Assembly (NCBI RefSeq): GCF_000613125.1
Contig: NZ_HG964497.1
Span: forward strand, 1,752,958 to 1,816,957
Source: Bacillus sp. EB01
GTDB lineage: Bacteria > Bacillota > Bacilli > Bacillales > Cytobacillaceae
DNA: 64,000 nucleotides
Reading direction: 5' to 3'
A model generated the notes under the pieces. The model searched no databases. It was not told the DNA's origin and was given only the letters and a program-made list of their open reading frames with translations. The position numbers were made by a program, and so were the translations under genes. Shown piece after piece: positions 1 to 64,000 of this stretch (positions within the stretch are counted from its first letter, which is position 1; each line of letters opens with the position of its first letter).

Positions 1-62
1 AATTAAAGCTACTGGATGTTGGTGGTGCTACTTTTTCCCAGGTCTATAATATATTAAAATAG
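1..62 (+). other. 3' end of an upstream gene, truncated by the window edge
   Basis: Two frames are open to the edge. One ends at 47-49 and reads as a short Cys/aromatic-rich tail (ATGCWWCYFFPGL). The other ends at 60-62 (DVGGATFSQVYNILK). The first looks like the core of a ribosomally made modified peptide, which would fit a terminator followed by a maturation protease gene. The second looks like an ordinary protein tail. The sequence alone does not decide between them. Confidence 0.3.
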
Positions 63-63
63 A

Positions 64-98
64 AGGATGCAAGAGTGAGGTGCTTGCGTCCTTTTTTA
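64..98 (+). terminator. intrinsic terminator before the M50 peptidase gene
   Basis: A nine-base-pair stem pairs 65-73 with 83-91, has a nine-base loop and is followed by six T. It lies between the truncated upstream gene and the peptidase gene at 131, with no obvious promoter between. Partial read-through could set the ratio of the two products. Confidence 0.8.
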
Positions 99-130
99 AT
101 TTTTTAAATTTTAGCTTTTGGAGTGAAAAA

Positions 131-1312
131 ATGCACAACTTGTCTAAGCAATCAATAATAAAAGTAGTCCCAAATAAAACACGTAAAGATAAGAGAAATT
201 ATATTGTTGAAGATTGCAATACAGGAGAATACTATGAATTTCCGAAAGCTGCCATAACTTCCTTGGAGTTGCTTAAAAAAGGGTACACCCTTGTTGATGC
301 TGAGATAGAGCTTAAAAAGCAATTTCCACACGAAGAAATTGATATGATTGATTTTGTAGAACAACTTTTGGAAATGAACCTTGTTGAGGAAATTGATGGT
401 ATTAGTATAGCCAAAGCCCAAAATTATGATAAAGTGAACGGATTCATGTGGGTACCACAAAAATTAGGAAAGTTCGCATTTAACAAGCTTATGTATTTAC
501 TCTATTCTATATTATTTCTCATATGTCTTTCTATTTTCTTGCTTTCACCCGATATGCTCCCTCATTATAAAGACATATTTATTTTGGAAAGCCTATCAGG
601 AAATATATTGTTATGGTTGGGGATTTCTATAGTTCTGCTTATCATTCATGAACTAGGCCATATACTTGCGATTAGAGCGTTCAATTTATCGACCAGGTTA
701 GAAATTGGTAACCGGCTTATGATACCTGTTTTAGAAACTGATATGTCACAGGCTTGGGGCCTTCCTCCCAAAGAGAGAAACGTTCTTTATCTTGCGGGAT
801 TCTCCTTTGATGTTCTAATGCTGACTTTAGCCATATTTGTACAGATATTTTTTGTGGAAAGCCATCCAATTCTACTTGGGATATGCAGATATGTTGTTTT
901 GGATGTTGTTTTAAGAACAGTTTTTCAATGCTGCGTTTATATGAAGACAGATTTTTATTACCTGATAGAAAATAATACAGGTTGTTATAATCTTATGGAA
1001 AATACATTGAAACTACTAAAGTCCATTTTTTCAAAAGAAACCGCAAATGGAACTGAAACCATATATCAAAAAGAAAAGGGAACGCTATATATCTACTCAG
1101 TTATGTACGTGGTAGGGGTAGTCATAACCATAGTAGTGTTCTTGGTTTTTTTCATACCTCAAATCCTTTATATTTCTAAAATGATAGTTTCACTATATAA
1201 AGGTACGGGTTCTTTTTTTGACACTTTTGTTCTATTAATTCCTCTTACTGTAGGAATGAGCCTAGTCTTATATTCACTTAAAAAGAAAAAACGAAATATA
1301 TTAAACTCATAG
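131..1312 (+). CDS. PqqD-like/M50 membrane metallopeptidase, probable peptide maturation protein
   Basis: The protein is about 393 residues. Residues ~10-90 resemble a PqqD-like (RiPP recognition element) winged-helix domain. They are followed by hydrophobic segments and a site-2-protease-type zinc motif HELGH at residues 173-177, then more membrane segments. Such proteins, for example YydH of the yydFGHIJ peptide operon, are annotated as putative peptide zinc metalloproteases and sit in RiPP clusters. ATG 131 is preferred over an upstream GTG at 80 because GGAG lies about eight bases before it and position 80 falls inside the terminator. The gene is much more AT-rich than its right-hand neighbours (13 G+C of 60 in 481-540), which suggests acquired DNA. 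No transporter or radical-SAM gene follows, so the cluster probably lies to the left. Role in peptide maturation is inferred. Confidence 0.75.
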   Translation: MHNLSKQSIIKVVPNKTRKDKRNYIVEDCNTGEYYEFPKAAITSLELLKKGYTLVDAEIELKKQFPHEEIDMIDFVEQLLEMNLVEEIDGISIAKAQNYDKVNGFMWVPQKLGKFAFNKLMYLLYSILFLICLSIFLLSPDMLPHYKDIFILESLSGNILLWLGISIVLLIIHELGHILAIRAFNLSTRLEIGNRLMIPVLETDMSQAWGLPPKERNVLYLAGFSFDVLMLTLAIFVQIFFVESHPILLGICRYVVLDVVLRTVFQCCVYMKTDFYYLIENNTGCYNLMENTLKLLKSIFSKETANGTETIYQKEKGTLYIYSVMYVVGVVITIVVFLVFFIPQILYISKMIVSLYKGTGSFFDTFVLLIPLTVGMSLVLYSLKKKKRNILNS

Positions 1313-1596
1313 GACTAACTAAGAAGAGTAACTATTTGGAAAGGAAAAATTCTTGCAAGAAGCTGTTATAGCAAGCCGTCACAATTGAAAAAAAGTCTGG
1401 ATTGGTGGTCAAGCTGTCAATCATCCAGAATTGCCTGTAGGAGATTCGGTGTATCATCGTCTGCAACAAAGGTTGTTCCTTGAATGAGGTAGCTGCGGGA
1501 ATTTTGGCTAATGTAAAAAAACAGTAGAAATATAGAAAAGCAGCTTCCGGAAATTTTGCCTTTGGGCGGATGGACGGAGGCTGTTTTTTGTGGAAC
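1313..1596. other. intergenic stretch without a convincing gene
   Basis: Short open stretches occur in several frames but all are interrupted, and none has a ribosome binding site or a recognisable product. It may be the scar between the AT-rich left segment and the respiratory operon. Confidence 0.4.
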
Positions 1597-1633
1597 GCCA
1601 TTCGGAGAAATTTAAATCCGAATGGCTATTTTT
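1597..1633 (+). terminator. intrinsic terminator
   Basis: A perfect ten-base-pair inverted repeat (GCCATTCGGA with TCCGAATGGC) is followed by TATTTTT. It separates the left segment from the respiratory operon. Confidence 0.75.
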
Positions 1634-1683
1634 GCTTAATTGTGAGCTTTGTGTCTAAAGTTTGTCAAATCGAGCTGAACTAG

Positions 1684-1766
1684 GGGGATTTTCCCCAAAG
1701 GATAGGGGAAATCCCTGATACAGGAAGGGAGAGGTTTTTCCTTACAATAAAACTATCATATAAGAG
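1684..1766 (+). promoter_or_regulatory. candidate operator and promoter of the molybdoenzyme operon
   Basis: An imperfect dyad (GGGATTTTCCCC at 1685-1696 with GGGGAAATCCC at 1705-1715) lies upstream of a -10-like TATCAT at 1754-1759 that has no good -35. The dyad centre is about 66 bases before the likely start point, which is where a response-regulator activator such as an NreC/NarL protein could bind. The operon itself encodes such a regulator at 7649. The regulator assignment is inference. Confidence 0.4.
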
Positions 1767-1792
1767 AGTGTTATTTCGAGGAGGAATTCTCA

Positions 1793-2875
1793 ATGCAGGC
1801 AAATCTTGAAACGGCAAAAAAGCCAGGTAAATCGGTAAGCGATGCGTTCGCATCACATTTTGCCAAGTCCATGTTCTTAACAGTTAGTGGAATCGTTATC
1901 CTTTCATTTATTGCAACCCGGATGTTCACCCATGTTGACTTGAACCTTTATGGATATATGGTAGGCACAATTGTTTTTCTAGGAGGCTTCTTTTACCGGT
2001 TTATCTCCTGGGGAGAGCGCCCGCCTACTAAGGTTTTTATTAAAAAAGGGTTAAAGCTCATATTCAGGAAATCAACTCCTAAAACAGCGACAGAACAGCT
2101 GGTTACATATCGGTTCATCTGGAACCGCGGCCTGTACCGCTGGACACAGCACATCATGATGGGCTGGGGCTGCGTGCTCGCGCTTATGGTTACATTTCCA
2201 CTCGTGTTTGGCTGGATGTACTTCACGATGGCACACAATGGCATGTACACCATCGTTTTTATGGGAATTAACTTAATGACAGTACCTGCTGACGGCTTTA
2301 TCGCTTTCTTGTCTTATAATGCATTGAATATCTCAGCAATCATGGTGATCACTGGTGTATGTATGGCGCTGTACCGCCGTTTGAAAAATATGCAGGCAAG
2401 GGCGGAGCAGACATTCATGTATGATTTCATGCCGCTTTATCTGCTGCTTTTCGTCTCGATAACTGGCCTGGCTTTGACATTCATCAATGTCCTCCTGCAC
2501 GGCTTTGGCCACCAGGCAATGTCCCTGATTCATCAGTATTCAGTTATTGTGACACTGATTTATATGCCATTTGGCAAATTGGCGCATATCCCATTCCGCC
2601 CTATGAGTGTTCTAGCTCGAAACTATCGTGAACATTACAGTGAACAGGCGATGAAAGAATGTAAGGTGTGCGGAACCGAATTTGTTTCAGTTGAACAATC
2701 AAACGATGTTATAGATGTACTCGGAGTAAACAAAATGGAATTTGCGTCCCAGGAAGGCTATCACCTCGCCGAGCTATGCCTGCCTTGCCGCCGCAAATAC
2801 CGGATCGCACAATTCTCAGGAATTGCGACACATCAAGTGAAAGTCAAGGAGGCCAACCAGAATGCAAAAGGTTGA
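1793..2875 (+). CDS. polytopic b-type cytochrome-like membrane anchor with C-terminal Cys4 motif
   Basis: The protein is 360 residues with about seven hydrophobic segments between residues ~25 and 280. Several histidines lie in or beside them, and the segment ending in FGKLAHIPFRP recalls the haem-binding NarI/DsrM/HdrE type of quinol-oxidising subunit. A cytoplasmic tail carries two CxxC pairs (CKVCG and CLPCR), probably binding zinc or an Fe-S centre. It is the first gene of the operon and overlaps the catalytic subunit by 14 bases, so it most likely passes electrons from menaquinol to that enzyme. Start ATG 1793 follows GAGGAGGAATT. The family is not one I can name exactly; haem binding is inferred from histidine placement and context. 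Confidence 0.65.
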   Translation: MQANLETAKKPGKSVSDAFASHFAKSMFLTVSGIVILSFIATRMFTHVDLNLYGYMVGTIVFLGGFFYRFISWGERPPTKVFIKKGLKLIFRKSTPKTATEQLVTYRFIWNRGLYRWTQHIMMGWGCVLALMVTFPLVFGWMYFTMAHNGMYTIVFMGINLMTVPADGFIAFLSYNALNISAIMVITGVCMALYRRLKNMQARAEQTFMYDFMPLYLLLFVSITGLALTFINVLLHGFGHQAMSLIHQYSVIVTLIYMPFGKLAHIPFRPMSVLARNYREHYSEQAMKECKVCGTEFVSVEQSNDVIDVLGVNKMEFASQEGYHLAELCLPCRRKYRIAQFSGIATHQVKVKEANQNAKG

Positions 2876-5075
2876 GTTCAGGAACGAACGCGATAAATAT
2901 TTCAAAGAAGTAGAAAATGTCATTCATCCAAATGAAACCCTCGTTCCGACACATTGCAGCTACTGTGCGATGCAATGCGGGATGAATCTTCGCGTTAATA
3001 CTGCAACGAATAAGATTATCGGGGTTGAGCCTCGCTACGACTGGCCAGTCACACTTGGAAAAATGTGCCCGAAAGGCGTAACTGCATACCAGCAGGTTAA
3101 CCACCAGGACCGGATCCTGAAGCCGCTAATCAGGGATGATAAATCCTTGAAGGGTACAAAAGAAGGGTTCCGGGAAGCGACATGGGATGAAGCGTATGAC
3201 CTGATTGTTACTAACTTTAAGAAGCTTCAGGCGGAATATGGTAAAGACAGCGTGTCTGTATATGGCGGCGTGTCGATGACGAATGAAAAGTGCTACCTGA
3301 CAGGGAAATTTGCCCGTGTCGGCCTGCAGACCAGATATATTGATTATAATGGCCGCTTTTGTATGTCAAGCGCGGCTGGCGGCTTGAATCGTTCTTTGGG
3401 AATCGACCGCGGCTCTACTGTACCTTGGACTGATGTCCACGAAACTGACTTATTGTTTATCGCTGGAAGCAACACGGCAGAGTGCCACCCGACTTCCATG
3501 TTCCGCGTCTGGAATGTACAGGAACGCGGCGGCTACCTGATCATTGCCGACCCGCGGGAAACGCCAATTGCAAGACGGGCTGATGTACACCTTGATCTAA
3601 GGCCTGGAACTGACCTTGCCCTTGCAAATGGTATTGTAAATCTGCTCATCCAAAATGGCTATGCTGATATTGATTTTGTAAATAACCATACGAATGGTTT
3701 TGAAGAGCTTAAAGAACTTGTTAAAGAGTTCACTCCAGAATTTACAAGTGCGATAACGGGCGTTGCACCCGAGAAAATTATTAAGGCAGCTGAGCTGTTC
3801 GGGAAAGCCCCAAATGCAATTGTTATGTTCGCACGCGGTATTGAGCAGCAGAAAAAAGGCGTTGATAACGTATCCGCTTATGTAAATATGTCGTTGGTTA
3901 CTGGTAAAATTGGCCGGCCTAAAGCAGGGGTTGCCACAATCACCGGACAAGGTAACGGACAGGGCGGCCGCGAGCATGGGCAAAAGGCTGACGCACTTCC
4001 AGGCTACCGGAAGCTTGCATACCCGGAACATGTTAAAGAAGTAGCGGAGGTTTGGGGGATTGCACCTGAGGAAATGCCTTTACCAGGTGTATCCGCATAT
4101 GAAATGTTCGAGCTGATGGAACAAAAGACAATTCGTGCCTTGTATCTGCTCTGCTCAAATCCAGCGGTATCGGCACCAAATCTGAACTATGTAAGAGAAC
4201 AAATGAAGAATCTTGATTTTATGGTCTGTGTTGATTTCTATATGTCTGAATCAGCCGAAATTGCGGATGTTATCCTGCCAACTACTACTTGGGCCGAAGA
4301 TGAAGGAACAACAACGAATGTAGAAGGACGGATCATTAAGATCAACCAGGCTCAGAAACCGCTTGGCGAATCCAAGCCAGACTGGAAAATTCAGGTTGAA
4401 ATTGCAGAACGGATGGGCCGGGGTGAGTATTTCTCTCATTTGAAAACACCGCTGGATATCTTTAATGAACTTCGCCGAGCTTCAAAAGGCGGAATAGCGG
4501 ATTATTCCGGTGTTACATGGGAAAAGATTGATAAACAGGACGGCGTCTTCTGGCCTTGTAAGAGCGAAGATGATCCAGGAACACCGCATTTGTTCCTCGA
4601 CAAGAAGTTTTATCATCCAGATGGAAAAGCAAAACTATTTGCTCTTCCCTATACACCGCCGGCAGAGGAGCCTGATACTGAGTTCCCGCTCCGCCTGACA
4701 ACTGGCCGTGTAGTCTATCACTATCTATCAGGCAACCAGACTCGCAGAATTCAATTCTTGCATGATATGTGTCCCGAGCCTTTCGTAGAGGTTCATCCGG
4801 AAACTGCTGCGAAGTACGGCATTGAACACGAAGAAAGAGTGCGCCTGTATACACGCCGAGGTGAGGCGGAGTATCCAGTGAAAATTACCGAAGCAATTAG
4901 GGAAGATACTGTATTCGTCCCGTATTCATGGGGACATGAAAAGTCAATCAACCTGCTGACAATACCGGCACTGGACCCAATCAGCCGGATGCCTGAATTC
5001 AAGGCATGCGCTGCCCAGATTGAAAAATTTGGTGCACGGAATGAAAAACGTTTAGTGGAGAAGGTGCAATCATGA
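2862..5075 (+). CDS. molybdopterin oxidoreductase, Nas/Nap type, probable nitrate reductase catalytic subunit
   Basis: The protein is 737 residues, of the Mo-bisMGD/[4Fe-4S] class. The N-terminal cluster motif is Cys32, Cys35, Cys39 and Cys69. Cys167 in RFCMSSAAGG is the probable molybdenum ligand, as in NapA and NasC enzymes. GNGQGGREHGQKADALPGYR is the pterin-loop signature of assimilatory-type nitrate reductases. The C-terminal ~110 residues form the molydopterin dinucleotide-binding barrel. There is no Tat signal, so the enzyme should stay in the cytoplasm. ATG 2862 has a good AAGGAGG. Neighbouring ferredoxin, Rieske and cytochrome genes imply a membrane-linked electron supply rather than the usual NasB flavoprotein. 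Nitrate is the best guess for substrate because an NreA-like sensor lies downstream; another oxyanion is possible. Confidence 0.85.
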   Translation: MQKVEFRNERDKYFKEVENVIHPNETLVPTHCSYCAMQCGMNLRVNTATNKIIGVEPRYDWPVTLGKMCPKGVTAYQQVNHQDRILKPLIRDDKSLKGTKEGFREATWDEAYDLIVTNFKKLQAEYGKDSVSVYGGVSMTNEKCYLTGKFARVGLQTRYIDYNGRFCMSSAAGGLNRSLGIDRGSTVPWTDVHETDLLFIAGSNTAECHPTSMFRVWNVQERGGYLIIADPRETPIARRADVHLDLRPGTDLALANGIVNLLIQNGYADIDFVNNHTNGFEELKELVKEFTPEFTSAITGVAPEKIIKAAELFGKAPNAIVMFARGIEQQKKGVDNVSAYVNMSLVTGKIGRPKAGVATITGQGNGQGGREHGQKADALPGYRKLAYPEHVKEVAEVWGIAPEEMPLPGVSAYEMFELMEQKTIRALYLLCSNPAVSAPNLNYVREQMKNLDFMVCVDFYMSESAEIADVILPTTTWAEDEGTTTNVEGRIIKINQAQKPLGESKPDWKIQVEIAERMGRGEYFSHLKTPLDIFNELRRASKGGIADYSGVTWEKIDKQDGVFWPCKSEDDPGTPHLFLDKKFYHPDGKAKLFALPYTPPAEEPDTEFPLRLTTGRVVYHYLSGNQTRRIQFLHDMCPEPFVEVHPETAAKYGIEHEERVRLYTRRGEAEYPVKITEAIREDTVFVPYSWGHEKSINLLTIPALDPISRMPEFKACAAQIEKFGARNEKRLVEKVQS

Positions 5076-5635
5076 ACAAGAGGTTGTATATAGAACTCGA
5101 AAACTGTATAGGATGCCGCTCATGTCTGGCTGCCTGCACACAGTGCGGCGGGCATGAGGAGCGGAACAGGAACTACGTTTATGACGTAAATCCGCTTGTT
5201 AACCGGCAAACCATGCCTCTGATGTGCCTTCACTGTGAGAACCCGGCATGTGCAAGAAGCTGTCCAGCCCAGGCAATTCAGATTCATGAAACAGGCGCCG
5301 TCCTGTCAGCGCTTGTTGAAAAGTGCATTGGCTGTCAAAACTGTACAATCGCCTGCCCATACGGTATTCCTAAGTTTGATACCGAGCAAAACTTAATGTA
5401 TAAATGCGATCTTTGTATCGACCGCTCGAAGGATGGCATTCCCCCAATGTGTGCGAGTGTGTGCCCGACAAATACTTTGCAATGGCTGACGGATGAAGAG
5501 ATCGATGCAAAAAGAGAGCAATTCAATCTGGATAACGGCGGCAAGTGGGTAACAAGCCTTCCATATCTGGAGGGAGAAACAAATGTTAAAGTCAACCTGC
5601 CGGGTATCCTGCAGGGTGTAACGAAACTGTTTTAG
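5072..5635 (+). CDS. four-cluster ferredoxin-type electron-transfer subunit (DmsB/NrfC-like)
   Basis: The protein is 187 residues with four cysteine groups: CIGCRSCLAAC, CLHCENPACARSC, CIGCQNCTIAC and CDLCIDRSKDGIPPMC. This is the standard pattern of beta subunits that wire molybdoenzymes to a membrane anchor. There is no signal peptide, matching the cytoplasmic catalytic subunit. The ATG overlaps the stop of the preceding gene (ATGA), so the two are translationally coupled. It should carry electrons from the membrane cytochrome to the molybdenum subunit. Confidence 0.88.
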   Translation: MNKRLYIELENCIGCRSCLAACTQCGGHEERNRNYVYDVNPLVNRQTMPLMCLHCENPACARSCPAQAIQIHETGAVLSALVEKCIGCQNCTIACPYGIPKFDTEQNLMYKCDLCIDRSKDGIPPMCASVCPTNTLQWLTDEEIDAKREQFNLDNGGKWVTSLPYLEGETNVKVNLPGILQGVTKLF

Positions 5636-5646
5636 GAGGGATTGGC

Positions 5647-6171
5647 ATGTCAGAGAAAAATAATAAAATCCCGTTCGAAGAAGATAACTATACCCATAAT
5701 ATTAACCGCAACAACGAGCGGAAGCTGGACCGCCGCGGCTTTATGAAGACTCTTGTCGGAGCGGCGGGCGTTTTCGCGGTTTCCTCCCTGCCGTGGGGAG
5801 TAATGGCTGCAAAGGAATTGGCTGGGCTTGGGGAAAAGGAATACCCGCGCCAAAAAATTGCCAACCTGGATTCAGTCGCTATTGGCGATGCTGTTGAATT
5901 CCACTATCCCGGTGAGCATGACAGTGCGATTATGATCAGGCTCTCGGAGAAAAAATTTGTAGCTTATCAGAATGCATGTACACATCTTCGCTGCCCGGTT
6001 TTCTGGGATAAGAAAGAAAATGATTTGCTTTGCCCATGCCACCATGGCAAATTTGATGTAGAAACCGGTGCGCCAACAGCGGGTCCGCCTAGAAGACCGC
6101 TTCCGGAGATTTTTGTGAAGGTCGATAAAGGTGGCATTTATGCAACAGGGGTGAAACGCTATGAAGCCTAG
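5647..6171 (+). CDS. Rieske [2Fe-2S] protein with Tat signal/anchor
   Basis: The protein is 174 residues. Arg29-Arg30 followed by a hydrophobic run to about residue 54 is a twin-arginine signal or uncleaved anchor. The Rieske ligands are Cys111/His113 and Cys129/His132, with Cys116 and Cys131 placed for the stabilising disulfide. It resembles the Rieske subunit of cytochrome bc complexes. Being exported, it would sit on the outside of the membrane, opposite the catalytic subunit, and could take electrons from quinol oxidised by the cytochrome-like first gene. GGAGG lies about five bases before the ATG. Its exact role in this complex is inference. Confidence 0.85.
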   Translation: MSEKNNKIPFEEDNYTHNINRNNERKLDRRGFMKTLVGAAGVFAVSSLPWGVMAAKELAGLGEKEYPRQKIANLDSVAIGDAVEFHYPGEHDSAIMIRLSEKKFVAYQNACTHLRCPVFWDKKENDLLCPCHHGKFDVETGAPTAGPPRRPLPEIFVKVDKGGIYATGVKRYEA

Positions 6172-6361
6172 CAAAGTGTATTTCTTCATCCTATGTGCAA
6201 TATTAATGCTGAACATTATTTGCACCCACTTCATGATCCAGCAGTACTTTTTCGAGAATTATGCCACCTCTTTAATCTTTGGGACATTGAATGTTCTGCT
6301 ATTCCCGGTTGCCTTTTATGTGTATAAACGGGACCGCAAGCTGGAGCGTGAAGGGAAATGA
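6161..6361 (+). CDS. small membrane protein of the molybdoenzyme operon
   Basis: The protein is 66 residues with two hydrophobic segments (about 5-23 and 30-52) and a charged C-terminus. It overlaps the end of the Rieske gene by 11 bases and the next gene by ATGA, so it belongs to the same transcript. No family is recognised. It may be an accessory membrane subunit stabilising the cytochrome or Rieske protein. Confidence 0.65.
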   Translation: MKPSKVYFFILCAILMLNIICTHFMIQQYFFENYATSLIFGTLNVLLFPVAFYVYKRDRKLEREGK

Positions 6362-6675
6362 TGAACAGCGAAACGTACATCGACTTCATTTTTGCGAAAA
6401 AACATGAAGGCGGAGGATTTACTCCTGAAATCGATTCATTGCTGAAGGAGCTTTTCCCTGGTAAACGGCTTTCCTGGTATCTTGAGGAGAAGGTATCTGA
6501 AGGTGCGGATGTCGTCATTGCTGAACTTAAGGGAATGAGCCCGTTCCAGAGCGAAGATGAAGCGATTGAGTTCATAGAAACTAATGCTCAGGACGTTTTC
6601 TGGGAGTACCTGCAGGGTTATAAAATTTTCATCTACCCGAACAAGAGAGGGTGCAATAGCTGTGGAACCCACTAA
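6358..6675 (+). CDS. uncharacterised 105-residue operon protein with C-terminal CNSCGTH
   Basis: This is a soluble, acidic protein of 105 residues with no recognised domain. The last residues include a CxxC followed by His, which could bind a metal. It starts at the ATGA overlap with the small membrane protein, and its end overlaps the next start by 14 bases. A role as maturation or assembly factor would fit its place between structural and regulatory genes, but nothing in the sequence proves it. Confidence 0.6.
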   Translation: MMNSETYIDFIFAKKHEGGGFTPEIDSLLKELFPGKRLSWYLEEKVSEGADVVIAELKGMSPFQSEDEAIEFIETNAQDVFWEYLQGYKIFIYPNKRGCNSCGTH

Positions 6676-6931
6676 GCTAAAAGAATTAAAACGTTTTGAG
6701 GGGCAGAATGTCGAGCTTGCCATAAAGGATTCAGAAGGTGAACAAGCCCCTGCAATCCGGAAGACGATTAAATATGTATTAATGTGTCCGGATGGCACGC
6801 ATGTCCGGTTTTATTTTGACTCAAATAAGTTCCTTGCCATCCCTCTCTCAAGTGAGTTTGGAGGCAGCGAGGATAAGCTGACAGCCTATGACGCGGACAG
6901 CTCGCTGTTTTATGTAGTCCAGAAGGTATAG
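6662..6931 (+). CDS. uncharacterised 89-residue operon protein
   Basis: The reading frame is open from 6584, but GTG 6662 is preferred: GAGAGGG lies about eight bases before it, and the overlap with the previous gene then shrinks to 14 bases. The protein is a small, beta-rich-looking soluble polypeptide of no recognised family. It lies directly before the sensory genes and should be co-transcribed with the enzyme genes. Confidence 0.6.
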   Translation: MEPTKLKELKRFEGQNVELAIKDSEGEQAPAIRKTIKYVLMCPDGTHVRFYFDSNKFLAIPLSSEFGGSEDKLTAYDADSSLFYVVQKV

Positions 6932-6951
6932 ATGCACAATTAGGAGGAAGC

Positions 6952-7611
6952 ATGATGGAGCTTTTAACTGGAAGCAAGGAAATCAGCTCATATATCATTC
7001 AGGCGCAGGAGGCGGAGCTTAAGCGAATCGCTCTGGATCTTCATGAAGGTGTCGGCCAAAACCTTTATAGTGTTTTTAATGGTCTGCAGCTGATCCAAAA
7101 TGCTGTCCAGGAACCATCGATGAAGGCGTATGTGAAGGAAATGGCCCAGCTGATGGAAAAAACCATCCAGGAAATCCGGCTGCTGTCTGTTGAACTGCAT
7201 CCGCCGACATTGGGTACACTGGGCCTTGTCCCGGCAATTAAAAGCTACATCAAACTCTATACATCCACATTTGGAATCCTCGTCAATATAGTCACAGAAG
7301 GGGAGGAAAAGCCAATCTCGGAAAAAGGCGGGATTGCCGTTTTTCGTGTCTGTCAGGAAGCCCTTGCTAACATTGCCCAATACGCGGACACATGCCAGGT
7401 GGAACTAAGGGTGAACTGCAAAGCTGAGGAGCTTCGAGTTGAGATTCTCGATTTTGGCAAAGGGTTTGAGCTTGAAGGTGATGTACTCTCCGCCAAGATG
7501 TCAGGCCTCGCCGCTATGAAGGAAAGGATGCTTTTGGCTGGCGGTGACTGCACGATATCCTCTACAATAGGGGAAGGTACAAGGATAGAATTGACTTTGC
7601 CTATTTTCTAA
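6952..7611 (+). CDS. soluble histidine kinase core without sensor domain (NreB/NarX family)
   Basis: The protein is 219 residues. It begins almost directly with a HisKA_3 dimerisation helix containing the phospho-acceptor in LDLHEGVGQNLYS (about residue 32), followed by the EALANIAQYAD N-box and a glycine-rich ATP lid (DFGKGFELEG). No transmembrane or PAS domain is present. It lies 37 bases before the response regulator gene at 7649. AGGAGG precedes tandem ATGs at 6952 and 6955. It may receive its signal from another protein, for example the GAF protein or the second kinase at 8789. Confidence 0.8.
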   Translation: MMELLTGSKEISSYIIQAQEAELKRIALDLHEGVGQNLYSVFNGLQLIQNAVQEPSMKAYVKEMAQLMEKTIQEIRLLSVELHPPTLGTLGLVPAIKSYIKLYTSTFGILVNIVTEGEEKPISEKGGIAVFRVCQEALANIAQYADTCQVELRVNCKAEELRVEILDFGKGFELEGDVLSAKMSGLAAMKERMLLAGGDCTISSTIGEGTRIELTLPIF

Positions 7612-7648
7612 AGCAGCATATCGTTTAAGAGATAAAGGGGAGTTTGTC

Positions 7649-8302
7649 TTGATAAAAATCCTGCTAGTAGATGACCATGCTGTTGTAAGAATGGGACTTT
7701 CCATGCTCCTGAATTCTCATCCCGATATGACAGTAGTCGGGGAAGCGTCCGAAGGGAATGAAGGAATCAGGAAAGCGCTGGAACTCAAACCCCATGTTAT
7801 TATCATGGACTTGAGTATGCCTCATGGCAAGGACGGGTTATCGGCGACAACCGAGCTAAAGAAGCTAATGCCAGAGGTAAACATCCTGGTTCTGACCATG
7901 CATGATGATGAGGAGTACTTGTTTAGGGCGATTCAGGCCGGAGCATCGGGCTGTATTTTAAAAAGTGCACCTCATGATGAACTGCAGGGTGCTATACAAT
8001 CCGTTGCGAATGGCGAGGCATATCTCCATCCTGCCGCAACCAAACGGCTGATGGAAGAATATATGGGTGCCGTTAAGCAGGGAAGTACAGATACATTGAA
8101 TTTATTGTCCGATCGGGAAAAAGAAGTACTAACTTTCATTGCCAAAGGATTTTCTAATAAGGAAATTGCCGAGCAGCTTGTGATCTCTGTCAAAACAGTT
8201 GAAACTCATAAGGGAAAAGTCATGGAGAAGTTAAGCTTAAAAACCAGGCCTGAACTTGTTCAGTATGCAATAAAAAAAGGGCTGTTGGGATACGGACTGT
8301 GA
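7649..8302 (+). CDS. NarL/FixJ-family response regulator (NreC-like)
   Basis: The protein is 217 residues: a receiver domain (residues ~3-120; DDH acidic pocket and an IIMDLSMP phospho-acceptor segment) and a LuxR-type helix-turn-helix (LSDREKEVLTFIAKGFSNKEIAEQL...VETHK). It starts at TTG 7649 after AAAGGGGAG. It is flanked by two HisKA_3 kinases and an NreA-like GAF protein, so it is the probable nitrate/oxygen-responsive activator of the upstream operon, possibly acting on the dyad near 1684-1715. Confidence 0.88.
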   Translation: MIKILLVDDHAVVRMGLSMLLNSHPDMTVVGEASEGNEGIRKALELKPHVIIMDLSMPHGKDGLSATTELKKLMPEVNILVLTMHDDEEYLFRAIQAGASGCILKSAPHDELQGAIQSVANGEAYLHPAATKRLMEEYMGAVKQGSTDTLNLLSDREKEVLTFIAKGFSNKEIAEQLVISVKTVETHKGKVMEKLSLKTRPELVQYAIKKGLLGYGL

Positions 8303-8317
8303 GAGGAGTAGACCGGC

Positions 8318-8770
8318 GTGGATGAATTGAGAAACCTTCAGTCCATCGCAGAAATTTGCGAGCATCTTCGGCGTAAAATTGGATGCGACTTTGTCGGACT
8401 GGCGATTCAAAATAAAATTGGACCAGACATCCGCTGGCATACTGCTTCAGGAAATCTGAATGATAAATATGAACGAATCACTGTCCGGTTTGGAAAGGGA
8501 ATTGCCGGGAAGGTACTATCAAGCGGAAGTCCGATACTTACGGAAAACTTTCCTGCTAATATACTGGGCAAAGCGACAGATTATCCAATCATGCTTGCCG
8601 AAAAACTAAAATCTGCTTATGCCGTCCCATTATTTTTTAATGGCATCCCAAAGGGTGTACTGCTTGTTGGAAACCGGTCAAACGAGTCTTTTGTCATCCC
8701 ATGGTGCGCCGATGTGAAAGAAGCCGCGGCGGCTCTGGAGAAAATACTTGCAGGGTACATACAACTTTAA
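8318..8770 (+). CDS. GAF-domain protein, NreA-like nitrate sensor
   Basis: The protein is 150 residues and is a single GAF domain (GIAGKVLSSGSPILTENFP, then VPLFFNGIPKGVLLVGNR). In Staphylococcus, NreA is a stand-alone GAF protein that binds nitrate and inhibits the NreB kinase. Here it lies between a NarL-type regulator and a NreB-like kinase, which is the main support for the call. It starts at GTG 8318 after GAGAGGAG. Ligand binding is inferred, as no nitrate-binding residues were checked. Confidence 0.75.
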   Translation: MDELRNLQSIAEICEHLRRKIGCDFVGLAIQNKIGPDIRWHTASGNLNDKYERITVRFGKGIAGKVLSSGSPILTENFPANILGKATDYPIMLAEKLKSAYAVPLFFNGIPKGVLLVGNRSNESFVIPWCADVKEAAAALEKILAGYIQL

Positions 8771-8788
8771 GGCAGGGGGCTTTTTAAA

Positions 8789-10126
8789 GTGGGAGAAGGA
8801 CCAGCAGTTAATAAGCTTGATTTAGGCGATGGGGTCGTCCTGGTAGACTCGCTCGGTAAAATATCCTATATAAATGGTCAGGCGCGTACTATTTTTGGTT
8901 TAAATCCTGAGTCGAGTATAGAGGGAAACGTTGATATTTATACGCTTTTGCCTGATATTGACCTTGAAAATTGTACGCAGGGATTGGTCGCAAGTACATA
9001 TGGACATAATGCAGAGGGGGAGACATTTCCGCTCTTTTTCAGCATGAACAGCTTTGAATTGGATAGGGAGATATACTCCCTGTTTGTGTTTCAGGATATA
9101 AAAAACAGGAGTCGCCTTGACAAGGAGCTGTCGCAGCCGCTCAATGAATTGGTCGACTATAAATTTGCATTGGACCAGTCGGCAATCGTTGCGATTACGG
9201 ATAGGCGAGGAACAATCCAATATGTGAATGATAAGTTTTGCGAGATATCCAAATACAGGGCTGATGAATTAATTGGTGAAGACCACAGAGTCATTAATTC
9301 TGGTTATCATCCGAAGGAATTCTTTAATAGTCTGTGGAGGACAATTTCCAACGGGGATGTCTGGCATGGTGAAATAAAAAATAGAGCAAAGGACGGAAGC
9401 CTGTATTGGGTTGATACAACCATTGTTCCGTTTTTGGATGAATCAGGTAAGCCATATCAATACCTGGCAATCCGTTTCGAAGTTACAGAGCGGAAACGAA
9501 TGGAAGCTGAGCTGCAGCATATGATGACCCGCATCATTGATGTCCAGGAAGAAGAGCGGAAGCGGCTTTCCCGGGAATTGCATGACGGGCTTGGCCAAAA
9601 TTTATACAGCCACCTGATTACCATTAACCGGCTCCTGTCCGAGATGGACCACCCATTACTTACTCAAATGCAGGAAGAAGCCATGGAACTGATCGAAGAA
9701 ATTCGCAGCCTCTCTTGGGAACTGCGTCCGTCTGTGTTGGATGACCTCGGGCTTGTGCCGGCAATCCGTTCTTTTTTAAATCGTTACTCAACTCATTATA
9801 AAATTGATGTTCATTTTGAATGTGTGCTTGGGCGCCGGCTTGCAGCAAGCACCGAAACGACTATTTATCGGGTCATTCAGGAAGCACTCACCAATGTCAG
9901 AAAGTATGCAGGGGTGGATGAGGCTTTTGTAGTCATTCGTGAATACGATGATGCGGTCCGGGTTATGATTGAGGATCGCGGGCAGGGATTTGACACGGAG
10001 GCTGCTTCCCGGGGGGTTGGGCTGTTTAGCATGGATGAGCGGGCTCGAGCATCCGGCGGGGAACTACAAATTATATCTTCACCTGGCAAAGGGACGAAGG
10101 TCGTCTTGGAAGTACCTGCTAGATAA
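8789..10126 (+). CDS. cytoplasmic PAS-PAS histidine kinase (NreB-like)
   Basis: The protein is 445 residues with no membrane segment. PAS domains lie at about 10-105 and 125-240, followed by HisKA_3 with the phospho-acceptor in LSRELHDGLGQNLYS (~265) and a HATPase domain ending near 440. Staphylococcal NreB senses oxygen through a four-cysteine [4Fe-4S] PAS; that cysteine cluster is absent here, so the signal must differ or be read by haem, flavin or protein contact. It starts at GTG 8789. Together with 6952 it makes two kinases for one regulator. Confidence 0.82.
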   Translation: MGEGPAVNKLDLGDGVVLVDSLGKISYINGQARTIFGLNPESSIEGNVDIYTLLPDIDLENCTQGLVASTYGHNAEGETFPLFFSMNSFELDREIYSLFVFQDIKNRSRLDKELSQPLNELVDYKFALDQSAIVAITDRRGTIQYVNDKFCEISKYRADELIGEDHRVINSGYHPKEFFNSLWRTISNGDVWHGEIKNRAKDGSLYWVDTTIVPFLDESGKPYQYLAIRFEVTERKRMEAELQHMMTRIIDVQEEERKRLSRELHDGLGQNLYSHLITINRLLSEMDHPLLTQMQEEAMELIEEIRSLSWELRPSVLDDLGLVPAIRSFLNRYSTHYKIDVHFECVLGRRLAASTETTIYRVIQEALTNVRKYAGVDEAFVVIREYDDAVRVMIEDRGQGFDTEAASRGVGLFSMDERARASGGELQIISSPGKGTKVVLEVPAR

Positions 10127-10267
10127 ACGGAGAGAAGAGAGAAATCGGGGAATTTGGCAGTTCTGCGGCCATTGCTTGGAAGGGCATCAGCAGTGGGCTG
10201 CTCTTTTTTGATTTCCCTAAGGTTACTGGGATTGGGGTAAAAGATTCTGCCGCGGACGAATCGTGAT

Positions 10268-10440
10268 TTCGAGTACAATTTGATACTGGCGGTAAGGGAA
10301 ATGTCCTTGAAAAGGGGTTTCGAGTACATTTTGATACTGCCGGTTAGGTGAAATGTCCTTGAAAAGGGGTTTCGAGTACAATTTGATACTGTCGGTAAGG
10401 TGAAATGTCCTTGAAACGCATTGTCCAGTATAAATTGAAG
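10268..10440. repeat. tandem repeat, period 51-52 bp, three copies plus a partial copy
   Basis: Copies start at 10268, 10319 and 10371 with TTCGAGTACA; a degenerate part follows near 10421. Each unit contains a short dyad (AGTAC ... GATACT) and GAAATGTCCTTGAAA. It fills the gap between the kinase and the acetate symporter genes. Arrays with the same period occur at 24231 and 28341. Confidence 0.85.
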
Positions 10441-10455
10441 TTGCCCACCCAACTC

Positions 10456-10497
10456 AAAAATAAGAACCGGCTACGGAAATCCGCAGACCGATTCTAA
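10456..10497 (-). terminator. intrinsic terminator of the acetate symporter operon
   Basis: On the minus strand, a long imperfect stem (AGAATCGGTCTGCGG with CCGTAGCCGGTTCTT) is followed by a T-rich run. It lies directly after the symporter stop codon. Confidence 0.75.
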
Positions 10498-10511
10498 CTT
10501 TTGTCAGAAGA

Positions 10512-12038
10512 TTAAATCCCAGTATTGGCCCTTACCAATATTTCATCGAATTTCTTGACGTCTTCCTTCCTCGAAGAAAGGAGGGTGCCAACATATGCGC
10601 CAATGAAGCCAAGCGGAATCGAAACGATGCCAGGGTTTGTCAGGCTAACAAGAGGTTCTCCGACGAAGATGGCGGCTCCGGCTTCAGGAGACCAGATATT
10701 TGGAGAAATAGCTACCATGATTAACGCACTTGCCAAACCAACAATCATACCGGTTATCGCCCCGGCTGTGTTGAATCTTTTCCAAAAAATCGTGAATAGG
10801 ATGACTGGAAGATTCGCACTAGCCGCCACAGCAAATGCAAGGGAAACCAGGAAGGCAACATTCATCTTCTGTGCAAACAGGGCAAGCAGGATGGACAGGA
10901 TTGCAACGCCAACGGAAGCATAGCGTGCCACTTTTACCTGCTGTTTCTCTTCAGCCTTCCCTTTTTTAAGGATATGGGCATAGAAGTCATGGGCAAAAGC
11001 AGAAGCGGCAGATAGAACTAGGCCCGCAACCACCGCTAGAATAGTCGCAAATGCCACTGCCGAAACGAAAGCAAACAAGAATTCCCCGCCAAGTGCTTCA
11101 GCCAGCAATGGGGCTGCCATATTGCCTGCAGCATTTGCAGCAATAATTTCGTCAAAACCGACAAAGGCCGCTGCTCCAAAGCCAAGGAATACAGTCATAA
11201 CATAGAAAATTCCGATAATCCAAGTTGCATAAACAACTGATTTCCTTGCGGTTATTGCATCTTTAACCGTAAAAAAGCGAATGAGAATGTGCGGCAATCC
11301 GGCCGTTCCAAGAACAAGCGCCAGGTTCAGGGAAATAGTGTCGAGCGGATTTTTGAACTTGTTTCCAGGATTTAAATACGCCTCACCAAGAGGTGTAGCC
11401 GCTTTCATTTCGTTGAACATTTTAACGACGCTGAAATCAAACTTTGCAAATACAATAAATGAGATTATAAAGGTACCTGCCATCAAAAGTACGGCCTTTA
11501 CAATCTGGACCCAGCTTGTTGCTGTCATCCCGCCAAAAACCACGTAAATCGTCATCAAAGTCCCAACAATCAGGACTGAATAAATATAATCAATTCCTAA
11601 TAATAACTTTATAAGTGCACCTGCGCCGACTAGCTGGGCAATCATATAAAATATTGAGATAGTAATTGTATTAAGGGCGGCAACACCTCTTACTTTTTTA
11701 TCATTAAAGCGGGCCGCGATCATATCGGCCATGGTAAATTTCCCGAGATTCCGGAGCGGTTCGGCAACCAGATAAAGGACAACCAGGTAGGCGACAAGGA
11801 AGCCGATACTATAGAAGAAGCCATCAAAGCCTGATAAGGCAACCATTCCGGCAATTCCTAGGAATGAAGCGGCGGACATATAATCGCCGGCAACAGCCAG
11901 TCCATTTTGGAAGCCTGTTAAGCTCGAGTCGGCTGTATAGAAATCACTTGCTGTTTTTGTCTTTTTAGAAGCGAAATACGTAATGACCAAGGTCAATGCT
12001 ACAATTCCTAAAAACAACGAAAAAGCCAAAATATTCAT
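10512..12038 (-). CDS. sodium:solute symporter, cation/acetate symporter (ActP-like)
   Basis: The protein is 508 residues with about 13 hydrophobic segments and the SSS-family pattern. It includes an N-terminal SDFYTADSSLTGFQNGLAVA segment, SAASFLGIAGM and a long GDYMSAASF-type sodium-site region. The family takes up acetate and related short carboxylates with sodium. It sits three bases after a DUF485 gene, the usual partner of ActP. The C-terminus (EILVRANTGI) is typical of full-length members. Confidence 0.88.
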   Translation of the reverse strand: MNILAFSLFLGIVALTLVITYFASKKTKTASDFYTADSSLTGFQNGLAVAGDYMSAASFLGIAGMVALSGFDGFFYSIGFLVAYLVVLYLVAEPLRNLGKFTMADMIAARFNDKKVRGVAALNTITISIFYMIAQLVGAGALIKLLLGIDYIYSVLIVGTLMTIYVVFGGMTATSWVQIVKAVLLMAGTFIISFIVFAKFDFSVVKMFNEMKAATPLGEAYLNPGNKFKNPLDTISLNLALVLGTAGLPHILIRFFTVKDAITARKSVVYATWIIGIFYVMTVFLGFGAAAFVGFDEIIAANAAGNMAAPLLAEALGGEFLFAFVSAVAFATILAVVAGLVLSAASAFAHDFYAHILKKGKAEEKQQVKVARYASVGVAILSILLALFAQKMNVAFLVSLAFAVAASANLPVILFTIFWKRFNTAGAITGMIVGLASALIMVAISPNIWSPEAGAAIFVGEPLVSLTNPGIVSIPLGFIGAYVGTLLSSRKEDVKKFDEILVRANTGI

Positions 12039-12041
12039 CCG

Positions 12042-12389
12042 CTATTTCCCCCGCACGTAGGTTTCTTTAATTTCATCAACAAGTAAATCAAATTTTGACG
12101 CTTTTCTAGTGTAAATCGTACAAAGTGCCCTGGTCATGATAAATTGGGCAAAGGCAAACACCCATGCCCAGCTAATAGGGCCGAATGCAGGATTGTTCAG
12201 AACCGTTGTATAGGCTGTTAAAATTGGAAGAGTGAAGTAAAATGCCATGAAGAACAAACAAAATGGCAGCAAAAATTTGCGTTTTTCCTGGAGCAGCTGC
12301 TTGAAGGCATGAGATTGGACGATAGCTGTGTAATCTGGAGAAGTAGGTTGAGATTTAGCCTTTTTAATTAATTCTTCTTTCATTGCCAT
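12042..12389 (-). CDS. DUF485 family membrane protein, ActP partner
   Basis: The protein is 115 residues with two transmembrane helices (about 40-62 and 75-98) in the DUF485 pattern. An upstream in-frame TTG at 12395 exists, but ATG 12389 has AGGGGG seven bases before it. In many bacteria this gene (yjcH) precedes actP and is co-transcribed, as here. It may help assemble or regulate the symporter. Confidence 0.82.
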   Translation of the reverse strand: MAMKEELIKKAKSQPTSPDYTAIVQSHAFKQLLQEKRKFLLPFCLFFMAFYFTLPILTAYTTVLNNPAFGPISWAWVFAFAQFIMTRALCTIYTRKASKFDLLVDEIKETYVRGK

Positions 12390-12525
12390 TGGCAATTCCC
12401 CCTAAAATTTAAATTTTACGTAAAACGATCCCCCTTTATAACAAAATCACAGTAATTATAATTCTTTCTGAATAATTTGTAAATTCTAACATTATTTTCC
12501 CAACTTTTTTAAAAAACAATTTGGC

Positions 12526-12551
12526 TGAAACACCTGGAGAATTAAAACGTC
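12526..12551 (+). promoter_or_regulatory. ECF-sigma-type promoter of the histidine phosphatase gene
   Basis: TGAAAC (12526-12531), exactly 16 bases, then CGTC (12548-12551). This matches the extracytoplasmic-function consensus of Bacillus SigW/SigM/SigX-type factors. The expected start point is about 25 bases before ATG 12584. Confidence 0.6.
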
Positions 12552-12583
12552 AATGTAATTAAACTTATAATGGAGGAGAAAAA

Positions 12584-13123
12584 ATGAAAAAGGTGTATAT
12601 CATTCGCCATTGCCAGGCTGATGGACAGGAGCCGGATGCTGCCCTTACCGCGTTGGGAAAAGCACAGGCCCTCGAGCTGGCTGGGTTATTAATAGGCATG
12701 AAGATCAGCTATATTGTTTCCAGTCCCTATGAGAGGGCAGTTTCGTCAATAAGACCGTTTGCGGAAAAGACTGGGCTACCTATACAAACAGATCCAAGAT
12801 TAGCAGAACGGGTATTGACTTCAACTCCAACAAAGAATTGGCTGTCTATGCTTGAACACTCATTTGCAAATCCAGACCTGGAGTTTGAAGGCGGGGAATC
12901 AGGCAGAAAGGCAACGGAAAGGGGTCTTTCCGCCCTAAACGACGTTTTGGCACATTCCGAAGGCAACGCTGCATTCGTAACGCATGGGAACCTGCTTGCT
13001 CTAATTTTGAATCACTATGATAGAAACTTTGGATTTGAACAATGGAGGTCCCTGTCCAATCCGGATGTGTTTGAGCTAAGCTTAACTAAGGACAATGCGC
13101 AAATAAATAGAGTATACGGCTGA
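12584..13123 (+). CDS. histidine phosphatase superfamily protein
   Basis: The protein is 179 residues. The catalytic motif is RHC (IIRHCQADG) instead of the usual RHG, and the second histidine is in FVTHGNLLAL. It is a phosphoglycerate-mutase-like fold of the short phosphatase type; the substrate is unknown. It starts at ATG 12584 behind GGAGGAG, with an ECF-type promoter 33 bases upstream. The next gene (GNAT) follows after 38 bases and may be co-transcribed. Confidence 0.82.
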   Translation: MKKVYIIRHCQADGQEPDAALTALGKAQALELAGLLIGMKISYIVSSPYERAVSSIRPFAEKTGLPIQTDPRLAERVLTSTPTKNWLSMLEHSFANPDLEFEGGESGRKATERGLSALNDVLAHSEGNAAFVTHGNLLALILNHYDRNFGFEQWRSLSNPDVFELSLTKDNAQINRVYG

Positions 13124-13161
13124 AGTTTATAAAAATAAGGTAAGAGCTAGGGGAGAGATTT

Positions 13162-13932
13162 TTGGAAAAGAAACAGGAATCAATAAAGTTGGTTAATGAG
13201 CTATTTGGGGAAGGATTTAAGCTGTTGTATGGATTGCCGGAGTCATTGGTTATTGAACAGCAGGCCCATCCAGGCTTAGGTTTAAACTGGGGAGATAAAG
13301 TAAGAATGTTCGTCCAAATGGCTTCAAGGTTTGGGGCAAAACGGGCAGGTTTTATGTTTGAAAAAGAAACAGCTGATGAAGCTTCTATTGTAGAGGCATT
13401 ACTAAAAAGCGGATTTAAACATTTCTCCTCAAGCGTGGAAGTGTATAAGGATTTACTAGACTTGCCAATGCCAGAGGTTTCGTTGGATTGGCTTTCGCTC
13501 GATAGTTCCGGCCTGGCTGACGAGGAATTCAAAAAATACTGGGGCCAGTCGATGAGTTTTTCCGCCAATCAGCAGTCTGCTCTCTCTATGGACGAGCATC
13601 TCCAGTCGGTAAAGGCTGAACTCGGTGAGAGCTGGCGCAGTGCCTGCCGAGTCTTTTTTGAAAAAGATACACCAATTGGAGTTACGATCCCGCATATTGA
13701 GCCTGGTACATATGAGGAGGGAAGGTTGTTTTACTTCGGCATTCTTCCTGAAGCAAGGGGACGGGGCCTGGGTCCAGTGTTGCATGCACAATTCCTTTAT
13801 ATGCTTATGGGCCTTGGCGCAAGCTATTATGTTGGCAGCACCCATCAGGCAAATAGAGAAATGCAGAAGGTTTTTTTAAAAAATGGCTGTACGGTGAAAC
13901 GGAACACCGAATCGTATTATATTTATTTTTAG
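13162..13932 (+). CDS. GNAT family N-acetyltransferase
   Basis: The protein is 256 residues, with an N-terminal half of no assigned function and a C-terminal GNAT domain. The acetyl-CoA loop is PEARGRGLG (about residues 195-203) and it is followed by the NREMQKVFLKNGC segment. It starts at TTG 13162 after AGGGGAGAG. The substrate cannot be told. Confidence 0.75.
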   Translation: MEKKQESIKLVNELFGEGFKLLYGLPESLVIEQQAHPGLGLNWGDKVRMFVQMASRFGAKRAGFMFEKETADEASIVEALLKSGFKHFSSSVEVYKDLLDLPMPEVSLDWLSLDSSGLADEEFKKYWGQSMSFSANQQSALSMDEHLQSVKAELGESWRSACRVFFEKDTPIGVTIPHIEPGTYEEGRLFYFGILPEARGRGLGPVLHAQFLYMLMGLGASYYVGSTHQANREMQKVFLKNGCTVKRNTESYYIYF

Positions 13933-14384
13933 CTTTAAAGAATACTCTATTGGAAGTTCTAATGCTACAAGTACCATCTGCAATATGTCTTGCAGATGAT
14001 GAAAACTATACATAGAATGATAGATTTGTTAAGGAACACGGGTTTTATCAAAGGTTCGCTATAAAAGCTCTTCTTTCTTGCATTACCTTGAAAAGAAATA
14101 TTGGTAAATTAAGGGTGGTATTTCAATTTTAAAAATGTACTATAGAAAGTAAGAAGTCTGGTCGATTTTCTGCCAGGCTTTTTTTGAAGGGGCGGAGCTG
14201 GGCAGTAAATTTATGCTACTATTCAGCTTTTCATTCGGGTCTATTCCGCGAGTTCCTCCCATAGCGCCAACTTTTAGAGGAATAGAGGCAGATCTGTGGG
14301 TTTTTTATCTTTTTCTTGCATGGAGTGTTATAGAATGACAGAACTTCCGTCTAATATACGAGAGGGAAAACGGGGGAAAAACGA
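13933..14384. other. gene-free stretch with one terminator
   Basis: No open frame with a ribosome binding site was found. A hairpin terminator is at 14155-14186. The last 60 bases carry a weak ECF-like pair, TGTTAT (14326-14331), 16 bases, CGTC (14348-14351), which could be an autoregulatory promoter for the sigma gene. Confidence 0.4.
14155..14186 (+). terminator. intrinsic terminator
   Basis: AGTCTGG (14155) pairs with CCAGGCT (14173) and is followed by a run of seven T. It ends the transcript from the left. Confidence 0.65.
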
Positions 14385-14915
14385 ATGTCGAGACAAGAAA
14401 TCATCTCAGAGTGGTTCCATGCTTATAGCCACGATGTCTATAATTTTTTGATTTACTACACAGGCAAGCGCGATGTGGAGGACTTAGTACAGGAAACGTT
14501 CATAAAGGCACTGAAAGGACTAGATAGCTTTAATTACAACTCAAGCCCCAAAACGTGGCTATTTACGATTGCCCGCAATGTGGCTATTGATGAAGCAAGA
14601 AAGAAGAAAAACAGGATATGGGAAACAATAGCCAAACTGGATAAGAGACATGAGGGTATGTCCGGGGAGACCCCGGAATCAATTTTTGAAGGAAATGAAC
14701 AGGCACAGGAGTTGCTGTCTGCAATTCAAAGGCTAAAACAGAGCTACCGAGATGTTGTCATATTAAGGGGCATCAAGGAATTGAGTGTGGCTGAGACGGC
14801 AGAGGTATTAAATTGGACTCCTGATATGGTCAGGACAAATTATCATCGTGCTTTAAAAGCTCTTCGCAGCCAGAAAGGAGGGAGCTTCAATGAATGGTCA
14901 GGAAGAATTTCGTGA
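14385..14915 (+). CDS. ECF RNA polymerase sigma factor (SigX-like)
   Basis: The protein is 176 residues with sigma region 2 (about 10-75, RDVEDLVQETFIKALKGL) and region 4 (about 115-165, with VAETAEVLNWTPDMVRTNYH as the -35-binding helix-turn-helix). The size and order fit group IV factors that respond to envelope stress. Its 3' end overlaps the next gene by 26 bases, a normal arrangement for sigma/anti-sigma pairs. It may recognise promoters such as the one at 12526. Confidence 0.88.
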   Translation: MSRQEIISEWFHAYSHDVYNFLIYYTGKRDVEDLVQETFIKALKGLDSFNYNSSPKTWLFTIARNVAIDEARKKKNRIWETIAKLDKRHEGMSGETPESIFEGNEQAQELLSAIQRLKQSYRDVVILRGIKELSVAETAEVLNWTPDMVRTNYHRALKALRSQKGGSFNEWSGRIS

Positions 14916-15549
14916 ACTCGAGCTTGCCTTGAAGAGTATGCCAGAAAAACAGTTAGCCCCGAAAGCATTCAAAAGTATCCACGGTAACTTATTGGAAGAG
15001 GCCAACCGGCTGGGCCGGAACGATAGAAGGATGAAAATTTTAAAAAAATCCATGTGGGGCGTTGCGGGGTTTGCAGCCTTGTTCCTCTTTGTTTTTATTG
15101 GCCTTTCACTGACAGGACCAATGAATTCAACAAGCCAACAGGAATCTGCTAAGGTTGTACATGATAGCGATGGAGCTTATTCGGATGCTAAAGAGAATGC
15201 GAGCACGGTTCTGTTGTCGCTTGAATTGGTGGAGGAATCTCTGAGGACGCAGGGCCTGGAGATTAATAAAGCTGAGCGCATCGAGGAAAATATCTTCCAT
15301 CAAGATCTGAATCGGCTCGAACCTGTTATTTATAATCTTTCTGAAGGACAAATTTCCGTGTATGTGTTTCAAAATGAACATGAAGTTGACTCGGCAATCA
15401 ATCAATTTAATGAGTCCACCGCCACAATGAACCTGATTGGCTATCAGATTTACAAAGCCAGCAATGTACTGATGTTTTATGCTGGCGGAAGTGATGAAAT
15501 TAGTGTGAAGATAGACCAAGCTGTTAGGGAAATGACAGGATTTGAATGA
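14890..15549 (+). CDS. membrane anti-sigma factor partner
   Basis: The protein is 219 residues with a short cytoplasmic N-terminal part, one transmembrane helix (about 57-77) and an extracytoplasmic domain of ~140 residues. It resembles RsiX-type proteins in layout but lacks an obvious zinc anti-sigma motif. Coupled translation with the sigma gene (26-base overlap) supports the role. GGAGGGAGC precedes ATG 14890. Confidence 0.75.
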   Translation: MNGQEEFRELELALKSMPEKQLAPKAFKSIHGNLLEEANRLGRNDRRMKILKKSMWGVAGFAALFLFVFIGLSLTGPMNSTSQQESAKVVHDSDGAYSDAKENASTVLLSLELVEESLRTQGLEINKAERIEENIFHQDLNRLEPVIYNLSEGQISVYVFQNEHEVDSAINQFNESTATMNLIGYQIYKASNVLMFYAGGSDEISVKIDQAVREMTGFE

Positions 15550-15578
15550 GATTAAGAGTGTGAAACAGAAGTAAGAGC

Positions 15579-15614
15579 AAAAATCTTTCCGCCAAATGAC
15601 GGGAGGATTTTTCA
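15579..15614. terminator. bidirectional terminator
   Basis: The pair AAAATCTTTCCG / CGGGAGGATTTTT forms a stem with A- and T-runs on either side, between the converging anti-sigma gene and the membrane-protein gene. Confidence 0.7.
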
Positions 15615-15617
15615 CTT

Positions 15618-16004
15618 TTAGATTCTTTTGCTTAACAGGATCCCCCCCATAAATGCCAGAGCTGTTATGAGCAGAATGTAGGGGCTCGTTGACATGAAAA
15701 AAAGCAATAGCCTTTGATTATATCCTTCACTGCTAATTGCCCGTTGGAAAATTGGCAGGAGCGGGTGATAAAGAAAGATATAAGGGACAAGTACGAAAGG
15801 TGCTGCCAGCCATTGGTTGCCTATATACCGTTTTGTATAGAAAAAGATGGCTGTTCCCAGCAGGAAGGCTAGAATATATACCAACCAATCAATGTAGGGC
15901 ATGGCTTGATTGGAATCATTCACTAATGCCAGGATATTTAAATAAATCAGCCAGCCAAGTGCAAAGCCTATGGCGGCTAGCTGTGTTTTTCTGATGAATT
16001 TCAT
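15618..16004 (-). CDS. uncharacterised four-helix membrane protein
   Basis: The protein is 128 residues with four hydrophobic segments spread over almost the whole length and a basic C-terminus. No family is recognised. GGAGGAA lies about eight bases before the ATG on the minus strand. Confidence 0.65.
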   Translation of the reverse strand: MKFIRKTQLAAIGFALGWLIYLNILALVNDSNQAMPYIDWLVYILAFLLGTAIFFYTKRYIGNQWLAAPFVLVPYIFLYHPLLPIFQRAISSEGYNQRLLLFFMSTSPYILLITALAFMGGILLSKRI

Positions 16005-16279
16005 TTGTGTGTTCCTCCCAGGCGTATAATAATAGTTTTCCTGTCTATAAACGGTTCATGCAGCGTAAACAGATATCCACTTACGTCCTGTATAGTATAT
16101 GTACTAGTAGAAAAAGGAGGGACAGACAAGATTACCCGCATTGCGATACTAACAATCAAAGGAAATCATAGTGACTGTATTTAAACTTTTTTAACAGATA
16201 TAACCATTTGCCTTTTTCATTATACATAAAAGAGGTATATTGCTATAATGTAAACGGTTTTTAAGAAGGAGGGCTTTTT

Positions 16280-16720
16280 TTGGGAAAAATACTTTTGCCT
16301 CTCCTTGCTGTGCTTGGCGGGATGGCAGTCAGCATACAATCGGCAGTTAATAGCAGGCTTGGAAAAACAGTCGGAACAATTGAGGCGTCGTTTGTCTCCT
16401 TTGTTATTGGGACGATTGCGCTTGCAATATTGATGCCGATTTTGGGGAAAGGCAATGTGCTACTAGCTTCCGGAGTCCCGAAGTGGCAGCTTGTAGGAGG
16501 ACTTTTGGGGGCGTTTTATGTTTTCATACTTGTATTCCTTGTGCCACAACTAGGTGTGACGACAACGATTGTAGCGGTCATGGCCGGGCAGATCTTGATT
16601 AGCGCCATTATTGATCATTTCGGATGGTTTGGCGGCCGGCAGGTATCTTTTGGGTTTGATCGATCAATCGGCACCATCTTACTCATGGCGGCTATATATA
16701 TGTTTTTCAGGAATTCTTAA
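16280..16720 (+). CDS. DMT-superfamily transporter, YdcZ type
   Basis: The protein is 146 residues with five hydrophobic helices and the duplicated glycine-rich YdcZ/EamA2 pattern (GGMAVSIQSAVNSRLGK, then VMAGQILISAIIDHFGWFG). It starts at TTG 16280 after AAGGAGGG. It is half the length of full EamA transporters, as is normal for this family, and probably works as a dimer. The substrate is unknown. Confidence 0.75.
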   Translation: MGKILLPLLAVLGGMAVSIQSAVNSRLGKTVGTIEASFVSFVIGTIALAILMPILGKGNVLLASGVPKWQLVGGLLGAFYVFILVFLVPQLGVTTTIVAVMAGQILISAIIDHFGWFGGRQVSFGFDRSIGTILLMAAIYMFFRNS

Positions 16721-16724
16721 ATGC

Positions 16725-16758
16725 AACAGGCCTGGCTTTTTGAGCCAGGCCTGTTATA
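16725..16758 (+). terminator. strong intrinsic terminator
   Basis: A perfect 13-base-pair inverted repeat (AACAGGCCTGGCT / AGCCAGGCCTGTT) follows the transporter gene directly. Confidence 0.75.
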
Positions 16759-16961
16759 TTATAAGCTTTTTTTCGTTCTTGAGTTTTTCATTGAATAATA
16801 TTCAAATAACTCTCGGTGGGGGATGAGTCCTCTTTAGCGCTGTTAAAATTTGTTAACGTTGCTTGTTTTATCTGTAAAATTCGCAAAAATTCGACTTATC
16901 TATTTATAGAAATTCCTAAATATGGTACGGTTTCCTTATAAATCTTTAAGGGGGAACAGCT

Positions 16962-17624
16962 ATGGAACCGCAAGTAGAGGCAAACGTGAAACAGCCAGCA
17001 CCATCCTTGATTGGGATTTTTACCAGCCCGATCGAGACATTTGAACGAATTAGGAGAAAACCAAAAATTTGGGTACCACTGCTAATTGTAACCATCATCG
17101 AGGTTGTTGCAATGTGGCTAATGTCCCGGCTGATGAAGCCGAGTGACGTGGACGGCCCAGGAATTTCTGAACAGGATTTAGACATGGTTCTTGCTTTTAC
17201 AAAGTATACGATGATTGGTTCAGGAGTGCTCATTCCAATCCTAACAGTGCTAATTTCAAGCGCAATTTACCTTGCCATCACAAAGATTGCTGGCTCACCT
17301 GTGACGTTCAGGCAATTGTTTTCAATGAATACATACATTGTATTTGTAACATCGGTTGGCCACCTGCTGAATATGATCATTGGTAATTTGATAGGGACAA
17401 GCTATGAGACTCATGTCACTTCGTTAGGAGGCTTGCTTGGCAAGGACACTGGTGTGCTTGGAGCAATCGAGGTCTTTACCATCTGGTCAACGATTCTTAC
17501 GGCAATCGGCCTCCACAAAGTAGCGGGACTTTCGAAGTGGCTATCATGGACGATTGCAATTATTTTCTTCCTGATTGGTATTTTGATGGCTCTTCTTGGG
17601 TCCATGATACCAGGAGGCGCCTAA
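16962..17624 (+). CDS. yknW: YknW, Yip1-domain membrane protein
   Basis: The protein is 220 residues with a soluble start (IFTSPIETFERIRRKPKIW), then five hydrophobic helices of the Yip1 domain. In B. subtilis, YknW helps assemble the YknXYZ transporter, which protects against the SdpC toxin. Here it lies first in the same four-gene order, six bases before yknX. It starts at ATG 16962 after GGGGG. I found no clear SigW-type promoter upstream, unlike the B. subtilis operon. Confidence 0.85.
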   Translation: MEPQVEANVKQPAPSLIGIFTSPIETFERIRRKPKIWVPLLIVTIIEVVAMWLMSRLMKPSDVDGPGISEQDLDMVLAFTKYTMIGSGVLIPILTVLISSAIYLAITKIAGSPVTFRQLFSMNTYIVFVTSVGHLLNMIIGNLIGTSYETHVTSLGGLLGKDTGVLGAIEVFTIWSTILTAIGLHKVAGLSKWLSWTIAIIFFLIGILMALLGSMIPGGA

Positions 17625-17630
17625 CTTCTT

Positions 17631-18743
17631 ATGAAAAAGAAAATATTGATAGGCACACTCATCCTATTGCTGCTTTCGGCCATGATTGGTGTCAGCGTCT
17701 ATCGGGAGGTTTACGCGAAAGGCCCATCAGTGAAAGTAATTGAAGTGGCGGAAGACGAAATTTCCTCTTTTTTGCTAGTGCCGGGAACAATTAGCCTTGA
17801 ACAGGAACAGATTGTCTATCCTTCTCCAGAACGCGGTACCTTGAAGGAAGTTACTGTTGAGGAAGGACAGTCTATTAAAAAAGGCACTGTCTTAGCCAGA
17901 TTTGAAAATGCCCAGCTTCAGCTTGAGGAAGAGCAAAACAGTCTTTCTCTCGAATCAACTAATCTTAGAATCTCGCAAACTGAAAGCCAGCTGACCGAGC
18001 TAAGGGCGCAGGAGGAAGCTTTGACAGACACAATTCTTCCAGACCCTGCCGCTCTTTCCCAGGTAACTGCGCAGATTAGCCAGCTTGAAGCTGAATTACA
18101 GATTGCCGAGCTTGAGCTGAAGCAGGCAAACCTGCAAAAAGAAAGCATTGAGAAGAGAACAGCAGAATTGGAGATTAAGAGTAATATAGATGGTACCGTC
18201 TTGCTGGTGAACGAAAATGCATCAGCGGCGGGTGCAGAGCCAGCCGTTGTTGTTGGAAAAATGGATGGCCTGGTGGCCAAAGGCCTTTTATCCGAATATG
18301 ACACATTGAAAGTTAGCCTTGGACAAAAGGTAAATGTACGCTCGGACGCGATTCAAGACCAGGAGTGGGGTGCGGAAGTAACAAAGGTAGGGACGCTGCC
18401 TGAAACGCAAATCGCTGGTGCCCCTCAGCAGGCGGTCCAGTATCCAGTGTTTGTTAAGCTTAGCGGAAAAAACTCCGTCCTGAAGCCCGGTTTCCAGGTC
18501 ATTATGGAAATTGAAATCGAGAAGAAGACAGGGATTGTCCTCCCGGATTCTGCACTTGTTGACGACGGTGACCAGCAGTATGTATTTGTCGCAGAAAAAG
18601 GCATCGTCTACAAGCGAGAGGTGAAGACAGGCATTATTTCCGGCACCGAGGTTGAAATTACTGAGGGGCTGGAACTGAAGGAGAAGGTAGTCACTGACCC
18701 GAATGAAGATCTTGAGGACGCGATGGAAGTGACTGTTAAATGA
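17631..18743 (+). CDS. yknX: YknX, membrane-fusion/adaptor subunit
   Basis: The protein is 370 residues with an N-terminal membrane anchor (5-25), a barrel-sandwich lipoyl half (GTLKEVTVEEGQSIKKGTVL), a helical hairpin at about 95-180, then beta-barrel domains. This is the HlyD/MacA adaptor plan used with MacB-type permeases. It ends overlapping yknY by four bases (ATGA). Confidence 0.88.
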   Translation: MKKKILIGTLILLLLSAMIGVSVYREVYAKGPSVKVIEVAEDEISSFLLVPGTISLEQEQIVYPSPERGTLKEVTVEEGQSIKKGTVLARFENAQLQLEEEQNSLSLESTNLRISQTESQLTELRAQEEALTDTILPDPAALSQVTAQISQLEAELQIAELELKQANLQKESIEKRTAELEIKSNIDGTVLLVNENASAAGAEPAVVVGKMDGLVAKGLLSEYDTLKVSLGQKVNVRSDAIQDQEWGAEVTKVGTLPETQIAGAPQQAVQYPVFVKLSGKNSVLKPGFQVIMEIEIEKKTGIVLPDSALVDDGDQQYVFVAEKGIVYKREVKTGIISGTEVEITEGLELKEKVVTDPNEDLEDAMEVTVK

Positions 18744-19432
18744 TTGAGCTAAGGTCAGTCACAAAATCCTATACCATTGGCTCCGAGAAAATTGATGTCC
18801 TGAAGGAAGTGGATTTAACGATTGAAGAGGGCGAGTTTGTTGCCATTATGGGCCCTTCCGGATCGGGAAAATCAACGCTCATGAATATTATTGGCTGCCT
18901 TGATAAAGCATCTGAAGGAACGTACCTCCTTGAAGGAGTCAATATCTCGGATTATAAGGAAGCAGAGCTTGCTGGAGTGCGAAACAGGTCAATAGGTTTC
19001 GTATTTCAGCAGTTTCATTTGCTGCCAAGATTGTCTGCCCGGAAAAATGTTGAGCTTCCAATGATTTATGCGGGAGTGGGTAAGGATGAGCGGGAGGAAC
19101 GGGCCGAGGAGGCTCTTGGTAAAATGGGTCTTTGGGACAGGATGGACCATATGCCTAACGAACTCTCAGGAGGCCAAAAACAACGGGTGGCCATCGCCCG
19201 CGCCATCGTCAATCGTCCGTCAATTATCCTTGCTGATGAACCTACGGGAGCGCTGGATACGAAAACGAGCATGACGATTATGGAGCACTTCCAGAGGCTC
19301 AACCAGGAAGAAGGAGTTACGGTCATTGTTGTGACTCATGAGCCGGAAATTGCCGAATACGCGAATCGGACTATCCTTGTGAGGGATGGAGAGGTTGTCC
19401 GGCCCGATTCTGAGGAATGGGGGACGCGCTGA
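18740..19432 (+). CDS. yknY: YknY, ABC transporter ATPase
   Basis: The protein is 230 residues. Walker A is GPSGSGKST (about 38-46), the signature LSGGQKQR (~141-148) and Walker B IILADEPT (~160-167). This is the LolD/MacB class of ATPase. The stop codon overlaps the likely yknZ start by one base. Confidence 0.92.
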
Positions 19433-20625
19433 TGAGTGTAATGGAAAATTTCAAGATGGCATTGAGCTCACTGAAGGCACATAAGCTGAGGTCGATTTTG
19501 ACTATGCTAGGCATTATCATCGGGGTCGGGGCAGTCATCATAGTCGTGGCGATTGGCCAGGGCGGTGAGGCGATGCTGAAGGAACAGATAACCGGACCCG
19601 GCAATACGATAGAAGTATTTTATCAGCCTTCTGACGAAGAAATCCGTGCCAATCCAAATATCATGCTTAAAGCCCCGTTCACCCAGGAAGATATTCGCGC
19701 TCTTGAACAAATCCCCGAGGTGAAACGAGTAGTCGCTTCGAGCACTCAATTTTCCTCTGCCAGGCTGAAGGAAAAGACGATAGATGTTTCTGCAGTTGGA
19801 ATCACAAAAGAGTATATGGACCTGTATGAATTGAAAATTGAAAAGGGAAGGGAGCTTTCCTCCTCTGACTTCCTTGGTGGCAGGCGGGTAGGGCTTGCGA
19901 GCAACAAGCTTCAGGAAGAGCTTTTTGAAGGAAAATCACCTGTCGGTAAGGTTATTCTGGTTGCTAATCAGCCTGTGGAAATTATAGGTGTACTCGAAAA
20001 GCCCGAAGGATTGTTCGCGTTTGGTTCGATGGAAGTGTATATGCCCTTCCAGACTTGGCGGATGATGTATGGCAGCTCGGATTACACGCAAGTGACCCTT
20101 CAGGCCGATGATCCGGACCATATCCAGACAGCCGGCAAAAAGGCTGAAAGGACACTGAATAATCTTCATAATACGGAGGAGTCGTATCGGGTCATCAATA
20201 TGGAAGAAATAGCGGCGGGAGTGGGCCAAATTACGAATATCATGACCCTCATCATCGGCAGCATTGCCGGGATATCACTGTTTGTCGGTGGTATAGGTGT
20301 AATGAATATCATGCTCGTCTCCGTCACAGAACGGACGCGGGAAATTGGGATTCGGATGGCGCTTGGTGCAACCCGAAATCAGGTACTCACACAGTTCCTG
20401 ATTGAGTCTGTGACGTTGACATTGATTGGTGGTATACTGGGAATTGGCCTGGGCTGGGGCGTTGCGACATTGGTAAGCATATTCGCAGGCTGGCCGTCAC
20501 TCGTTTCCTGGCAGGTTGTTGTCGGCGGTGTCCTGTTCTCAATGGTCATCGGCGTGATTTTCGGAATCCTGCCGGCGAACAAGGCATCAAAGCTCGACCC
20601 GATAGAATCATTGCGATATGAATAA
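19432..20625 (+). CDS. yknZ: YknZ, MacB-like ABC permease
   Basis: The protein is 397 residues: one helix near residues 17-40, a ~200-residue extracytoplasmic MacB_PCD domain, then three helices of the FtsX domain (GVMNIMLVSVTERTREIGIR motif). It matches the B. subtilis YknZ sequence closely along its length. An ATG at 19417 is in frame, but 19432 sits at the TGATG junction with yknY and is preferred; ATG 19441 is also possible. Confidence 0.9.
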   Translation: MSVMENFKMALSSLKAHKLRSILTMLGIIIGVGAVIIVVAIGQGGEAMLKEQITGPGNTIEVFYQPSDEEIRANPNIMLKAPFTQEDIRALEQIPEVKRVVASSTQFSSARLKEKTIDVSAVGITKEYMDLYELKIEKGRELSSSDFLGGRRVGLASNKLQEELFEGKSPVGKVILVANQPVEIIGVLEKPEGLFAFGSMEVYMPFQTWRMMYGSSDYTQVTLQADDPDHIQTAGKKAERTLNNLHNTEESYRVINMEEIAAGVGQITNIMTLIIGSIAGISLFVGGIGVMNIMLVSVTERTREIGIRMALGATRNQVLTQFLIESVTLTLIGGILGIGLGWGVATLVSIFAGWPSLVSWQVVVGGVLFSMVIGVIFGILPANKASKLDPIESLRYE

Positions 20626-20629
20626 GATT

Positions 20630-20659
20630 GGCGGGGGTTAAGTGAGCCCCGCCTTTTTT
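20630..20659 (+). terminator. intrinsic terminator of yknWXYZ
   Basis: GGCGGGG pairs with CCCCGCC and is followed by TTTTTT. Confidence 0.85.
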
Positions 20660-20687
20660 GGTATTAGTTTTCCGAATATTATGCACT

Positions 20688-20765
20688 TTAAGAATTAATT
20701 TCAAAACCGCTGAATTAATCTCAAAACTGTTAGAATTAATTAAAAAATCGCTGAATTAATATTGC
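20688..20765. repeat. short tandem repeat built on GAATTAAT
   Basis: Four copies of a ~20-25 bp unit (GAATTAAT ... CAAAA.CGCT) lie between yknZ and the DinB gene. Spacing is irregular. Confidence 0.65.
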
Positions 20766-20843
20766 GCTAGTACGGAGTGTTCTATTTAACTAGTTTTACA
20801 AGTTGTTGCAGCGGGAAACTAGATAATAAACGAGGTGAGTAGA

Positions 20844-21314
20844 ATGCTGTCACAACTTAAATCAATCCGGGAAGACCTAATGCAGTGCATTATGGAATTC
20901 ACCGAAGAACAATTTAACCAAAAACCAGCTGAGGACAGGTGGAGTGCGGCACAGGTTGCCCATCATCTGTACTCGATAGAGAAGCAAGCCGTTGAAATAT
21001 TGAAAAAGGCTGAAAGTGAGACGGTTGAAGAACGTGATTTCAGCCTTATCACTGACCGCTCAGAAAAGGTAAGAACAAAGAACGAGCCACCAGAGGAATT
21101 TATGGAGAAGCAGGATGTATGTGCATTGCTGCTTGAGTCTAGGGAGAGCCTTGAACAGCTTGTTGATGAGATAGGCGAAGATTCCTTAAAAACAAAATCT
21201 GCTGAACACCCAAGGTTTGGGAGAATGAGCCTGAAGAACTACGTTGAGTGTCTGGGTTTTCATGAGAAGAGGCATATCGCACAAATTGAGGAAATCAAAA
21301 GTGAACTTCTATAA
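20844..21314 (+). CDS. DinB-family four-helix protein
   Basis: The protein is 156 residues of the DinB_2 type. Histidines in WSAAQVAHHLYS and in FHEKRHIAQI are placed for the family's metal site. The frame is open from GTG 20835, but ATG 20844 is preferred because GAGGTGAG lies just before it. Members act in thiol metabolism or are of unknown function. Confidence 0.8.
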   Translation: MLSQLKSIREDLMQCIMEFTEEQFNQKPAEDRWSAAQVAHHLYSIEKQAVEILKKAESETVEERDFSLITDRSEKVRTKNEPPEEFMEKQDVCALLLESRESLEQLVDEIGEDSLKTKSAEHPRFGRMSLKNYVECLGFHEKRHIAQIEEIKSELL

Positions 21315-21315
21315 A

Positions 21316-21356
21316 AAGAGCCCCTTCCGGATTTGGAAGGGGCTATAGTCTTTTTA
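21316..21356. terminator. bidirectional terminator
   Basis: AGCCCCTTCC / GGAAGGGGCT stem with A-run before and T-run after, between the converging DinB and glnS genes. Confidence 0.8.
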
Positions 21357-23015
21357 TAGCTTAAACGAACTCTTCAACGAAACAATCCGGTTGAATACCG
21401 GTTTTTCTTCATTTGTATATTTCGGGTCTACATTAAAGTAGCCGTGGCGGAAGAACTGGAACTTCTCCTGGGCTGCCACACCCTTCATGTTTGGCTCGAC
21501 AAAGCCTTGCAGTACCTGAAGCGAATTTGGATTCACCTTGTCCAGGAACGTTTTCGCATCATCTTCGCCATCTTCTTCGCCGTTGTCATCAAGGATTAGC
21601 GGCTCGTACAAACGGAACTCAGCAGGAACCGCCTGGCTAGCTTCGACCCAGTGGATCGTTCCTTTTACTTTCCGGCCGGTAAAACCAGTGCCGCTCTTTG
21701 TTTCCGGGTCGTACGTGCAGCGAAGCTCGACAACATTGCCAGCTTCGTCTTTAATAGCTTCCTCGCATTTAATGAAATACGCGTGCTTCAGGCGCACTTC
21801 GTTGCCAGGGTAGAGGCGGAAGTACTTGGCTGGAGGGTTCTCCATGAAGTCGTCCTGCTCGATATAAATTTCGCGGGAGAACGGGATTTGCCTTTTGCCC
21901 ATTTCCTCATTTTCCGGATTGTTCTCAGCCTCAAGCCATTCAACTTCACCTTCAGGATAATTGGTGATAACAACCTTGAGCGGGTTCAGAATCGCCATCG
22001 TCCGAAGAGCTTTCAGCTTCAAATCTTCACGGACAAAGTGCTCAAGCATTTGCTCGTCTACTGCACCGGAGCCTTTTGAAACGCCTGTTTCCCGGACGAA
22101 CGCACGAATCGATTCAGGGGTATAGCCGCGGCGGCGCATCCCGGAGATTGTCGGCATCCGTGGATCGTCCCAGCCGTCAACGAAGCCTTCGTCAACCAAC
22201 TGCTTCAATTTGCGTTTGCTCATAACTGTATTCGTGACATTTAGGCGGCCGAACTCGATCTGCTGCGGAGTTGCCTCCATTTCACATTGCTCGACAACCC
22301 AATTGTAAAATGGGCGCTGGTCTTCAAATTCAATCGTACAAATCGAGTGAGTCACACCTTCAATCGCATCCTCGATAGGGTGGGCAAATGCATACATCGG
22401 ATAGATGCACCATTTGTCGCCAGTGTTGTGGTGAGTCGTATGTGAAATCCGGTAAATGACAGGATCACGCAGGTTGATATTCGGCGAGCTCATATCGATT
22501 TTAGCGCGGAGTACCTTCTCGCCATTCCCAAATTCGCCAGCCCTCATCCGTTCAAACAGGTCGAGGTTCTCCTCAATGGAACGATTCCTGTACGGGCTTT
22601 CCTTGCCAGGTTCGGTCAGAGTGCCGCGGTATTCACGGATTTCATCTGCGGACAAGTCGTCCACATAGGCAAGCCCCTTTTTAATTAAAAGTACAGCTCG
22701 GTTGTACATTTCCTCAAAATAATCAGAAGCAAAATAAAGATTGTCCCACTCGAAGCCAAGCCATTGGACATCTTCCTTGATTGAATTGACGTATTCAATG
22801 TCTTCCTTCAAAGGATTGGTGTCATCAAAGCGTAGATTGGTGGTTCCCTTGAACTCGTCAGCCAGGCCGAAGTTCAGGATGATTGATTTGGCATGCCCGA
22901 TATGCAGGTAGCCATTCGGTTCAGGAGGGAAGCGGGTCACAACGCTGTCACGCTTTCCTGATTCCAAGTCTTTTATGATGATATCGCGGATAAAATTAGA
23001 TGAAGTATGCTCCAC
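21354..23015 (-). CDS. glnS: glutaminyl-tRNA synthetase
   Basis: The protein is 553 residues. The class I motif HIGH is at residues 38-41 ([15 protein letters not shown]) and the KMSKS equivalent is VMSKRKL. The C-terminal ~200 residues form the anticodon-binding beta-barrels. It charges tRNA-Gln directly. Most Bacillus make Gln-tRNA through misacylation and GatCAB, so this gene is unusual and probably came by transfer from a Gram-negative-type source. The ~155-base upstream gap is too short for a T-box leader. Confidence 0.93.
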
Positions 23016-23172
23016 AGTTTTCTACCTCTTTCATAAAGCGCAATAAATGTTATTTGTATATATATCATATATATTACTATTTTTCCATAAAACCCGCCAT
23101 TTAAGACCTCAATTTTGACATCTGTCCCAATAAGCCTAAAATGAAAGAAAAACCATAAAGGCGGTATCTTCG

Positions 23173-24162
23173 ATGATTAATCTTGCAACAATCGGGACGA
23201 GCTGGATTACAGAGGCGTTCATTTCGGCAGCTCGTCTAAGCGGCAAACTTGAGCTTAGGGCTATCTACTCTCGATCTGAGGAAAAGGCTCGAGAATTTGC
23301 CGAGAAGACAGGTGCTCCTCAAATTTTCACAAACCTTGAAGAAATGGCACAAAGCCCAGATATCGACGCAGTCTACATAGCATCTCCAAACTCCGAGCAT
23401 TTCAGGCAGGCACTTCTTTTTTTGAAAAATAAGAAGCACGTGTTCTGCGAAAAACCAATTTTCTCAAACTCAAAAGAGCTGGAAGAGGCATTTCGTGTAG
23501 CGGAGGAAAATGGAGTCTATTTATTTGAGGCAATCCGCAATATCCATTCGCCGAATCTTGACATCCTGAGAGAGGAGCTTGGCCGAGCGGGGACTTTGAG
23601 GAGCGCATTTCTTACCTATATGAAATACTCCTCACGCTATGACCTTGTTTTAAAAGGTGAAGAACCAAATATTTTTTCAGCAAAATTCTCCGGCGGGGCT
23701 CTAATGGACCTCGGTGTCTATGCAATCCATCTTGCTGTCCGGCTGTTTGGCAGGCCGCAAAAGGTGTCGTACTCTCCAGTCATGCTGCCAACAGGGATTG
23801 ATGGCTCCGGAACTCTGGTATTGTCCTATCCAGGCTTTGTTTGTACGATCATGTGCTCGAAAGTATCCGATTCATTTATTCCGTGTGAAATCCATGGGGA
23901 GAGCGGAACCTTTATCCTGGGAGATGCGGCCCCGATTTCGTCAATTGAATTTCTGGACAGGAAAAGCGGAGAGAAGCTTAGCTTTGGTTCCAAGCCTGCT
24001 GAGGAAGACATGATGTACGAAGCAGCTCGCTTTGCAGATATCATTGAGCAAAAGCAGAATGAAGCTTACCAGGAATTAAAGCAGCAATCTCGCATTGTGC
24101 TCGAAGTCATAGATGAAGCAAGGAAACAGAACGGGATTATTTTTAAAGTGGAAAAAGAATAA
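23173..24162 (+). CDS. Gfo/Idh/MocA-family NAD(P)-dependent oxidoreductase
   Basis: The protein is 329 residues with an N-terminal Rossmann domain (LATIGTSWITEAFI...), the CEKP dinucleotide-binding motif near residue 93, and a C-terminal alpha/beta dimerisation domain with GGALMDLGVYAIH. It resembles the YulF/MviM type. The sugar or cyclitol substrate is unknown. It is divergent from glnS. Confidence 0.85.
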   Translation: MINLATIGTSWITEAFISAARLSGKLELRAIYSRSEEKAREFAEKTGAPQIFTNLEEMAQSPDIDAVYIASPNSEHFRQALLFLKNKKHVFCEKPIFSNSKELEEAFRVAEENGVYLFEAIRNIHSPNLDILREELGRAGTLRSAFLTYMKYSSRYDLVLKGEEPNIFSAKFSGGALMDLGVYAIHLAVRLFGRPQKVSYSPVMLPTGIDGSGTLVLSYPGFVCTIMCSKVSDSFIPCEIHGESGTFILGDAAPISSIEFLDRKSGEKLSFGSKPAEEDMMYEAARFADIIEQKQNEAYQELKQQSRIVLEVIDEARKQNGIIFKVEKE

Positions 24163-24230
24163 CAATCGTTCGCATGCAACAGGCAAAAGGGCGACGTCAT
24201 TATTTCGAGTAAAAAACTGTTTGTTGGATT

Positions 24231-24385
24231 CATTTTGCCCTGTTGCAGAGGATGAAATGGTCCCAATACAGCTCATTGGGCACATTTTGTCTTGTTGCAA
24301 AGGGTGAAATGGTTCCAATACAGCTTATTGGGCACATTTTGCCATATTGCAGAGGGTGAAATGCTTCCAATAAGCGCCAGACGTT
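24231..24385. repeat. tandem repeat, period 52 bp, about three copies
   Basis: CATTTTG recurs at 24231, 24283 and 24335, exactly 52 bases apart. Each unit holds a dyad of the form CCAATA...TATTGG (CCCAATACAGCTCATTGGG in the first). The array is closely related in layout to the one at 28341. Confidence 0.88.
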
Positions 24386-24443
24386 CACCCATTGTTCATT
24401 TACACGGTCAATTTGTGTGACATTTTTCCGAACTTCCCACCTT

Positions 24444-24486
24444 TGTTATTTAAATCACATACTCCCTCCGAAACATTTTTTATAGT
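24444..24486 (+). promoter_or_regulatory. FNR-type box and -10 of the polyferredoxin gene
   Basis: TGTTA-TTTAAA-TCACA (24444-24459) differs by one base from the FNR consensus TGTGA-N6-TCACA. A -10 element TATAGT lies at 24481-24486, which puts the box centre at about -41.5 from a start point near 24493. This is class II activator geometry. No good -35 is present. Confidence 0.55.
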
Positions 24487-24569
24487 GGATATAGATCGAA
24501 CTGCCAGAATTCCTTTTTAATGGTTAGTTTAAGTGTCCGGTATAAGGAATGAAACGGAGGAAGAGAGAC

Positions 24570-25589
24570 ATGTCAGCATTAACAAAATATTATAAGCGGG
24601 TCAAGAGGCACCCTATCCAATATACTAGGATGGCAGTGCAAATAGCATTTGCATTCTTCATGCTATTTGTCGGGTTTCGCTTTTATCAGTTTTACCAGCA
24701 TTTCAATTTGATGGGCATTGAGCGGCTCGTGCCAAGGCCCGGGGCGGTAGAGGGCTTCCTTCCAGTGTCAGCACTAGTCGGATTGAAGGTTTGGGTCACG
24801 ACAGGCATCTTTGATCCAATCCATCCTGCAGGACTTGTACTATTCACATTTTTTGTAGCTTCTGGTTTTATTTTTCGGAAAGCATTCTGCGGCTGGATTT
24901 GTCCAATTGGAACGCTTGGTGAATGGCTTGCCAGGTTTGGCAGAAAGCTCTTCAAACGGAACTTTGACATGCCAAGATGGCTTATTTGGATTCTGACTCC
25001 ATTGAAATACTTGATACTGATATTTTTCCTGAAGGCGATCATTATTGATATGCCGGTTTTTTATGCGATTGACTTCATGGCTGGTAATTATAATAAAATT
25101 TCCGATGTAAAGATGATGATGTTCTTTTTAAATATTGGCGGTGTAGGGTTGACTGTCTTGCTTGTACTTGCCGTCCTGTCGGTTTTCTTTAAAAATTTCT
25201 GGTGTCGCGTCCTGTGCCCGTACGGTGCGATGATTGGGCTGGGTTCTGTTTTTGGGATTACCAAAATCAAGAGGAACGAAGAAACCTGTATCGATTGCAA
25301 TGCCTGTACAAGGGTTTGTCCTCAGCGTATTTCCGTTTCGACGAAAAAGGCAGTCAGGACTCCGGATTGCTCGGCATGTATGTCGTGTGTGGAAGTCTGC
25401 CCTGTCAAAGATACGTTGAACATGACGGTCGCCAACAAAAAGGTTAATAAATGGACCATTCCAATCGCTTTCTTTGCAACCTTCTTTATTGTTGTCGCAA
25501 TGGCCAAGCTGACCGGCCATTGGGATACAATGATTACGTATGAGGAATTCAGGATGCTGATTCCGTCGGTCAACAATATTGGCCATTAA
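24570..25589 (+). CDS. NapH/CcoG-like membrane polyferredoxin
   Basis: The protein is 339 residues. Hydrophobic helices are at about 20-40, 85-105, 140-165 and 190-215, with a further helix near 300. Two cytoplasmic CxxxCP motifs (CGWICPIG and CRVLCPYG) and two [4Fe-4S] motifs (CIDCNACTRVC, CSACMSCVEVC) follow. This is the NapH/NosR-type quinol-to-ferredoxin module. ATG 24570 is chosen over 24549 because CGGAGGAAGAG lies between them. It stands alone behind an FNR-like box and may feed the nitrate reductase operon at 1793 or another anaerobic enzyme. Confidence 0.8.
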   Translation: MSALTKYYKRVKRHPIQYTRMAVQIAFAFFMLFVGFRFYQFYQHFNLMGIERLVPRPGAVEGFLPVSALVGLKVWVTTGIFDPIHPAGLVLFTFFVASGFIFRKAFCGWICPIGTLGEWLARFGRKLFKRNFDMPRWLIWILTPLKYLILIFFLKAIIIDMPVFYAIDFMAGNYNKISDVKMMMFFLNIGGVGLTVLLVLAVLSVFFKNFWCRVLCPYGAMIGLGSVFGITKIKRNEETCIDCNACTRVCPQRISVSTKKAVRTPDCSACMSCVEVCPVKDTLNMTVANKKVNKWTIPIAFFATFFIVVAMAKLTGHWDTMITYEEFRMLIPSVNNIGH

Positions 25590-25627
25590 AAAATCGTCCG
25601 GGGCATAATATGCCTCGGACGATTTTT
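25590..25627. terminator. strong bidirectional terminator
   Basis: The stem AAAATCGTCCG-GGGCAT / ATGCCTCGGACGATTTT lies between converging genes. Confidence 0.85.
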
Positions 25628-25653
25628 GGTTAACAGGTTCGAAAGTGTTGGGT

Positions 25654-25926
25654 TTAAACGAGTTTCTTCCTAAGGTAAAACCAATAAAAGATAAGTCCGC
25701 CGATAATTAAAACTGCTGCAACAACAGGAATGATAAAGGACTGTATGGGTAAGGTTTCACTTACCGACAAGACTTTAGTTTCAGCTGCAATAGGAGTGGA
25801 ATCCTGAGGAGAAGCCAATTCAATCGTTGTGTTCAAAAGGAATGGATTTATATGAGTGTCTGCAAGTGTTTTATTGGAAATCGCCAAAAATAACAGGACG
25901 ATGATTAATAGGGTCTTTTTAAGCAT
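25654..25926 (-). CDS. uncharacterised exported protein with C-terminal anchor
   Basis: The protein is 90 residues: an N-terminal signal peptide (about 4-22, ending near ALAD-like TLAD), a ~40-residue outside segment, and a C-terminal helix with a basic tail (RKKLV). ATG 25926 is preferred over TTG 25935 because GGAG is nine bases away. On the minus strand TGAAAC (26018-26023), 16 bases, then CGGA is a weak ECF-like promoter. No family is recognised. Confidence 0.6.
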   Translation of the reverse strand: MLKKTLLIIVLLFLAISNKTLADTHINPFLLNTTIELASPQDSTPIAAETKVLSVSETLPIQSFIIPVVAAVLIIGGLIFYWFYLRKKLV

Positions 25927-26030
25927 TATTTTCAACTCCGATATGTTGGTATCGTATTGTTTTTATCTTATCATTGGTTCCCTCCATAAAGTTGCCGTCC
26001 GGTCATTGTTCACAATAGTTTCAAATTTGC

Positions 26031-26048
26031 TTTGACAAATCTGTCAAA
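26031..26048. promoter_or_regulatory. perfect palindrome, candidate operator
   Basis: TTTGACA-AATC-TGTCAAA is a perfect 7-4-7 inverted repeat in the divergent region between the exported-protein gene and the MBL-hydrolase gene. It looks like a repressor operator; the protein that binds is unknown. Confidence 0.5.
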
Positions 26049-26134
26049 TTTAAGGTAAGCAAGCGTTTGCTGGATAAAAATGAGTGCTGTTCACATAGTA
26101 AGAATAATAATTGGTGTGGCCGGAGGAGAAAACA

Positions 26135-27004
26135 ATGGATGACAAATTTGAGAATTCAGTTTTGCCGCTAATTAGCATCGGCGATAAAATTGGCATTAAT
26201 GTTCTTGATGACGTTTATATGTATACAACGAAAATTGTGAATTTGTTTCTAATTGGCAATCCGGAAACAGAAAGAAGCTTCTCGTTAATTGATGCAGGAA
26301 TGCCGAAATGCGCGGATGAAATTATTGATGCCGCCGAGAATCGGTTCGGAAAAGGGGCAAAACCTGCTTCAATTATCTTGACTCATGGACATTTTGACCA
26401 TGTTGGGTCGCTTGCTGAGTTGCTTGAAAGGTGGGAGGTGCCTGTCTATGCACATCGTTTGGAACTCCCTTACTTGACCGGGAGAGGGGATTACCCGAAA
26501 GGAGACCCGGAGACAGATGGTGGTTTGGTCTCTGAGCTTTCCCCTCTCTTCCCGAATCACGGCATCAATCTCGGTAACAGGATAGCGGCTTTGCCTAATG
26601 ATGGAGGCGTTCCGGGGCTTGAGGAATGGAAATGGGTGCATACTCCAGGTCATACACCGGGGCATATTTCACTGTTCCGGGAGCGTGACAGGACCCTGAT
26701 TGCCGGAGACGCATTTGTAACGGTAAAACAGGAATCTCTTTATAAGGTACTAACACAAACACAGGAAATCAGCGGCCCGCCAAAGTACTACACAACCGAC
26801 TGGGAAGCCGCGTACCAATCAGTCAAGAAACTCTTGTTCTTAAAGCCACTACTCGCAGTTACCGGACATGGCCTGCCCATGAACGGGGATGAACTTGCAG
26901 AAGCCCTTGATTACCTTGTCAGCCACTTCAATCAAATCGCCGTCCCGAAGCATGGTAAGTTTGTAAGGATAGGAACAAAGATAAACCGGGGGTATAGCCA
27001 ATGA
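26135..27004 (+). CDS. metallo-beta-lactamase-fold hydrolase
   Basis: The protein is 289 residues. The zinc motif is THGHFDHVG (about residues 90-98), with further metal histidines in HTPGHTPGH and in TGHG. The family includes glyoxalase II-type and lactonase-type enzymes; the substrate cannot be told. ATG 26135 follows CGGAGGAG; an open frame runs upstream to 26111. Confidence 0.82.
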   Translation: MDDKFENSVLPLISIGDKIGINVLDDVYMYTTKIVNLFLIGNPETERSFSLIDAGMPKCADEIIDAAENRFGKGAKPASIILTHGHFDHVGSLAELLERWEVPVYAHRLELPYLTGRGDYPKGDPETDGGLVSELSPLFPNHGINLGNRIAALPNDGGVPGLEEWKWVHTPGHTPGHISLFRERDRTLIAGDAFVTVKQESLYKVLTQTQEISGPPKYYTTDWEAAYQSVKKLLFLKPLLAVTGHGLPMNGDELAEALDYLVSHFNQIAVPKHGKFVRIGTKINRGYSQ

Positions 27005-27115
27005 GGTAAAGGCTGAACGTATGGGCAGCATTCTTTTTCCAAAACGGGCGTGAATGGATTTATCCCCGAATTATCCTTATAATAGGAACAATCACCTGTG
27101 AAAAAGGAGCAGTTT

Positions 27116-28276
27116 ATGCTGAATATACAAGAAACTTTTAAGCCATTTGTTCAAAGTGTTTGGAAGAAGTCGGGTTTTAAGCAGCCGACGTCAATTCAGG
27201 AGGCCGCAATCCCTGCGATCCTTGATGGACGTGATTTGATTGCCGAGTCGCCGACTGGGACCGGAAAGACACTTGCGTACTTGCTGCCAGTCCTCGAGAA
27301 AATCGACAGCTCAAGCATTGGGCTTCAGGCGGTCGTGCTTGCGTCCAGCCAGGAGCTAATTATGCAGGTGTATCAAGAATTCCAGAAGTGGTCGGAAGGG
27401 AGCGGCATCCGCGGCGCAACGTTCATTGGCGGCGCCAACGTGAAACGGCAGCTTGAGAAGCTTAAGAAGAAGCCGCATATTGCCTTCGGGACACCAGGCC
27501 GGATGAATGAATTAATCAAGCAGAAGAAAATCAAGATGCATGAAGTGAAGATGGTTGTACTAGATGAAGGCGATCAGCTGCTGGTCCGCGAGCATATCGG
27601 GCAGGTGGAGGACATTGTTAAATCATCGCTGAAGTCCCGCCAGGTGGTACTGTTCTCGGCAACAATGAAGCCGGAAACAGAAGAGATGGCCAAGAGGCTG
27701 ACAGAAAATCCGGAAGTAATTCGTATTAAAAAGGACACGTCAATCGAGCAAGGGAAGGTCGAGCATATTTATTTCTCATGTGAGCAACGGGAAAAGCTGC
27801 TCCTGCTTGAGAAGATTGTCCGCCTCCAAAACATTAAGACACTTGCGTTTATTAATGATATAACTGAGATTGGGGTAATTACCGCAAAGCTTCAGTTTAA
27901 AGAGTTATCTGCAGGCCTGCTCCACAGTGAGCTTGATAAAACGGTCAGGCAGAAGGCTATTAAAGATTTCCGTGATGGGAAAATAAACATGCTTGTTGCA
28001 ACCGATGTCGCGGCGCGCGGCCTCGATATTCAAGGAGTCACGCATGTGGTCCATGTGGATTTCCCGCGGGATATCGAGCAGTACATCCACCGTTCGGGAA
28101 GGACTGGCCGGATGGGTGCAGATGGAACGGTCATTTCGCTCGTAACCGAGCGGGAAGAGCGCGAGTTGAAGATTTTTGCAAAGAAGTTGAATCTCTCTGT
28201 TGAAAAACGGATTTTCTATAAAGGCCAAATTGCGGTAGACAACATCCGTCAGCTTGAACGCGCGAAAAGGAAATAA
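27116..28276 (+). CDS. DEAD-box-type RNA helicase with DEGD motif (YfmL-like)
   Basis: The protein is 386 residues with Walker A SPTGTGKT at about 45-52, motif II DEGD at 150-153 in place of DEAD, motif III SAT, and motif VI HRSGRTGRMG. It lacks a long C-terminal tail, like the short YfmL helicase of B. subtilis that acts in ribosome assembly. ATG 27116 is chosen over GTG 27098 because AAAGGAG lies between them. Confidence 0.85.
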   Translation: MLNIQETFKPFVQSVWKKSGFKQPTSIQEAAIPAILDGRDLIAESPTGTGKTLAYLLPVLEKIDSSSIGLQAVVLASSQELIMQVYQEFQKWSEGSGIRGATFIGGANVKRQLEKLKKKPHIAFGTPGRMNELIKQKKIKMHEVKMVVLDEGDQLLVREHIGQVEDIVKSSLKSRQVVLFSATMKPETEEMAKRLTENPEVIRIKKDTSIEQGKVEHIYFSCEQREKLLLLEKIVRLQNIKTLAFINDITEIGVITAKLQFKELSAGLLHSELDKTVRQKAIKDFRDGKINMLVATDVAARGLDIQGVTHVVHVDFPRDIEQYIHRSGRTGRMGADGTVISLVTEREERELKIFAKKLNLSVEKRIFYKGQIAVDNIRQLERAKRK

Positions 28277-28340
28277 TCGTTGGTAACATTTCCGCTAGTA
28301 ATAAGTAGGTGAAAACGGAACCAATATCGGCTGTTGGAGA

Positions 28341-28550
28341 CATTTCAGAGTAACAATCCCAGTGAAACGATGCCAATACAGGCTATTGGAAACATTTTAA
28401 TGTAAATAGACCGGTGAAACGGTTCCAATAGAAGCTATTGGAGACATTTCAGAGTAAAAATTCTATTGAAACGATGCCAATAAAGGCTGTTGGCAACATT
28501 TTTAATGAAAAATGGTAACCTATCCATATGATAATTGCCAACATTTCAGG
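28341..28550. repeat. tandem repeat, period 52 bp, about four copies
   Basis: GACATTT or AACATTT recurs with CATTT at 28341, 28393, 28445 and 28497, always 52 bases apart, then a shorter step to 28542. Each unit has the dyad CCAATA.....TATTGG or a variant. It is the longest of the three 52-bp arrays and lies between the helicase and amidase genes. Confidence 0.9.
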
Positions 28551-28604
28551 GTGAAAGAGCGGACTAAATGTTATCAATACAAAAATAGTGTTTAATTATG
28601 ATTT

Positions 28605-28633
28605 GCCCCCAATTTCGGGGGCTTTTATTTTTA
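28605..28633 (+). terminator. intrinsic terminator
   Basis: GCCCCC / GGGGGC with a short loop, followed by TTTTATTTTT. Confidence 0.75.
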
Positions 28634-28705
28634 TAAAAAAGGTTTTGGATAGCCGACTGGCGAAATAAAAATAATAAAATTGGCACAGAAAAGGGGCAGA
28701 GAGTT

Positions 28706-30193
28706 TTGCAAAATCCAAAACTAAAGAATTTGTATGATACATGGCTTGAAGAAGCCACAATTGAAGATATGCAGGAAAAGATGAAATCCGGCGAGCTGAC
28801 ATCGAAGGAACTCGTGCTGATGTACCTGTACCGAATTTCTCAGTATGACCATAAAGGACCGGAGCTGCGGTCAGTGCTAGAAATCAATCCCGAGGCGCTG
28901 CATATTGCGGCGGCATTGGATGCCGAGCGCAAGGCGGATGGCCCGCGTGGCCCGTTGCATGGTATCCCGGTGCTGCTGAAGGATAATATCGACACAGCAG
29001 ATAAGCTGCATACAAGTGCAGGTTCAAAAGCATTGGCTGATTCATATGCAATCGAGGACTCGGAGGTTGCTCTAAGCCTTCGGATAGCCGGTGCTGTCAT
29101 TCTTGGAAAAACAAACATGACCGAATGGGCAAATTACATGGCTTATGAAATGAAAAGCGGGTACTCGTCACGCGGCGGGCAGACATTGAATCCGTATGGG
29201 CCAGGAAAATTTGATGTAGGCGGGTCAAGCTCTGGATCGGGGGCTTCAATTGCCGCGAATTTTGCTGCGGCAGCAGTTGGGACGGAGACTTCCGGGTCCA
29301 TCCTAAATCCAGCTTGCCAGAATTCACTAGTCGGCGTTAAACCGACGGTCGGTCTAATCAGCCGCCGCGGTATTATTCCGATTGCCCATTCCCAGGATAC
29401 GGCCGGCCCTATGGCTCGGACGGTAACCGATGCGGCCATCTTGCTGTCAGCGTTATCCGGGGTTGACTCAGCGGATCAGGCGACGCTTGCAAATCCATTA
29501 GAACATGTTGACTTTACAGCTTTTTTGGAAGAGGGGCTTACCGGGAAAAGAATAGGGATTGCCCGTGATTTTTATTTTTCCCAAGCTGGTGAAAAAAAGG
29601 CGAAGATAGCCGATCACGCGATTGAGGTGCTGAAATCGCTGGGAGCAGAGGTAGTCGATGTTGTTATCCCATCCGCGAGATTTATGTGGGATTGGGAAGT
29701 GTTAAAATATGAGTTTAAAGCGGGCGTTAATGCTTATTTAAAAGGGCTCACACCGTCAGCCAAGGTAAGGACACTTGCTGACGTGATTCACTTCAATGAT
29801 GAAAATCCTGAGGAGATGCTCCGTTACGGGCAGGATGTCCTAAAGAACTCTGAGGCAACAAGCGGCGGGCTGTATGAGGAGGAGTATATCCGGTCACTTG
29901 AATTTAACGAATATCATGCAAAGGAAAACGGAATTGACTTCGTATTGAAGGATTATGGCGTAGATGCGATTCTTTTTCCACATGAGGAAGGCTGCGATTT
30001 GTCCGCGCGGGCGGGGTATCCTTCAGTTTGCGTACCGGCAGGATATACCGATGAAGGAGAACCTGTTGGGATTACGTTTGCCGGAACGGCCTGGAGCGAG
30101 CCGGAGCTTATCCAGATTGCCTTTGCCTACGAACAAGCCACCATGGCTAGGAAGGCGCCAGTACTTGCGGCTGAAAAACAAACAGCAGACTAG
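28706..30193 (+). CDS. amidase signature family enzyme
   Basis: The protein is 495 residues. The Ser-Ser-Lys triad can be placed: Lys92 in VLLKDNIDT, the Gly/Ser block at 172-179 and Ser198 in TETSGSIL. It hydrolyses amides; the substrate is unknown. It is unlikely to be GatA of the tRNA amidotransferase because no gatC or gatB lies beside it and the length and C-terminal part fit stand-alone amidases. It starts at TTG 28706 after AAGGGGCAGAGAG. Confidence 0.85.
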   Translation: MQNPKLKNLYDTWLEEATIEDMQEKMKSGELTSKELVLMYLYRISQYDHKGPELRSVLEINPEALHIAAALDAERKADGPRGPLHGIPVLLKDNIDTADKLHTSAGSKALADSYAIEDSEVALSLRIAGAVILGKTNMTEWANYMAYEMKSGYSSRGGQTLNPYGPGKFDVGGSSSGSGASIAANFAAAAVGTETSGSILNPACQNSLVGVKPTVGLISRRGIIPIAHSQDTAGPMARTVTDAAILLSALSGVDSADQATLANPLEHVDFTAFLEEGLTGKRIGIARDFYFSQAGEKKAKIADHAIEVLKSLGAEVVDVVIPSARFMWDWEVLKYEFKAGVNAYLKGLTPSAKVRTLADVIHFNDENPEEMLRYGQDVLKNSEATSGGLYEEEYIRSLEFNEYHAKENGIDFVLKDYGVDAILFPHEEGCDLSARAGYPSVCVPAGYTDEGEPVGITFAGTAWSEPELIQIAFAYEQATMARKAPVLAAEKQTAD

Positions 30194-30220
30194 GCCGAGG
30201 AATAAAGAATCTGTGGTAAA

Positions 30221-30270
30221 AGCTGTCCGAGAAACCGTTATTCAGCGGTTTTTTCGGACAGCTCTTTTTT
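30221..30270 (+). terminator. intrinsic terminator of the amidase gene
   Basis: A long stem AGCTGTCCGA / TCGGACAGCT encloses a second small stem and is followed by TTTTTT. Confidence 0.85.
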
Positions 30271-30353
30271 ATTATTTAGAGACCACAAATCTAAAATGTC
30301 ATGTGCTAAACTCTTGCCACCCATGCGACAGATGTTTTATTAAACAATCATAA

Positions 30354-30774
30354 AGTGAAGCTCCTGACATTTTTTATACAAATTGCCCGGATATTTGTCC
30401 CCTAACTATGATTGATTTTGCAAAAATGCAGGCCGAATTGAAGAAGGAAGGCGTGTTTGGAGAGAAAGTTGAGTTACTAGCAATTACATTAGACCCGGAA
30501 ACGGATAGTTTAGAGATACTTAAAAAGTATGCACAAAACTTTCAAACTGACCCATCCGGATGGAAATTTCTTAGAGGCAGCATTGCTGAAACGATAGAAA
30601 TTGCAGATTCGTATCATATGAAATTTCAGAAGGTAAATGGCGGGGCTATCGCCCACAATACAACCATGTACCTAATTGACAAAGATAATCAAATTATATA
30701 ACATGGCCAACACACAAGAGAAGGTAGACATTGAGGCAATTATGGATAATATTCAAATCCTTGTTAATGAGTAG
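30354..30774 (+). pseudogene. remnant of an SCO1/SenC-type copper-binding protein gene
   Basis: From 30354 the frame reads SEAPDIFYTNCPDICPLTM and then the SCO thioredoxin-fold sequence to about 30700. It includes the copper motif CPDIC and the SAHN-like GGAIAHNTT. A stop (30351) precedes it and there is no start codon, so the N-terminal ~70 residues with the membrane anchor are lost. Near 30700 the frame breaks; the +1 frame carries on with IEAIMDNIQILVNE, the expected SCO C-terminus, to a stop at 30774. A shorter intact-looking frame starts at ATG 30408 but lacks the cysteines. Confidence 0.8.
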
Positions 30775-31031
30775 AATCCTATGCACTGAAGTGGAAATGA
30801 GCTCATTAGAATAGTGCTATTTATAGGATAGGACTCATATTGGGATAGGGAGTTTATGAACTTTTCTATTCCCTGGATGAGGCCATTAAAACTAGGGGGA
30901 AAAGCCCAAGAATTTAAGTTGAAACCTTAATTCTAAATAGCCTATTTTTTCAAAAATCATCACTTGTCCGTGAGCAAACTTGTCCTAGAATCATAAAGTA
31001 GTAGTAGGACAGTAACAAGGAGGTGATACAG

Positions 31032-31589
31032 GTGAGTGAAAGCAGAGGAAAAAGGATTGCAAGGGAACTTCTTCGGAACAGCCTTAGGCAATCTTTACAA
31101 AACAACATGGGCAACTCCGTCTTGGGATTAACAGGAAAGATTCCTATAGGAGGAAAAACCCCGCTACTATCCAACAATCTGTTATCAGGCAAAATTCCAT
31201 CCGGCAAGACGCCTCTTGGAAAAATCCCATCCGGCAACCTGCCGCTACTAAATACCTCTGTGTTGGGTCTGAGTGACAAAAATCCGTCCGGGAAAGACCA
31301 GCATTCAAAAGATTTCATTGGAAAAGATTCAAATTGCCGCGGAAGAGACTCGGTCGGGGGCAAGGATCTAAAAGATCCCAGAGACAAGGATCTCAAAGAC
31401 ACAAGAGGCAAGGACCTAAAAGATCCCAGAGACAAGGATTGTAAAGACACAAGAGGCAAGGATCTAAAAGATCCCAGAGACAAGGATCGCAAAGACACAA
31501 GAGGCAAGGACCTAAAAGATCCTAGAGACAAGGACCGCAAAGATAGAAGAGACCAGGATCGCAGAGGCAGGAATAGACATTCCTGTTAA
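31032..31589 (+). CDS. charged tandem-repeat protein, possible spore coat component
   Basis: The protein is 185 residues. Residues ~40-90 hold repeats of the type GKIPSGKTPL; residues ~110-170 hold a 14-residue repeat GKDLKDPRDKDxKDTR, four times or more, made almost only of K, D, R and G. The last residues are RNRHSC. Such polyampholyte repeats recall CotG-like coat proteins, but no family is certain. It starts at GTG 31032 behind a perfect AAGGAGGTGAT. A SigK-like -10 (CATAAAGTA at 30992) and direct repeats ACTTGTCC (30962, 30978) precede it. Confidence 0.7.
   Translation: MSESRGKRIARELLRNSLRQSLQNNMGNSVLGLTGKIPIGGKTPLLSNNLLSGKIPSGKTPLGKIPSGNLPLLNTSVLGLSDKNPSGKDQHSKDFIGKDSNCRGRDSVGGKDLKDPRDKDLKDTRGKDLKDPRDKDCKDTRGKDLKDPRDKDRKDTRGKDLKDPRDKDRKDRRDQDRRGRNRHSC
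31361..31550. repeat. 42-bp coding tandem repeat
   Basis: The unit AAGGATCTAAAAGATCCCAG plus variants repeats about every 42 bases inside the charged-repeat gene. Copies differ by a few bases. This may make the repeat number variable between strains. Confidence 0.8.
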
Positions 31590-31594
31590 GAAGG

Positions 31595-31637
31595 AAAAAG
31601 TGTTCACCAGCTATGGGCTGGGCGAACACTTTTTTTA
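31595..31637 (+). terminator. intrinsic terminator
   Basis: AAAAAGTGTTC ... GAACACTTTTTTT with an inner CAGC/GCTG stem follows the repeat gene. Confidence 0.85.
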
Positions 31638-31738
31638 CTTTTCTGGAATAAAAAAGTAGACCCGTAAGTAAGTTACATACGTTAAGAAGGAGAGACAGGG
31701 GATAGTTTCCCCAAATATGCGCGGTTACGGAACCTAAA

Positions 31739-31782
31739 AGAAAAAGCGTTCCCCTGCTTTCAACTGGGCGAACACTTTTTTG
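31739..31782. terminator. second, related terminator hairpin
   Basis: AAAAAGCGTTC ... GAACACTTTTTT resembles the terminator at 31595 and may be a diverged duplicate. It can also end the converging GNAT transcript. Confidence 0.55.
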
Positions 31783-31806
31783 TTTAAGAAATACAAGTTG
31801 CTTGCT

Positions 31807-32220
31807 TCATAACAAAAATCTTCCAATTAAATATCCGTTTTGCCGGGTAGCTATGGGGACGAATCCCCATTTCATAAATAGATTCAAGCTCTTCATATTC
31901 TGATTGCTGACAAATCCGGTTAGAGCACGGATTCCGTTTTCTCTTGCATACTCAACTAAGTCCGGAAGTAAAGCACGGCCAATTCCTTGCCCTTGGAATT
32001 CTTTATCCAAAACTGCATAGGTGATATATGCCGTTCCAGGAAAAACCAGTCTGTACGAAAGATACCCGGCAACTTCATGATTCTCCGTACAAACGACGAC
32101 TACCCCGTCAGCCGTCCTTAATTTTTCACGTACCGCCGCTGTGCTTGTCCGAAAATTATTAACTGTTATATCAATTAACCGATCATCATCCCTCGCAGGA
32201 TTGCGCTTTCGAATATACAT
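31807..32220 (-). CDS. GNAT family N-acetyltransferase
   Basis: The protein is 137 residues, nearly a bare GNAT domain. The acetyl-CoA motif is EFQGQGIGRALL (about residues 73-84), followed by VSNQNMKSLNLFMKWGF. AAAGGAG lies nine bases before the ATG on the minus strand. The substrate is unknown. Confidence 0.82.
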   Translation of the reverse strand: MYIRKRNPARDDDRLIDITVNNFRTSTAAVREKLRTADGVVVVCTENHEVAGYLSYRLVFPGTAYITYAVLDKEFQGQGIGRALLPDLVEYARENGIRALTGFVSNQNMKSLNLFMKWGFVPIATRQNGYLIGRFLL

Positions 32221-32258
32221 ATACCAATCTCCTTTATTTAGCTGATTAGTTATATGAT

Positions 32259-32936
32259 ATGAAAGGAATTCTGTTTAGCTTGTACGTCTATCCCATATCC
32301 CTCATTATTACCACTATGACATTTAGAATTGGGTTCTTTATCTACCTGTTTATAAACTCAAATTGGACGGGCAGTTCGAAACAAAAGAATGGCGGATTGT
32401 GTTAAGCAGGTTATCTTTAGTTGCGGTTTAACCACCGAGGGCTGTGTATTGGCTTTCTATTTTATAGCCACTTTTATTAAATATTTGAGGAAACCGGATT
32501 GGAATGAACCGATCTGCTTTCCTTTCATCTAGTCAGGTTTCCACTGTATAAAGATTACGCACTTTCTGATGATAGCGATAACAATCAATGTGGCGGTATT
32601 TTTGCCTTTTATTATTAGTAATGGCTGGTCTTATTTTCAAGAAATATGGCTGCTCGCTATTCTATTTGCATTTACAAATGCTTTTTTAAAGAGCTTTTTG
32701 GGAAGGCTCTTTTGAGCCGGTTTTCGGAGCAAGTAGGTGAAAAGTGCAGTGGCAGCGACAAGCTTGGGCTTTGGCCTGCAGCGTAACTCATTAGTTTTCC
32801 TTGGCTGATCTGTCTGGCCTTTTCAATTGGAGAATTGTTCGGTGGTATAACAATCAAATCCAAGAGTATTTTTCCTTCCGTTATATGGTACATCATTTTA
32901 AATCTTCTCATGGTTTTAGGCGGACTGGTTTTGTAA
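32259..32936 (+). pseudogene. decayed polytopic membrane protein gene
   Basis: Pieces of one membrane protein can be read across shifting frames: ATG 32259 onward (VYPISLIITTMTFRIGFF), then from ~32408 a hydrophobic stretch with one stop (TTEGCVLAFYFIATFI; LMIAITINVAVFLPFIIS; AILFAFTNAFLKSFLG), then from ~32805 a last piece (LAFSIGELFGGITIKSKS; VIWYIILNLLMVLGGLVL) to a stop at 32934-32936. At least two frameshifts and one in-frame stop break it. The family is not identified. Confidence 0.7.
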
Positions 32937-32940
32937 CGAG

Positions 32941-32965
32941 GGAATAACCCTAAATTCGTTATTCC
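32941..32965. terminator. inverted repeat after the membrane pseudogene
   Basis: GGAATAAC / GTTATTCC with a nine-base loop. There is no T-run, so it is only a possible terminator relic. Confidence 0.35.
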
Positions 32966-33280
32966 GCTATCCATTCTAAAAGGCTTTATAAATAAAGTAT
33001 ATCCACTCTCTTGTTTTCGATGTATACAAAGCAAGTGAGATTTTGTGCAGGAATACAGCAGCGATCTTAAATGGAGGGAGGCGTGTCCGCCAAGCAGGAT
33101 TTACATGTCGGATAACAGCTGTTTATTGGTAAGTTAGAAGGTAGGAAGTACGCTTGGCAGCCCGGCCTAGAGCAAGTCTATACTGTTCAAAAAAATAACA
33201 GGCTAGGAAGAGGAATGAAGAAACTGCCAGCATAATCGGGGTTAAAGAGCCCAAACTATGAATACATCCTGGTAAAGGAG
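32966..33280. other. gene-free stretch
   Basis: Only very short interrupted frames are seen and no motif stands out. It is probably leftover from decay of the neighbouring gene, plus the promoter of the 44-residue gene. Confidence 0.4.
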
Positions 33281-33289
33281 TGTTTTATT

Positions 33290-33424
33290 ATGGGCAGACA
33301 AAAGCTGGGGAACCGCAATGCGCAAATAAACAACAACAAGAAGGTCGGTAAAACAAGCTCGGAGCTTGTGAAATTCACGACAGGCCAGGACAGGCTTGTG
33401 CGCAACCGGCCAAACGACGATTAA
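33290..33424 (+). CDS. small basic protein of 44 residues
   Basis: It reads MGRQKLGNRNAQINNNKK and on to a stop at 33422-33424. It is hydrophilic, rich in Asn, Lys and Arg, with no membrane segment. AAAGGAG lies nine bases before ATG 33290 and a terminator follows at once, so it is a complete monocistronic unit. The composition is like small spore or nucleic-acid-binding proteins, but no family is recognised. Confidence 0.7.
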   Translation: MGRQKLGNRNAQINNNKKVGKTSSELVKFTTGQDRLVRNRPNDD

Positions 33425-33437
33425 GAGGAAAATTTTG

Positions 33438-33470
33438 CAGCCACTTTGGGGAATCCCTAGGTGGCTTTTC
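33438..33470 (+). terminator. intrinsic terminator
   Basis: AGCCAC / GTGGCT with an inner GGG/CCC pair, followed by TTTTC. Confidence 0.65.
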
Positions 33471-33510
33471 GTTGCGGAGATTTGTCATATTTTCTGGTTA
33501 TAAAGACTTA

Positions 33511-33539
33511 TTTTTGAATAGGTACTAAGGCGCTATAAT
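33511..33539 (+). promoter_or_regulatory. promoter of the riboswitch-controlled gene
   Basis: A -10 TATAAT at 33534-33539 is followed about seven bases later by the start of the riboswitch leader. The -35 is weak (TTTTTG at 33511 with 17-base spacing). Confidence 0.5.
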
Positions 33540-33555
33540 AAGATTACGCAATCAA

Positions 33556-33646
33556 AGCAAAATCTGACAAAGGCAAACCTGTCTAAAGGCAGGGACGCAA
33601 AGCGATGGGCCTACCCGGGAAACCGAACGGCTGCCACGCCGCCGGA
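33556..33646 (+). ncRNA. cyclic di-GMP-I (GEMM-I) riboswitch
   Basis: The conserved core is present: GGCAAACC (33572), a short hairpin, GGGACGCAAAGC (33592-33603), then the P3 arm and the closing GGCTGCC (33629). This family binds cyclic di-GMP. It lies in the leader of the secreted protein gene at 33689. Confidence 0.88.
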
Positions 33647-33680
33647 CTTCTTTTGAATGTCTGGGACAAATCAAAAGGAG
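33647..33680 (+). promoter_or_regulatory. Shine-Dalgarno sequestering hairpin of the riboswitch
   Basis: CTTCTTTTGA (33647-33656) can pair over all ten bases (one G-U) with TCAAAAGGAG (33671-33680), the ribosome binding site of the next gene. TCAAAG at 33552 upstream could compete for the same strand. This points to translational control by the ligand. Confidence 0.6.
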
Positions 33681-33688
33681 GAAGAACA

Positions 33689-34567
33689 ATGTTTTTGCGC
33701 AACAAGATTGTATGTATCATGTTAACATTATTGGTGGTTGGTTCATTGGCAAATCCGTTTGGTTCAAGAGTTGTAAAAGCGGAGGGAACACCGAGAGCAA
33801 CCTGGCTCTGGGATACAGCCCTCATACAGTCGAAACCGGATGATGTGGTTGCTTTTCTCGCCGGAAACAATGCCAACCAGGTTTACCTCCAAATCAACAG
33901 CAGTATTCCGAATGCCGCCTACAAGCAATTCATTAGCAAGGCTTCGGCTACCGGTATTCAGGTACATGCCCTGGACGGAGCGCCTAACTGGGTATCCTCG
34001 AAGGGTTCAACATATTTGAATGCATTTTTTAGTTGGGTTAAAAACTATCAGGCAACGGCTTTGCCTGCAGAAAAATTTGCCGGAGTCCATCTCGATGTGG
34101 AGCCTTACTTATTCAGCGGATGGACGTCCAATTATAAAAGCACTGTCCTCTCGTACCAAAATATTCTATTGAGTGCGAAATCCCAGGCCGCCCAGCTTAG
34201 GCTTCCGCTTGGAGCCGACATGCCATTCTGGTTCGATGAACACACATACAACAATAAACTCGGTAAAGGCAATTTAGCTGAATGGGTAATAGGTACAGTC
34301 GACTCGCCGACCATCATGGCTTACCGGGATACAGCACCCGCCATTGCTGACATCATCGGCAATGAAGTCAATATGGCCCGCGCTGCTGGCAAGAAACTTG
34401 TGATAGGTGTCGAGACAGGGGCAACGAATGAAGGTGACTTTATTACATTTCATGAAGAAGGCAAAGCGTATATGGAAGTCGAGCTTTCTGCTGTGCAGGT
34501 TCAGTACGGGGGAAACCTTGTATTCGCAATGCATTATCTTGAAAGCTGGATGAATATGAAGCCATAA
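33689..34567 (+). CDS. secreted TIM-barrel-like protein under c-di-GMP control
   Basis: The protein is 292 residues with a signal peptide (about 1-31, ending near VVKA-EG). The mature part looks like a glycoside-hydrolase-type barrel: FAGVHLDVEPYLFSGW has the acidic DxE pattern at a strand end, and later strands carry GADMPFW, SPTIMAYRD and VIGVETG. It may act on an extracellular polysaccharide; this is inference from fold-like motifs, secretion and c-di-GMP control. ATG 33689 follows AAAGGAGGAAG. Confidence 0.72.
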   Translation: MFLRNKIVCIMLTLLVVGSLANPFGSRVVKAEGTPRATWLWDTALIQSKPDDVVAFLAGNNANQVYLQINSSIPNAAYKQFISKASATGIQVHALDGAPNWVSSKGSTYLNAFFSWVKNYQATALPAEKFAGVHLDVEPYLFSGWTSNYKSTVLSYQNILLSAKSQAAQLRLPLGADMPFWFDEHTYNNKLGKGNLAEWVIGTVDSPTIMAYRDTAPAIADIIGNEVNMARAAGKKLVIGVETGATNEGDFITFHEEGKAYMEVELSAVQVQYGGNLVFAMHYLESWMNMKP

Positions 34568-34575
34568 CACTACTC

Positions 34576-34604
34576 AGCCGCCGCTTGGTGGCTTTTATTT
34601 TTTG
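34576..34604 (+). terminator. intrinsic terminator
   Basis: AGCCGCC / GGTGGCT with a four-base loop, followed by TTTATTTTTT. Confidence 0.75.
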
Positions 34605-34689
34605 GAAGTGCCTCCTTTTGGGGCAGACGGTTCTGGTTTGCCGAGATTGATGGCTTAATAAGAAATCGGTCGATACTAAATTGCCAAGA

Positions 34690-34880
34690 GGATGACTAGT
34701 CTTTCCTAACTAACCAATTTTCCGAAAATCTTATATAATCACTAGTTATCATTCGGAGCAGACGGCGGGAATTACTAGTACCTGTCAGGCAGTATCTAGA
34801 CACTGCCGTGCAGGGGCTAGTACCTAACAGGCAGTGACTATGCCAGTTTCAGGTTAGTATTTAGTCCTTACTAGCAAAAT
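34690..34880. repeat. CTAGTA-rich intergenic repeat region
   Basis: CTAGT or its complement occurs repeatedly (for example ACTAGT near 34694 and 34740, ACTAGTACCT near 34775), mixed with CAGGCAGT segments that can pair (CAGGCAGT / ACTGCCGTG). No gene is seen. It resembles the larger array at 56058 in word use. Confidence 0.55.
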
Positions 34881-34992
34881 CTTTAATAAATATAGACATT
34901 CCGTATAAGCTTTTTTCACTAGTTACAAACAGCAAAAAACCACTCAACATAACTATTCTCTTAAGCTAAGCTCCATCACTTGCCCTCCCCAA

Positions 34993-35025
34993 GAAAAATG
35001 GCAACCCACTTAAGTGAATTGCCAT
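34993..35025 (-). terminator. intrinsic terminator of the yhfW-like gene
   Basis: On the minus strand ATGGCAA / TTGCCAT is followed by TTTTTCTT. Confidence 0.7.
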
Positions 35026-35034
35026 CTTCCCCAA

Positions 35035-36558
35035 CTACTCTTCCAGCTTTTTCAACGCCTCGATAGCCGGACCTTCAACCACATCGCCGCCATACGAGAA
35101 ACGCGAACCATGGCACGGACAATCCCAGGTCTTTTCGGCATGGTTCCATTCGCATTCACAGCCCAAATGTGTACAAGTCGTATCAACTAAATAAAGCTGT
35201 CCGTTCTCGTCCTTATAGCCGCCAGCCCGCTTTCCGTTTACGAGCACAACCCCGCCTTCGCCAACCCTCAGATCATCCGGATCCTTAGGAATGAACTCAA
35301 GCTTCCCTTTTACAAAATGACCCGCAACCTCCAAATTAAAGGTAGCAGCCTTCTTAAGGGCAGGGTCCATTTCAAAGCGGGAAGGATGGTAGAGTTCCTT
35401 GTAGGTACTTTCCTTATTCAACACATAATCAGTCAGGATATGCCCCGCTAGCGTCGAGGTCGTCATGCCCCACTTTTTATAGCCTGTTGCCACAAGGATG
35501 TTCTCCTCATCGTCCTTTAATGGCCCAATATACGGCAGCTTATCAAGCGTCTCCAAATCCTGCGCCGACCAGCGGTACTCATATTCATGAATGCCGAAAA
35601 CTTCCTCGGTCCATTTTTCAAGTGCCTGATAATGCTCAAGCGTATCCTTGCCAGTCCCGGTCCGGTGGTTTTCCCCGCCGATAATCAGCAGATTCTCACC
35701 ATTAACCGGCGTATAGCGGATCGAGCGTGACGGTGAGTCAGCACTGATGTACATCCCGCCAGGATATTCTTTTTCAGTCTTGACTCCAATCGCGTACGAG
35801 CGTGTCGCATACATACGGGCAAAGTACAACCCTCTTTTGTCAAAAAATGGCCAATGCGAGGCGATGACTGCATGACCGCAGGAAATTTTTCTGTCTTCCT
35901 TCGTATGCACAACAGTCCCGCCTTCAACTGTGATATCTTTGGCGGTCGTATTTTCATACACGAGGCAGCCAGCGTCAACAGCCTTTTTCAGGAGTGCCCG
36001 TAAATACTTGAGAGGGTGAAACTGGGCCTGGTTGGGCATAACCAGGGCATTCTTTATTTCAATATCAAACGGGATGCTGCTCCTTAGTTCTCCCGGGATG
36101 CCAAGCTTTTGATAGGCTTCCATTTCGGTTTCAAGCTTGGATTGATATTCCTCGGTTGTCGCGTATATAACGGCTTCCTGGTCACTGAAATCACAATCAA
36201 TACCCTGTTCGTTGACAGTCCTTCTAATAAAGCCGAGTGCATCAGAATGAGATTCGTAATAGAGCTTGGCCTTTTCCTCGCCAAAATGATTGATCAATTC
36301 ATCATATAGCAAACCGTGCTGTGCGGTAACTTTCGCAGTTGTATGCCCGGTTGTACCGTTCAAAACACTTCCGGCTTCAATGATGGCTACTCGTTTTCCT
36401 TGCTGGGTAAGTAAGTAGGCTGTGGTAATTCCGGTCATTCCTGCCCCGACGATTGCGACATCGACAGAAACATCTTCGCTTAGCTTTTCGAACTTAGGCA
36501 GTTCGATCTCCCGCCAATAAGTTCGAGGAAATTTAGGCATTTTGCTTTGTCCGCTCAT
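35035..36558 (-). CDS. yhfW: FAD-dependent oxidoreductase with C-terminal Rieske domain (YhfW-like)
   Basis: The protein is 507 residues. A DAO-type FAD domain begins with VAIVGAGMTGITTAYLL (about 30-46); the last ~80 residues form a Rieske domain with CTHLGCECEW and CPCHGSRF supplying the [2Fe-2S] ligands. B. subtilis YhfW has the same fusion. Function and substrate are unknown. AGGAGGACC precedes the ATG on the minus strand. Confidence 0.86.
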   Translation of the reverse strand: MSGQSKMPKFPRTYWREIELPKFEKLSEDVSVDVAIVGAGMTGITTAYLLTQQGKRVAIIEAGSVLNGTTGHTTAKVTAQHGLLYDELINHFGEEKAKLYYESHSDALGFIRRTVNEQGIDCDFSDQEAVIYATTEEYQSKLETEMEAYQKLGIPGELRSSIPFDIEIKNALVMPNQAQFHPLKYLRALLKKAVDAGCLVYENTTAKDITVEGGTVVHTKEDRKISCGHAVIASHWPFFDKRGLYFARMYATRSYAIGVKTEKEYPGGMYISADSPSRSIRYTPVNGENLLIIGGENHRTGTGKDTLEHYQALEKWTEEVFGIHEYEYRWSAQDLETLDKLPYIGPLKDDEENILVATGYKKWGMTTSTLAGHILTDYVLNKESTYKELYHPSRFEMDPALKKAATFNLEVAGHFVKGKLEFIPKDPDDLRVGEGGVVLVNGKRAGGYKDENGQLYLVDTTCTHLGCECEWNHAEKTWDCPCHGSRFSYGGDVVEGPAIEALKKLEE

Positions 36559-36688
36559 TGTGGTCCTCCTTTTTCCTCGGTTGGTTATCTACTTTATAGT
36601 TCCCTAACTTAGGTAAATGAATCCAATATTTTGTGCTTAACTAGGTTAGTAATGTCATTTTCTGTGTGAGGTTTTGTGACATGGGTCG

Positions 36689-36717
36689 TTGACGGATTAA
36701 GCATGGATTGATATACT
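36689..36717 (+). promoter_or_regulatory. SigA-type promoter of the Cys/Met PLP enzyme gene
   Basis: TTGACG (36689-36694), 17 bases, TATACT (36712-36717). Confidence 0.7.
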
Positions 36718-36756
36718 CCACCTCATAAGGGAAGATTACAGAAGAAGGTGTCAAAA

Positions 36757-37902
36757 ATGGCAAATGAGTTTGAGACAAGAGTATTGCATGGTGACAAAAA
36801 AGAGAACAGAGAGATTGCCAGCAAAGTGACGCCGATTTACCAGACGTCCGCATTCACCTTTAAGGACCTTGACGAGCTAGAAGGCTTTTACCAAGGGAAT
36901 GGCCGATACCTGTATTCACGTACAGGCAACCCGAACACGGACGAGCTTGGTAAAGCTGTAGCCAGGCTAGAAGGCGCGCCGGCGGGTGCAGCTGCGTCCT
37001 CTGGGCTTGCAGCCATATTAGCCGGGATTCTCGCAGCTGCAAAGGCAGGCGACCATATTATTGCTGCTGATGATCTGTATGGCGGAAGTTATCATATGCT
37101 AAAGGATGAACTAAACGACTTTGGCATTGAGACGAGCTTTGTTTCATTTACAGATTTATCCCAGGTTAAAAAAGAGATTCGGGAGAACACCCGTCTTCTC
37201 TATACAGAATCGATTACCAATCCACTGCTGCGTGTTGAAGACCTAAGTGGGGTTATTGAGTTGGCCAGGAAGCAACAATTGCTGACACTGGTTGATAATA
37301 CGTTTGCAACACCGCTTCATGTTCGCCCCTATGAGCTTGGTGCGGATATGGTTGTTCATAGCTCGACAAAGTACATTGGCGGGCACAGCGATGTTACTTC
37401 TGGTGTCATTGTTGGCAGGGAGGATTTGATAGCAAGGGCAAGCGGAAAAATTTCCAATCTCGGCTCCAATTTAAGCCCATTTGAAGCGTGGCTTACCGTC
37501 CGCGGCCTTAAGACGTTAGCGCTAAGGATGAGGGTACAGTCGGCGAGCGCCCGCAAGCTTGCACTCGCTCTTAAAGGGAATTCTGGCGTAAAAAGTGTCT
37601 ATTATCCTTTTGAATACGGTGGAGAGGACGGCTTTGGGGCAATGGTTACAATCGAACTGTCGGAACAGGCCGATATGAACAAATTCTTCCGTGCTTTGTC
37701 CTGGATTAAAATAGCTCCAACTCTAGCGGGAGTAGAAACAACAGTTTCTCATCCTGAAGTAACCTCGCACCGGGCACTCTCGCCGGAAGCACGAGCTGCA
37801 CTGGGTATAAATCGTCAGGTTGTCCGCATTTCTGTTGGCATTGAACACGCCGATGACATTATTGGCCAGTTTGAGAAAGCGATAAGTGAATCAAAGAACT
37901 AG
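36757..37902 (+). CDS. Cys/Met-metabolism PLP-dependent enzyme (cystathionine gamma-synthase/lyase or methionine gamma-lyase type)
   Basis: The protein is 381 residues. The PLP lysine is in SSTKYIGGHSDV, and YSRTGNPNTDELGKAVARLEG and ASSGLAAI are family signatures. It acts on the gamma carbon of homoserine esters, cystathionine or methionine; the exact reaction is not clear from sequence. ATG 36757 is chosen over GTG 36748 because AGAAGGTG lies directly before it. No SAM or T-box leader is present in the short upstream region. Confidence 0.85.
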   Translation: MANEFETRVLHGDKKENREIASKVTPIYQTSAFTFKDLDELEGFYQGNGRYLYSRTGNPNTDELGKAVARLEGAPAGAAASSGLAAILAGILAAAKAGDHIIAADDLYGGSYHMLKDELNDFGIETSFVSFTDLSQVKKEIRENTRLLYTESITNPLLRVEDLSGVIELARKQQLLTLVDNTFATPLHVRPYELGADMVVHSSTKYIGGHSDVTSGVIVGREDLIARASGKISNLGSNLSPFEAWLTVRGLKTLALRMRVQSASARKLALALKGNSGVKSVYYPFEYGGEDGFGAMVTIELSEQADMNKFFRALSWIKIAPTLAGVETTVSHPEVTSHRALSPEARAALGINRQVVRISVGIEHADDIIGQFEKAISESKN

Positions 37903-37913
37903 TATTCGTCTTA

Positions 37914-37946
37914 TGCACCGGGCATTTATGCCTGGTGCTATTTTTA
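37914..37946 (+). terminator. intrinsic terminator
   Basis: GCACCGGGCAT / ATGCCTGGTGC followed by TATTTTT. Confidence 0.8.
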
Positions 37947-38143
37947 GTGTGAATGACACTTCGAGAGCAAAACCAGGTTGTTTTGTCATTCATCGAGCTT
38001 ATGAATGTATAACACTTCGAGATTGGGTGCAGCTCAATTTGTCTTCATATGGGAGACATGGGCTGGAAACATCCTCTATGTTTCAGATCTTTAACAAGAA
38101 TGGTAAATAAGGAGGGGGTCAGAAAATTTTGAGGAGGCAGCCT

Positions 38144-38878
38144 ATGGCTAACGAAAAAAACGAGATAAAACGCCAAAGAGAAAAATCGGAACGCTTTGAA
38201 ATTGCGTTCAATCAGATTCACACAGAATTGAAAAAGCTTGGGAACAATGGTGATACAGACCATTTTGTTGAGCTTCTCCATAAAGTGAAAAACCGTCATG
38301 CTCCAATCAGACGCTATTTTGATGATTTGAAAAGCTATGCCCGGCTCCGTAACGCACTTGTACATGAGAAGAGCCGCAAAAATTTCTATATTGCCGAGCC
38401 TCATACAGAGGTTGTTGAGCAAATTGAGAGCATTGCTGAATTTTTGTCAGTTCCGCCATCAATTTTGACTGTTGCTTCAAAGCCAGTAAAGACCTTTCAG
38501 GCAGACGGTGATGTAAGTGAGGCCATCCTGGAAATGGACAAATATGAGTATACTCAATACCCGGTATATGATGGGGACCAATTCAAATTCTTGATGACCG
38601 AGAGCGGACTGCGCAAGTTTTTTTCAAGCAGGCTAAAGGAAGCATCAATTGATCTTTCCGGACAAAAAATTGCTGATGTCCAAAAGTATGAAAAGACTAA
38701 TACAGTTAAAATCGTGTCAAAGGATATAAATATTTTTGAATTAGAAGATTTGTATGAGTCACGTACGGAGAGTGAAAACAAGCTTGAAGCAGTTATCATA
38801 ACCGAGAACGGCTCCCATAAAGAAAAGCCGGTAGGAATTGTATCTTCCTGGGATTTGATAAAAATGGAGACGGACTGA
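38144..38878 (+). CDS. HEPN-like plus CBS-pair protein
   Basis: The protein is 244 residues. The first ~100 residues are helical and contain RNALVH at 69-74, which fits the Rx4-6H motif of HEPN proteins. Residues ~115-240 form two CBS repeats (VSEAILEMDKYEYTQYPVYD; then KPVGIVSSWDLIKM), which usually bind adenine nucleotides. Fusing the two suggests nucleotide-controlled RNA cleavage or binding, but activity is not shown. ATG 38144 follows GAGGAGG. Confidence 0.65.
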   Translation: MANEKNEIKRQREKSERFEIAFNQIHTELKKLGNNGDTDHFVELLHKVKNRHAPIRRYFDDLKSYARLRNALVHEKSRKNFYIAEPHTEVVEQIESIAEFLSVPPSILTVASKPVKTFQADGDVSEAILEMDKYEYTQYPVYDGDQFKFLMTESGLRKFFSSRLKEASIDLSGQKIADVQKYEKTNTVKIVSKDINIFELEDLYESRTESENKLEAVIITENGSHKEKPVGIVSSWDLIKMETD

Positions 38879-38908
38879 TAGGAAAAGGATAAAAATTCTA
38901 TGTAAAGC

Positions 38909-38946
38909 AAAACGGGATCCCGCCTGCCGGTGGAATCCCGTTTATT
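38909..38946. terminator. bidirectional terminator
   Basis: AAACGGGATCCCGCC / GGTGGAATCCCGTTT stem between converging genes. Confidence 0.8.
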
Positions 38947-38954
38947 TTCACCTT

Positions 38955-39380
38955 CTATCCCTTTGGATTTTCTTTTGGCGGTGATGCAGGGACATCTTTG
39001 TTGGCGTGCTCAAGTGCCGAATAATAGGCAACCTTCTTTATATTTACCCCAACGAATGTTTCAATGATGGATTGGCCGCCTGCAATCGCGAATACAAACG
39101 CAATGATAAGTGCAAAATCCGGAAACAAAAGATAAGCCCCTCCGAAGAAAATAGCACTCCAAATTCCCGCGCACCAGTAACAGTTAAGCAAATAGCCGAA
39201 CATATTTTTTGGAACGTTTTTGACTTCGCTCCCATGAGCCGTTTCGATTCGCTTTTTTTTCATAAACGGCTTGCGGAGAAACTCTGTAATTTTGTCAAAA
39301 ACAATCAAGTGTGTAAGCCGATAGCTGGCGAGTATGAATATGATTAGTTCCAACCATGACAGGTTTCCAAAGTTTTCCAT
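38955..39380 (-). CDS. DUF1360 membrane protein (YjcA-like)
   Basis: The protein is 141 residues. An N-terminal helix with ASYRLTHLIVFDKI and the CYWCAGIW segment followed by helices are typical of DUF1360. In B. subtilis the family member YjcA is linked to sporulation. The C-terminal tail is charged and proline-rich. Confidence 0.75.
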   Translation of the reverse strand: MENFGNLSWLELIIFILASYRLTHLIVFDKITEFLRKPFMKKKRIETAHGSEVKNVPKNMFGYLLNCYWCAGIWSAIFFGGAYLLFPDFALIIAFVFAIAGGQSIIETFVGVNIKKVAYYSALEHANKDVPASPPKENPKG

Positions 39381-39787
39381 TAATGCGCCTCCTGTGTACC
39401 TCTGTTGTATAGTGTGAACTTGGCCTGGTTTTTCATTCTAGTGCGCCTGCTTAACTGTTTCCCTGATGGTGAAAAGAATAATCGTAATCGGGATATTTTT
39501 GTGAGAAAAACACCATTAGTTTGGAAGAGGCCATGGTCTGACAATTCACCAGGTTACGGAGCAACATCCTGAACCGAAGCTTTTCGCATATTGGGTCTTC
39601 TATGGGGCTGGGTCACACAGTAAATACTCATATCAAATAAGACTTACTGCTGGCACCCTTGGAATTCGACGGGTGCTTTTTTGGAGGATAAAATCCATAG
39701 GTCCTGCATGTCCTCAGCCTCAAGTCTTAGTTCAAAATCTGGCTAGGGTTCGTTATGGAAAATCTGCGATAGAGCTAAGATAGAGAC
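39381..39787. other. gene-free stretch upstream of liaI
   Basis: No complete gene is seen, only a terminator at 39651-39682. The 105 bases after it should hold the liaI promoter and LiaR operator, but I could not place either with certainty. Confidence 0.4.
39651..39682 (+). terminator. intrinsic terminator
   Basis: GGCACCC / GGGTGCT followed by six T, with an eleven-base loop. Confidence 0.7.
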
Positions 39788-39802
39788 ATGAAAGGAGAGG
39801 AA

Positions 39803-40165
39803 ATGAACATGAAAAAATTTGGGTTACTTGTTGCTGGAGGGATAGCGGCGATTGTATTGCTGTCAACCATCGGGCCGATTGCAGGGATGGCGGTTAGTCT
39901 GGCAATCCTGTACTTCGTCATTAAACAATTCCTCAAAACGGATTCCACAATGGGGAAAATCGGACTGGGAATCATCGGCTTAATTGTTTTATCAATCGCC
40001 GCAAGCAATGCCCCGGCCATCTTCGGTGTAGCGGCTGCTTATGTGCTGTACCTTGTGTACAAACACTGGAACGGCACAAAGTATGCTGAGCCAGTAAAAA
40101 CAGAAGCGGGCGATCCATTCGTTAACTTTGAAAGGCAATGGAACGAACTAAACAAAAATTACTAA
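39803..40165 (+). CDS. liaI: LiaI, small membrane partner of LiaH
   Basis: The protein is 120 residues with hydrophobic segments covering residues ~5-90 and a polar tail (DPFVNFERQWNELNKNY) like that of B. subtilis LiaI. LiaI anchors the PspA-type protein LiaH at the membrane under cell-envelope stress. It is followed 18 bases later by liaH. AGGAG is five bases before ATG 39803; ATG 39809 is also possible. Confidence 0.78.
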   Translation: MNMKKFGLLVAGGIAAIVLLSTIGPIAGMAVSLAILYFVIKQFLKTDSTMGKIGLGIIGLIVLSIAASNAPAIFGVAAAYVLYLVYKHWNGTKYAEPVKTEAGDPFVNFERQWNELNKNY

Positions 40166-40183
40166 TTAAAGGAGAGACTCGAA

Positions 40184-40825
40184 ATGGCTAACTTATTTAC
40201 AAAGCTTAAAAACACAGTAATGGCAGACCTTCATGAAGCATTGGACCAAAAGGAAAGGCAGAATCCAGTTGCGATGCTGAACGAGTACCTGCGCCAGTGT
40301 GAAAAGGAAACTGAAAAAGTCAGGAATCTTGTAGAGCGCCAGCATGCATTGAAGGAAGAATTCACTCGTGAGTATCACCTTGCTAAGGAAATGGCGGAAA
40401 AACGCTCGTCTCAGGCAGATGTAGCCAACCTGGCAGGCGAACAGGAACTTTACGAATTTGCTAACCGTGAACAGATGCAATATACGGAGCGGGCTGTACG
40501 CCTGGAAGAAGCAATTGCCCTTGCCAGCCGCCAGTTGAATGAGCTTGAGGCAAAGTATGAGGAAATGAAGCACAAATTGAAGGATATGAACCTGCGCCGC
40601 CTGGAATTAATGGGACGGGAAAATATGAGCCGCGCCAATCATCGAATTAATCAGGTCGTCGATACAGGTGAAATTAAATCAGCGAACAAATTCAGGGAAA
40701 TTGAATCATACCTTGATAATTTGGAGCATGAAGTCAATAGCTCGTATTTCCGCAACACAATTGATGCCAGAATTGCCCAGCTTGAAAAAGATATGAAGAG
40801 CAAGGAAATGAAAGACGCTCAGTAA
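40184..40825 (+). CDS. liaH: LiaH, PspA/IM30-family membrane-protection protein
   Basis: The protein is 213 residues and almost wholly coiled-coil after a short amphipathic N-terminus (LFTKLKNTVMADLHEALDQ). PspA/IM30 members oligomerise at stressed membranes. In B. subtilis, liaIH is the main target of LiaR. AAGGAGAG precedes ATG 40184. Confidence 0.88.
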   Translation: MANLFTKLKNTVMADLHEALDQKERQNPVAMLNEYLRQCEKETEKVRNLVERQHALKEEFTREYHLAKEMAEKRSSQADVANLAGEQELYEFANREQMQYTERAVRLEEAIALASRQLNELEAKYEEMKHKLKDMNLRRLELMGRENMSRANHRINQVVDTGEIKSANKFREIESYLDNLEHEVNSSYFRNTIDARIAQLEKDMKSKEMKDAQ

Positions 40826-40835
40826 GAAAGGGATG

Positions 40836-40868
40836 AAAGGGGACTCCTACAGAATGGAGTCTCCTTTT
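40836..40868 (+). terminator. intrinsic terminator after liaH
   Basis: AGGGGACTCC / GGAGTCTCCTTTT. It separates liaIH from liaFSR. Confidence 0.8.
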
Positions 40869-41065
40869 GGCAAACAAAACAAGTGTGTGGAAATCGTTAT
40901 TTCGAACGAGTCCGCCCTTTAATTTTTTACCGCGGAAATAGTCAAAAGGTTACAGAAGAGAACAAAGTTTTAACCTGTCCCTTCCTGAAAAACCTTGGGA
41001 ATGATATCCTTGATATGGACTATCATGTGCAGGAATAGCTGCACTTAACTTAATTTTGAAAGCTT

Positions 41066-41088
41066 TTCACCAAAAGTTAATTGGTGAA
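41066..41088. promoter_or_regulatory. perfect inverted repeat before liaF
   Basis: TTCACCAA-N7-TTGGTGAA, followed by a -10-like TATAGA at 41094. It could be an operator for liaFSR. Confidence 0.45.
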
Positions 41089-41124
41089 TTCACTATAGAC
41101 TGACACCTGTGGGGAGGAAGCAAG

Positions 41125-41862
41125 ATGGATAGAAAAATGACAGGGGATTATATGGGCTGGCTAATCATTGCTGGAGCGATTGTGCTTCTTTTGGAAATTG
41201 CCTTTTTTAATAGCGGGCTGTTATTTGCTATCTTCCTCTCGGGTGCAATGATTTATATGGGAAGGAAAAAACGGCACTCGAAGTTCTGGAGGCTGATTTT
41301 CTGGATTGGAATTATCATTCTGGTCACGAGCATTATTAATATGATGACATTTAAGCTTATCCTGATTGCGTTGCTGTTATTTGTGCTCACCCAATTTATT
41401 CAATCCAAAAAAACGCCAAAGCAAATAAAGCCCGACATCGATCTGTCGGCTGTCACTCCTGAACCCGGCAGACCCCTCATCCGGAGACAGCCGCTTCTCG
41501 AGAATGTCATATTTGCATCACAAAAGACTCCTGGCGGGGTATATGACTGGAACGACATCAATATCCAAACAGGCATTGGCGACACTGTAATTGATTTAAC
41601 TTATACTCTGCTGCCAAAAGGGGAATCAGTGATTTTTGTCCGCAATATTATTGGCAATGTCCGAATCCTTGTGCCTTATGAGCTTGAAGTCAGCGTTCAT
41701 CATTCTGTGGTCGCCGGCTCAACGACTGTGTTTGAACATGAGGAACCAAAAGTGTTTAATCAGGTTCTTCACATGAAAACGGGAGATTACGATATCGCGA
41801 GCCAGAAAGTGAAGATTTTTACTTCACTCGTTGTCGGGAACCTAGAGGTGGCCAGGATATGA
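41125..41862 (+). CDS. liaF: LiaF, membrane inhibitor of LiaS
   Basis: The protein is 245 residues: hydrophobic segments at about 8-85, then the soluble LiaF domain (GDTVIDLTYTLLPKGESVIFV, RILVPYELEV). In B. subtilis LiaF keeps the LiaS kinase off without envelope stress. Its stop overlaps liaS by four bases. AGGAAG precedes ATG 41125. Confidence 0.88.
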   Translation: MDRKMTGDYMGWLIIAGAIVLLLEIAFFNSGLLFAIFLSGAMIYMGRKKRHSKFWRLIFWIGIIILVTSIINMMTFKLILIALLLFVLTQFIQSKKTPKQIKPDIDLSAVTPEPGRPLIRRQPLLENVIFASQKTPGGVYDWNDINIQTGIGDTVIDLTYTLLPKGESVIFVRNIIGNVRILVPYELEVSVHHSVVAGSTTVFEHEEPKVFNQVLHMKTGDYDIASQKVKIFTSLVVGNLEVARI

Positions 41863-42902
41863 GCGCAATTCAACGTCAGGTCCTATGGAGCCTTGGTTTT
41901 GCCTTTCTTTTAACAGTGGCCAGCACGGCGGCGTTTTTTGCCGTTTATCCGCTCGATAAATGGTCTTCGTTATGGACAACACATATTCTGGGTATTCCAT
42001 TCCTCATCTTCACTCCTCTGTTCGGGGGTGTCCTGGGAATGGTTGGCGGATTTGTCTCCGGACAATATTGGAGGTCGCAGTTTGCTTTGGTTGAGCAGTC
42101 GCTACGCCAAATTGAGGAAGGCCATTACGCGGAACAGAAGTCAGAGAGCTCGCTGTACGAAATGAGGCAAATTCAGGCCCAAATTGGGCACCTCAATCGC
42201 CAGCTAACGGAAAAAGCGAAAATATCCCAGCGACTTGCGACAGAAAAGGCGGAAGTCCAGGAAACGAGAATCCAGGAAATTATTTCACAGGAGCGCAATC
42301 GCCTTGCCCGCGAGCTGCACGACTCGGTCAGCCAGCAGCTTTTTGCTGCCTCGATGCTAATGTCGGCGATAACAGAGACAATGCTGGAGAAAGGACCGGA
42401 AGCTCAACAGTTAAAGCTAGTGGAGGGAATGATTCACCAGTCGCAAATTGAAATGCGCGCACTCCTCCTTCACTTGAGGCCGGCTGCGTTGAAGGGTAAG
42501 ACGCTTCAAGAAGGCATAGCTGAACTGATGAGCGAATTGGCCCAAAAGGTTACAATCGAAATTAATTGGAAGGCAGAAAAGTTCCAGATGGATAAAGGGG
42601 TCGAGGACCACTTGTTCAGGATCCTTCAGGAATCCGTCTCGAACACGCTTCGCCATGCAAAGGCAAATTCGTTGAGTGTCCTATTAGTTAAACGCGACGG
42701 TTTGATCATCCTTCGTGTAACCGATGATGGAGTTGGCTTTGATGAAGAGGACAGGAAGGCGGGCTCATATGGCATGCAAAATATGCATGAGCGGGCACTT
42801 GAAATTGGCGGTACATTGAAGATTGTTTCCGTTAAAAATAAAGGGACACGGCTTGAAGTAAAGGTTCCGGCTGTGTCGAATGGGGATGGGGAAAATGATT
42901 AA
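41859..42902 (+). CDS. liaS: LiaS, envelope-stress histidine kinase
   Basis: The protein is 347 residues with two transmembrane helices close together (about 8-28 and 42-66) and almost no outside loop, the intramembrane-sensing plan. A HAMP-like linker, HisKA_3 (phospho-acceptor in [14 protein letters not shown]) and HATPase_c follow. It overlaps liaR by eight bases. Confidence 0.9.
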
Positions 42903-43527
42903 GGTAGTGTTTGTGGATGACCATGAAATGGTGCGGATCGGTGTTTCATCCTATCTTTCAGCCCAGCCTGACATCGAGGTAATCGGCGAGGCTGATAATG
43001 GAAAAAAAGGCGTGGAACTTGCCCTTAGCTTAAGGCCGGACATCATCCTCATGGACCTGGTTATGAAGGAAATGGATGGCATCGAGGCGACCAGGCAAAT
43101 TATCGAGCAATGGCCCGATGCGAAAATCATCATTGTGACAAGTTTTCTTGATGATGAGAAGGTCTACCCAGCTCTCGAGGCAGGGGCGACGAGCTATATG
43201 TTGAAAACTTCCAAGGCAAGCGAAATAGCAAACGCAGTCCGTTCTACATACAAGGGGCAGTCAATTCTTGAACCCGAAGTCACCGGAAAAATGATGATGA
43301 AAATGCGGCAGAAGAAGGAAATCCTTCCCCATGAAGAACTGACAGAGCGTGAAATGGAAATTCTCCTTCTGATGACTGAAGGCAAAGCGAACCAGGAAAT
43401 TGCCGACGAGCTGTTCATTGCCTTGAAAACCGTCAAAACGCATGTTAGCAACATCCTATCCAAGCTACAGGTCCAGGACCGGACCCAGGCCGTTATTTAC
43501 GCATTCAAGCACAATTTGACTAAATAG
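42895..43527 (+). CDS. liaR: LiaR, NarL-family response regulator
   Basis: The protein is 210 residues, nearly the same length as B. subtilis LiaR and similar throughout ([34 protein letters not shown]). ATG 42895 is chosen over 42880 because GGGGATGGGG lies just before it and the N-terminus then fits the family. It should activate liaIH. Confidence 0.9.
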
Positions 43528-43567
43528 TAATTATTTCTTATCTTTCAGGGTAACAGCTATTATGACT

Positions 43568-43597
43568 AAGCCCCTCACCTAAATGAAGGGCTTTTTC
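43568..43597. terminator. terminator after liaR
   Basis: AAGCCCCTCA / TGAAGGGCTT then TTTTT; the converging gene ends at the same place. Confidence 0.75.
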
Positions 43598-44317
43598 TTA
43601 TCTCTGGCTTCTGGTGTGGGTCTTAATTTTCTCCTTTTCCATTTTCCTTTGAGCTTCAATTTCATCAGCAAAAAAATCTTCGAGGAAGTTTTTATCTCCA
43701 TAAAGGAGGAGCTGGTCACCTGCCTGGATTTTTTCCTTATAACGGTTATGGCGGAGAATGACATCGCCTCTCCTGATGAAAAGAACATTCATGTCGTCCT
43801 CTTCTTTAATTTGTTCTTTTAACGTCTTCCCGATAAAACCCGATTCCTCATGAATATGAATATCTGCAAAGAAATCATCTTCCTCATGCAAAAAAACGTC
43901 CTTGATAGGCAGCTCCTCGAGGCTGAAATCCTCCTCCAGCTCTTTGTGGATTTTATCAGAAAGCTTTTTTTGCACTGAAGGAAGCTTGACAATCAACAAG
44001 ATGGCTGCCAGGATACCCGCAACGATGCCAATTTCCTTGAAGTGAAAGCTCTCCTGAAGAATTCCGCTTATTGCAGAGATAATAACCGCAAGTGAAAAGG
44101 CCCCAAAGAATATCAAAAAGGCACCGAGCCGTCTTCGGATTGGATGTGCAATAATTAACTCCGACTCACCTGTCGTAAAGCCGGTCCCTGTTAATATTGA
44201 TATAACCTGAAAACGCGCAATATGTTTGTCCAGGCCGGTCAGCACAAATAGGGCAGTACACAATTCAACCACCAAGAGAATGATACTGATATATACCGCA
44301 ATAAATCCATACCCCAT
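43598..44317 (-). CDS. membrane protein with RCK_C (TrkA-C) domain
   Basis: The protein is 239 residues with an N-terminal helix, two further helices near 70-95 and 105-130, and a C-terminal RCK_C-type ligand domain (ESGFIGKTLKEQ...IRRGDVILRHNRYKEKIQAGDQLLLYGD). It may regulate or form a potassium or other cation path. ATG 44317 follows GGGGGAA; an open frame runs upstream to 44365. Confidence 0.72.
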   Translation of the reverse strand: MGYGFIAVYISIILLVVELCTALFVLTGLDKHIARFQVISILTGTGFTTGESELIIAHPIRRRLGAFLIFFGAFSLAVIISAISGILQESFHFKEIGIVAGILAAILLIVKLPSVQKKLSDKIHKELEEDFSLEELPIKDVFLHEEDDFFADIHIHEESGFIGKTLKEQIKEEDDMNVLFIRRGDVILRHNRYKEKIQAGDQLLLYGDKNFLEDFFADEIEAQRKMEKEKIKTHTRSQR

Positions 44318-44362
44318 GGAAATTCCCCCATTAAATAGGCCGAATACGTGTATTTCTAGCGG

Positions 44363-44398
44363 CAAAAAGCCTAAAGGAAGATATTCCTTTAGGCCTTA
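44363..44398 (-). terminator. intrinsic terminator
   Basis: On the minus strand GGCCTAAAGGAA / TTCCTTTAGGC is followed by TTTTTG. It ends the upstream small-protein gene. Confidence 0.8.
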
Positions 44399-44652
44399 TC
44401 CTGCTCGTTCTGATTATAGTAATGAACCCCATATTGCGAACCTTCACTGACCATCTTGTTGTCATCGAAATCCATCGGATCTGAAAGACCTGCTTTTGCG
44501 ACTACCGGTTCGGTGCTTGTCTTTCCAAAAGGGAGTTTGTTTGCAACCGTTTCATACATACCTTTTACATCCATTTTTGAAGGCTTTAACGCATACCAGA
44601 GAAGCGCTCCAATTCCGGCTCCTGCGACCAAATATCTTGTATTTGTTTTCAC
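44389..44652 (-). CDS. small protein with N-terminal hydrophobic segment
   Basis: The protein is 87 residues with a glycine-containing helix at about 6-24 (YLVAGAGIGALLWYAL), then a polar tail. It resembles YtxH-like small stress proteins in size and layout only. GGAGAGGA lies about seven bases before the ATG on the minus strand. Confidence 0.6.
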   Translation of the reverse strand: MKTNTRYLVAGAGIGALLWYALKPSKMDVKGMYETVANKLPFGKTSTEPVVAKAGLSDPMDFDDNKMVSEGSQYGVHYYNQNEQDKA

Positions 44653-44823
44653 GGCTAAATCCTCTCCTTTATAAAAATTTGTCTCTACTATCTTTCATAT
44701 CTTGTCTATATTAAATACCCGCCTTTTAAGTTTAAAAACATGTCAATAAAGTAGTACCAGTTTTGAATGGGGGCAAGATGGGGATGGATAAAGTAATACC
44801 TTTTTCTTAGGATGTGGAGCGGC

Positions 44824-45771
44824 ATGGTGAAAAAGTTTAATAATTCATGGTACTGGTATGACTTTGAGGATTTTGACTTAGAAGGTTTGCAGGAGATAGC
44901 TGCTGAGAAAGCTCAATATGACCTTGATTACTGGATAAAAAAAATCCAGGAAACAAAAACAAATAGTATTGTGATAAATACGTTTAGGCCGGGGGCGGAG
45001 TGGGTCGGGGGTTCATTGGTGTTCAGGCAGGACTTATTGGATAAAGATGATAACCACCTTTTCCACTTCTTTGTGGGCGAGGACTTTCTGATTACCTCAA
45101 ATCTTGAATACAGTCTCCTTGGTAAAAACGATAGCAAATATATTTTAGATGAGCAGATGGAGAATACAGGGAACGCAATTGAGGGCTTTTCAGTTCTCCT
45201 TGGTGAAGTGATGACTAGCAGTCTTATTAAAATCGATCCATTTGAAGTAAGGCTGAATAACTTACTTTGGAAAATGAAGGAGCAGAATAGTACCGAGATA
45301 CTCGAAGAGATTTACCAGTGCAGGCATGAGCTTCTCGTGTTGAAGCATTTGATGATACCAATCAGGGAAATTAGAATAGCGCTGGAGGAGGCCTTCACCG
45401 AAAAGATTGCTGATAAGCCGTATTATCAGCGAATTTGCCTGAAAATTGAACGAGGCTTCACCATAGTTAGTGATTATCAGGCAGAGATTGATACCTTAAT
45501 TAATCTGGAAGAGGTAGTTTCATCACACCGCGGCAATGAGATAATGAAAACACTGACGGTCCTGACAACCTTGTTCACTCCAGCTACTGTACTTGGAGCA
45601 ATATGGGGAATGAACTTTAAGTATATGCCGGAGCTCGAATGGAAGTATGGTTACCTTTTTTCCTTCGGGGTAATTATCTTTTCTACATTATTACTGTTCG
45701 GAATGGTAAAGAGGAAGGGTTGGTCCGGTGATATATTGCGGGGTAAGAAGAAAAATTCGTTTTTTAAATGA
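44824..45771 (+). CDS. CorA-like divalent-cation transporter
   Basis: The protein is 315 residues: a long soluble N-terminal part, then two C-terminal helices joined by the CorA signature GMN (IWGMNFKYMPELEW), and a basic tail. It probably carries magnesium or another divalent ion. Starts at 44812, 44824 and GTG 44827 are all possible; GGAGC lies 3-7 bases before the last two, so 44824 is taken. Confidence 0.82.
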   Translation: MVKKFNNSWYWYDFEDFDLEGLQEIAAEKAQYDLDYWIKKIQETKTNSIVINTFRPGAEWVGGSLVFRQDLLDKDDNHLFHFFVGEDFLITSNLEYSLLGKNDSKYILDEQMENTGNAIEGFSVLLGEVMTSSLIKIDPFEVRLNNLLWKMKEQNSTEILEEIYQCRHELLVLKHLMIPIREIRIALEEAFTEKIADKPYYQRICLKIERGFTIVSDYQAEIDTLINLEEVVSSHRGNEIMKTLTVLTTLFTPATVLGAIWGMNFKYMPELEWKYGYLFSFGVIIFSTLLLFGMVKRKGWSGDILRGKKKNSFFK

Positions 45772-45839
45772 GGCAGCTATCCTCACTCAAAAACGATACG
45801 TCGAAGTCAGTTCTCCTATAAAAACAAAATAACATAAAA

Positions 45840-45866
45840 AGAACCCGGCTCAAGCCGGGTTTAACT
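45840..45866 (-). terminator. intrinsic terminator
   Basis: AACCCGGCT / AGCCGGGTT; on the minus strand it is followed by CTTTTTATG. It ends the BI-1 gene. Confidence 0.65.
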
Positions 45867-45919
45867 GTTTCAGAAATGCAGGACGGGGGACCTGCTTTCT
45901 TATATCAATAATTAGAAGT

Positions 45920-46555
45920 TTAGTCATCGCTGCCAAGGATTCCGAAAATCCGCAGGATACTGGTAAACAGGTTAAGGAAGTCAAGATACAGGTTAAGGGC
46001 CATCAGCGGCACTTCCTCTGCAGATACTCCGTAATGCTTCATCCTGCTGAAGTCAAATAATACATAACCACTGAAAACAAGAACTCCTATGAACGAAAAG
46101 GCAAGCATCCCTGTCGAGCTAAGCGGCCAGATGATATTGAAGATGGAAATCGCAATCAGAGCAAGAAGGGCTGCGACGAGCATCCCGCCCATCCAGGAAA
46201 AATTGCGCTTCGATTTAGTTGCGTAAACACCAATGCCGGTAAACACGACTGTGGTTGTAGCTAGCGCCAAAAGAACGGTGTTTCCGCCTGATGCTGCTGC
46301 ATAATAGGCAACCACTGGATACGTCGTAATCCCTGAGATAAACGTGAAGGTATAAAGGAATGTATATGATATCAGCTTTTTTCTTCGAATCAAGAACGCA
46401 AACAGCAGCATGCCAAGTTCAACGAACACAAGCGGCATGAACAGTGCAGGCGGAACAAACATGCCTGCAATGGAGCCAAGGAATGCAAACGCAATCGACA
46501 TGGCAAAAGTCCTCATCACGGACGGTAAATATTCTGTACTTGTTTGAGCGTACAT
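45920..46555 (-). CDS. Bax inhibitor-1 family membrane protein (YetJ-like)
   Basis: The protein is 211 residues with seven hydrophobic segments and the BI-1 tail (ALNLYLDFLNLFTSILRIFG). B. subtilis YetJ is a pH-dependent calcium leak channel. ATG 46555 is preferred over 46600 because AGAGGTGA lies just before it. Confidence 0.82.
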   Translation of the reverse strand: MYAQTSTEYLPSVMRTFAMSIAFAFLGSIAGMFVPPALFMPLVFVELGMLLFAFLIRRKKLISYTFLYTFTFISGITTYPVVAYYAAASGGNTVLLALATTTVVFTGIGVYATKSKRNFSWMGGMLVAALLALIAISIFNIIWPLSSTGMLAFSFIGVLVFSGYVLFDFSRMKHYGVSAEEVPLMALNLYLDFLNLFTSILRIFGILGSDD

Positions 46556-46653
46556 ATAAAAGGTCACCTCTGGATTTGTAGTAAAGTGTTTTACGAACAA
46601 CTATATGAAAGGTTTCAACCTTTTAATCGTTTTTTTTAAAAATTACGTCCACA

Positions 46654-47052
46654 CTATTCTAGTCCGCGTTTCCCTGATTGCTCCTTCAAAAGGTCTCTAA
46701 TTTCGGTCAGAAGCTCCTCAGACCGGTCGATTTTCTCAACAACTTTCTCTTCTTCTTTCCTTTTAAATCGGTTAATGAATTTGATAAACATGAAGATGGA
46801 AAAGGCGACGATCAGGAAATCAAAGACAGTCTGCAGGAACTGTCCATAAAGCACTACAGCTTTGCCAACTTGAATCTTCAGACCGGTAAATTTAATGCCG
46901 CCCATCAAGATACCAAGCACGGGCGTAAGGACATCTTGTACAAGAGAAGTAACAATTTTACCAAAGGCTGTACCAAGGATGACCCCGACTGCCAAATCAA
47001 TGACATTCCCCTTCATTGCAAACTTCTTAAACTCTTGTAAAAATTGACTCAT
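46654..47052 (-). CDS. mscL: MscL, large-conductance mechanosensitive channel
   Basis: The protein is 132 residues. It shows the MscL pattern: an amphipathic start, helix 1 with [20 protein letters not shown], helix 2, and a charged C-terminal bundle. It opens under turgor stress. GGGGGAATACC precedes ATG 47052. Confidence 0.94.
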
Positions 47053-47261
47053 CTGGTATTCCCCCAATTATAAATAAAGCTATAAAATACTCTATCAATA
47101 GTATCGATAAAAGTCACTGCAATTTGTTGGCAAAGAGAAATAGGTGGTAAATGGCATTGTCATATATCTACACAAAACGTTCATAAAAAATCAATTGCCG
47201 TGACGCTCCAGGGAGAGTACATTTATTTTCGGAATGCATTTCATCTTTAGGAGAAAGCACA

Positions 47262-47903
47262 ATGGACACTGTGATATTTACGATTTTCATATATATTGGT
47301 ATCATTGCCGCTGCGGTGTCGGGGGCATTGACCGGAATTAAGAAGAGGCTCGACCTTTTTGGCATAGTCTCGTTGGCTGTTGCAACTGCTCTAGGCGGGG
47401 GGATTATCCGCGACGTATTGATTGGTCAGTTTCCGCCAGTAGCCTTTTCATCACCGTACTGGTTTCTGGCAAGTGTTGCCGCCGCAATTACTACTATTCT
47501 TTTTTATAAAAATACAATCAGGCTGAAAAACACAATTATGGTCTCGGACGCCATTGGCCTTGGCGTTTTCACTGGGCTTGGTGCGGATGCCGCTCTTTCT
47601 ATTCCTGGTGCAGGGATGTTCCTTGTCCTGTCGATGGGCCTTGCCACCGGAATAGGAGGCGGCATTGCTCGCGATATTTTTACAAAAGAAATTCCTTTCG
47701 TGTTCAGGCGGGAGATCTATGCGGTAGCCTCCATAGCAGGGGCGTTCATTTACTGCATGCTGGACGGTCATGTTCCGGATGCAGTTGCTTTTTATAGTTG
47801 TCTGGCTGTCACGTTTACGATAAGAGTCGTTTCAGTATACTATCAAGTCAATTTCCCTACCTTCAGAAAAGGTGAGGTCCGGACCTGGAAAAAGGCGGCA
47901 TAA
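47262..47903 (+). CDS. TRIC-type cation channel (UPF0126)
   Basis: The protein is 213 residues with seven helices in a duplicated pattern; both halves carry a GGGIIRD / GGGIARD motif. It probably forms a homotrimeric monovalent cation channel. AGGAGAAAG precedes ATG 47262. Confidence 0.85.
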   Translation: MDTVIFTIFIYIGIIAAAVSGALTGIKKRLDLFGIVSLAVATALGGGIIRDVLIGQFPPVAFSSPYWFLASVAAAITTILFYKNTIRLKNTIMVSDAIGLGVFTGLGADAALSIPGAGMFLVLSMGLATGIGGGIARDIFTKEIPFVFRREIYAVASIAGAFIYCMLDGHVPDAVAFYSCLAVTFTIRVVSVYYQVNFPTFRKGEVRTWKKAA

Positions 47904-47914
47904 ATTATTTTTAC

Positions 47915-47945
47915 AAAGGCCATCCAGCATAAGGATGGCCTTTTC
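47915..47945 (+). terminator. intrinsic terminator
   Basis: AAAGGCCATCC / GGATGGCCTTTT. Confidence 0.8.
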
Positions 47946-48017
47946 ATATATTCAAAAGGAAATCGATAGTTTCCTATCGAATTGTTTACTAGTAAGTTTT
48001 TTAAGGGGGAGATGGAT

Positions 48018-48956
48018 ATGAGCAAGGTTCAGGAAAGTAAGCTGCAACAGGCAAGGGAATACATAGCGACACAAGGAAGGGATTTGGAACTAGCCCGCTT
48101 TGATTTTCTTTTTCAAAATGGAAGTAGGGAAGAAGTTATCGAGCAGTTGAAACATTATCAAAATGAAGATGGCGGTTTTGGGCATGGAATTGAACCAGAT
48201 TTCTGGCTGCCAGCTTCTTCTGCCATCGGAACTTGGACAGCAGGGCAGATTTTATTTGAAATTGGGGCAGATCGGGATGAGCCGGTTGTGAGTAGGATGC
48301 TGGATTATCTCGTAAAAACCGCCGATACTGACACCGGAATGTGGGAAACAGTCCAGCCTGCAAACAATGAATATCCACACGCTCCATGGTGGCACTGGCA
48401 GGAGAGGGCACAGGACAATTGGATGTTCAACCCTGGTGCGGAACTCGCTGCGTTCCTGGTACATTGGTCAGAGGCTGGAAGTGAGGCCGCACAAACCGGA
48501 TGGGACAGCATTGAAAAAGCAGTCAGTTATTTAATGGAACAATCCGAAATGGACTGGCATGAGATTAATAATTTTCTTCAAATGATAAAAATCCTCAGCC
48601 CGCAGGAACAGGAGTTTAATTTAAAGCTACCGTTTTCGTTAAATAGCGTTACCGAAAAGGTGCTTTCCCTGGCAGAACAGGCAGTGGACCGAAACGTTTC
48701 CGAATGGGGAAAAGGCTATAAACCACTGCCGCTTGATTTCATAGACACACCGGAAAGCCCGCTTTGTGAGCGGTTCGGAACACTTGTCGAGCAGAACTTG
48801 TCGCATTATCTTGAGGCGATGGATGAAGACGGTGTCTGGGATATTACCTGGAGCTGGGGTATGTACCCCGAGGAGGCGGAAACAGCAAAACGGCATTGGA
48901 AAGGGATACTGGCTGTCAGGAGATACAAGCTTTTTAAGGCATTCGGCTATTTGTGA
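48018..48956 (+). CDS. alpha/alpha-toroid (squalene-cyclase-like) protein
   Basis: The protein is 312 residues. QNEDGGFGHGIEPDFW and DGVWDITWSWG are the QW-like repeats of terpenoid cyclase/protein prenyltransferase toroids. It is shorter than real cyclases and lacks an obvious DxDD acid motif, so enzymatic cyclisation is doubtful. ATG 48018 is placed after AAGGGGGAG. Confidence 0.68.
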   Translation: MSKVQESKLQQAREYIATQGRDLELARFDFLFQNGSREEVIEQLKHYQNEDGGFGHGIEPDFWLPASSAIGTWTAGQILFEIGADRDEPVVSRMLDYLVKTADTDTGMWETVQPANNEYPHAPWWHWQERAQDNWMFNPGAELAAFLVHWSEAGSEAAQTGWDSIEKAVSYLMEQSEMDWHEINNFLQMIKILSPQEQEFNLKLPFSLNSVTEKVLSLAEQAVDRNVSEWGKGYKPLPLDFIDTPESPLCERFGTLVEQNLSHYLEAMDEDGVWDITWSWGMYPEEAETAKRHWKGILAVRRYKLFKAFGYL

Positions 48957-48962
48957 AATGGA

Positions 48963-49003
48963 AAAAAGCACTGGATTCCTGAAGAGGAGTCCAATGCTTT
49001 TCA
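48963..49003. terminator. bidirectional terminator
   Basis: AAAAGCACTGGATTCC / GGAGTCCAATGCTTTT. Confidence 0.75.
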
Positions 49004-49068
49004 TGCTTGGCTTCAGTATTCAAATTTAAACGGACGTTTGATTAAATTTGCTTAAACCCGCGCAGGGC

Positions 49069-50301
49069 TTAGATTGCCCAGTTGCCGGAGCGGAAGACTG
49101 GCACTCGTGTACCGTCTTCGGAAATGCCGTCGATGTCCATTTCAGCAGAGCCAATCATGAAGTCGACATGGGTCAGGCTGTCGTTCAGACCTGCCGCGTC
49201 AAGCTGCTCCCGGGTCATTGTCTTGCCGCCTTCGAGACAGAAAGCATAAGCAGCCCCGATTGCAAGGTGGTTTGAGGCATTCTCATCGAACAATGTATTG
49301 TAGAACAAAACATTCGAGTTTGAAATTGGTGAGTCGTGCGGTACGAGCGCCACTTCACCTAGATAGTGAGAGCCTTCGTCGGTTTCGACTAGCTGGCGAA
49401 GAATTTCCTCGCCTTCTTCCGCTTTTACATCAACAATTCGGCCTTCCTGGAAGGTAACGCTGAATTTGTCGATGATATTGCCGCCGTATGAAAGCGGCTT
49501 GGTCGAAGAGACAACGCCATTCACACCTGTTTTTAAAGGAACGGTGAACACTTCCTCAGTAGGCATGTTCGCCATAAACTCGTGGCCCTGTTCATTCGTG
49601 CTGCCTGCTCCCACCCAAAGATGGCCTTGTGGCAGCTCAATAATCAAATCAGTTCCTGGAGCTTTATAATGAAGGAACTTAAAGCGTCGTTCATTCAATA
49701 CATGAACCTTTGCGTGCAATGTCTGGTCATGCTGCTTCCACGCGAGTACCGGATCTTCAGCATCGACACGGACAGAAGCAAAGATGGCATCCCAAAGTTT
49801 GCTGACCTGCTCGGATTCTGGGACATCCGGGAAAACCTTTGCAGCCCATTCCGCGGAAGGAACCGCAATAACAGTCCAGCTGAATTTATCTGCCTGCATC
49901 ATCTGGCGGTAACGGGATAGAGCTTTGCCGGCAGACTTTTGGAAGTTGGCAATTCGATGCGGGTTAACGCCTTTCAGCAAGTCTGGTGAAGAAGACACTA
50001 TTGACATCAACGCCGCGCCATTTTCTGCCAGTTCCTCAGACTCCTTTGCGCGCCATTTCGGGTATTCGTTGAATGCTTCTTCAGGAGCAAGTTCATATTT
50101 CGTGCGGGATACTTTATCGTCCGTCCAGTTGACAACAACATTGTGCGCACCCGCTTCGTACGCTTTTTTGACAGCGAGCCTGACGAACTCGACTGCATCA
50201 AGCGTACAATTGATAACAAGAGTTTGCCCAGGCTGAATATTAACACCAACCTTCACGGCAAGCTCTGCATACTTCTCCAATCTCGTTTTAAAATCACTCA
50301 T
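49069..50301 (-). CDS. ampS: M29-family aminopeptidase (AmpS)
   Basis: The protein is 410 residues, the usual length for AmpS/aminopeptidase T. Metal-binding residues lie in ELPQGHLWVGAG, in SHYLGEVALVPHDSPI and in the C-terminal LTHVDFMIGS. It removes N-terminal residues from peptides in the cytoplasm. Confidence 0.9.
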   Translation of the reverse strand: MSDFKTRLEKYAELAVKVGVNIQPGQTLVINCTLDAVEFVRLAVKKAYEAGAHNVVVNWTDDKVSRTKYELAPEEAFNEYPKWRAKESEELAENGAALMSIVSSSPDLLKGVNPHRIANFQKSAGKALSRYRQMMQADKFSWTVIAVPSAEWAAKVFPDVPESEQVSKLWDAIFASVRVDAEDPVLAWKQHDQTLHAKVHVLNERRFKFLHYKAPGTDLIIELPQGHLWVGAGSTNEQGHEFMANMPTEEVFTVPLKTGVNGVVSSTKPLSYGGNIIDKFSVTFQEGRIVDVKAEEGEEILRQLVETDEGSHYLGEVALVPHDSPISNSNVLFYNTLFDENASNHLAIGAAYAFCLEGGKTMTREQLDAAGLNDSLTHVDFMIGSAEMDIDGISEDGTRVPVFRSGNWAI

Positions 50302-50390
50302 CCTATGTACCTCTTTTCCAATTTCGTCCTCTACAGTTTAGCGCGTTTTTAGGTAAAAAAGAAATAATAACTGCTGAGATTTCAGAAAAA

Positions 50391-50416
50391 AGGACAGCAG
50401 GCTAAGCCTACTGTCC
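50391..50416 (-). terminator. intrinsic terminator overlapping a small gene's stop
   Basis: On the minus strand GGACAGTAGGC / GCCTGCTGTCC is followed by TTTTTT. The stop codon of the small gene lies in the stem. Confidence 0.8.
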
Positions 50417-50527
50417 GATATCATTATAAAGCTTTACGTTTAGGAAAACACCCCAGGAAAATAACGCTACAAATGTTATGATTCCAGACAAAGAGGTCGG
50501 CGACATCCAATCCATCATTTTCACCAT
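50408..50527 (-). CDS. small single-helix membrane protein
   Basis: From ATG 50527 the protein is 39 residues, with one hydrophobic helix (SGIITFVALFSWGVFLNV) and a polar tail. The frame is open further to ATG 50638 (76 residues) but no ribosome binding site is seen there. The terminator that covers its stop codon supports a real short transcript. No family is recognised. Confidence 0.45.
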   Translation of the reverse strand: MVKMMDWMSPTSLSGIITFVALFSWGVFLNVKLYNDIGQ

Positions 50528-50689
50528 CCCAATATTGAAATCTACCTTTAATAGCAGTATACGCTCATGTTTCAAGTGATACAACTGAAAGTTCACAAAG
50601 TTTTCAAAAAAGCCAGTTGACGAATGTTTTTCTTCCATAATCGCATGAATCCAAAGCTCTTTTATCCACTGGTATTAGGACGAAACATA

Positions 50690-50724
50690 AAAAAGATGCT
50701 TAGCAGCGGCTAAGCATCTTTTAT
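50690..50724 (-). terminator. intrinsic terminator of rocB
   Basis: AAAAGATGCTTAG / CTAAGCATCTTTT, perfect stem. Confidence 0.8.
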
Positions 50725-50742
50725 TGATAAGTCTAACGGGGC

Positions 50743-52326
50743 TCACATAGAAAATACATGGCGGGCGAGCTTCTCGATCAAACCAGGCAATGTTACAAAG
50801 GAATAATTCAGCTCCAGACGCTCCGTTTTTTGATGGGGATCTGCACCGTATGGCCCAAGGTTGAAAACGGGCATCCTTAATTGATCGATCAACTCAAATG
50901 GGATGCTATAGCCATGTTTATACAGAGGCATATTCCCAATAAGCAGCTGCGTATCCTTTTTTGAAACCGATGACGTAGCATAACTCAAATCACACAATCC
51001 AGGGAAGAATCCCCGTTCAACAAGCTCTGGCTGTTCCTTTTTCAAAAAATCGCCCAAGGAACGGATGGTTTCATGGAATCTCGACGAAACCGCCGGATAA
51101 AAAGGCGGACTGAAATAAAAGACGATGAATGGTTTTGATTCAACGTAGGCGGAAAACTCCTGAACAATACGCAGGCTCCTGCCGCGCTCATCCTCCCCGG
51201 CACTTGCCTTAAGTGCATATGTTAGCAATTCTTCCGCCCGGGAGGCACCAATGCTTTCCTTTACTTTTAAAAAAAGATCCGCCCACGCGAGCACTGGAAT
51301 ATCAAAAGGAAGTCCGGCAACGCCCGCAGCTTCCGCTTTGCTGCGGTAATGACAAAGAACATGTTTGGCAGCCTGTTCTGCTTTTTCAAGCGACCTGGCA
51401 ACAATTTCTTCCGGAGTCTGCTCCATATAAAGAAGATTGAACATGGCAACCGCCGAAGTCGGAGTCTGGACATTGTAGCTTTCCTTTAAATCACGCAGCA
51501 TCAAATTGGTGGGCGGAGGAGTTTTCTCCACCCCAACCTCCTCTAGAAAATCGTTGCTCAGTTCAAACTCCATGGTTAGTGCTGCGGCTAGGAGCGATGC
51601 GTTGAGCCCGGCGAATGGTTCACCTCCATGTGTCTCCTGGCCTACACAAAAGAATGTCGGCATCATTTTGCCAATTGTGCCGGTGTACATATATTTGGTT
51701 GTATCGAGCGGATGCTCCTTGAACGATGGCTCGGAATTGAGGCAAAGCTCGTATTCCAGGCAAAGCTCCTCCTGGAGGCGTACCATTTCCTCGACAGCGG
51801 CAAGCATCCCTCTTGAGCCGACTTCCTCATCGGAAACCGTGACCATAAGCAAATTCCCATCAATTTCACCGTAAGAAGACTTCTCCAATAAAGATATCTG
51901 GGCAACGAGTCCGGCCTTCATATCCATCGTCCCGCGGCCAAATACCCAGTCACCTTTCTCAAGCTCAGCTCGGGCAGCCTCTGTCAGCATCTCGGGCTCT
52001 TCTCTGAAGCGATTGGTCAGCCTTTCGGTTGAAAAGGCATCCTCTTTTAGCTGGCCGTAATCTTCGACGCCTACTACATCAAAATGGCTGATCATCACAA
52101 TGGTCTTTTTAGTGTCCGGTTTTTCAACGAATGCGGTCAGGAAAGACGCCCCCGGTGATTTATGAACCTGTAAATGATGGCTGTTTTTTTGAAAATAAGG
52201 AAGTGACTTTAATTCAAGGGCGAGCAAGTCCGGGAATAGCAGTTCCGACTCGGAACCGGTGATGCTCGGAATGCTGACAAGGCGTGCCAGCAGCTCTGCC
52301 ATTTGTTTTTTTGTCTGCCAATGCAT
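50743..52326 (-). CDS. rocB: RocB, M20-family peptidase of arginine utilisation
   Basis: The protein is 527 residues. Its M20 features are the VMISHFDVVG metal histidine, GRGTMDMKAGLVAQ and SDEEVGSRGM. RocB belongs to the B. subtilis rocABC operon for arginine breakdown, but here it stands without rocA or rocC. It is cytoplasmic and its exact reaction is not known. Confidence 0.87.
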   Translation of the reverse strand: MHWQTKKQMAELLARLVSIPSITGSESELLFPDLLALELKSLPYFQKNSHHLQVHKSPGASFLTAFVEKPDTKKTIVMISHFDVVGVEDYGQLKEDAFSTERLTNRFREEPEMLTEAARAELEKGDWVFGRGTMDMKAGLVAQISLLEKSSYGEIDGNLLMVTVSDEEVGSRGMLAAVEEMVRLQEELCLEYELCLNSEPSFKEHPLDTTKYMYTGTIGKMMPTFFCVGQETHGGEPFAGLNASLLAAALTMEFELSNDFLEEVGVEKTPPPTNLMLRDLKESYNVQTPTSAVAMFNLLYMEQTPEEIVARSLEKAEQAAKHVLCHYRSKAEAAGVAGLPFDIPVLAWADLFLKVKESIGASRAEELLTYALKASAGEDERGRSLRIVQEFSAYVESKPFIVFYFSPPFYPAVSSRFHETIRSLGDFLKKEQPELVERGFFPGLCDLSYATSSVSKKDTQLLIGNMPLYKHGYSIPFELIDQLRMPVFNLGPYGADPHQKTERLELNYSFVTLPGLIEKLARHVFSM

Positions 52327-52351
52327 ACGAATTTCCTCCGGTTATATATAG

Positions 52352-52396
52352 TAAAAAGGCGCACACTATAGCTTTGCTGAACCTGCGTGTGCACCA
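52352..52396 (-). terminator. intrinsic terminator of the MFS gene
   Basis: On the minus strand GGTGCACAC / GTGTGCGCC, with a long loop, is followed by TTTTT. Confidence 0.65.
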
Positions 52397-52451
52397 TCAT
52401 GTTATTATTCAATTCCATTAATGCATAACCTGCTTTTTTTTTAAAAAATCT

Positions 52452-53720
52452 CTAAGCCAGAGACCTCTGTTTATAGTAGGTCTTGAAGGTAATCCAGTAA
52501 ATCCATCCGCTTACTAAGGAAAGGAGCGCGAGTATGATAAAGGTCCACTCGTATCCAACCCAGCCGGACAACGGAATCGAAATGGGTGCGATTGTCTTGG
52601 CTATAGTAAAACGAAGGCTGGCTGCTGCGAAATACTGGCCGCGCAAGTGTTCGGGAGCAAGGTTGGAGACGAAGCTTTGCTGGATCCCTACCGATACTAG
52701 CTCCCCGAATGTAAAAATCGCCATTGCGATAATAAGCCCCCAAATCCATGTTGTCTGGCCAAATATATAAATCCCAACTGCATACAGGACCGCCGAGGCG
52801 ATGAAGACATCGCGTTCCTTGAATTTCACCATCCATCGTGTAATGACCACTGTCAATAAGACAACAAGCAGGCCGTTTTCCGCGAGAACCAGTCCAAAGG
52901 CGCGGTCACCATCAATATCGAACGACCAGCTGCCGAAACTGAAGAGATTCTGGTTGTTGACCATCTCACTCATATACACCGGAAATAGAAGGTCGAGCTG
53001 CATGAATGTCTGTCCAAGCACAATTCCTGCAATGATGAACAGGAGAAAGGTCCGGTCCTTTATAATTACTGTATAATCCATAAACTGGTCCCTGAGCACA
53101 TGATACCATCTTAAGTTGTCCGCTGTTCTGGAGGCAGCAACTGATGCCGGCAGCGTTTCCCGCACCCATTTCCCAAGAATGAACGCCAGCGCGAAACCGA
53201 TTAGCCCAGAGACAACCAGCAGTTGAGACGGATAGTCGATGTAAAAAATTGAACCCAGAATGGGCCCGACAACGACCGAAATATTGGTTGATGTATAAAA
53301 AACAGCAAAAACACTGCTGCGGTTCTTTTCGTCGACAAGATCAGCAACCATTGCCTGACTGGCCGGCCAGTAAATTGAAATAAACATGCCAGCAACAGTG
53401 AAACAAATGAACCCGAGCATCGGGGAATCAAGCCATGGCGACTGAGCAATTCCGAATAGAAGATAAGATATCCCCTGGCCGGCAGCTGCAACAACCATCA
53501 TTCTCTTGCGGCCAAACCGATCTGCGCAATAGCCGCCTAGTAAATTCGCAAACACCGAAAAAACCTGTGAAAAAATTAACAGCAGTCCCGCATTTGTTTT
53601 TCCAAACTCCCCAGCAAAATAAATCGTCAAGAACGGAAAAAACATCCAGAACGTAGTATTCAATAACGCCTCCGACACAAGCCGGATCCGCAAATTCGCA
53701 TCCCAATCCCTTAATCGCAT
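52452..53720 (-). CDS. MFS drug-efflux-like transporter
   Basis: The protein is 422 residues with twelve hydrophobic segments. The loop 2-3 motif is GGYCADRFGRKRMM. It resembles YttB/MdtH-type exporters; the substrate is unknown. ATG 53720 is preferred because GGAG lies nine bases before it; an in-frame ATG at 53735 lacks a site. Confidence 0.82.
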   Translation of the reverse strand: MRLRDWDANLRIRLVSEALLNTTFWMFFPFLTIYFAGEFGKTNAGLLLIFSQVFSVFANLLGGYCADRFGRKRMMVVAAAGQGISYLLFGIAQSPWLDSPMLGFICFTVAGMFISIYWPASQAMVADLVDEKNRSSVFAVFYTSTNISVVVGPILGSIFYIDYPSQLLVVSGLIGFALAFILGKWVRETLPASVAASRTADNLRWYHVLRDQFMDYTVIIKDRTFLLFIIAGIVLGQTFMQLDLLFPVYMSEMVNNQNLFSFGSWSFDIDGDRAFGLVLAENGLLVVLLTVVITRWMVKFKERDVFIASAVLYAVGIYIFGQTTWIWGLIIAMAIFTFGELVSVGIQQSFVSNLAPEHLRGQYFAAASLRFTIAKTIAPISIPLSGWVGYEWTFIILALLSLVSGWIYWITFKTYYKQRSLA

Positions 53721-53808
53721 ATAAAAAAACTCCATTTCTCTGTTTAAGCAATAACCTCCTTATCATACTACCGGCGAGGAATAATTTACAATAACTGTAC
53801 CACCAAAA

Positions 53809-53835
53809 TGTCACAGCCACGCACCTTTAATCGTC
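53809..53835 (+). promoter_or_regulatory. ECF41-type promoter
   Basis: TGTCACA (53809-53815), exactly 16 bases, then CGTC (53832-53835). This is the promoter pattern reported for ECF41 sigma factors, and the operon it drives ends with an ECF41 sigma gene, so it should be autoregulatory. Confidence 0.75.
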
Positions 53836-53868
53836 ATGAGAATGAACAATAAAAGGAGGCTGTGAAGA

Positions 53869-55134
53869 ATGCATAAATGGGACGTAGTGATAATTGGTGG
53901 AGGCTTAGCAGGCTATGTTGCAAGCAATTACCTGGCACAGAGCAGATTATCAGTCTTAATGCTGGAGAAAGGGAAACAAGTTGGCGGAAGGGCAAGGACA
54001 ACGAAAATTAAAGGACAGTATTTTAACCTTGGTCCCCATGCTCTTTATAAAAAAGGAAAAGCACGGGCCATTCTCGAAGAATTAGGTATCCAGCTTGATG
54101 GAAAGCAGCCCAAACCGGATGGCATTTTAACTGGAGACAACCATGAATTCATTGCTCCTTTTTCTGCATTAGGAACGTTAACGACACGTTATTTGAATTG
54201 GAAGGAAAAGGTGGAGTGGTTAGCGGTTTTATTGGAAATTATTCGTGTTGATGTGCAAAAAATAGCTGAGCTTACATTCTGCCAATGGGTTACACAAACA
54301 GCCCGTTCCAAAAAGGTCCAATCGCTTTTATTCGTACTTGGAAGGCTTTCGGTTTATTGCCATGCCCCGGAACGAGTAGGCGCTGCAGTGATATTGTCGC
54401 ATTTGAAGAGTGTCTTGGGAGGTGTTTTTTATCTCAATGGAGGATGGCAGACAATTATTGACCAACTTCACAACCAAGCGGTCATCACAGGTGTCCAAGT
54501 ACGGACGCATAAGACTGTAGAGCAAATCATACCGACTTCAACTGATTCTTTAAAAGTTGTCCTTTCAGACGGTGAGGAGATCCTGGGCAGAAATGTGATT
54601 TATACAGCTGGACCCCAGGAATTAGCTGGGATTCTGGGTAAGGGCGAGGGTGCCTTCTTCAGGAATATGATTCCGGTAAAAGGAGCCACCTTGGATATAG
54701 CGTTAACAAAGCTTCCAAGGCCAGAGAAACTGTTTGCTATGGACATAAGGAAGCCTTTTTATATGTCGGTCCATTCAGCCTACGCCAGACTTTCTGAAGA
54801 CAAAGATAATAGTGTTTTGCATGTATTTAAATACTTCCATCCGGACGAGAAGATTGATGGACATAAAGTTAAAGAGGAGCTGGAACAGTTTCTTGAGGGA
54901 ATTCAGCCAGGTTGGAAAAACTATGTGATTACAAGCCGGTACATGCCCCAAATTACAGTAAATCACCGGCTTCCCCAGATTGGTGATGAGCTTCAGTTAG
55001 GCAGTTCTACTACAGAAATTCCAGGATTATATATAGCAGGAGACTGGGCATGTCCCGATTTAATATTGGCAGATGGGGCAGCAAGCAGCGCAAAACGGGC
55101 AGCTGCTGAAATCATCAAAAATCGAATGGGGTGA
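53869..55134 (+). CDS. FAD-dependent amine-oxidase/phytoene-desaturase-like protein
   Basis: The protein is 421 residues. The N-terminal dinucleotide motif is VVIIGGGLAGYVASNYLA, followed by VGGRART, and it ends with the FAD-closing GLYIAGDW. It resembles phytoene desaturase/protoporphyrinogen-oxidase-type flavoproteins. ECF41 operons often carry an oxidoreductase next to the sigma gene, and this one fits. AAAAGGAGG precedes ATG 53869. Confidence 0.83.
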   Translation: MHKWDVVIIGGGLAGYVASNYLAQSRLSVLMLEKGKQVGGRARTTKIKGQYFNLGPHALYKKGKARAILEELGIQLDGKQPKPDGILTGDNHEFIAPFSALGTLTTRYLNWKEKVEWLAVLLEIIRVDVQKIAELTFCQWVTQTARSKKVQSLLFVLGRLSVYCHAPERVGAAVILSHLKSVLGGVFYLNGGWQTIIDQLHNQAVITGVQVRTHKTVEQIIPTSTDSLKVVLSDGEEILGRNVIYTAGPQELAGILGKGEGAFFRNMIPVKGATLDIALTKLPRPEKLFAMDIRKPFYMSVHSAYARLSEDKDNSVLHVFKYFHPDEKIDGHKVKEELEQFLEGIQPGWKNYVITSRYMPQITVNHRLPQIGDELQLGSSTTEIPGLYIAGDWACPDLILADGAASSAKRAAAEIIKNRMG

Positions 55135-55138
55135 GGTC

Positions 55139-56029
55139 ATGCAAATAAGTAATGAAGAGTATCTACAACTAAAGCCTTTGTTGTTTTCTATAGGTTACCG
55201 GATGCTGGGTTCAGTTACAGAGTCCGAAGATATTGTTCATGAAACCTTTCTAAAAGCCTATCAAATCAACGAGGAAAAAATTGAAAATAAGAAATCATAT
55301 CTTTGTAAAATGCTGACCAATCGCTGCCTTGATGTTTTAAAGTCCGCGCGAATCAAACGAGAGCAATACATTGGACCATGGAACCCGGAGCCACTTTTGA
55401 TTGAAGCATCACAGGAAGTGAACCCATCGGATGTACTGCTTCAGAAAGAGGGATTAAGCATCGCCTACCTGCGGATGATGGAGCATTTATCCCCAGATGA
55501 ACGCGCAATCCTCTTGTTAAAGGAGGTATTTGGCCTCCAATATACGGAAATTGCCAATATGGTTGAAAAGAAGGAGGAAAACTGCCGGAAGATTTTCAGT
55601 CGAGCGAAGCGGAAAATTTCAGCTGTCGAAGGAGAAAGTCTTGATTATACGAAGAACAGGAAAATCGTAGACGGCTTTATTAAAGCATTTCAATTTCAGA
55701 ATTTGGCTGCGATACTGGAGCTGGTTTCTGAACATGTCACCCTGTACTCGGATGGAGGCGGAATTGTTAAGGCAGCAATCCGGCCTATTGTATCCCGAGC
55801 AAACGTAATAGCTTTCTTAAGCGGCATCGTTAGCAAAGCTCAAGGAGAATTTAAAATTGATGTGAAAAATATCAATGGCCAGCCAGCAATCATTGTTTTT
55901 ATGCAGGGTACGATTCAAAGTATTATGAGCTTTTATATCACCCATGACAAAATAAACGAAATCTATATTGTGATGAATCCTGAAAAGTTAGCCTCCATTC
56001 GAAAACATTTTAAAGATGTTCAAGACTAA
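55139..56029 (+). CDS. ECF41 (SigJ-type) sigma factor with C-terminal SnoaL-like domain
   Basis: The protein is 296 residues: sigma regions 2 and 4 in the first ~170 residues (TESEDIVHETFLKAYQ; GLQYTEIANMVEKKEENCRKIFSRAKRK), then a ~110-residue SnoaL-like extension (VHVTLYSDGGG-type segment, NGQPAIIVFM). ECF41 factors have this extension in place of a separate anti-sigma. ATG 55139 follows GGGGTGAGG; the upstream frame to 55073 overlaps the oxidoreductase. Confidence 0.88.
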   Translation: MQISNEEYLQLKPLLFSIGYRMLGSVTESEDIVHETFLKAYQINEEKIENKKSYLCKMLTNRCLDVLKSARIKREQYIGPWNPEPLLIEASQEVNPSDVLLQKEGLSIAYLRMMEHLSPDERAILLLKEVFGLQYTEIANMVEKKEENCRKIFSRAKRKISAVEGESLDYTKNRKIVDGFIKAFQFQNLAAILELVSEHVTLYSDGGGIVKAAIRPIVSRANVIAFLSGIVSKAQGEFKIDVKNINGQPAIIVFMQGTIQSIMSFYITHDKINEIYIVMNPEKLASIRKHFKDVQD

Positions 56030-56057
56030 AAGTATTAGATTGCGCTACAGATTTCAC

Positions 56058-56420
56058 CACACTTTATGACTAAGACAACGCGAGGCTATAGTAGTATTTC
56101 ACTAGAAGTACTCGGAGACTTACTAGTAAATCAGCAAGGAAAACTAGTAGTACTCAGAGTAGTACTAGAAGTACTACGGAGTTTGGTCACACTTTATTAC
56201 TAAGACAACGCTCAGCTATAACGATTTTTCACTAGTAATACTCGGAGATTTACTAGTAAAGCGGCGTGCAAAACTAGTAGTACTCAGAGTAGTACTAGAA
56301 GTACTACGGAGTTTAGCCACACTTTATTACTAAGACAACACTCTGCTATAGCAATTTTCCACTAGTAGTACTCGGAGGCTTACTAGTGAAACAGCAAGGA
56401 AAACTAGTAGTACAGAATTT
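56058..56420. repeat. 130-bp tandem repeat, about 2.8 copies
   Basis: CACACTTTAT starts copies at 56058, 56188 and 56318, exactly 130 bases apart. Each unit holds many ACTAGTA/TACTAGT words and TAGTACTCAGAGTAGTACTA-type dyads able to fold. No coding potential is seen. It lies between the ECF41 gene and topB. Confidence 0.9.
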
Positions 56421-56431
56421 TTAACAGCAAA

Positions 56432-56451
56432 TAAGCGGGCCGCGGCCCGCT
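56432..56451. terminator. GC-rich palindrome near the topB end
   Basis: AAGCGGGCC-GCGGCCCGCTT is a near-perfect palindrome just after topB. No T-run follows on the minus strand, so terminator function is uncertain. Confidence 0.4.
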
Positions 56452-56465
56452 TCATTCACTTTCAC

Positions 56466-58556
56466 TTAATCTTTTTTCTCCAGCGCCTGCTTAAGCAAAT
56501 CGCCCAAACTGGTGCCGAAGTCTTCCTTCGGAGGTGCGTATTTTTGCACGAGGCGCTTTTCCTCACGCTTGTTGACAGCTTTCTTTCGTTCTTCTGCCTT
56601 TTCCACCACGTTGCAGGTGCGGCACTGGAAGTAGGTGCCGGCTTTGCCATTGTGGATTTCCATCTTTTTATGGCACTGCGGACAGCGGCGGTTTGACAGC
56701 TTGGCATCCTTGCGCTTCCGGTAGGAGCACTCGGGGCTTGAGCACACGAGGATTTTGCCGTCCTTTGTAGTGCGCTCCTTAAGAAACTCGCCGCACTCAG
56801 GACACTTGGAACCAGTCAGGTTTGGCGGGCGGTACGTTTTGTCACTGGTCTTAATTTCGTTAACCAGGCGAGCCGTCTGTTCACGGATCCGCTTGCCAAA
56901 CGCCTTCGGATCTCCTTTGCCTTTGGCAATTTTCTCAAGCTCTTCTTCCCACTTTGCAGTAAGCTCTGGGGACTTTAAATCATCATTGACAAGCTCGATT
57001 AGCTGCTTGCCCTTTTTCGTAGGGTGGAAGCGCCCGTTCTGGCGCTCAACAACTTCCGTTTCAACAAGGCGCTCTATGATTTCGGCGCGGGTTGCCGGGG
57101 TGCCTAGTCCGAATTTTTCCATCTGCCCCAGTATATCGGACTCAGAATAACGGGAAGGCGGCTCGGTCCATTTCTGGTTCGTGTTCGCCGAAGACACCGT
57201 TAGCGCCTGGCCGGCTTTAAGGGCGGCGACTGCTGGTTTTAAGGCAACAGATTCTTCTTTGCCCTGGACCTTTTTGAAGCCAGGTTCTATTGTGACGGTT
57301 TCGCGAGTCGAAAAGATTTCGCCTTCAGTTTTCACTTCGAATGAAACCGTTTCGTATTCATAAGCAGGATAAAAGAGCGTCAGGAAGCGGCGCACAATCA
57401 GATCGTAGATTTTACGTTCGTCCGTATCGAGTTCAGACAAATTTGGCCGCTCCTCGGTCGGGATGATTGCGTGGTGGTCTGTAACCTTTGCATTATTGAA
57501 AACGCGCTTCCCAAGGACAGTGCTTTTACCTAAAACAGGTTTCACCTCATCACGGTAAGCGTTAGCCAGTGCGCCAAGCCGGTCGGCCATCGTCGCTTCC
57601 ATGTCTGTTGTCAGGTAGCAGGAATCCGTACGAGGATAGGTAACTAATTTATACTGCTCATACAAACGCTGCAAGGTATTCAGTGTCTTTTTAGCAGAAA
57701 AACCAAACCGCTTATTTGCGTCCCGCTGTAACTCAGTCAGGTCGTAGGGAAGAGGCTGCGGCTCGGATTTCGTCTTGCGGTCAATTTTTGAGACAACCGC
57801 CTTACCATCCTTAACCTTGCGCACAACATCCTCTGCCTTTGCCTTATCAAAAAGACGCTTCTCTCCATTTTTTTCCCACTCAAGCGACAATGGGCCGGCA
57901 GACATAGAAATCGTCCAATATTCTTTAGGCTGGAACTTCTGGATTTGGTCCTCGCGATCCAGAACCATTGCAAGAGTTGGTGTCTGGACTCGTCCGGCAG
58001 AAAGGGGATCGCGGTATTTTGTCGTTAGCGCGCGGGTCACATTCAACCCAATCAGCCAGTCAGCCTCGGCCCGGCATACAGCGGATTGGTACAGGTTTTC
58101 GAATTGTGAACCTGGCTTCAATTGGCGGAATCCATCACGAATAGCCTTGTCGGTCTGCGAGGAAATCCACAGACGCTTAATCGGCTTTTTCCAATTAAGC
58201 CTATCGAGAATCCAGCGTGCGACTAGCTCACCTTCACGGCCGGCATCTGTTGCGATGATAACTTCGCCGATGTCCTTCCGGTTAGCCAGCCCTTCGATTG
58301 CGCGGAATTGGTGGCTCGTCTGCTTCATGACCTTAATCCCCATCTTGTCGGGAATAATCGGCAGGTCTTCGAGAGTCCAGACCTTGTACTTAGTTGCATA
58401 GTTTTCGGGCATCTTTAGCTCAATAAGGTGGCCAAGCGCCCACGTGACTATATATTTATCGCCTTCTATATAACTTTTGGAAGTATTGCGGCATCCGAGT
58501 ACTCGTGCAATCTCACGGGCAACACTCGGTTTTTCGGCAAGAACCAATGATTTCAC
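56466..58556 (-). CDS. topB: DNA topoisomerase III
   Basis: The protein is 696 residues. Toprim starts at LVLAEKPSVAREIA; the catalytic tyrosine lies in LVTYPRTDS. Two C-terminal zinc-ribbon repeats (CPECG...CSSPEC; CPQCHKK...CRTC) follow. GTG 58556 is chosen since AAAGGA lies nine bases before it and the family begins here; the frame runs to ATG 58574. It untangles replicating and recombining DNA. Confidence 0.9.
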   Translation of the reverse strand: MKSLVLAEKPSVAREIARVLGCRNTSKSYIEGDKYIVTWALGHLIELKMPENYATKYKVWTLEDLPIIPDKMGIKVMKQTSHQFRAIEGLANRKDIGEVIIATDAGREGELVARWILDRLNWKKPIKRLWISSQTDKAIRDGFRQLKPGSQFENLYQSAVCRAEADWLIGLNVTRALTTKYRDPLSAGRVQTPTLAMVLDREDQIQKFQPKEYWTISMSAGPLSLEWEKNGEKRLFDKAKAEDVVRKVKDGKAVVSKIDRKTKSEPQPLPYDLTELQRDANKRFGFSAKKTLNTLQRLYEQYKLVTYPRTDSCYLTTDMEATMADRLGALANAYRDEVKPVLGKSTVLGKRVFNNAKVTDHHAIIPTEERPNLSELDTDERKIYDLIVRRFLTLFYPAYEYETVSFEVKTEGEIFSTRETVTIEPGFKKVQGKEESVALKPAVAALKAGQALTVSSANTNQKWTEPPSRYSESDILGQMEKFGLGTPATRAEIIERLVETEVVERQNGRFHPTKKGKQLIELVNDDLKSPELTAKWEEELEKIAKGKGDPKAFGKRIREQTARLVNEIKTSDKTYRPPNLTGSKCPECGEFLKERTTKDGKILVCSSPECSYRKRKDAKLSNRRCPQCHKKMEIHNGKAGTYFQCRTCNVVEKAEERKKAVNKREEKRLVQKYAPPKEDFGTSLGDLLKQALEKKD

Positions 58557-58647
58557 AGCATTCAATCCTTTCATTCAGGCAATTAGATTAAGCCTCTTAC
58601 CAGTATAACGGAATTAGCCTGACTTTTGAATTCAGGGGTTCACGCAA

Positions 58648-58683
58648 TAAAGAAGAAACCTCCTCCCAGAGGGGAAGAGGATT
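58648..58683 (-). terminator. intrinsic terminator
   Basis: On the minus strand CCTCTTCCC / GGGAGGAGG is followed by TTTCTTCTTT, just after the propeller gene. Confidence 0.6.
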
Positions 58684-60202
58684 ATTTTTCAAAAAATACA
58701 ATTGAATCGACATTGTCAAGCCACTTCTCCGCTTGCGATCCGTCTGGGTTTGCACGCCAAAGTGTCCTGCCTTTGTCAAGGATTGACTCTCCTCTTAACC
58801 AGACTAGTTTGCCGGCAGTCGATACGAATTGCGGAGCATAGTCGCCGTATCGGGATGGGGGGCTTGTAAGCTTTGTTTGCGTGCCAGTCGGTATATCAAT
58901 GGAGTATAGGACAGGAAGAGGATGCTTGCTGAAGTCATTGGACCATTCCTGTTCCCGGATCCGGGCTGCAACTAGTGACTTGTTGTCAATCCAGTCGAAA
59001 TCAATATCCGCATAATCAGAAGGAGTGAGCGTCACGGAGGCCGGCATTTCGCGAACTTTCAGATCTTTATTTTTAAAACCGAAAACAATCCTGCCGCCGC
59101 CTGCGATATAGGCAATTGTATCTTCGGAAGGAGCCCATTTTGGTGCACCGACCTCAAAAATAATTTCATCCAGGACGGTGAACCTTTTTCCATCACTGTC
59201 AATTACGCAAACCATATTACTGTCCATCGACCAGGATGCTGTTGGTGAGACGATAAAAGAAATCCATTTCCCGCTTGGGGAGTATGTAAGCTGGCTAAGA
59301 AATACTGCAATCAACTGGTTATCTTTAGTGGTACCAATCTCTTTTGGGAGCTGGAAGAACGGTTCCACTCCGCCGAAGAGAATGACATCTTTATAATTGC
59401 CGGCAAGCTTCTTTTTAAACAGCGTCGCACTTGACCAACCATCCGGCCGCAGGGTACCCGAAGCGGAAAGAAGAAAGCCGTTCCCATCAGGAAACCAAGT
59501 GTAGTCTTCTACTCCGGTGGCAATATTATAAAATCCTTTTAAATCTGATATATCCAGGATTCCTCCATCCTTGAAGGCAAGCTCGTTTTTCCTTGGAGCC
59601 CATTTTGGATAGTGACCATTATGAAAGACCTTCTTCTTTTCACCTGTTGCAATCTCATAAACCCATAGTTCTGACTGCTCGCCATTCTGTTTGAATTCGG
59701 CAGGTGCCGATTCTTGATAGGCTAGCAAGTTTCCGTCACTGGACCACACAGGCTTTGCCTGAATTTTACCAGAGGAGGTAACCTGTTTCTCTTTCCCGCC
59801 AATAAGAACCCATAGATTGCCATAACGGATAAAGGCGGCCTTTACTCTGGTTAATGGGGCTGTTGAAGGTGCGGACCTTGTATCCGAGGATGTGGATGGT
59901 TCCAAATTCTGCTCGGAGGCAGAGGATGGCCCAGGATTAAGTTTTTTAGCGGAGGAAGGGTCAGAATTAAGGTTTGAGGCATCGGAAGGTTCCATATCGG
60001 CCTCCGAGGTTTTAGACGGGTTGGGTGTAAGGAGCCTGGAATCTGACTTGGTGCCAGCCTCGTTCATAGAGTCTGTTGAAAGAGCAGGAGACTCTAGCAA
60101 GGTTGAATTGCCGGAATTCGAAACTTTCCCTGTTGCCGAAGAAGAGGATACCGGCACGCACAACATACATGTAGCGAGTAGCATAAGCAAGTATTTTTTC
60201 AT
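58682..60202 (-). CDS. secreted TolB-like beta-propeller protein
   Basis: The protein is 506 residues: a signal peptide (1-~23), a Ser/Pro/Asn-rich linker to ~115 with repeated motifs such as SSAKKLNPGPSSASEQNLEP, then WD40-like/TolB propeller blades (VWSSDGNLLAYQ, YPKWAPRKNELAF, LTYSPSGKWISF, PKWAPSEDTIAY). ATG 60202 follows AAAGGAG; an open frame runs upstream to 60304. It may be a cell-surface or spore-surface protein; its role is unknown. Confidence 0.78.
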   Translation of the reverse strand: MKKYLLMLLATCMLCVPVSSSSATGKVSNSGNSTLLESPALSTDSMNEAGTKSDSRLLTPNPSKTSEADMEPSDASNLNSDPSSAKKLNPGPSSASEQNLEPSTSSDTRSAPSTAPLTRVKAAFIRYGNLWVLIGGKEKQVTSSGKIQAKPVWSSDGNLLAYQESAPAEFKQNGEQSELWVYEIATGEKKKVFHNGHYPKWAPRKNELAFKDGGILDISDLKGFYNIATGVEDYTWFPDGNGFLLSASGTLRPDGWSSATLFKKKLAGNYKDVILFGGVEPFFQLPKEIGTTKDNQLIAVFLSQLTYSPSGKWISFIVSPTASWSMDSNMVCVIDSDGKRFTVLDEIIFEVGAPKWAPSEDTIAYIAGGGRIVFGFKNKDLKVREMPASVTLTPSDYADIDFDWIDNKSLVAARIREQEWSNDFSKHPLPVLYSIDIPTGTQTKLTSPPSRYGDYAPQFVSTAGKLVWLRGESILDKGRTLWRANPDGSQAEKWLDNVDSIVFFEK

Positions 60203-60276
60203 ACAACCAACTCCTTTCCTGCTTAATTTGTTCCGTACGCAGGCTTTTATGTCCGAAAAGTAAACTTTCCCAGCCA

Positions 60277-60305
60277 TTGACAGTATTTCGTATCGGGCAT
60301 ACAAT
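60277..60305 (+). promoter_or_regulatory. SigA-type promoter of the hutH leader
   Basis: TTGACA (60277-60282), 17 bases, TACAAT (60300-60305). It gives a leader of about 190 bases before hutH. Confidence 0.7.
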
Positions 60306-60395
60306 AAAGATAATTATCGTTATTTTCTGATAAACTGAAACCAGGTCGATGATTGTTAACCGCCCGTTTATGCGGGAAAAATAAGGATGATTCCG

Positions 60396-60449
60396 ATGAA
60401 TATAAAACAAACAGCAATGATAAATAAGAGGCTGGACCCTGAATCGTAA
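60396..60449 (+). CDS. candidate leader peptide of hutH
   Basis: A 17-residue frame ([17 protein letters not shown]) starts at ATG 60396 about seven bases after AAGGATG. It covers the 5' arm of the terminator at 60426, so ribosomes on it would melt the hairpin. No histidine codons are present, so it is not a classic histidine attenuator. Confidence 0.35.
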
Positions 60450-60477
60450 CCGATTTGGAGTCCAGCCTCTTTCTTTA
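60426..60477 (+). terminator. terminator/attenuator between the promoter and hutH
   Basis: AAGAGGCTGGAC pairs with GTCCAGCCTCTT, followed by TCTTTATTC. It sits about 28 bases before ATG 60506 and after the promoter at 60277, so it must be read through for hutH expression. In B. subtilis, HutP-mediated antitermination does this job. Confidence 0.7.
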
Positions 60478-60505
60478 TTCTGCTAAATTGGTAGAGGTGA
60501 AAACA

Positions 60506-62023
60506 ATGATACTGTTAACGGGTAATACGCTAACCCTAAATGAAGTGAAGGAAGTCCTGTATAAGGGCGCCAAAATCTGTGCATCTGACGAGAGTATGGC
60601 TGGTGTTGTGAAAAGCAGGGAGGCTGTCGAACGGATTGTTGCTGAGAAAAAGGTTGTATATGGCATCAATACAGGCTTTGGGAAATTCAGTGATGTTCTA
60701 ATTGATTCTGCCCATGTCCGTGACCTCCAGCTCAACCTAATACGCTCACATGCATGCGGGATTGGGGAGCCTTTCCCGGAGGTCGTCTCAAAGGCGATGG
60801 TCCTTCTTAGGGCGAATGCGCTTTTGAAGGGGTTTTCCGGTGTCCGGCCAGTCGTTATTGAACGGCTGATCGAACTGGTTAATGCAAATATTATCCCAGT
60901 GATTCCCCAGCAAGGCTCACTTGGAGCAAGCGGTGACCTTGCCCCGCTTTCCCATTTAGCACTTGTTCTCATTGGTGAGGGAGAGGTCTTTTATAAGGGT
61001 GCCCGGATGGATGCTGCAACGGCACTTCAGCAGGAATCGATTTTGCCAATAACGCTGGAAGCCAAAGAAGGGTTAGCGCTTATTAATGGGACTCAGGCAA
61101 TGACAGCGATGGGGGCAGTCGGTTATATTGAAGCCGAGCAGCTTGCCTACCAGGCCGAGCTGATAGCAAGTCTTACCATTGAAGGCCTTACTGGCATTAT
61201 CGATGCCTTCGCAGATGAAATTCACCAGGCTCGAGGATATTCCCAGCAAATTGCGACAGCAGCCAGGATTCGCAATTATTTACGCGATAGCAAGCTGACA
61301 TCGAGGCAGGGAGAACTGCGCGTGCAGGACGCCTACAGCATCCGCTGCATTCCGCAGGTGCACGGGGCATCTTGGCAGGCTCTTGAATATGTACGTGAGA
61401 AGCTTGAAATCGAGATTAATGCAGCAACTGATAATCCGCTAATTTTCCATGACGGCAGTATGGTGGTATCGGGCGGAAATTTCCATGGCCAGCCAATTGC
61501 CTTTGCGATGGATTTTATGAAAATCGCCGCCGCAGAACTTGCCAATATATCCGAACGAAGAATTGAACGGCTTGTCAATCCACAGCTGAATGATCTGCCG
61601 CCTTTTCTAAGTCCGGAGCCAGGCCTTCAGTCAGGGGCGATGATCATGCAATATGCAGCCGCCTCTCTTGTTTCGGAAAATAAAACGCTCGCCCACCCTG
61701 CAAGTGTTGATTCGATCCCGTCCTCAGCCAATCAGGAGGACCATGTGTCAATGGGCACAATTGCAGCAAGGCATGCCTGGCAAATCATTCAGAATGTAAG
61801 GCGTGTACTAGCCATTGAACTTATCTGCGCGCTTCAGGCAGCAGAGTTCCGCGGGAAGGAAATGCTTTCGTCGGCAACCGCTAACTTGTTTGAAGAAGCA
61901 CGGAAGATTGTCCCGGCGATTACTCAGGATCGTATTTTTTCCAAGGATATCGAAGCCGCCGCAAGCTGGCTGAAGGAGCTTGAAATTGCCCGGTTGGTCT
62001 TGCCGAAGGAAGAGCAAGTTTAG
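60506..62023 (+). CDS. hutH: histidine ammonia-lyase
   Basis: The protein is 505 residues. The Ala-Ser-Gly triplet at 141-143 ([14 protein letters not shown]) forms the MIO prosthetic group. It turns histidine into urocanate and ammonia, the first step of the hut pathway. No other hut gene is present in the window. ATG 60506 follows AGAGGTGA; an open frame runs upstream to 60455 through the terminator. Confidence 0.93.
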
Positions 62024-62043
62024 AGTCAAGGACTCATAAAACA

Positions 62044-62076
62044 AAAAAAGAATTCGGAGTCATGTCTCCGAACTCA
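62044..62076 (-). terminator. intrinsic terminator of the small-protein gene
   Basis: On the minus strand GTTCGGAG / CTCCGAAT is followed by TCTTTTTTT. Confidence 0.75.
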
Positions 62077-62086
62077 GTATATACCA

Positions 62087-62260
62087 TTAGTGAAATCTGT
62101 TGCCGTCACCTTGCTCGACACGATTTTTAAAGGCTTCGCGCACAACAAGGAACTCCTCATCGCCAATTGCTTCTTTTGTATGCTTTTCAGTCAAGGTATC
62201 CTTAGGAAAGTTTCCAGGATGCCCTTTCTTTTTATGCTCAAAATTTTGGCCGCGGCTCAT
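62087..62260 (-). CDS. small hydrophilic protein of 57 residues
   Basis: It is basic and hydrophilic (MSRGQNFEHKKKGHPGNFPK...). AAAGGAGTGCG lies nine bases before ATG 62260, and a terminator follows. It resembles small conserved Bacillus proteins of unknown function, some of them spore-linked. No family is assigned. Confidence 0.65.
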   Translation of the reverse strand: MSRGQNFEHKKKGHPGNFPKDTLTEKHTKEAIGDEEFLVVREAFKNRVEQGDGNRFH

Positions 62261-62435
62261 TAATCGCACTCCTTTCAAAATAGCTTCCGGTCTAGTTTCC
62301 CCGAACCTCTTTCAATTATGAGAAGTGAGTGCTTCTGGCAAATTTGAATTAACTAGGCCGGGATAGTGAAAAATGATATACTGTACTTGAAGCAGCCTAT
62401 AGTGAAGACCTTAGACCTTTTAAGGAGGAGCTGGA

Positions 62436-62810
62436 GTGGATTTTTTCCAAATCATTTCGGAGGACCGGATTAAGAAGGCTTATGAAAAAGGTGAGTTTGA
62501 AAATTTGCCCGGTTATGGCAAGCCGCTGCCAAAGGATGACCTGTCAGGGGTACCGGAAGAGCTCAGAGTGGCATATCGCATGATGAAGAACGCTGGCTAT
62601 ACGGAAGAGGAATCAACGCTGCGGCGGGAAATGGCCTCTATTGAAGGATTGATTGCTCGTTGCACTGACGATGAAGAGCGAGCTGCTTTACAAAGAAAAC
62701 TGAATCAGAAAATGCTCCGTTTTAACAGTGTTATGTCAAAACGCGGCGGTAAGACGAATTCTTCAATGTTTAAAAACTACACAGAAAAGGTTATGAAAAA
62801 ATTGACCTGA
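62436..62810 (+). CDS. DUF1992 (DnaJ-like subfamily C28 domain) protein
   Basis: The protein is 124 residues and includes the DUF1992 motif GEFENLPGYGKPLP at about 19-32. The function is unknown. GTG 62436 follows AAGGAGGAGCTG. Confidence 0.82.
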   Translation: MDFFQIISEDRIKKAYEKGEFENLPGYGKPLPKDDLSGVPEELRVAYRMMKNAGYTEEESTLRREMASIEGLIARCTDDEERAALQRKLNQKMLRFNSVMSKRGGKTNSSMFKNYTEKVMKKLT

Positions 62811-62821
62811 CTATAAAGAGA

Positions 62822-62852
62822 GGGACCAGCCAAAACCAGGCTGGTCCTTTTG
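62822..62852. terminator. bidirectional terminator
   Basis: GGACCAGCC / GGCTGGTCC followed by TTTTG. Confidence 0.8.
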
Positions 62853-62865
62853 AGATTTTATTATG

Positions 62866-63036
62866 TTAAACATCGTTCTTAGCTGGCATTCCATGGTCCA
62901 TTTGGTCAACCGATTCCACGGCAACACTTGCTTCCATGGGGACTGCTTTTGGCTTCAATAACCGATCGAGCCAAAATCCGAAAAAAATCATAAATGCAAT
63001 CGGAATCGTATAATTTAATATATGAATGAGCGTCAA
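62866..63036 (-). CDS. small membrane protein of 56 residues
   Basis: The frame starts at TTG 63036 behind GGAGGAGGG and ends at TAA (62866-62868). It reads MTLIHILNYTIPIAFMIFFG as an N-terminal membrane helix, followed by an acidic tail with several Met and Val. No family is recognised. The strong ribosome binding site and the converging terminator at 62822 support it as real. Confidence 0.6.
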   Translation of the reverse strand: MTLIHILNYTIPIAFMIFFGFWLDRLLKPKAVPMEASVAVESVDQMDHGMPAKNDV

Positions 63037-63218
63037 GCCAAACCCTCCTCCACATAATTCGATTAATCCTCTTTATTATGTTGTTTATATTATATTCATT
63101 TAGTTGGCTGAAATCAAACAATAATTCTAAATTTTCAAACTACTAATTAAAATAGGTATTTAGTATGGTTATTCTCCTCCCGCCTATAATTGGACATAGG
63201 GCAAAAGGGGGGAGTATA

Positions 63219-63280
63219 ATGGCGGAAAGGAGGTGAAATTGCGTTTTTTGCAGTTAAGTCCCCAACTACTTTATCATTAA
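63219..63280 (+). other. two tiny overlapping frames with very strong ribosome binding sites
   Basis: ATG 63219 opens a five-codon frame (MAERR) behind GGGGGGAG. Its own sequence GGAAAGGAGGTGAA is the ribosome binding site of a 13-codon frame from TTG 63239 (MRFLQLSPQLLYH). A TATAAT lies at 63185-63190. Both are too short to name. Confidence 0.3.
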
Positions 63281-63639
63281 ATATTTTCTTATAGCCACTG
63301 GCTCACCTTTTGATACCCCATGTTCTTTCCACCAATGATACCTGCAAGGTCACTTCTCCCATTTAGTGAAGATTTTCTACAAATTGATAACAAATAAAAC
63401 GCAAATTTCTCGGCTTGTTTGGCAGTAAAGTTACAAGTACCGCTAAAACACAGAATAGTTTGAAAATTAATTGGCGATTTTTGTATATAATTGGAAAAAG
63501 ATTAATGGATTTTTTGCTGTTTTACAGACAAAAAACAACACCATACTACTAAAGAACTATTTATAATAGTGCCTAGAGCTACTACTTAAGTATGCGTCCG
63601 TGGTAATAGAAACAGACAGCCTTGACTGCTTAAGTACGA
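63281..63639. other. gene-free stretch before the second riboswitch
   Basis: It is very AT-rich in the second half with no open frame of note. TATAAT at about 63562 and direct repeats CTTAAGTA near 63582 and 63629 lie in the last 90 bases and may belong to the riboswitch promoter. Confidence 0.4.
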
Positions 63640-63730
63640 ACAGAAAAAGGCAAACCGCTTGAAAAGGTGGGACGCAAAGCTTCAGGTCTAATGCGGGAGA
63701 ATTCCGGTGCGATGACGGCTGAGCTGCCTG
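63640..63730 (+). ncRNA. second cyclic di-GMP-I (GEMM-I) riboswitch
   Basis: The core is clear: GGCAAACC (63649), a short hairpin, GGGACGCAAAGC (63669-63680), the P3 arm with GCGGGAGAATTCCGGTGC, then GGCTGAGCTGCC (63717-63728). It lies 31 bases before the SinI-like gene. Confidence 0.9.
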
Positions 63731-63750
63731 GAATACGAATGTATTTTAGG
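63727..63750 (+). promoter_or_regulatory. Shine-Dalgarno sequestering hairpin
   Basis: CCTGGAATAC (63727-63736) pairs over ten bases (two G-U) with GTATTTTAGG (63741-63750), which holds part of the ribosome binding site. Its left arm overlaps the 3' closing strand of the riboswitch, so the two folds exclude each other. Ligand binding would then free the site, an ON switch; this is inference. Confidence 0.6.
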
Positions 63751-63760
63751 GGTGAAGACA

Positions 63761-63910
63761 GTGACAGTTGCTGAAAGAGGTTTAGAGAACTTGGATCAGG
63801 AATGGATGGCTCTTATCATGGAAGCAAGAGAGATTGGACTGGGTAAAGATCTGGTGAGGGATTTTTTAAACAAGCATGAAACTGAAATGCTGCAGGCGGC
63901 AGCAAAATAA
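63761..63910 (+). CDS. SinI-type anti-repressor
   Basis: The protein is 49 residues from GTG 63761. The core LDQEWMALIMEAREIGLGKD matches the SinI domain (B. subtilis SinI: LDQEWVELMVEAKEANIS). SinI binds and blocks the biofilm repressor SinR through this helix pair. No SinR gene is seen in the remaining 90 bases. It is translated under a c-di-GMP riboswitch, which I do not know from B. subtilis sinI. AGGGGTGAAG is the ribosome binding site. Confidence 0.8.
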   Translation: MTVAERGLENLDQEWMALIMEAREIGLGKDLVRDFLNKHETEMLQAAAK

Positions 63911-63924
63911 AATTATTAAGATGG

Positions 63925-63964
63925 AAAAAATCCAATGGGGGACAACCCATTGGATTTTGTTTTA
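63925..63964 (+). terminator. intrinsic terminator of the SinI-like gene
   Basis: AAAATCCAATGGG / CCCATTGGATTTT, perfect, followed by GTTTT. The unit is monocistronic. Confidence 0.85.
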
Positions 63965-64000
63965 TTTACTGGATAGCTGCTAAACTCAGGGCTTATTCGA

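Follow-up and report, generated by a model that had tools for sequence, protein, structure and literature searches.

The right-hand end of a 64,000-nucleotide stretch of the Bacillus sp. EB01 genome, hereafter the window, carries a 49-codon sinI gene preceded by a leader with a class-I c-di-GMP aptamer and a hairpin, and, convergent to it, the 3′ end of a sinR gene (Table 1). The leader hairpin contains two G-U pairs among its ten base pairs, and a further hairpin between the two genes is, from its sequence and placement, the probable common terminator of sinI and sinR.

Table 1. Features of the sinI leader and its surroundings, in window numbering except where a locus handle (L) is given.
Feature	Position	Strand	Basis or remark
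Box AGACAAAA	63526–63533	+	36 nt 5′ of the −10, counted between first bases
TATAAT −10, probable sinI promoter	63562–63567	+	Invariant across 8 genus leaders
Class-I c-di-GMP (GEMM-I) aptamer	63640–63732	+	RF03167, RF01051; compensatory changes in P2 and P3 (A4 and 83-leader alignments)
P1 5′ strand CAG	63641–63643	+	Partner is 63728–63730
Ligand-selectivity base G	63649	+	Last base of J1/2, RF03167 alignment
J1/3	G63726–C63727	+	RF03167 alignment
C63727	63727	+	Expected Watson–Crick partner of the ligand; also outermost hairpin base
Predicted switching hairpin, 10 bp	63727–63750	+	Left arm 63727–63736, right arm 63741–63750
Probable sinI Shine–Dalgarno GGGGTGA	about 63749–63755	+	First two bases inside the hairpin
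sinI, GTG start to TAA, 49 codons	63761–63910	+	PF08671
12-bp hairpin then T-rich sequence	63928–63957	.	Read directly from the sequence
sinR 3′ end	63986–64000	−	Gene runs past the window; L013 2944–3291, 115 aa

A first-pass annotation of this DNA had read a GEMM-I core in the leader and staked that reading on a search with RF01051. The core is borne out by two Rfam families, both above their gathering scores: cmscan places RF03167 (c-di-GMP-I-GGC) at 63640–63732 with 63.8 bits against 59 (E 5.9e-14), and the genome search with RF01051 returns a significant match of 73.7 bits against 35 at the same place; the whole genome has 12 c-di-GMP-I matches, this one included. In an alignment of 83 distinct leaders, fitted to a covariance model that contains the hairpin but not P1, 20 of 31 pairs are changed on both sides (15 in the aptamer and 5 in the hairpin), a level of two-sided change reached by 0 of 500 shuffles.

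The hairpin downstream of the core lies exactly where the first-pass annotation had placed it, and its left arm overlaps the closing strand of the aptamer as that annotation had held, the 3′ strand of P1 being 63728–63730. Because this strand is common to both structures, and the hairpin also takes C63727, formation of P1 rules out that of the full hairpin; the mutual exclusion of P1 and a Shine–Dalgarno hairpin that characterizes a translational ON switch is thus found here. Across the 83 distinct leaders of the model-fitted alignment, 97.2% of hairpin cells are paired and 5 of the 10 pairs are changed on both sides. No hairpin pair changes on both sides within A4, an alignment of 24 family leaders, and because family leaders hardly differ in the hairpin, its covariation comes from few lineages. 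P1 is 3 bp long. Among 161 unique leaders (left after dropping seven rows, namely L224 twice, L211, L221, L272, L131 and L164, and 16 duplicates), P1 pairing and hairpin pairing are both possible at P1 pairs 1, 2 and 3 in 155, 147 and 138 leaders, respectively, and pairs 2 and 3 exceed all 5,000 shuffles, with no correction for kinship among the leaders. A fourth P1 pair was rejected, its 44 of 161 leaders being no better than the shuffled mean of 48.5. The shared strand changes from A-U-A to U-A-U in six leaders of one genus and from C-G-U to U-A-U in two leaders of two genera (a third, L131, was dropped), each time with both pairings kept. These doubly compatible changes, together with conservation over many genera, favor the proposed exclusion between closed aptamer and hairpin, and as the events are few they count as support rather than proof. 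In some leaders, for example L149, L147 and L153, P1 is lost and the hairpin retained.

Folding with ViennaRNA indicates how the two states might be balanced. The minimum fold of 63632–63800 (−43.5 kcal/mol) has the hairpin formed, and the aptamer with the hairpin reaches −41.6 kcal/mol compared with −34.2 kcal/mol for the aptamer with P1. The unbound state is therefore predicted to favor the hairpin by about 7 kcal/mol, so that ligand would be needed to tip the fold, and a tight ligand could plausibly close a gap of this size. Of the ribosome-binding-site covering described at first pass, one part stands: the hairpin includes 63749–63750, whereas the remainder of the roughly 7-base Shine–Dalgarno (63749–63755) lies outside it. 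In the free fold, positions 63748–63750 are paired with an unpaired probability of 0.01, compared with 0.76–0.94 when aptamer and P1 are forced, and much of 63759–63762, which takes in the first two bases of the GTG (63761–63762), is also paired (0.13–0.27 unpaired, compared with 0.38–0.77). Positions 63751–63758 are mostly open in both predicted states (unpaired probability 0.44–0.97), so the predicted block concerns the Shine–Dalgarno edge only, and this edge-only occlusion is the weakest mechanical point of the model.

The reading we favor, at a probability of roughly three in four, is that SinI, an anti-repressor, is made under the control of a c-di-GMP riboswitch that turns translation on, and that SinI neutralizes SinR and so opens matrix genes. 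Without ligand, C63727, strand 63728–63730 and the bases that follow would be drawn into the 10-bp hairpin that reaches into the Shine–Dalgarno, and the hairpin would hinder 30S loading. With c-di-GMP bound, the aptamer would hold C63727 and P1, the lower hairpin would be lost and the freed Shine–Dalgarno edge would permit SinI synthesis; SinI would then pair with the adjacently encoded SinR and release genes under SinR repression, the tasA operon among them. We infer ligand binding, the ON direction, SinR binding and the biofilm effect as steps of this model, the direction (ligand on, SinI on) following from the pairing.

The same riboswitch could instead work with the opposite sign or at another step, with ligand lowering sinI expression or the hairpin setting mRNA stability, an arrangement we regard as unlikely. 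Two points speak for it, the edge-only overlap with 63751–63758 largely unpaired in the predicted ligand-free fold, and the precedent of Vc2, which shares with the sinI leader as modeled here a class-I aptamer, translational control and P1 as the switching element and is described as an OFF switch in which P1 is decisive (PMC9262584), whereas the pairing here predicts ON. Opposing it, P1 and the full hairpin are exclusive and P1 formation is predicted to free the Shine–Dalgarno edge. The right arm of the hairpin also continues into AGGGGTGA with no T run, which speaks against this rival and led us to discard an intrinsic terminator as the expression platform. By analogy, a discussion passage in a B. 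thuringiensis study also weighs against an opposite sign, citing array data, deposited but unpublished, that show more sinI transcript when a diguanylate cyclase was overexpressed (PMC7793685). The ON reading has a likeness in Bc2/cbpA of the B. cereus group, likewise a class-I c-di-GMP ON riboswitch in a bacillus, which differs in that it is reported to act on transcription of an adhesin gene (PMC7423583), where the control predicted here is translational and falls on a regulator.

The controlled gene encodes the 49-residue SinI-domain protein that the first-pass annotation had named. Running from the GTG at 63761 to the TAA ending at 63910 and scanned with three extra upstream residues, it scores 42.2 bits with PF08671 (SinI), above the 31.4 cut-off, and phmmer aligns it with SinI, chain B of 1b0n, at E 0.0054. 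It scores 28 against the equivalog cut-off of 80 for NF046031 (AntRepSinIBacil), and by sequence it is a SinI-domain peptide outside that narrow equivalog. In the assembly, the convergent sinR adjoins sinI and encodes 115 residues, of which 1–107 match SinR, chain A of 1b0n (phmmer, E 2.6e-39); its best NCBIfam equivalog match, SlrR, stays below cut-off (68.5 versus 250). sinI was found in 8 of 8 genomes of the genus, and in 7 of them a SinI-domain open reading frame of SinR size (112–124 codons) is convergent to it, both genes lying at contig ends in the eighth. The genome further carries a tapA-like, sipW, tasA operon with an SlrR-like gene beside it. SipW is above its NCBIfam cut-off (256.3 versus 190) and TasA passes PF12389 (119 versus 22.5); TasA at its NCBIfam equivalog (76.4 versus 450), the tapA-like protein (28.5 versus 80) and, at its own equivalog, the SinR/SlrR-like protein encoded beside this operon fall below the NCBIfam cut-offs. 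The presence of this second SinR/SlrR-like gene (121 aa, L014 3319–3684) next to the tasA operon raises the alternative that the riboswitch is real and the main target of the peptide is a different member of the SinR family, for instance the SlrR-like one. We hold that to be quite unlikely in view of the close match of the adjacent protein to the 1b0n SinR chain and the recurrence of the convergent gene pair across the genus.

The ligand is predicted to be c-di-GMP because the selectivity base, 63649, is G. In the cGAMP riboswitch, J1/2 is described as A9–A14 and J1/3 as G74–C75, with C75 bonded to the ligand (PMC6274999), and the base equivalent to Vc2 G20 is given as the selectivity factor, being A where cGAMP is bound and G where c-di-GMP is (PMC9262584, PMC6456294). 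By position in J1/3, C63727 corresponds to C75. The equivalence of A14, Vc2 G20 and 63649 is our own mapping from the junction numbering. Every one of the 24 A4 leaders has G at the selectivity position and C-G as the outermost hairpin pair (A4 columns 93–118), and cGAMP is disfavored since the selectivity base is G rather than A. RF03167 is an Rfam family separate from c-di-GMP-I, and within the clan it is the family retained for the window and for eight genus loci, which could mean that the aptamer senses another ligand. This is very unlikely: RF01051 also reaches 73.7 bits at this place and is the best family in 18 of the 19 family loci with a match outside the genus, both the selectivity G and the ligand-pairing C are present, and the genome contains 17 GGDEF matches, two of them partial. 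As RF01051 is mostly the better family in other genera, we put no weight on the GGC label.

We next considered how widely the arrangement is shared. The aptamer lies directly 5′ of sinI in 8 of 8 genus genomes, and among 20 further loci of the family a curated Rfam match precedes sinI in 19, L067 being the one without. R1, a covariance model of the leader built on 24 sequences, scores the sinI leader of the window at 127.5 bits and the other 11 c-di-GMP-I aptamers of the same genome at no more than 78.5. It matched 85 of 100 additional family loci, by coordinates all directly before a sinI copy except L131; of these, L164 is weak (31 bits), L078 is the same place as L165, and L167 and L168 are second copies in genomes already counted. 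Of 151 family genomes searched, 145 have a SinI match and 124 were examined, and the aptamer stands directly before sinI in 108 of these 124, from 20 genera (107 genomes and 19 genera without the weak L164); in the other 16 the sinI copy inspected has no aptamer. Among 299 genomes sampled across the order, the best 30 R1 loci all precede a SinI-domain open reading frame, and 20 of these 30 come from eight families other than that of the window.

A pattern that includes hairpin and Shine–Dalgarno but neither the aptamer core nor sinI (CCTGRAATAC, 3–8 bases, GTATTTTRGGRG) was found at a minimum of 118 places in 84,980 species genomes. Among the 118 matches listed, a SinI HMM match begins no more than 150 nt downstream in 117 and an aptamer core is present no more than 260 nt upstream in 108, counted with a looser core expression and a SinI domain threshold of E 0.05; R1 gives at least 86 bits in 106 (70 of 80 plus 36 of 38). 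Stricter limits, applied to 80 of the matches listed (core within 120 nt upstream, domain E 0.01), leave 60 with a core, 78 with SinI and 59 with both. Genera in these 80 include Neobacillus, Mesobacillus, Peribacillus, Metabacillus, Rossellomorea, Sutcliffiella, Sediminibacillus, Gracilibacillus, Oceanobacillus and Virgibacillus. Six of the ten coreless places among the matches listed (L207, L213, L252, L254, L269 and L272) belong to species that we take to be of the B. pumilus group, and L289 is of the same type by sequence; L221, from Heyndrickxia sporothermodurans, has a degenerate aptamer, L211 is truncated where its retrieved stretch stops, and L246, from Candidatus Aegiribacteria, has no sinI and is taken as a chance match. 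By eye, the sinI aptamers of L203, L208, L240, L247 and L274 have long insertions in P3. The aptamer–sinI arrangement is widespread in the order, and the proposal of a c-di-GMP riboswitch 5′ of sinI gains from this conservation over many genera as well as from the G at the selectivity base. That a GEMM-like stretch and a palindrome stand 5′ of a small open reading frame by chance, for which we found nothing in favor, is rejected as vanishingly improbable on the E-values, the SinI match 3′ of 117 of the 118 pattern matches listed and the aptamer in 108 of 124 family genomes.

Comparison with B. subtilis suggests what the arrangement may once have been there. The two systems are alike in a SinI-domain peptide, a SinR-like neighbor, a sipW–tasA operon and a leader with hairpin and Shine–Dalgarno; they are unlike in that sinI and sinR are convergent here and sinI has a c-di-GMP aptamer. 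The genome G474, which we take to be B. subtilis 168, encodes a SinI identical to 1b0n chain B over 57 of 57 residues and gives no match to RF01051 at E 0.1. Of 44 genomes of the B. subtilis genus searched, 23 contain one or two c-di-GMP-I matches, none of them at the SinI places listed. In B. subtilis 168 the leader of sinI has the sequence ATGGCCGGACTG-G-CTGAAATAC-ATAAACAA-GTATTTTAGGAGG, matching the 3′ strand of P3, the hairpin and the Shine–Dalgarno of aptamer-bearing leaders, with ATGGCCGGACTG being 12 bases of P3 that are kept. With filters off, R1 places its best match on the sinI leader, at 14–21 bits, in 16 of 20 loci (45 kb) of the B. subtilis genus; nothing in the other four (L356, L357, L360 and L361) exceeds 8.7 bits, and L361 carries a SinI-like paralogue without the hairpin. 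When the 22 bases before the hairpin were scored, B. subtilis 168 (L348) was equaled or exceeded by 3 of 3,560 locus windows, itself included, and by 74 of 100,000 shuffles, and L352 and L359 ranked first. The signal is weak in the B. licheniformis-like L353 (33 of 3,560 windows) and no better than chance in L317 of B. pumilus type (370 of 6,192 windows, 5,849 of 100,000 shuffles).

The B. subtilis 168 sinI leader thus looks like a riboswitch fossil, and the aptamer seems to have disappeared from the Bacillus sensu stricto genomes inspected. Riboswitch control of SinI is probably the ancestral wiring of sinI/sinR in the order, with Bacillus sensu stricto having lost the aptamer and kept its 3′ end; gain of the aptamer elsewhere rather than decay would be the less simple account. 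We know of no gating of the B. subtilis matrix switch by c-di-GMP, a state of affairs that the fossil reading, if true, would fit. B. pumilus-type sinI leaders keep the hairpin and the Shine–Dalgarno and have no significant aptamer match, and such a leader is possibly a decayed or a diverged sensor. In L317, L319–L331, L334, L342 and L289, all of this type, a stretch GGGCGGAAA(C/A)ATGACGCAAGC recalls the aptamer core.

As a developmental switch of bacteria, SinI/SinR has entered the textbooks, and c-di-GMP signals biofilm formation very generally among bacteria; to our knowledge the two are treated as largely separate in B. subtilis. If the ON model is true, one conserved RNA element would connect c-di-GMP directly with matrix genes in many bacilli, and the B. 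subtilis arrangement would be a derived state. The first-pass annotation had thought such a link undescribed for B. subtilis sinI, and we found no report of it for B. subtilis. The link itself was published in 2015 for B. methanolicus MGA3, where (c-di-GMP)-sinI (BMMGA3_08510) is listed in Table 4 of a BMC Genomics paper after RNA-seq-mapped 5′ untranslated regions were compared with Rfam (PMC4342826). The element is the same, and the B. methanolicus sinI leader (L137, G051) matches R1 at 114.2 bits. In its accessible portions, the 2015 report gives the element a table row and one clause, with no mention of platform, conservation, mechanism or a link to B. subtilis (PMC4342826). Beyond B. methanolicus, our search of the literature, made mostly among papers outside subscription, showed no report of a c-di-GMP riboswitch at sinI in the titles and abstract openings of the papers listed.

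Several further observations concern the leader upstream of the aptamer and the start of the gene. Of 27 leaders looked at, 22 have TATAAT in range, and 20 of these carry TGACAAAA, with one mismatch at most, 35–37 nt 5′ of it; the window background is 0.00075 per position, and the motif was chosen after viewing these same leaders. The box at 63526–63533 imperfectly resembles what we take to be the Spo0A box (consensus TGNCGAA), and we infer from this resemblance a possible Spo0A site. If such a box acts as an activator site, sinI would be a natural two-input gate. The motif AAAGAAC, presumably a SinR half-site (consensus GTTCTYT), occurs at 63551, just 5′ of the sinI −10, the whole window holding 23 such sites, and twice upstream of the tapA-like gene (L014 3797 and 3895). 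Between promoter and aptamer, at 63583–63637, two copies of CTTAAGTA flank a stretch and form a 10-bp helix by alifold in eight genus leaders (−6.5 kcal/mol). This helix is not predicted in eight other family leaders (alifold, about 0), so we do not claim it for the switch and dropped it as a feature of genus leaders only. The sinI start codon varies within the genus between GTG, TTG and, in L017, an apparent ATT near 1494–1503, where an in-frame GTG inside the Shine–Dalgarno is the alternative start (compare L020 near 1495–1503); such variable starts may reflect weak initiation.

Other c-di-GMP aptamers of the same genome precede small open reading frames. At L031 and L041 these have 54 and 52 codons and no Pfam or NCBIfam match at E 0.1. 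At L032, L034 and L037, each aptamer stands before a tiny 31-codon peptide gene, the three peptides being similar to one another and ending in C-V-R-C-G-K-K-R, with two of the loci about 750 bases apart. None of the three has a Pfam match at E 0.1, and the only NCBIfam match, for the first of them, is to ribosomal protein S14 below cut-off (17.4 versus 54). The window itself contains a second class-I c-di-GMP aptamer at 33562–33646 (+; 71.2 bits), which precedes an open reading frame (L033) whose protein start is, by eye, signal-peptide-like.
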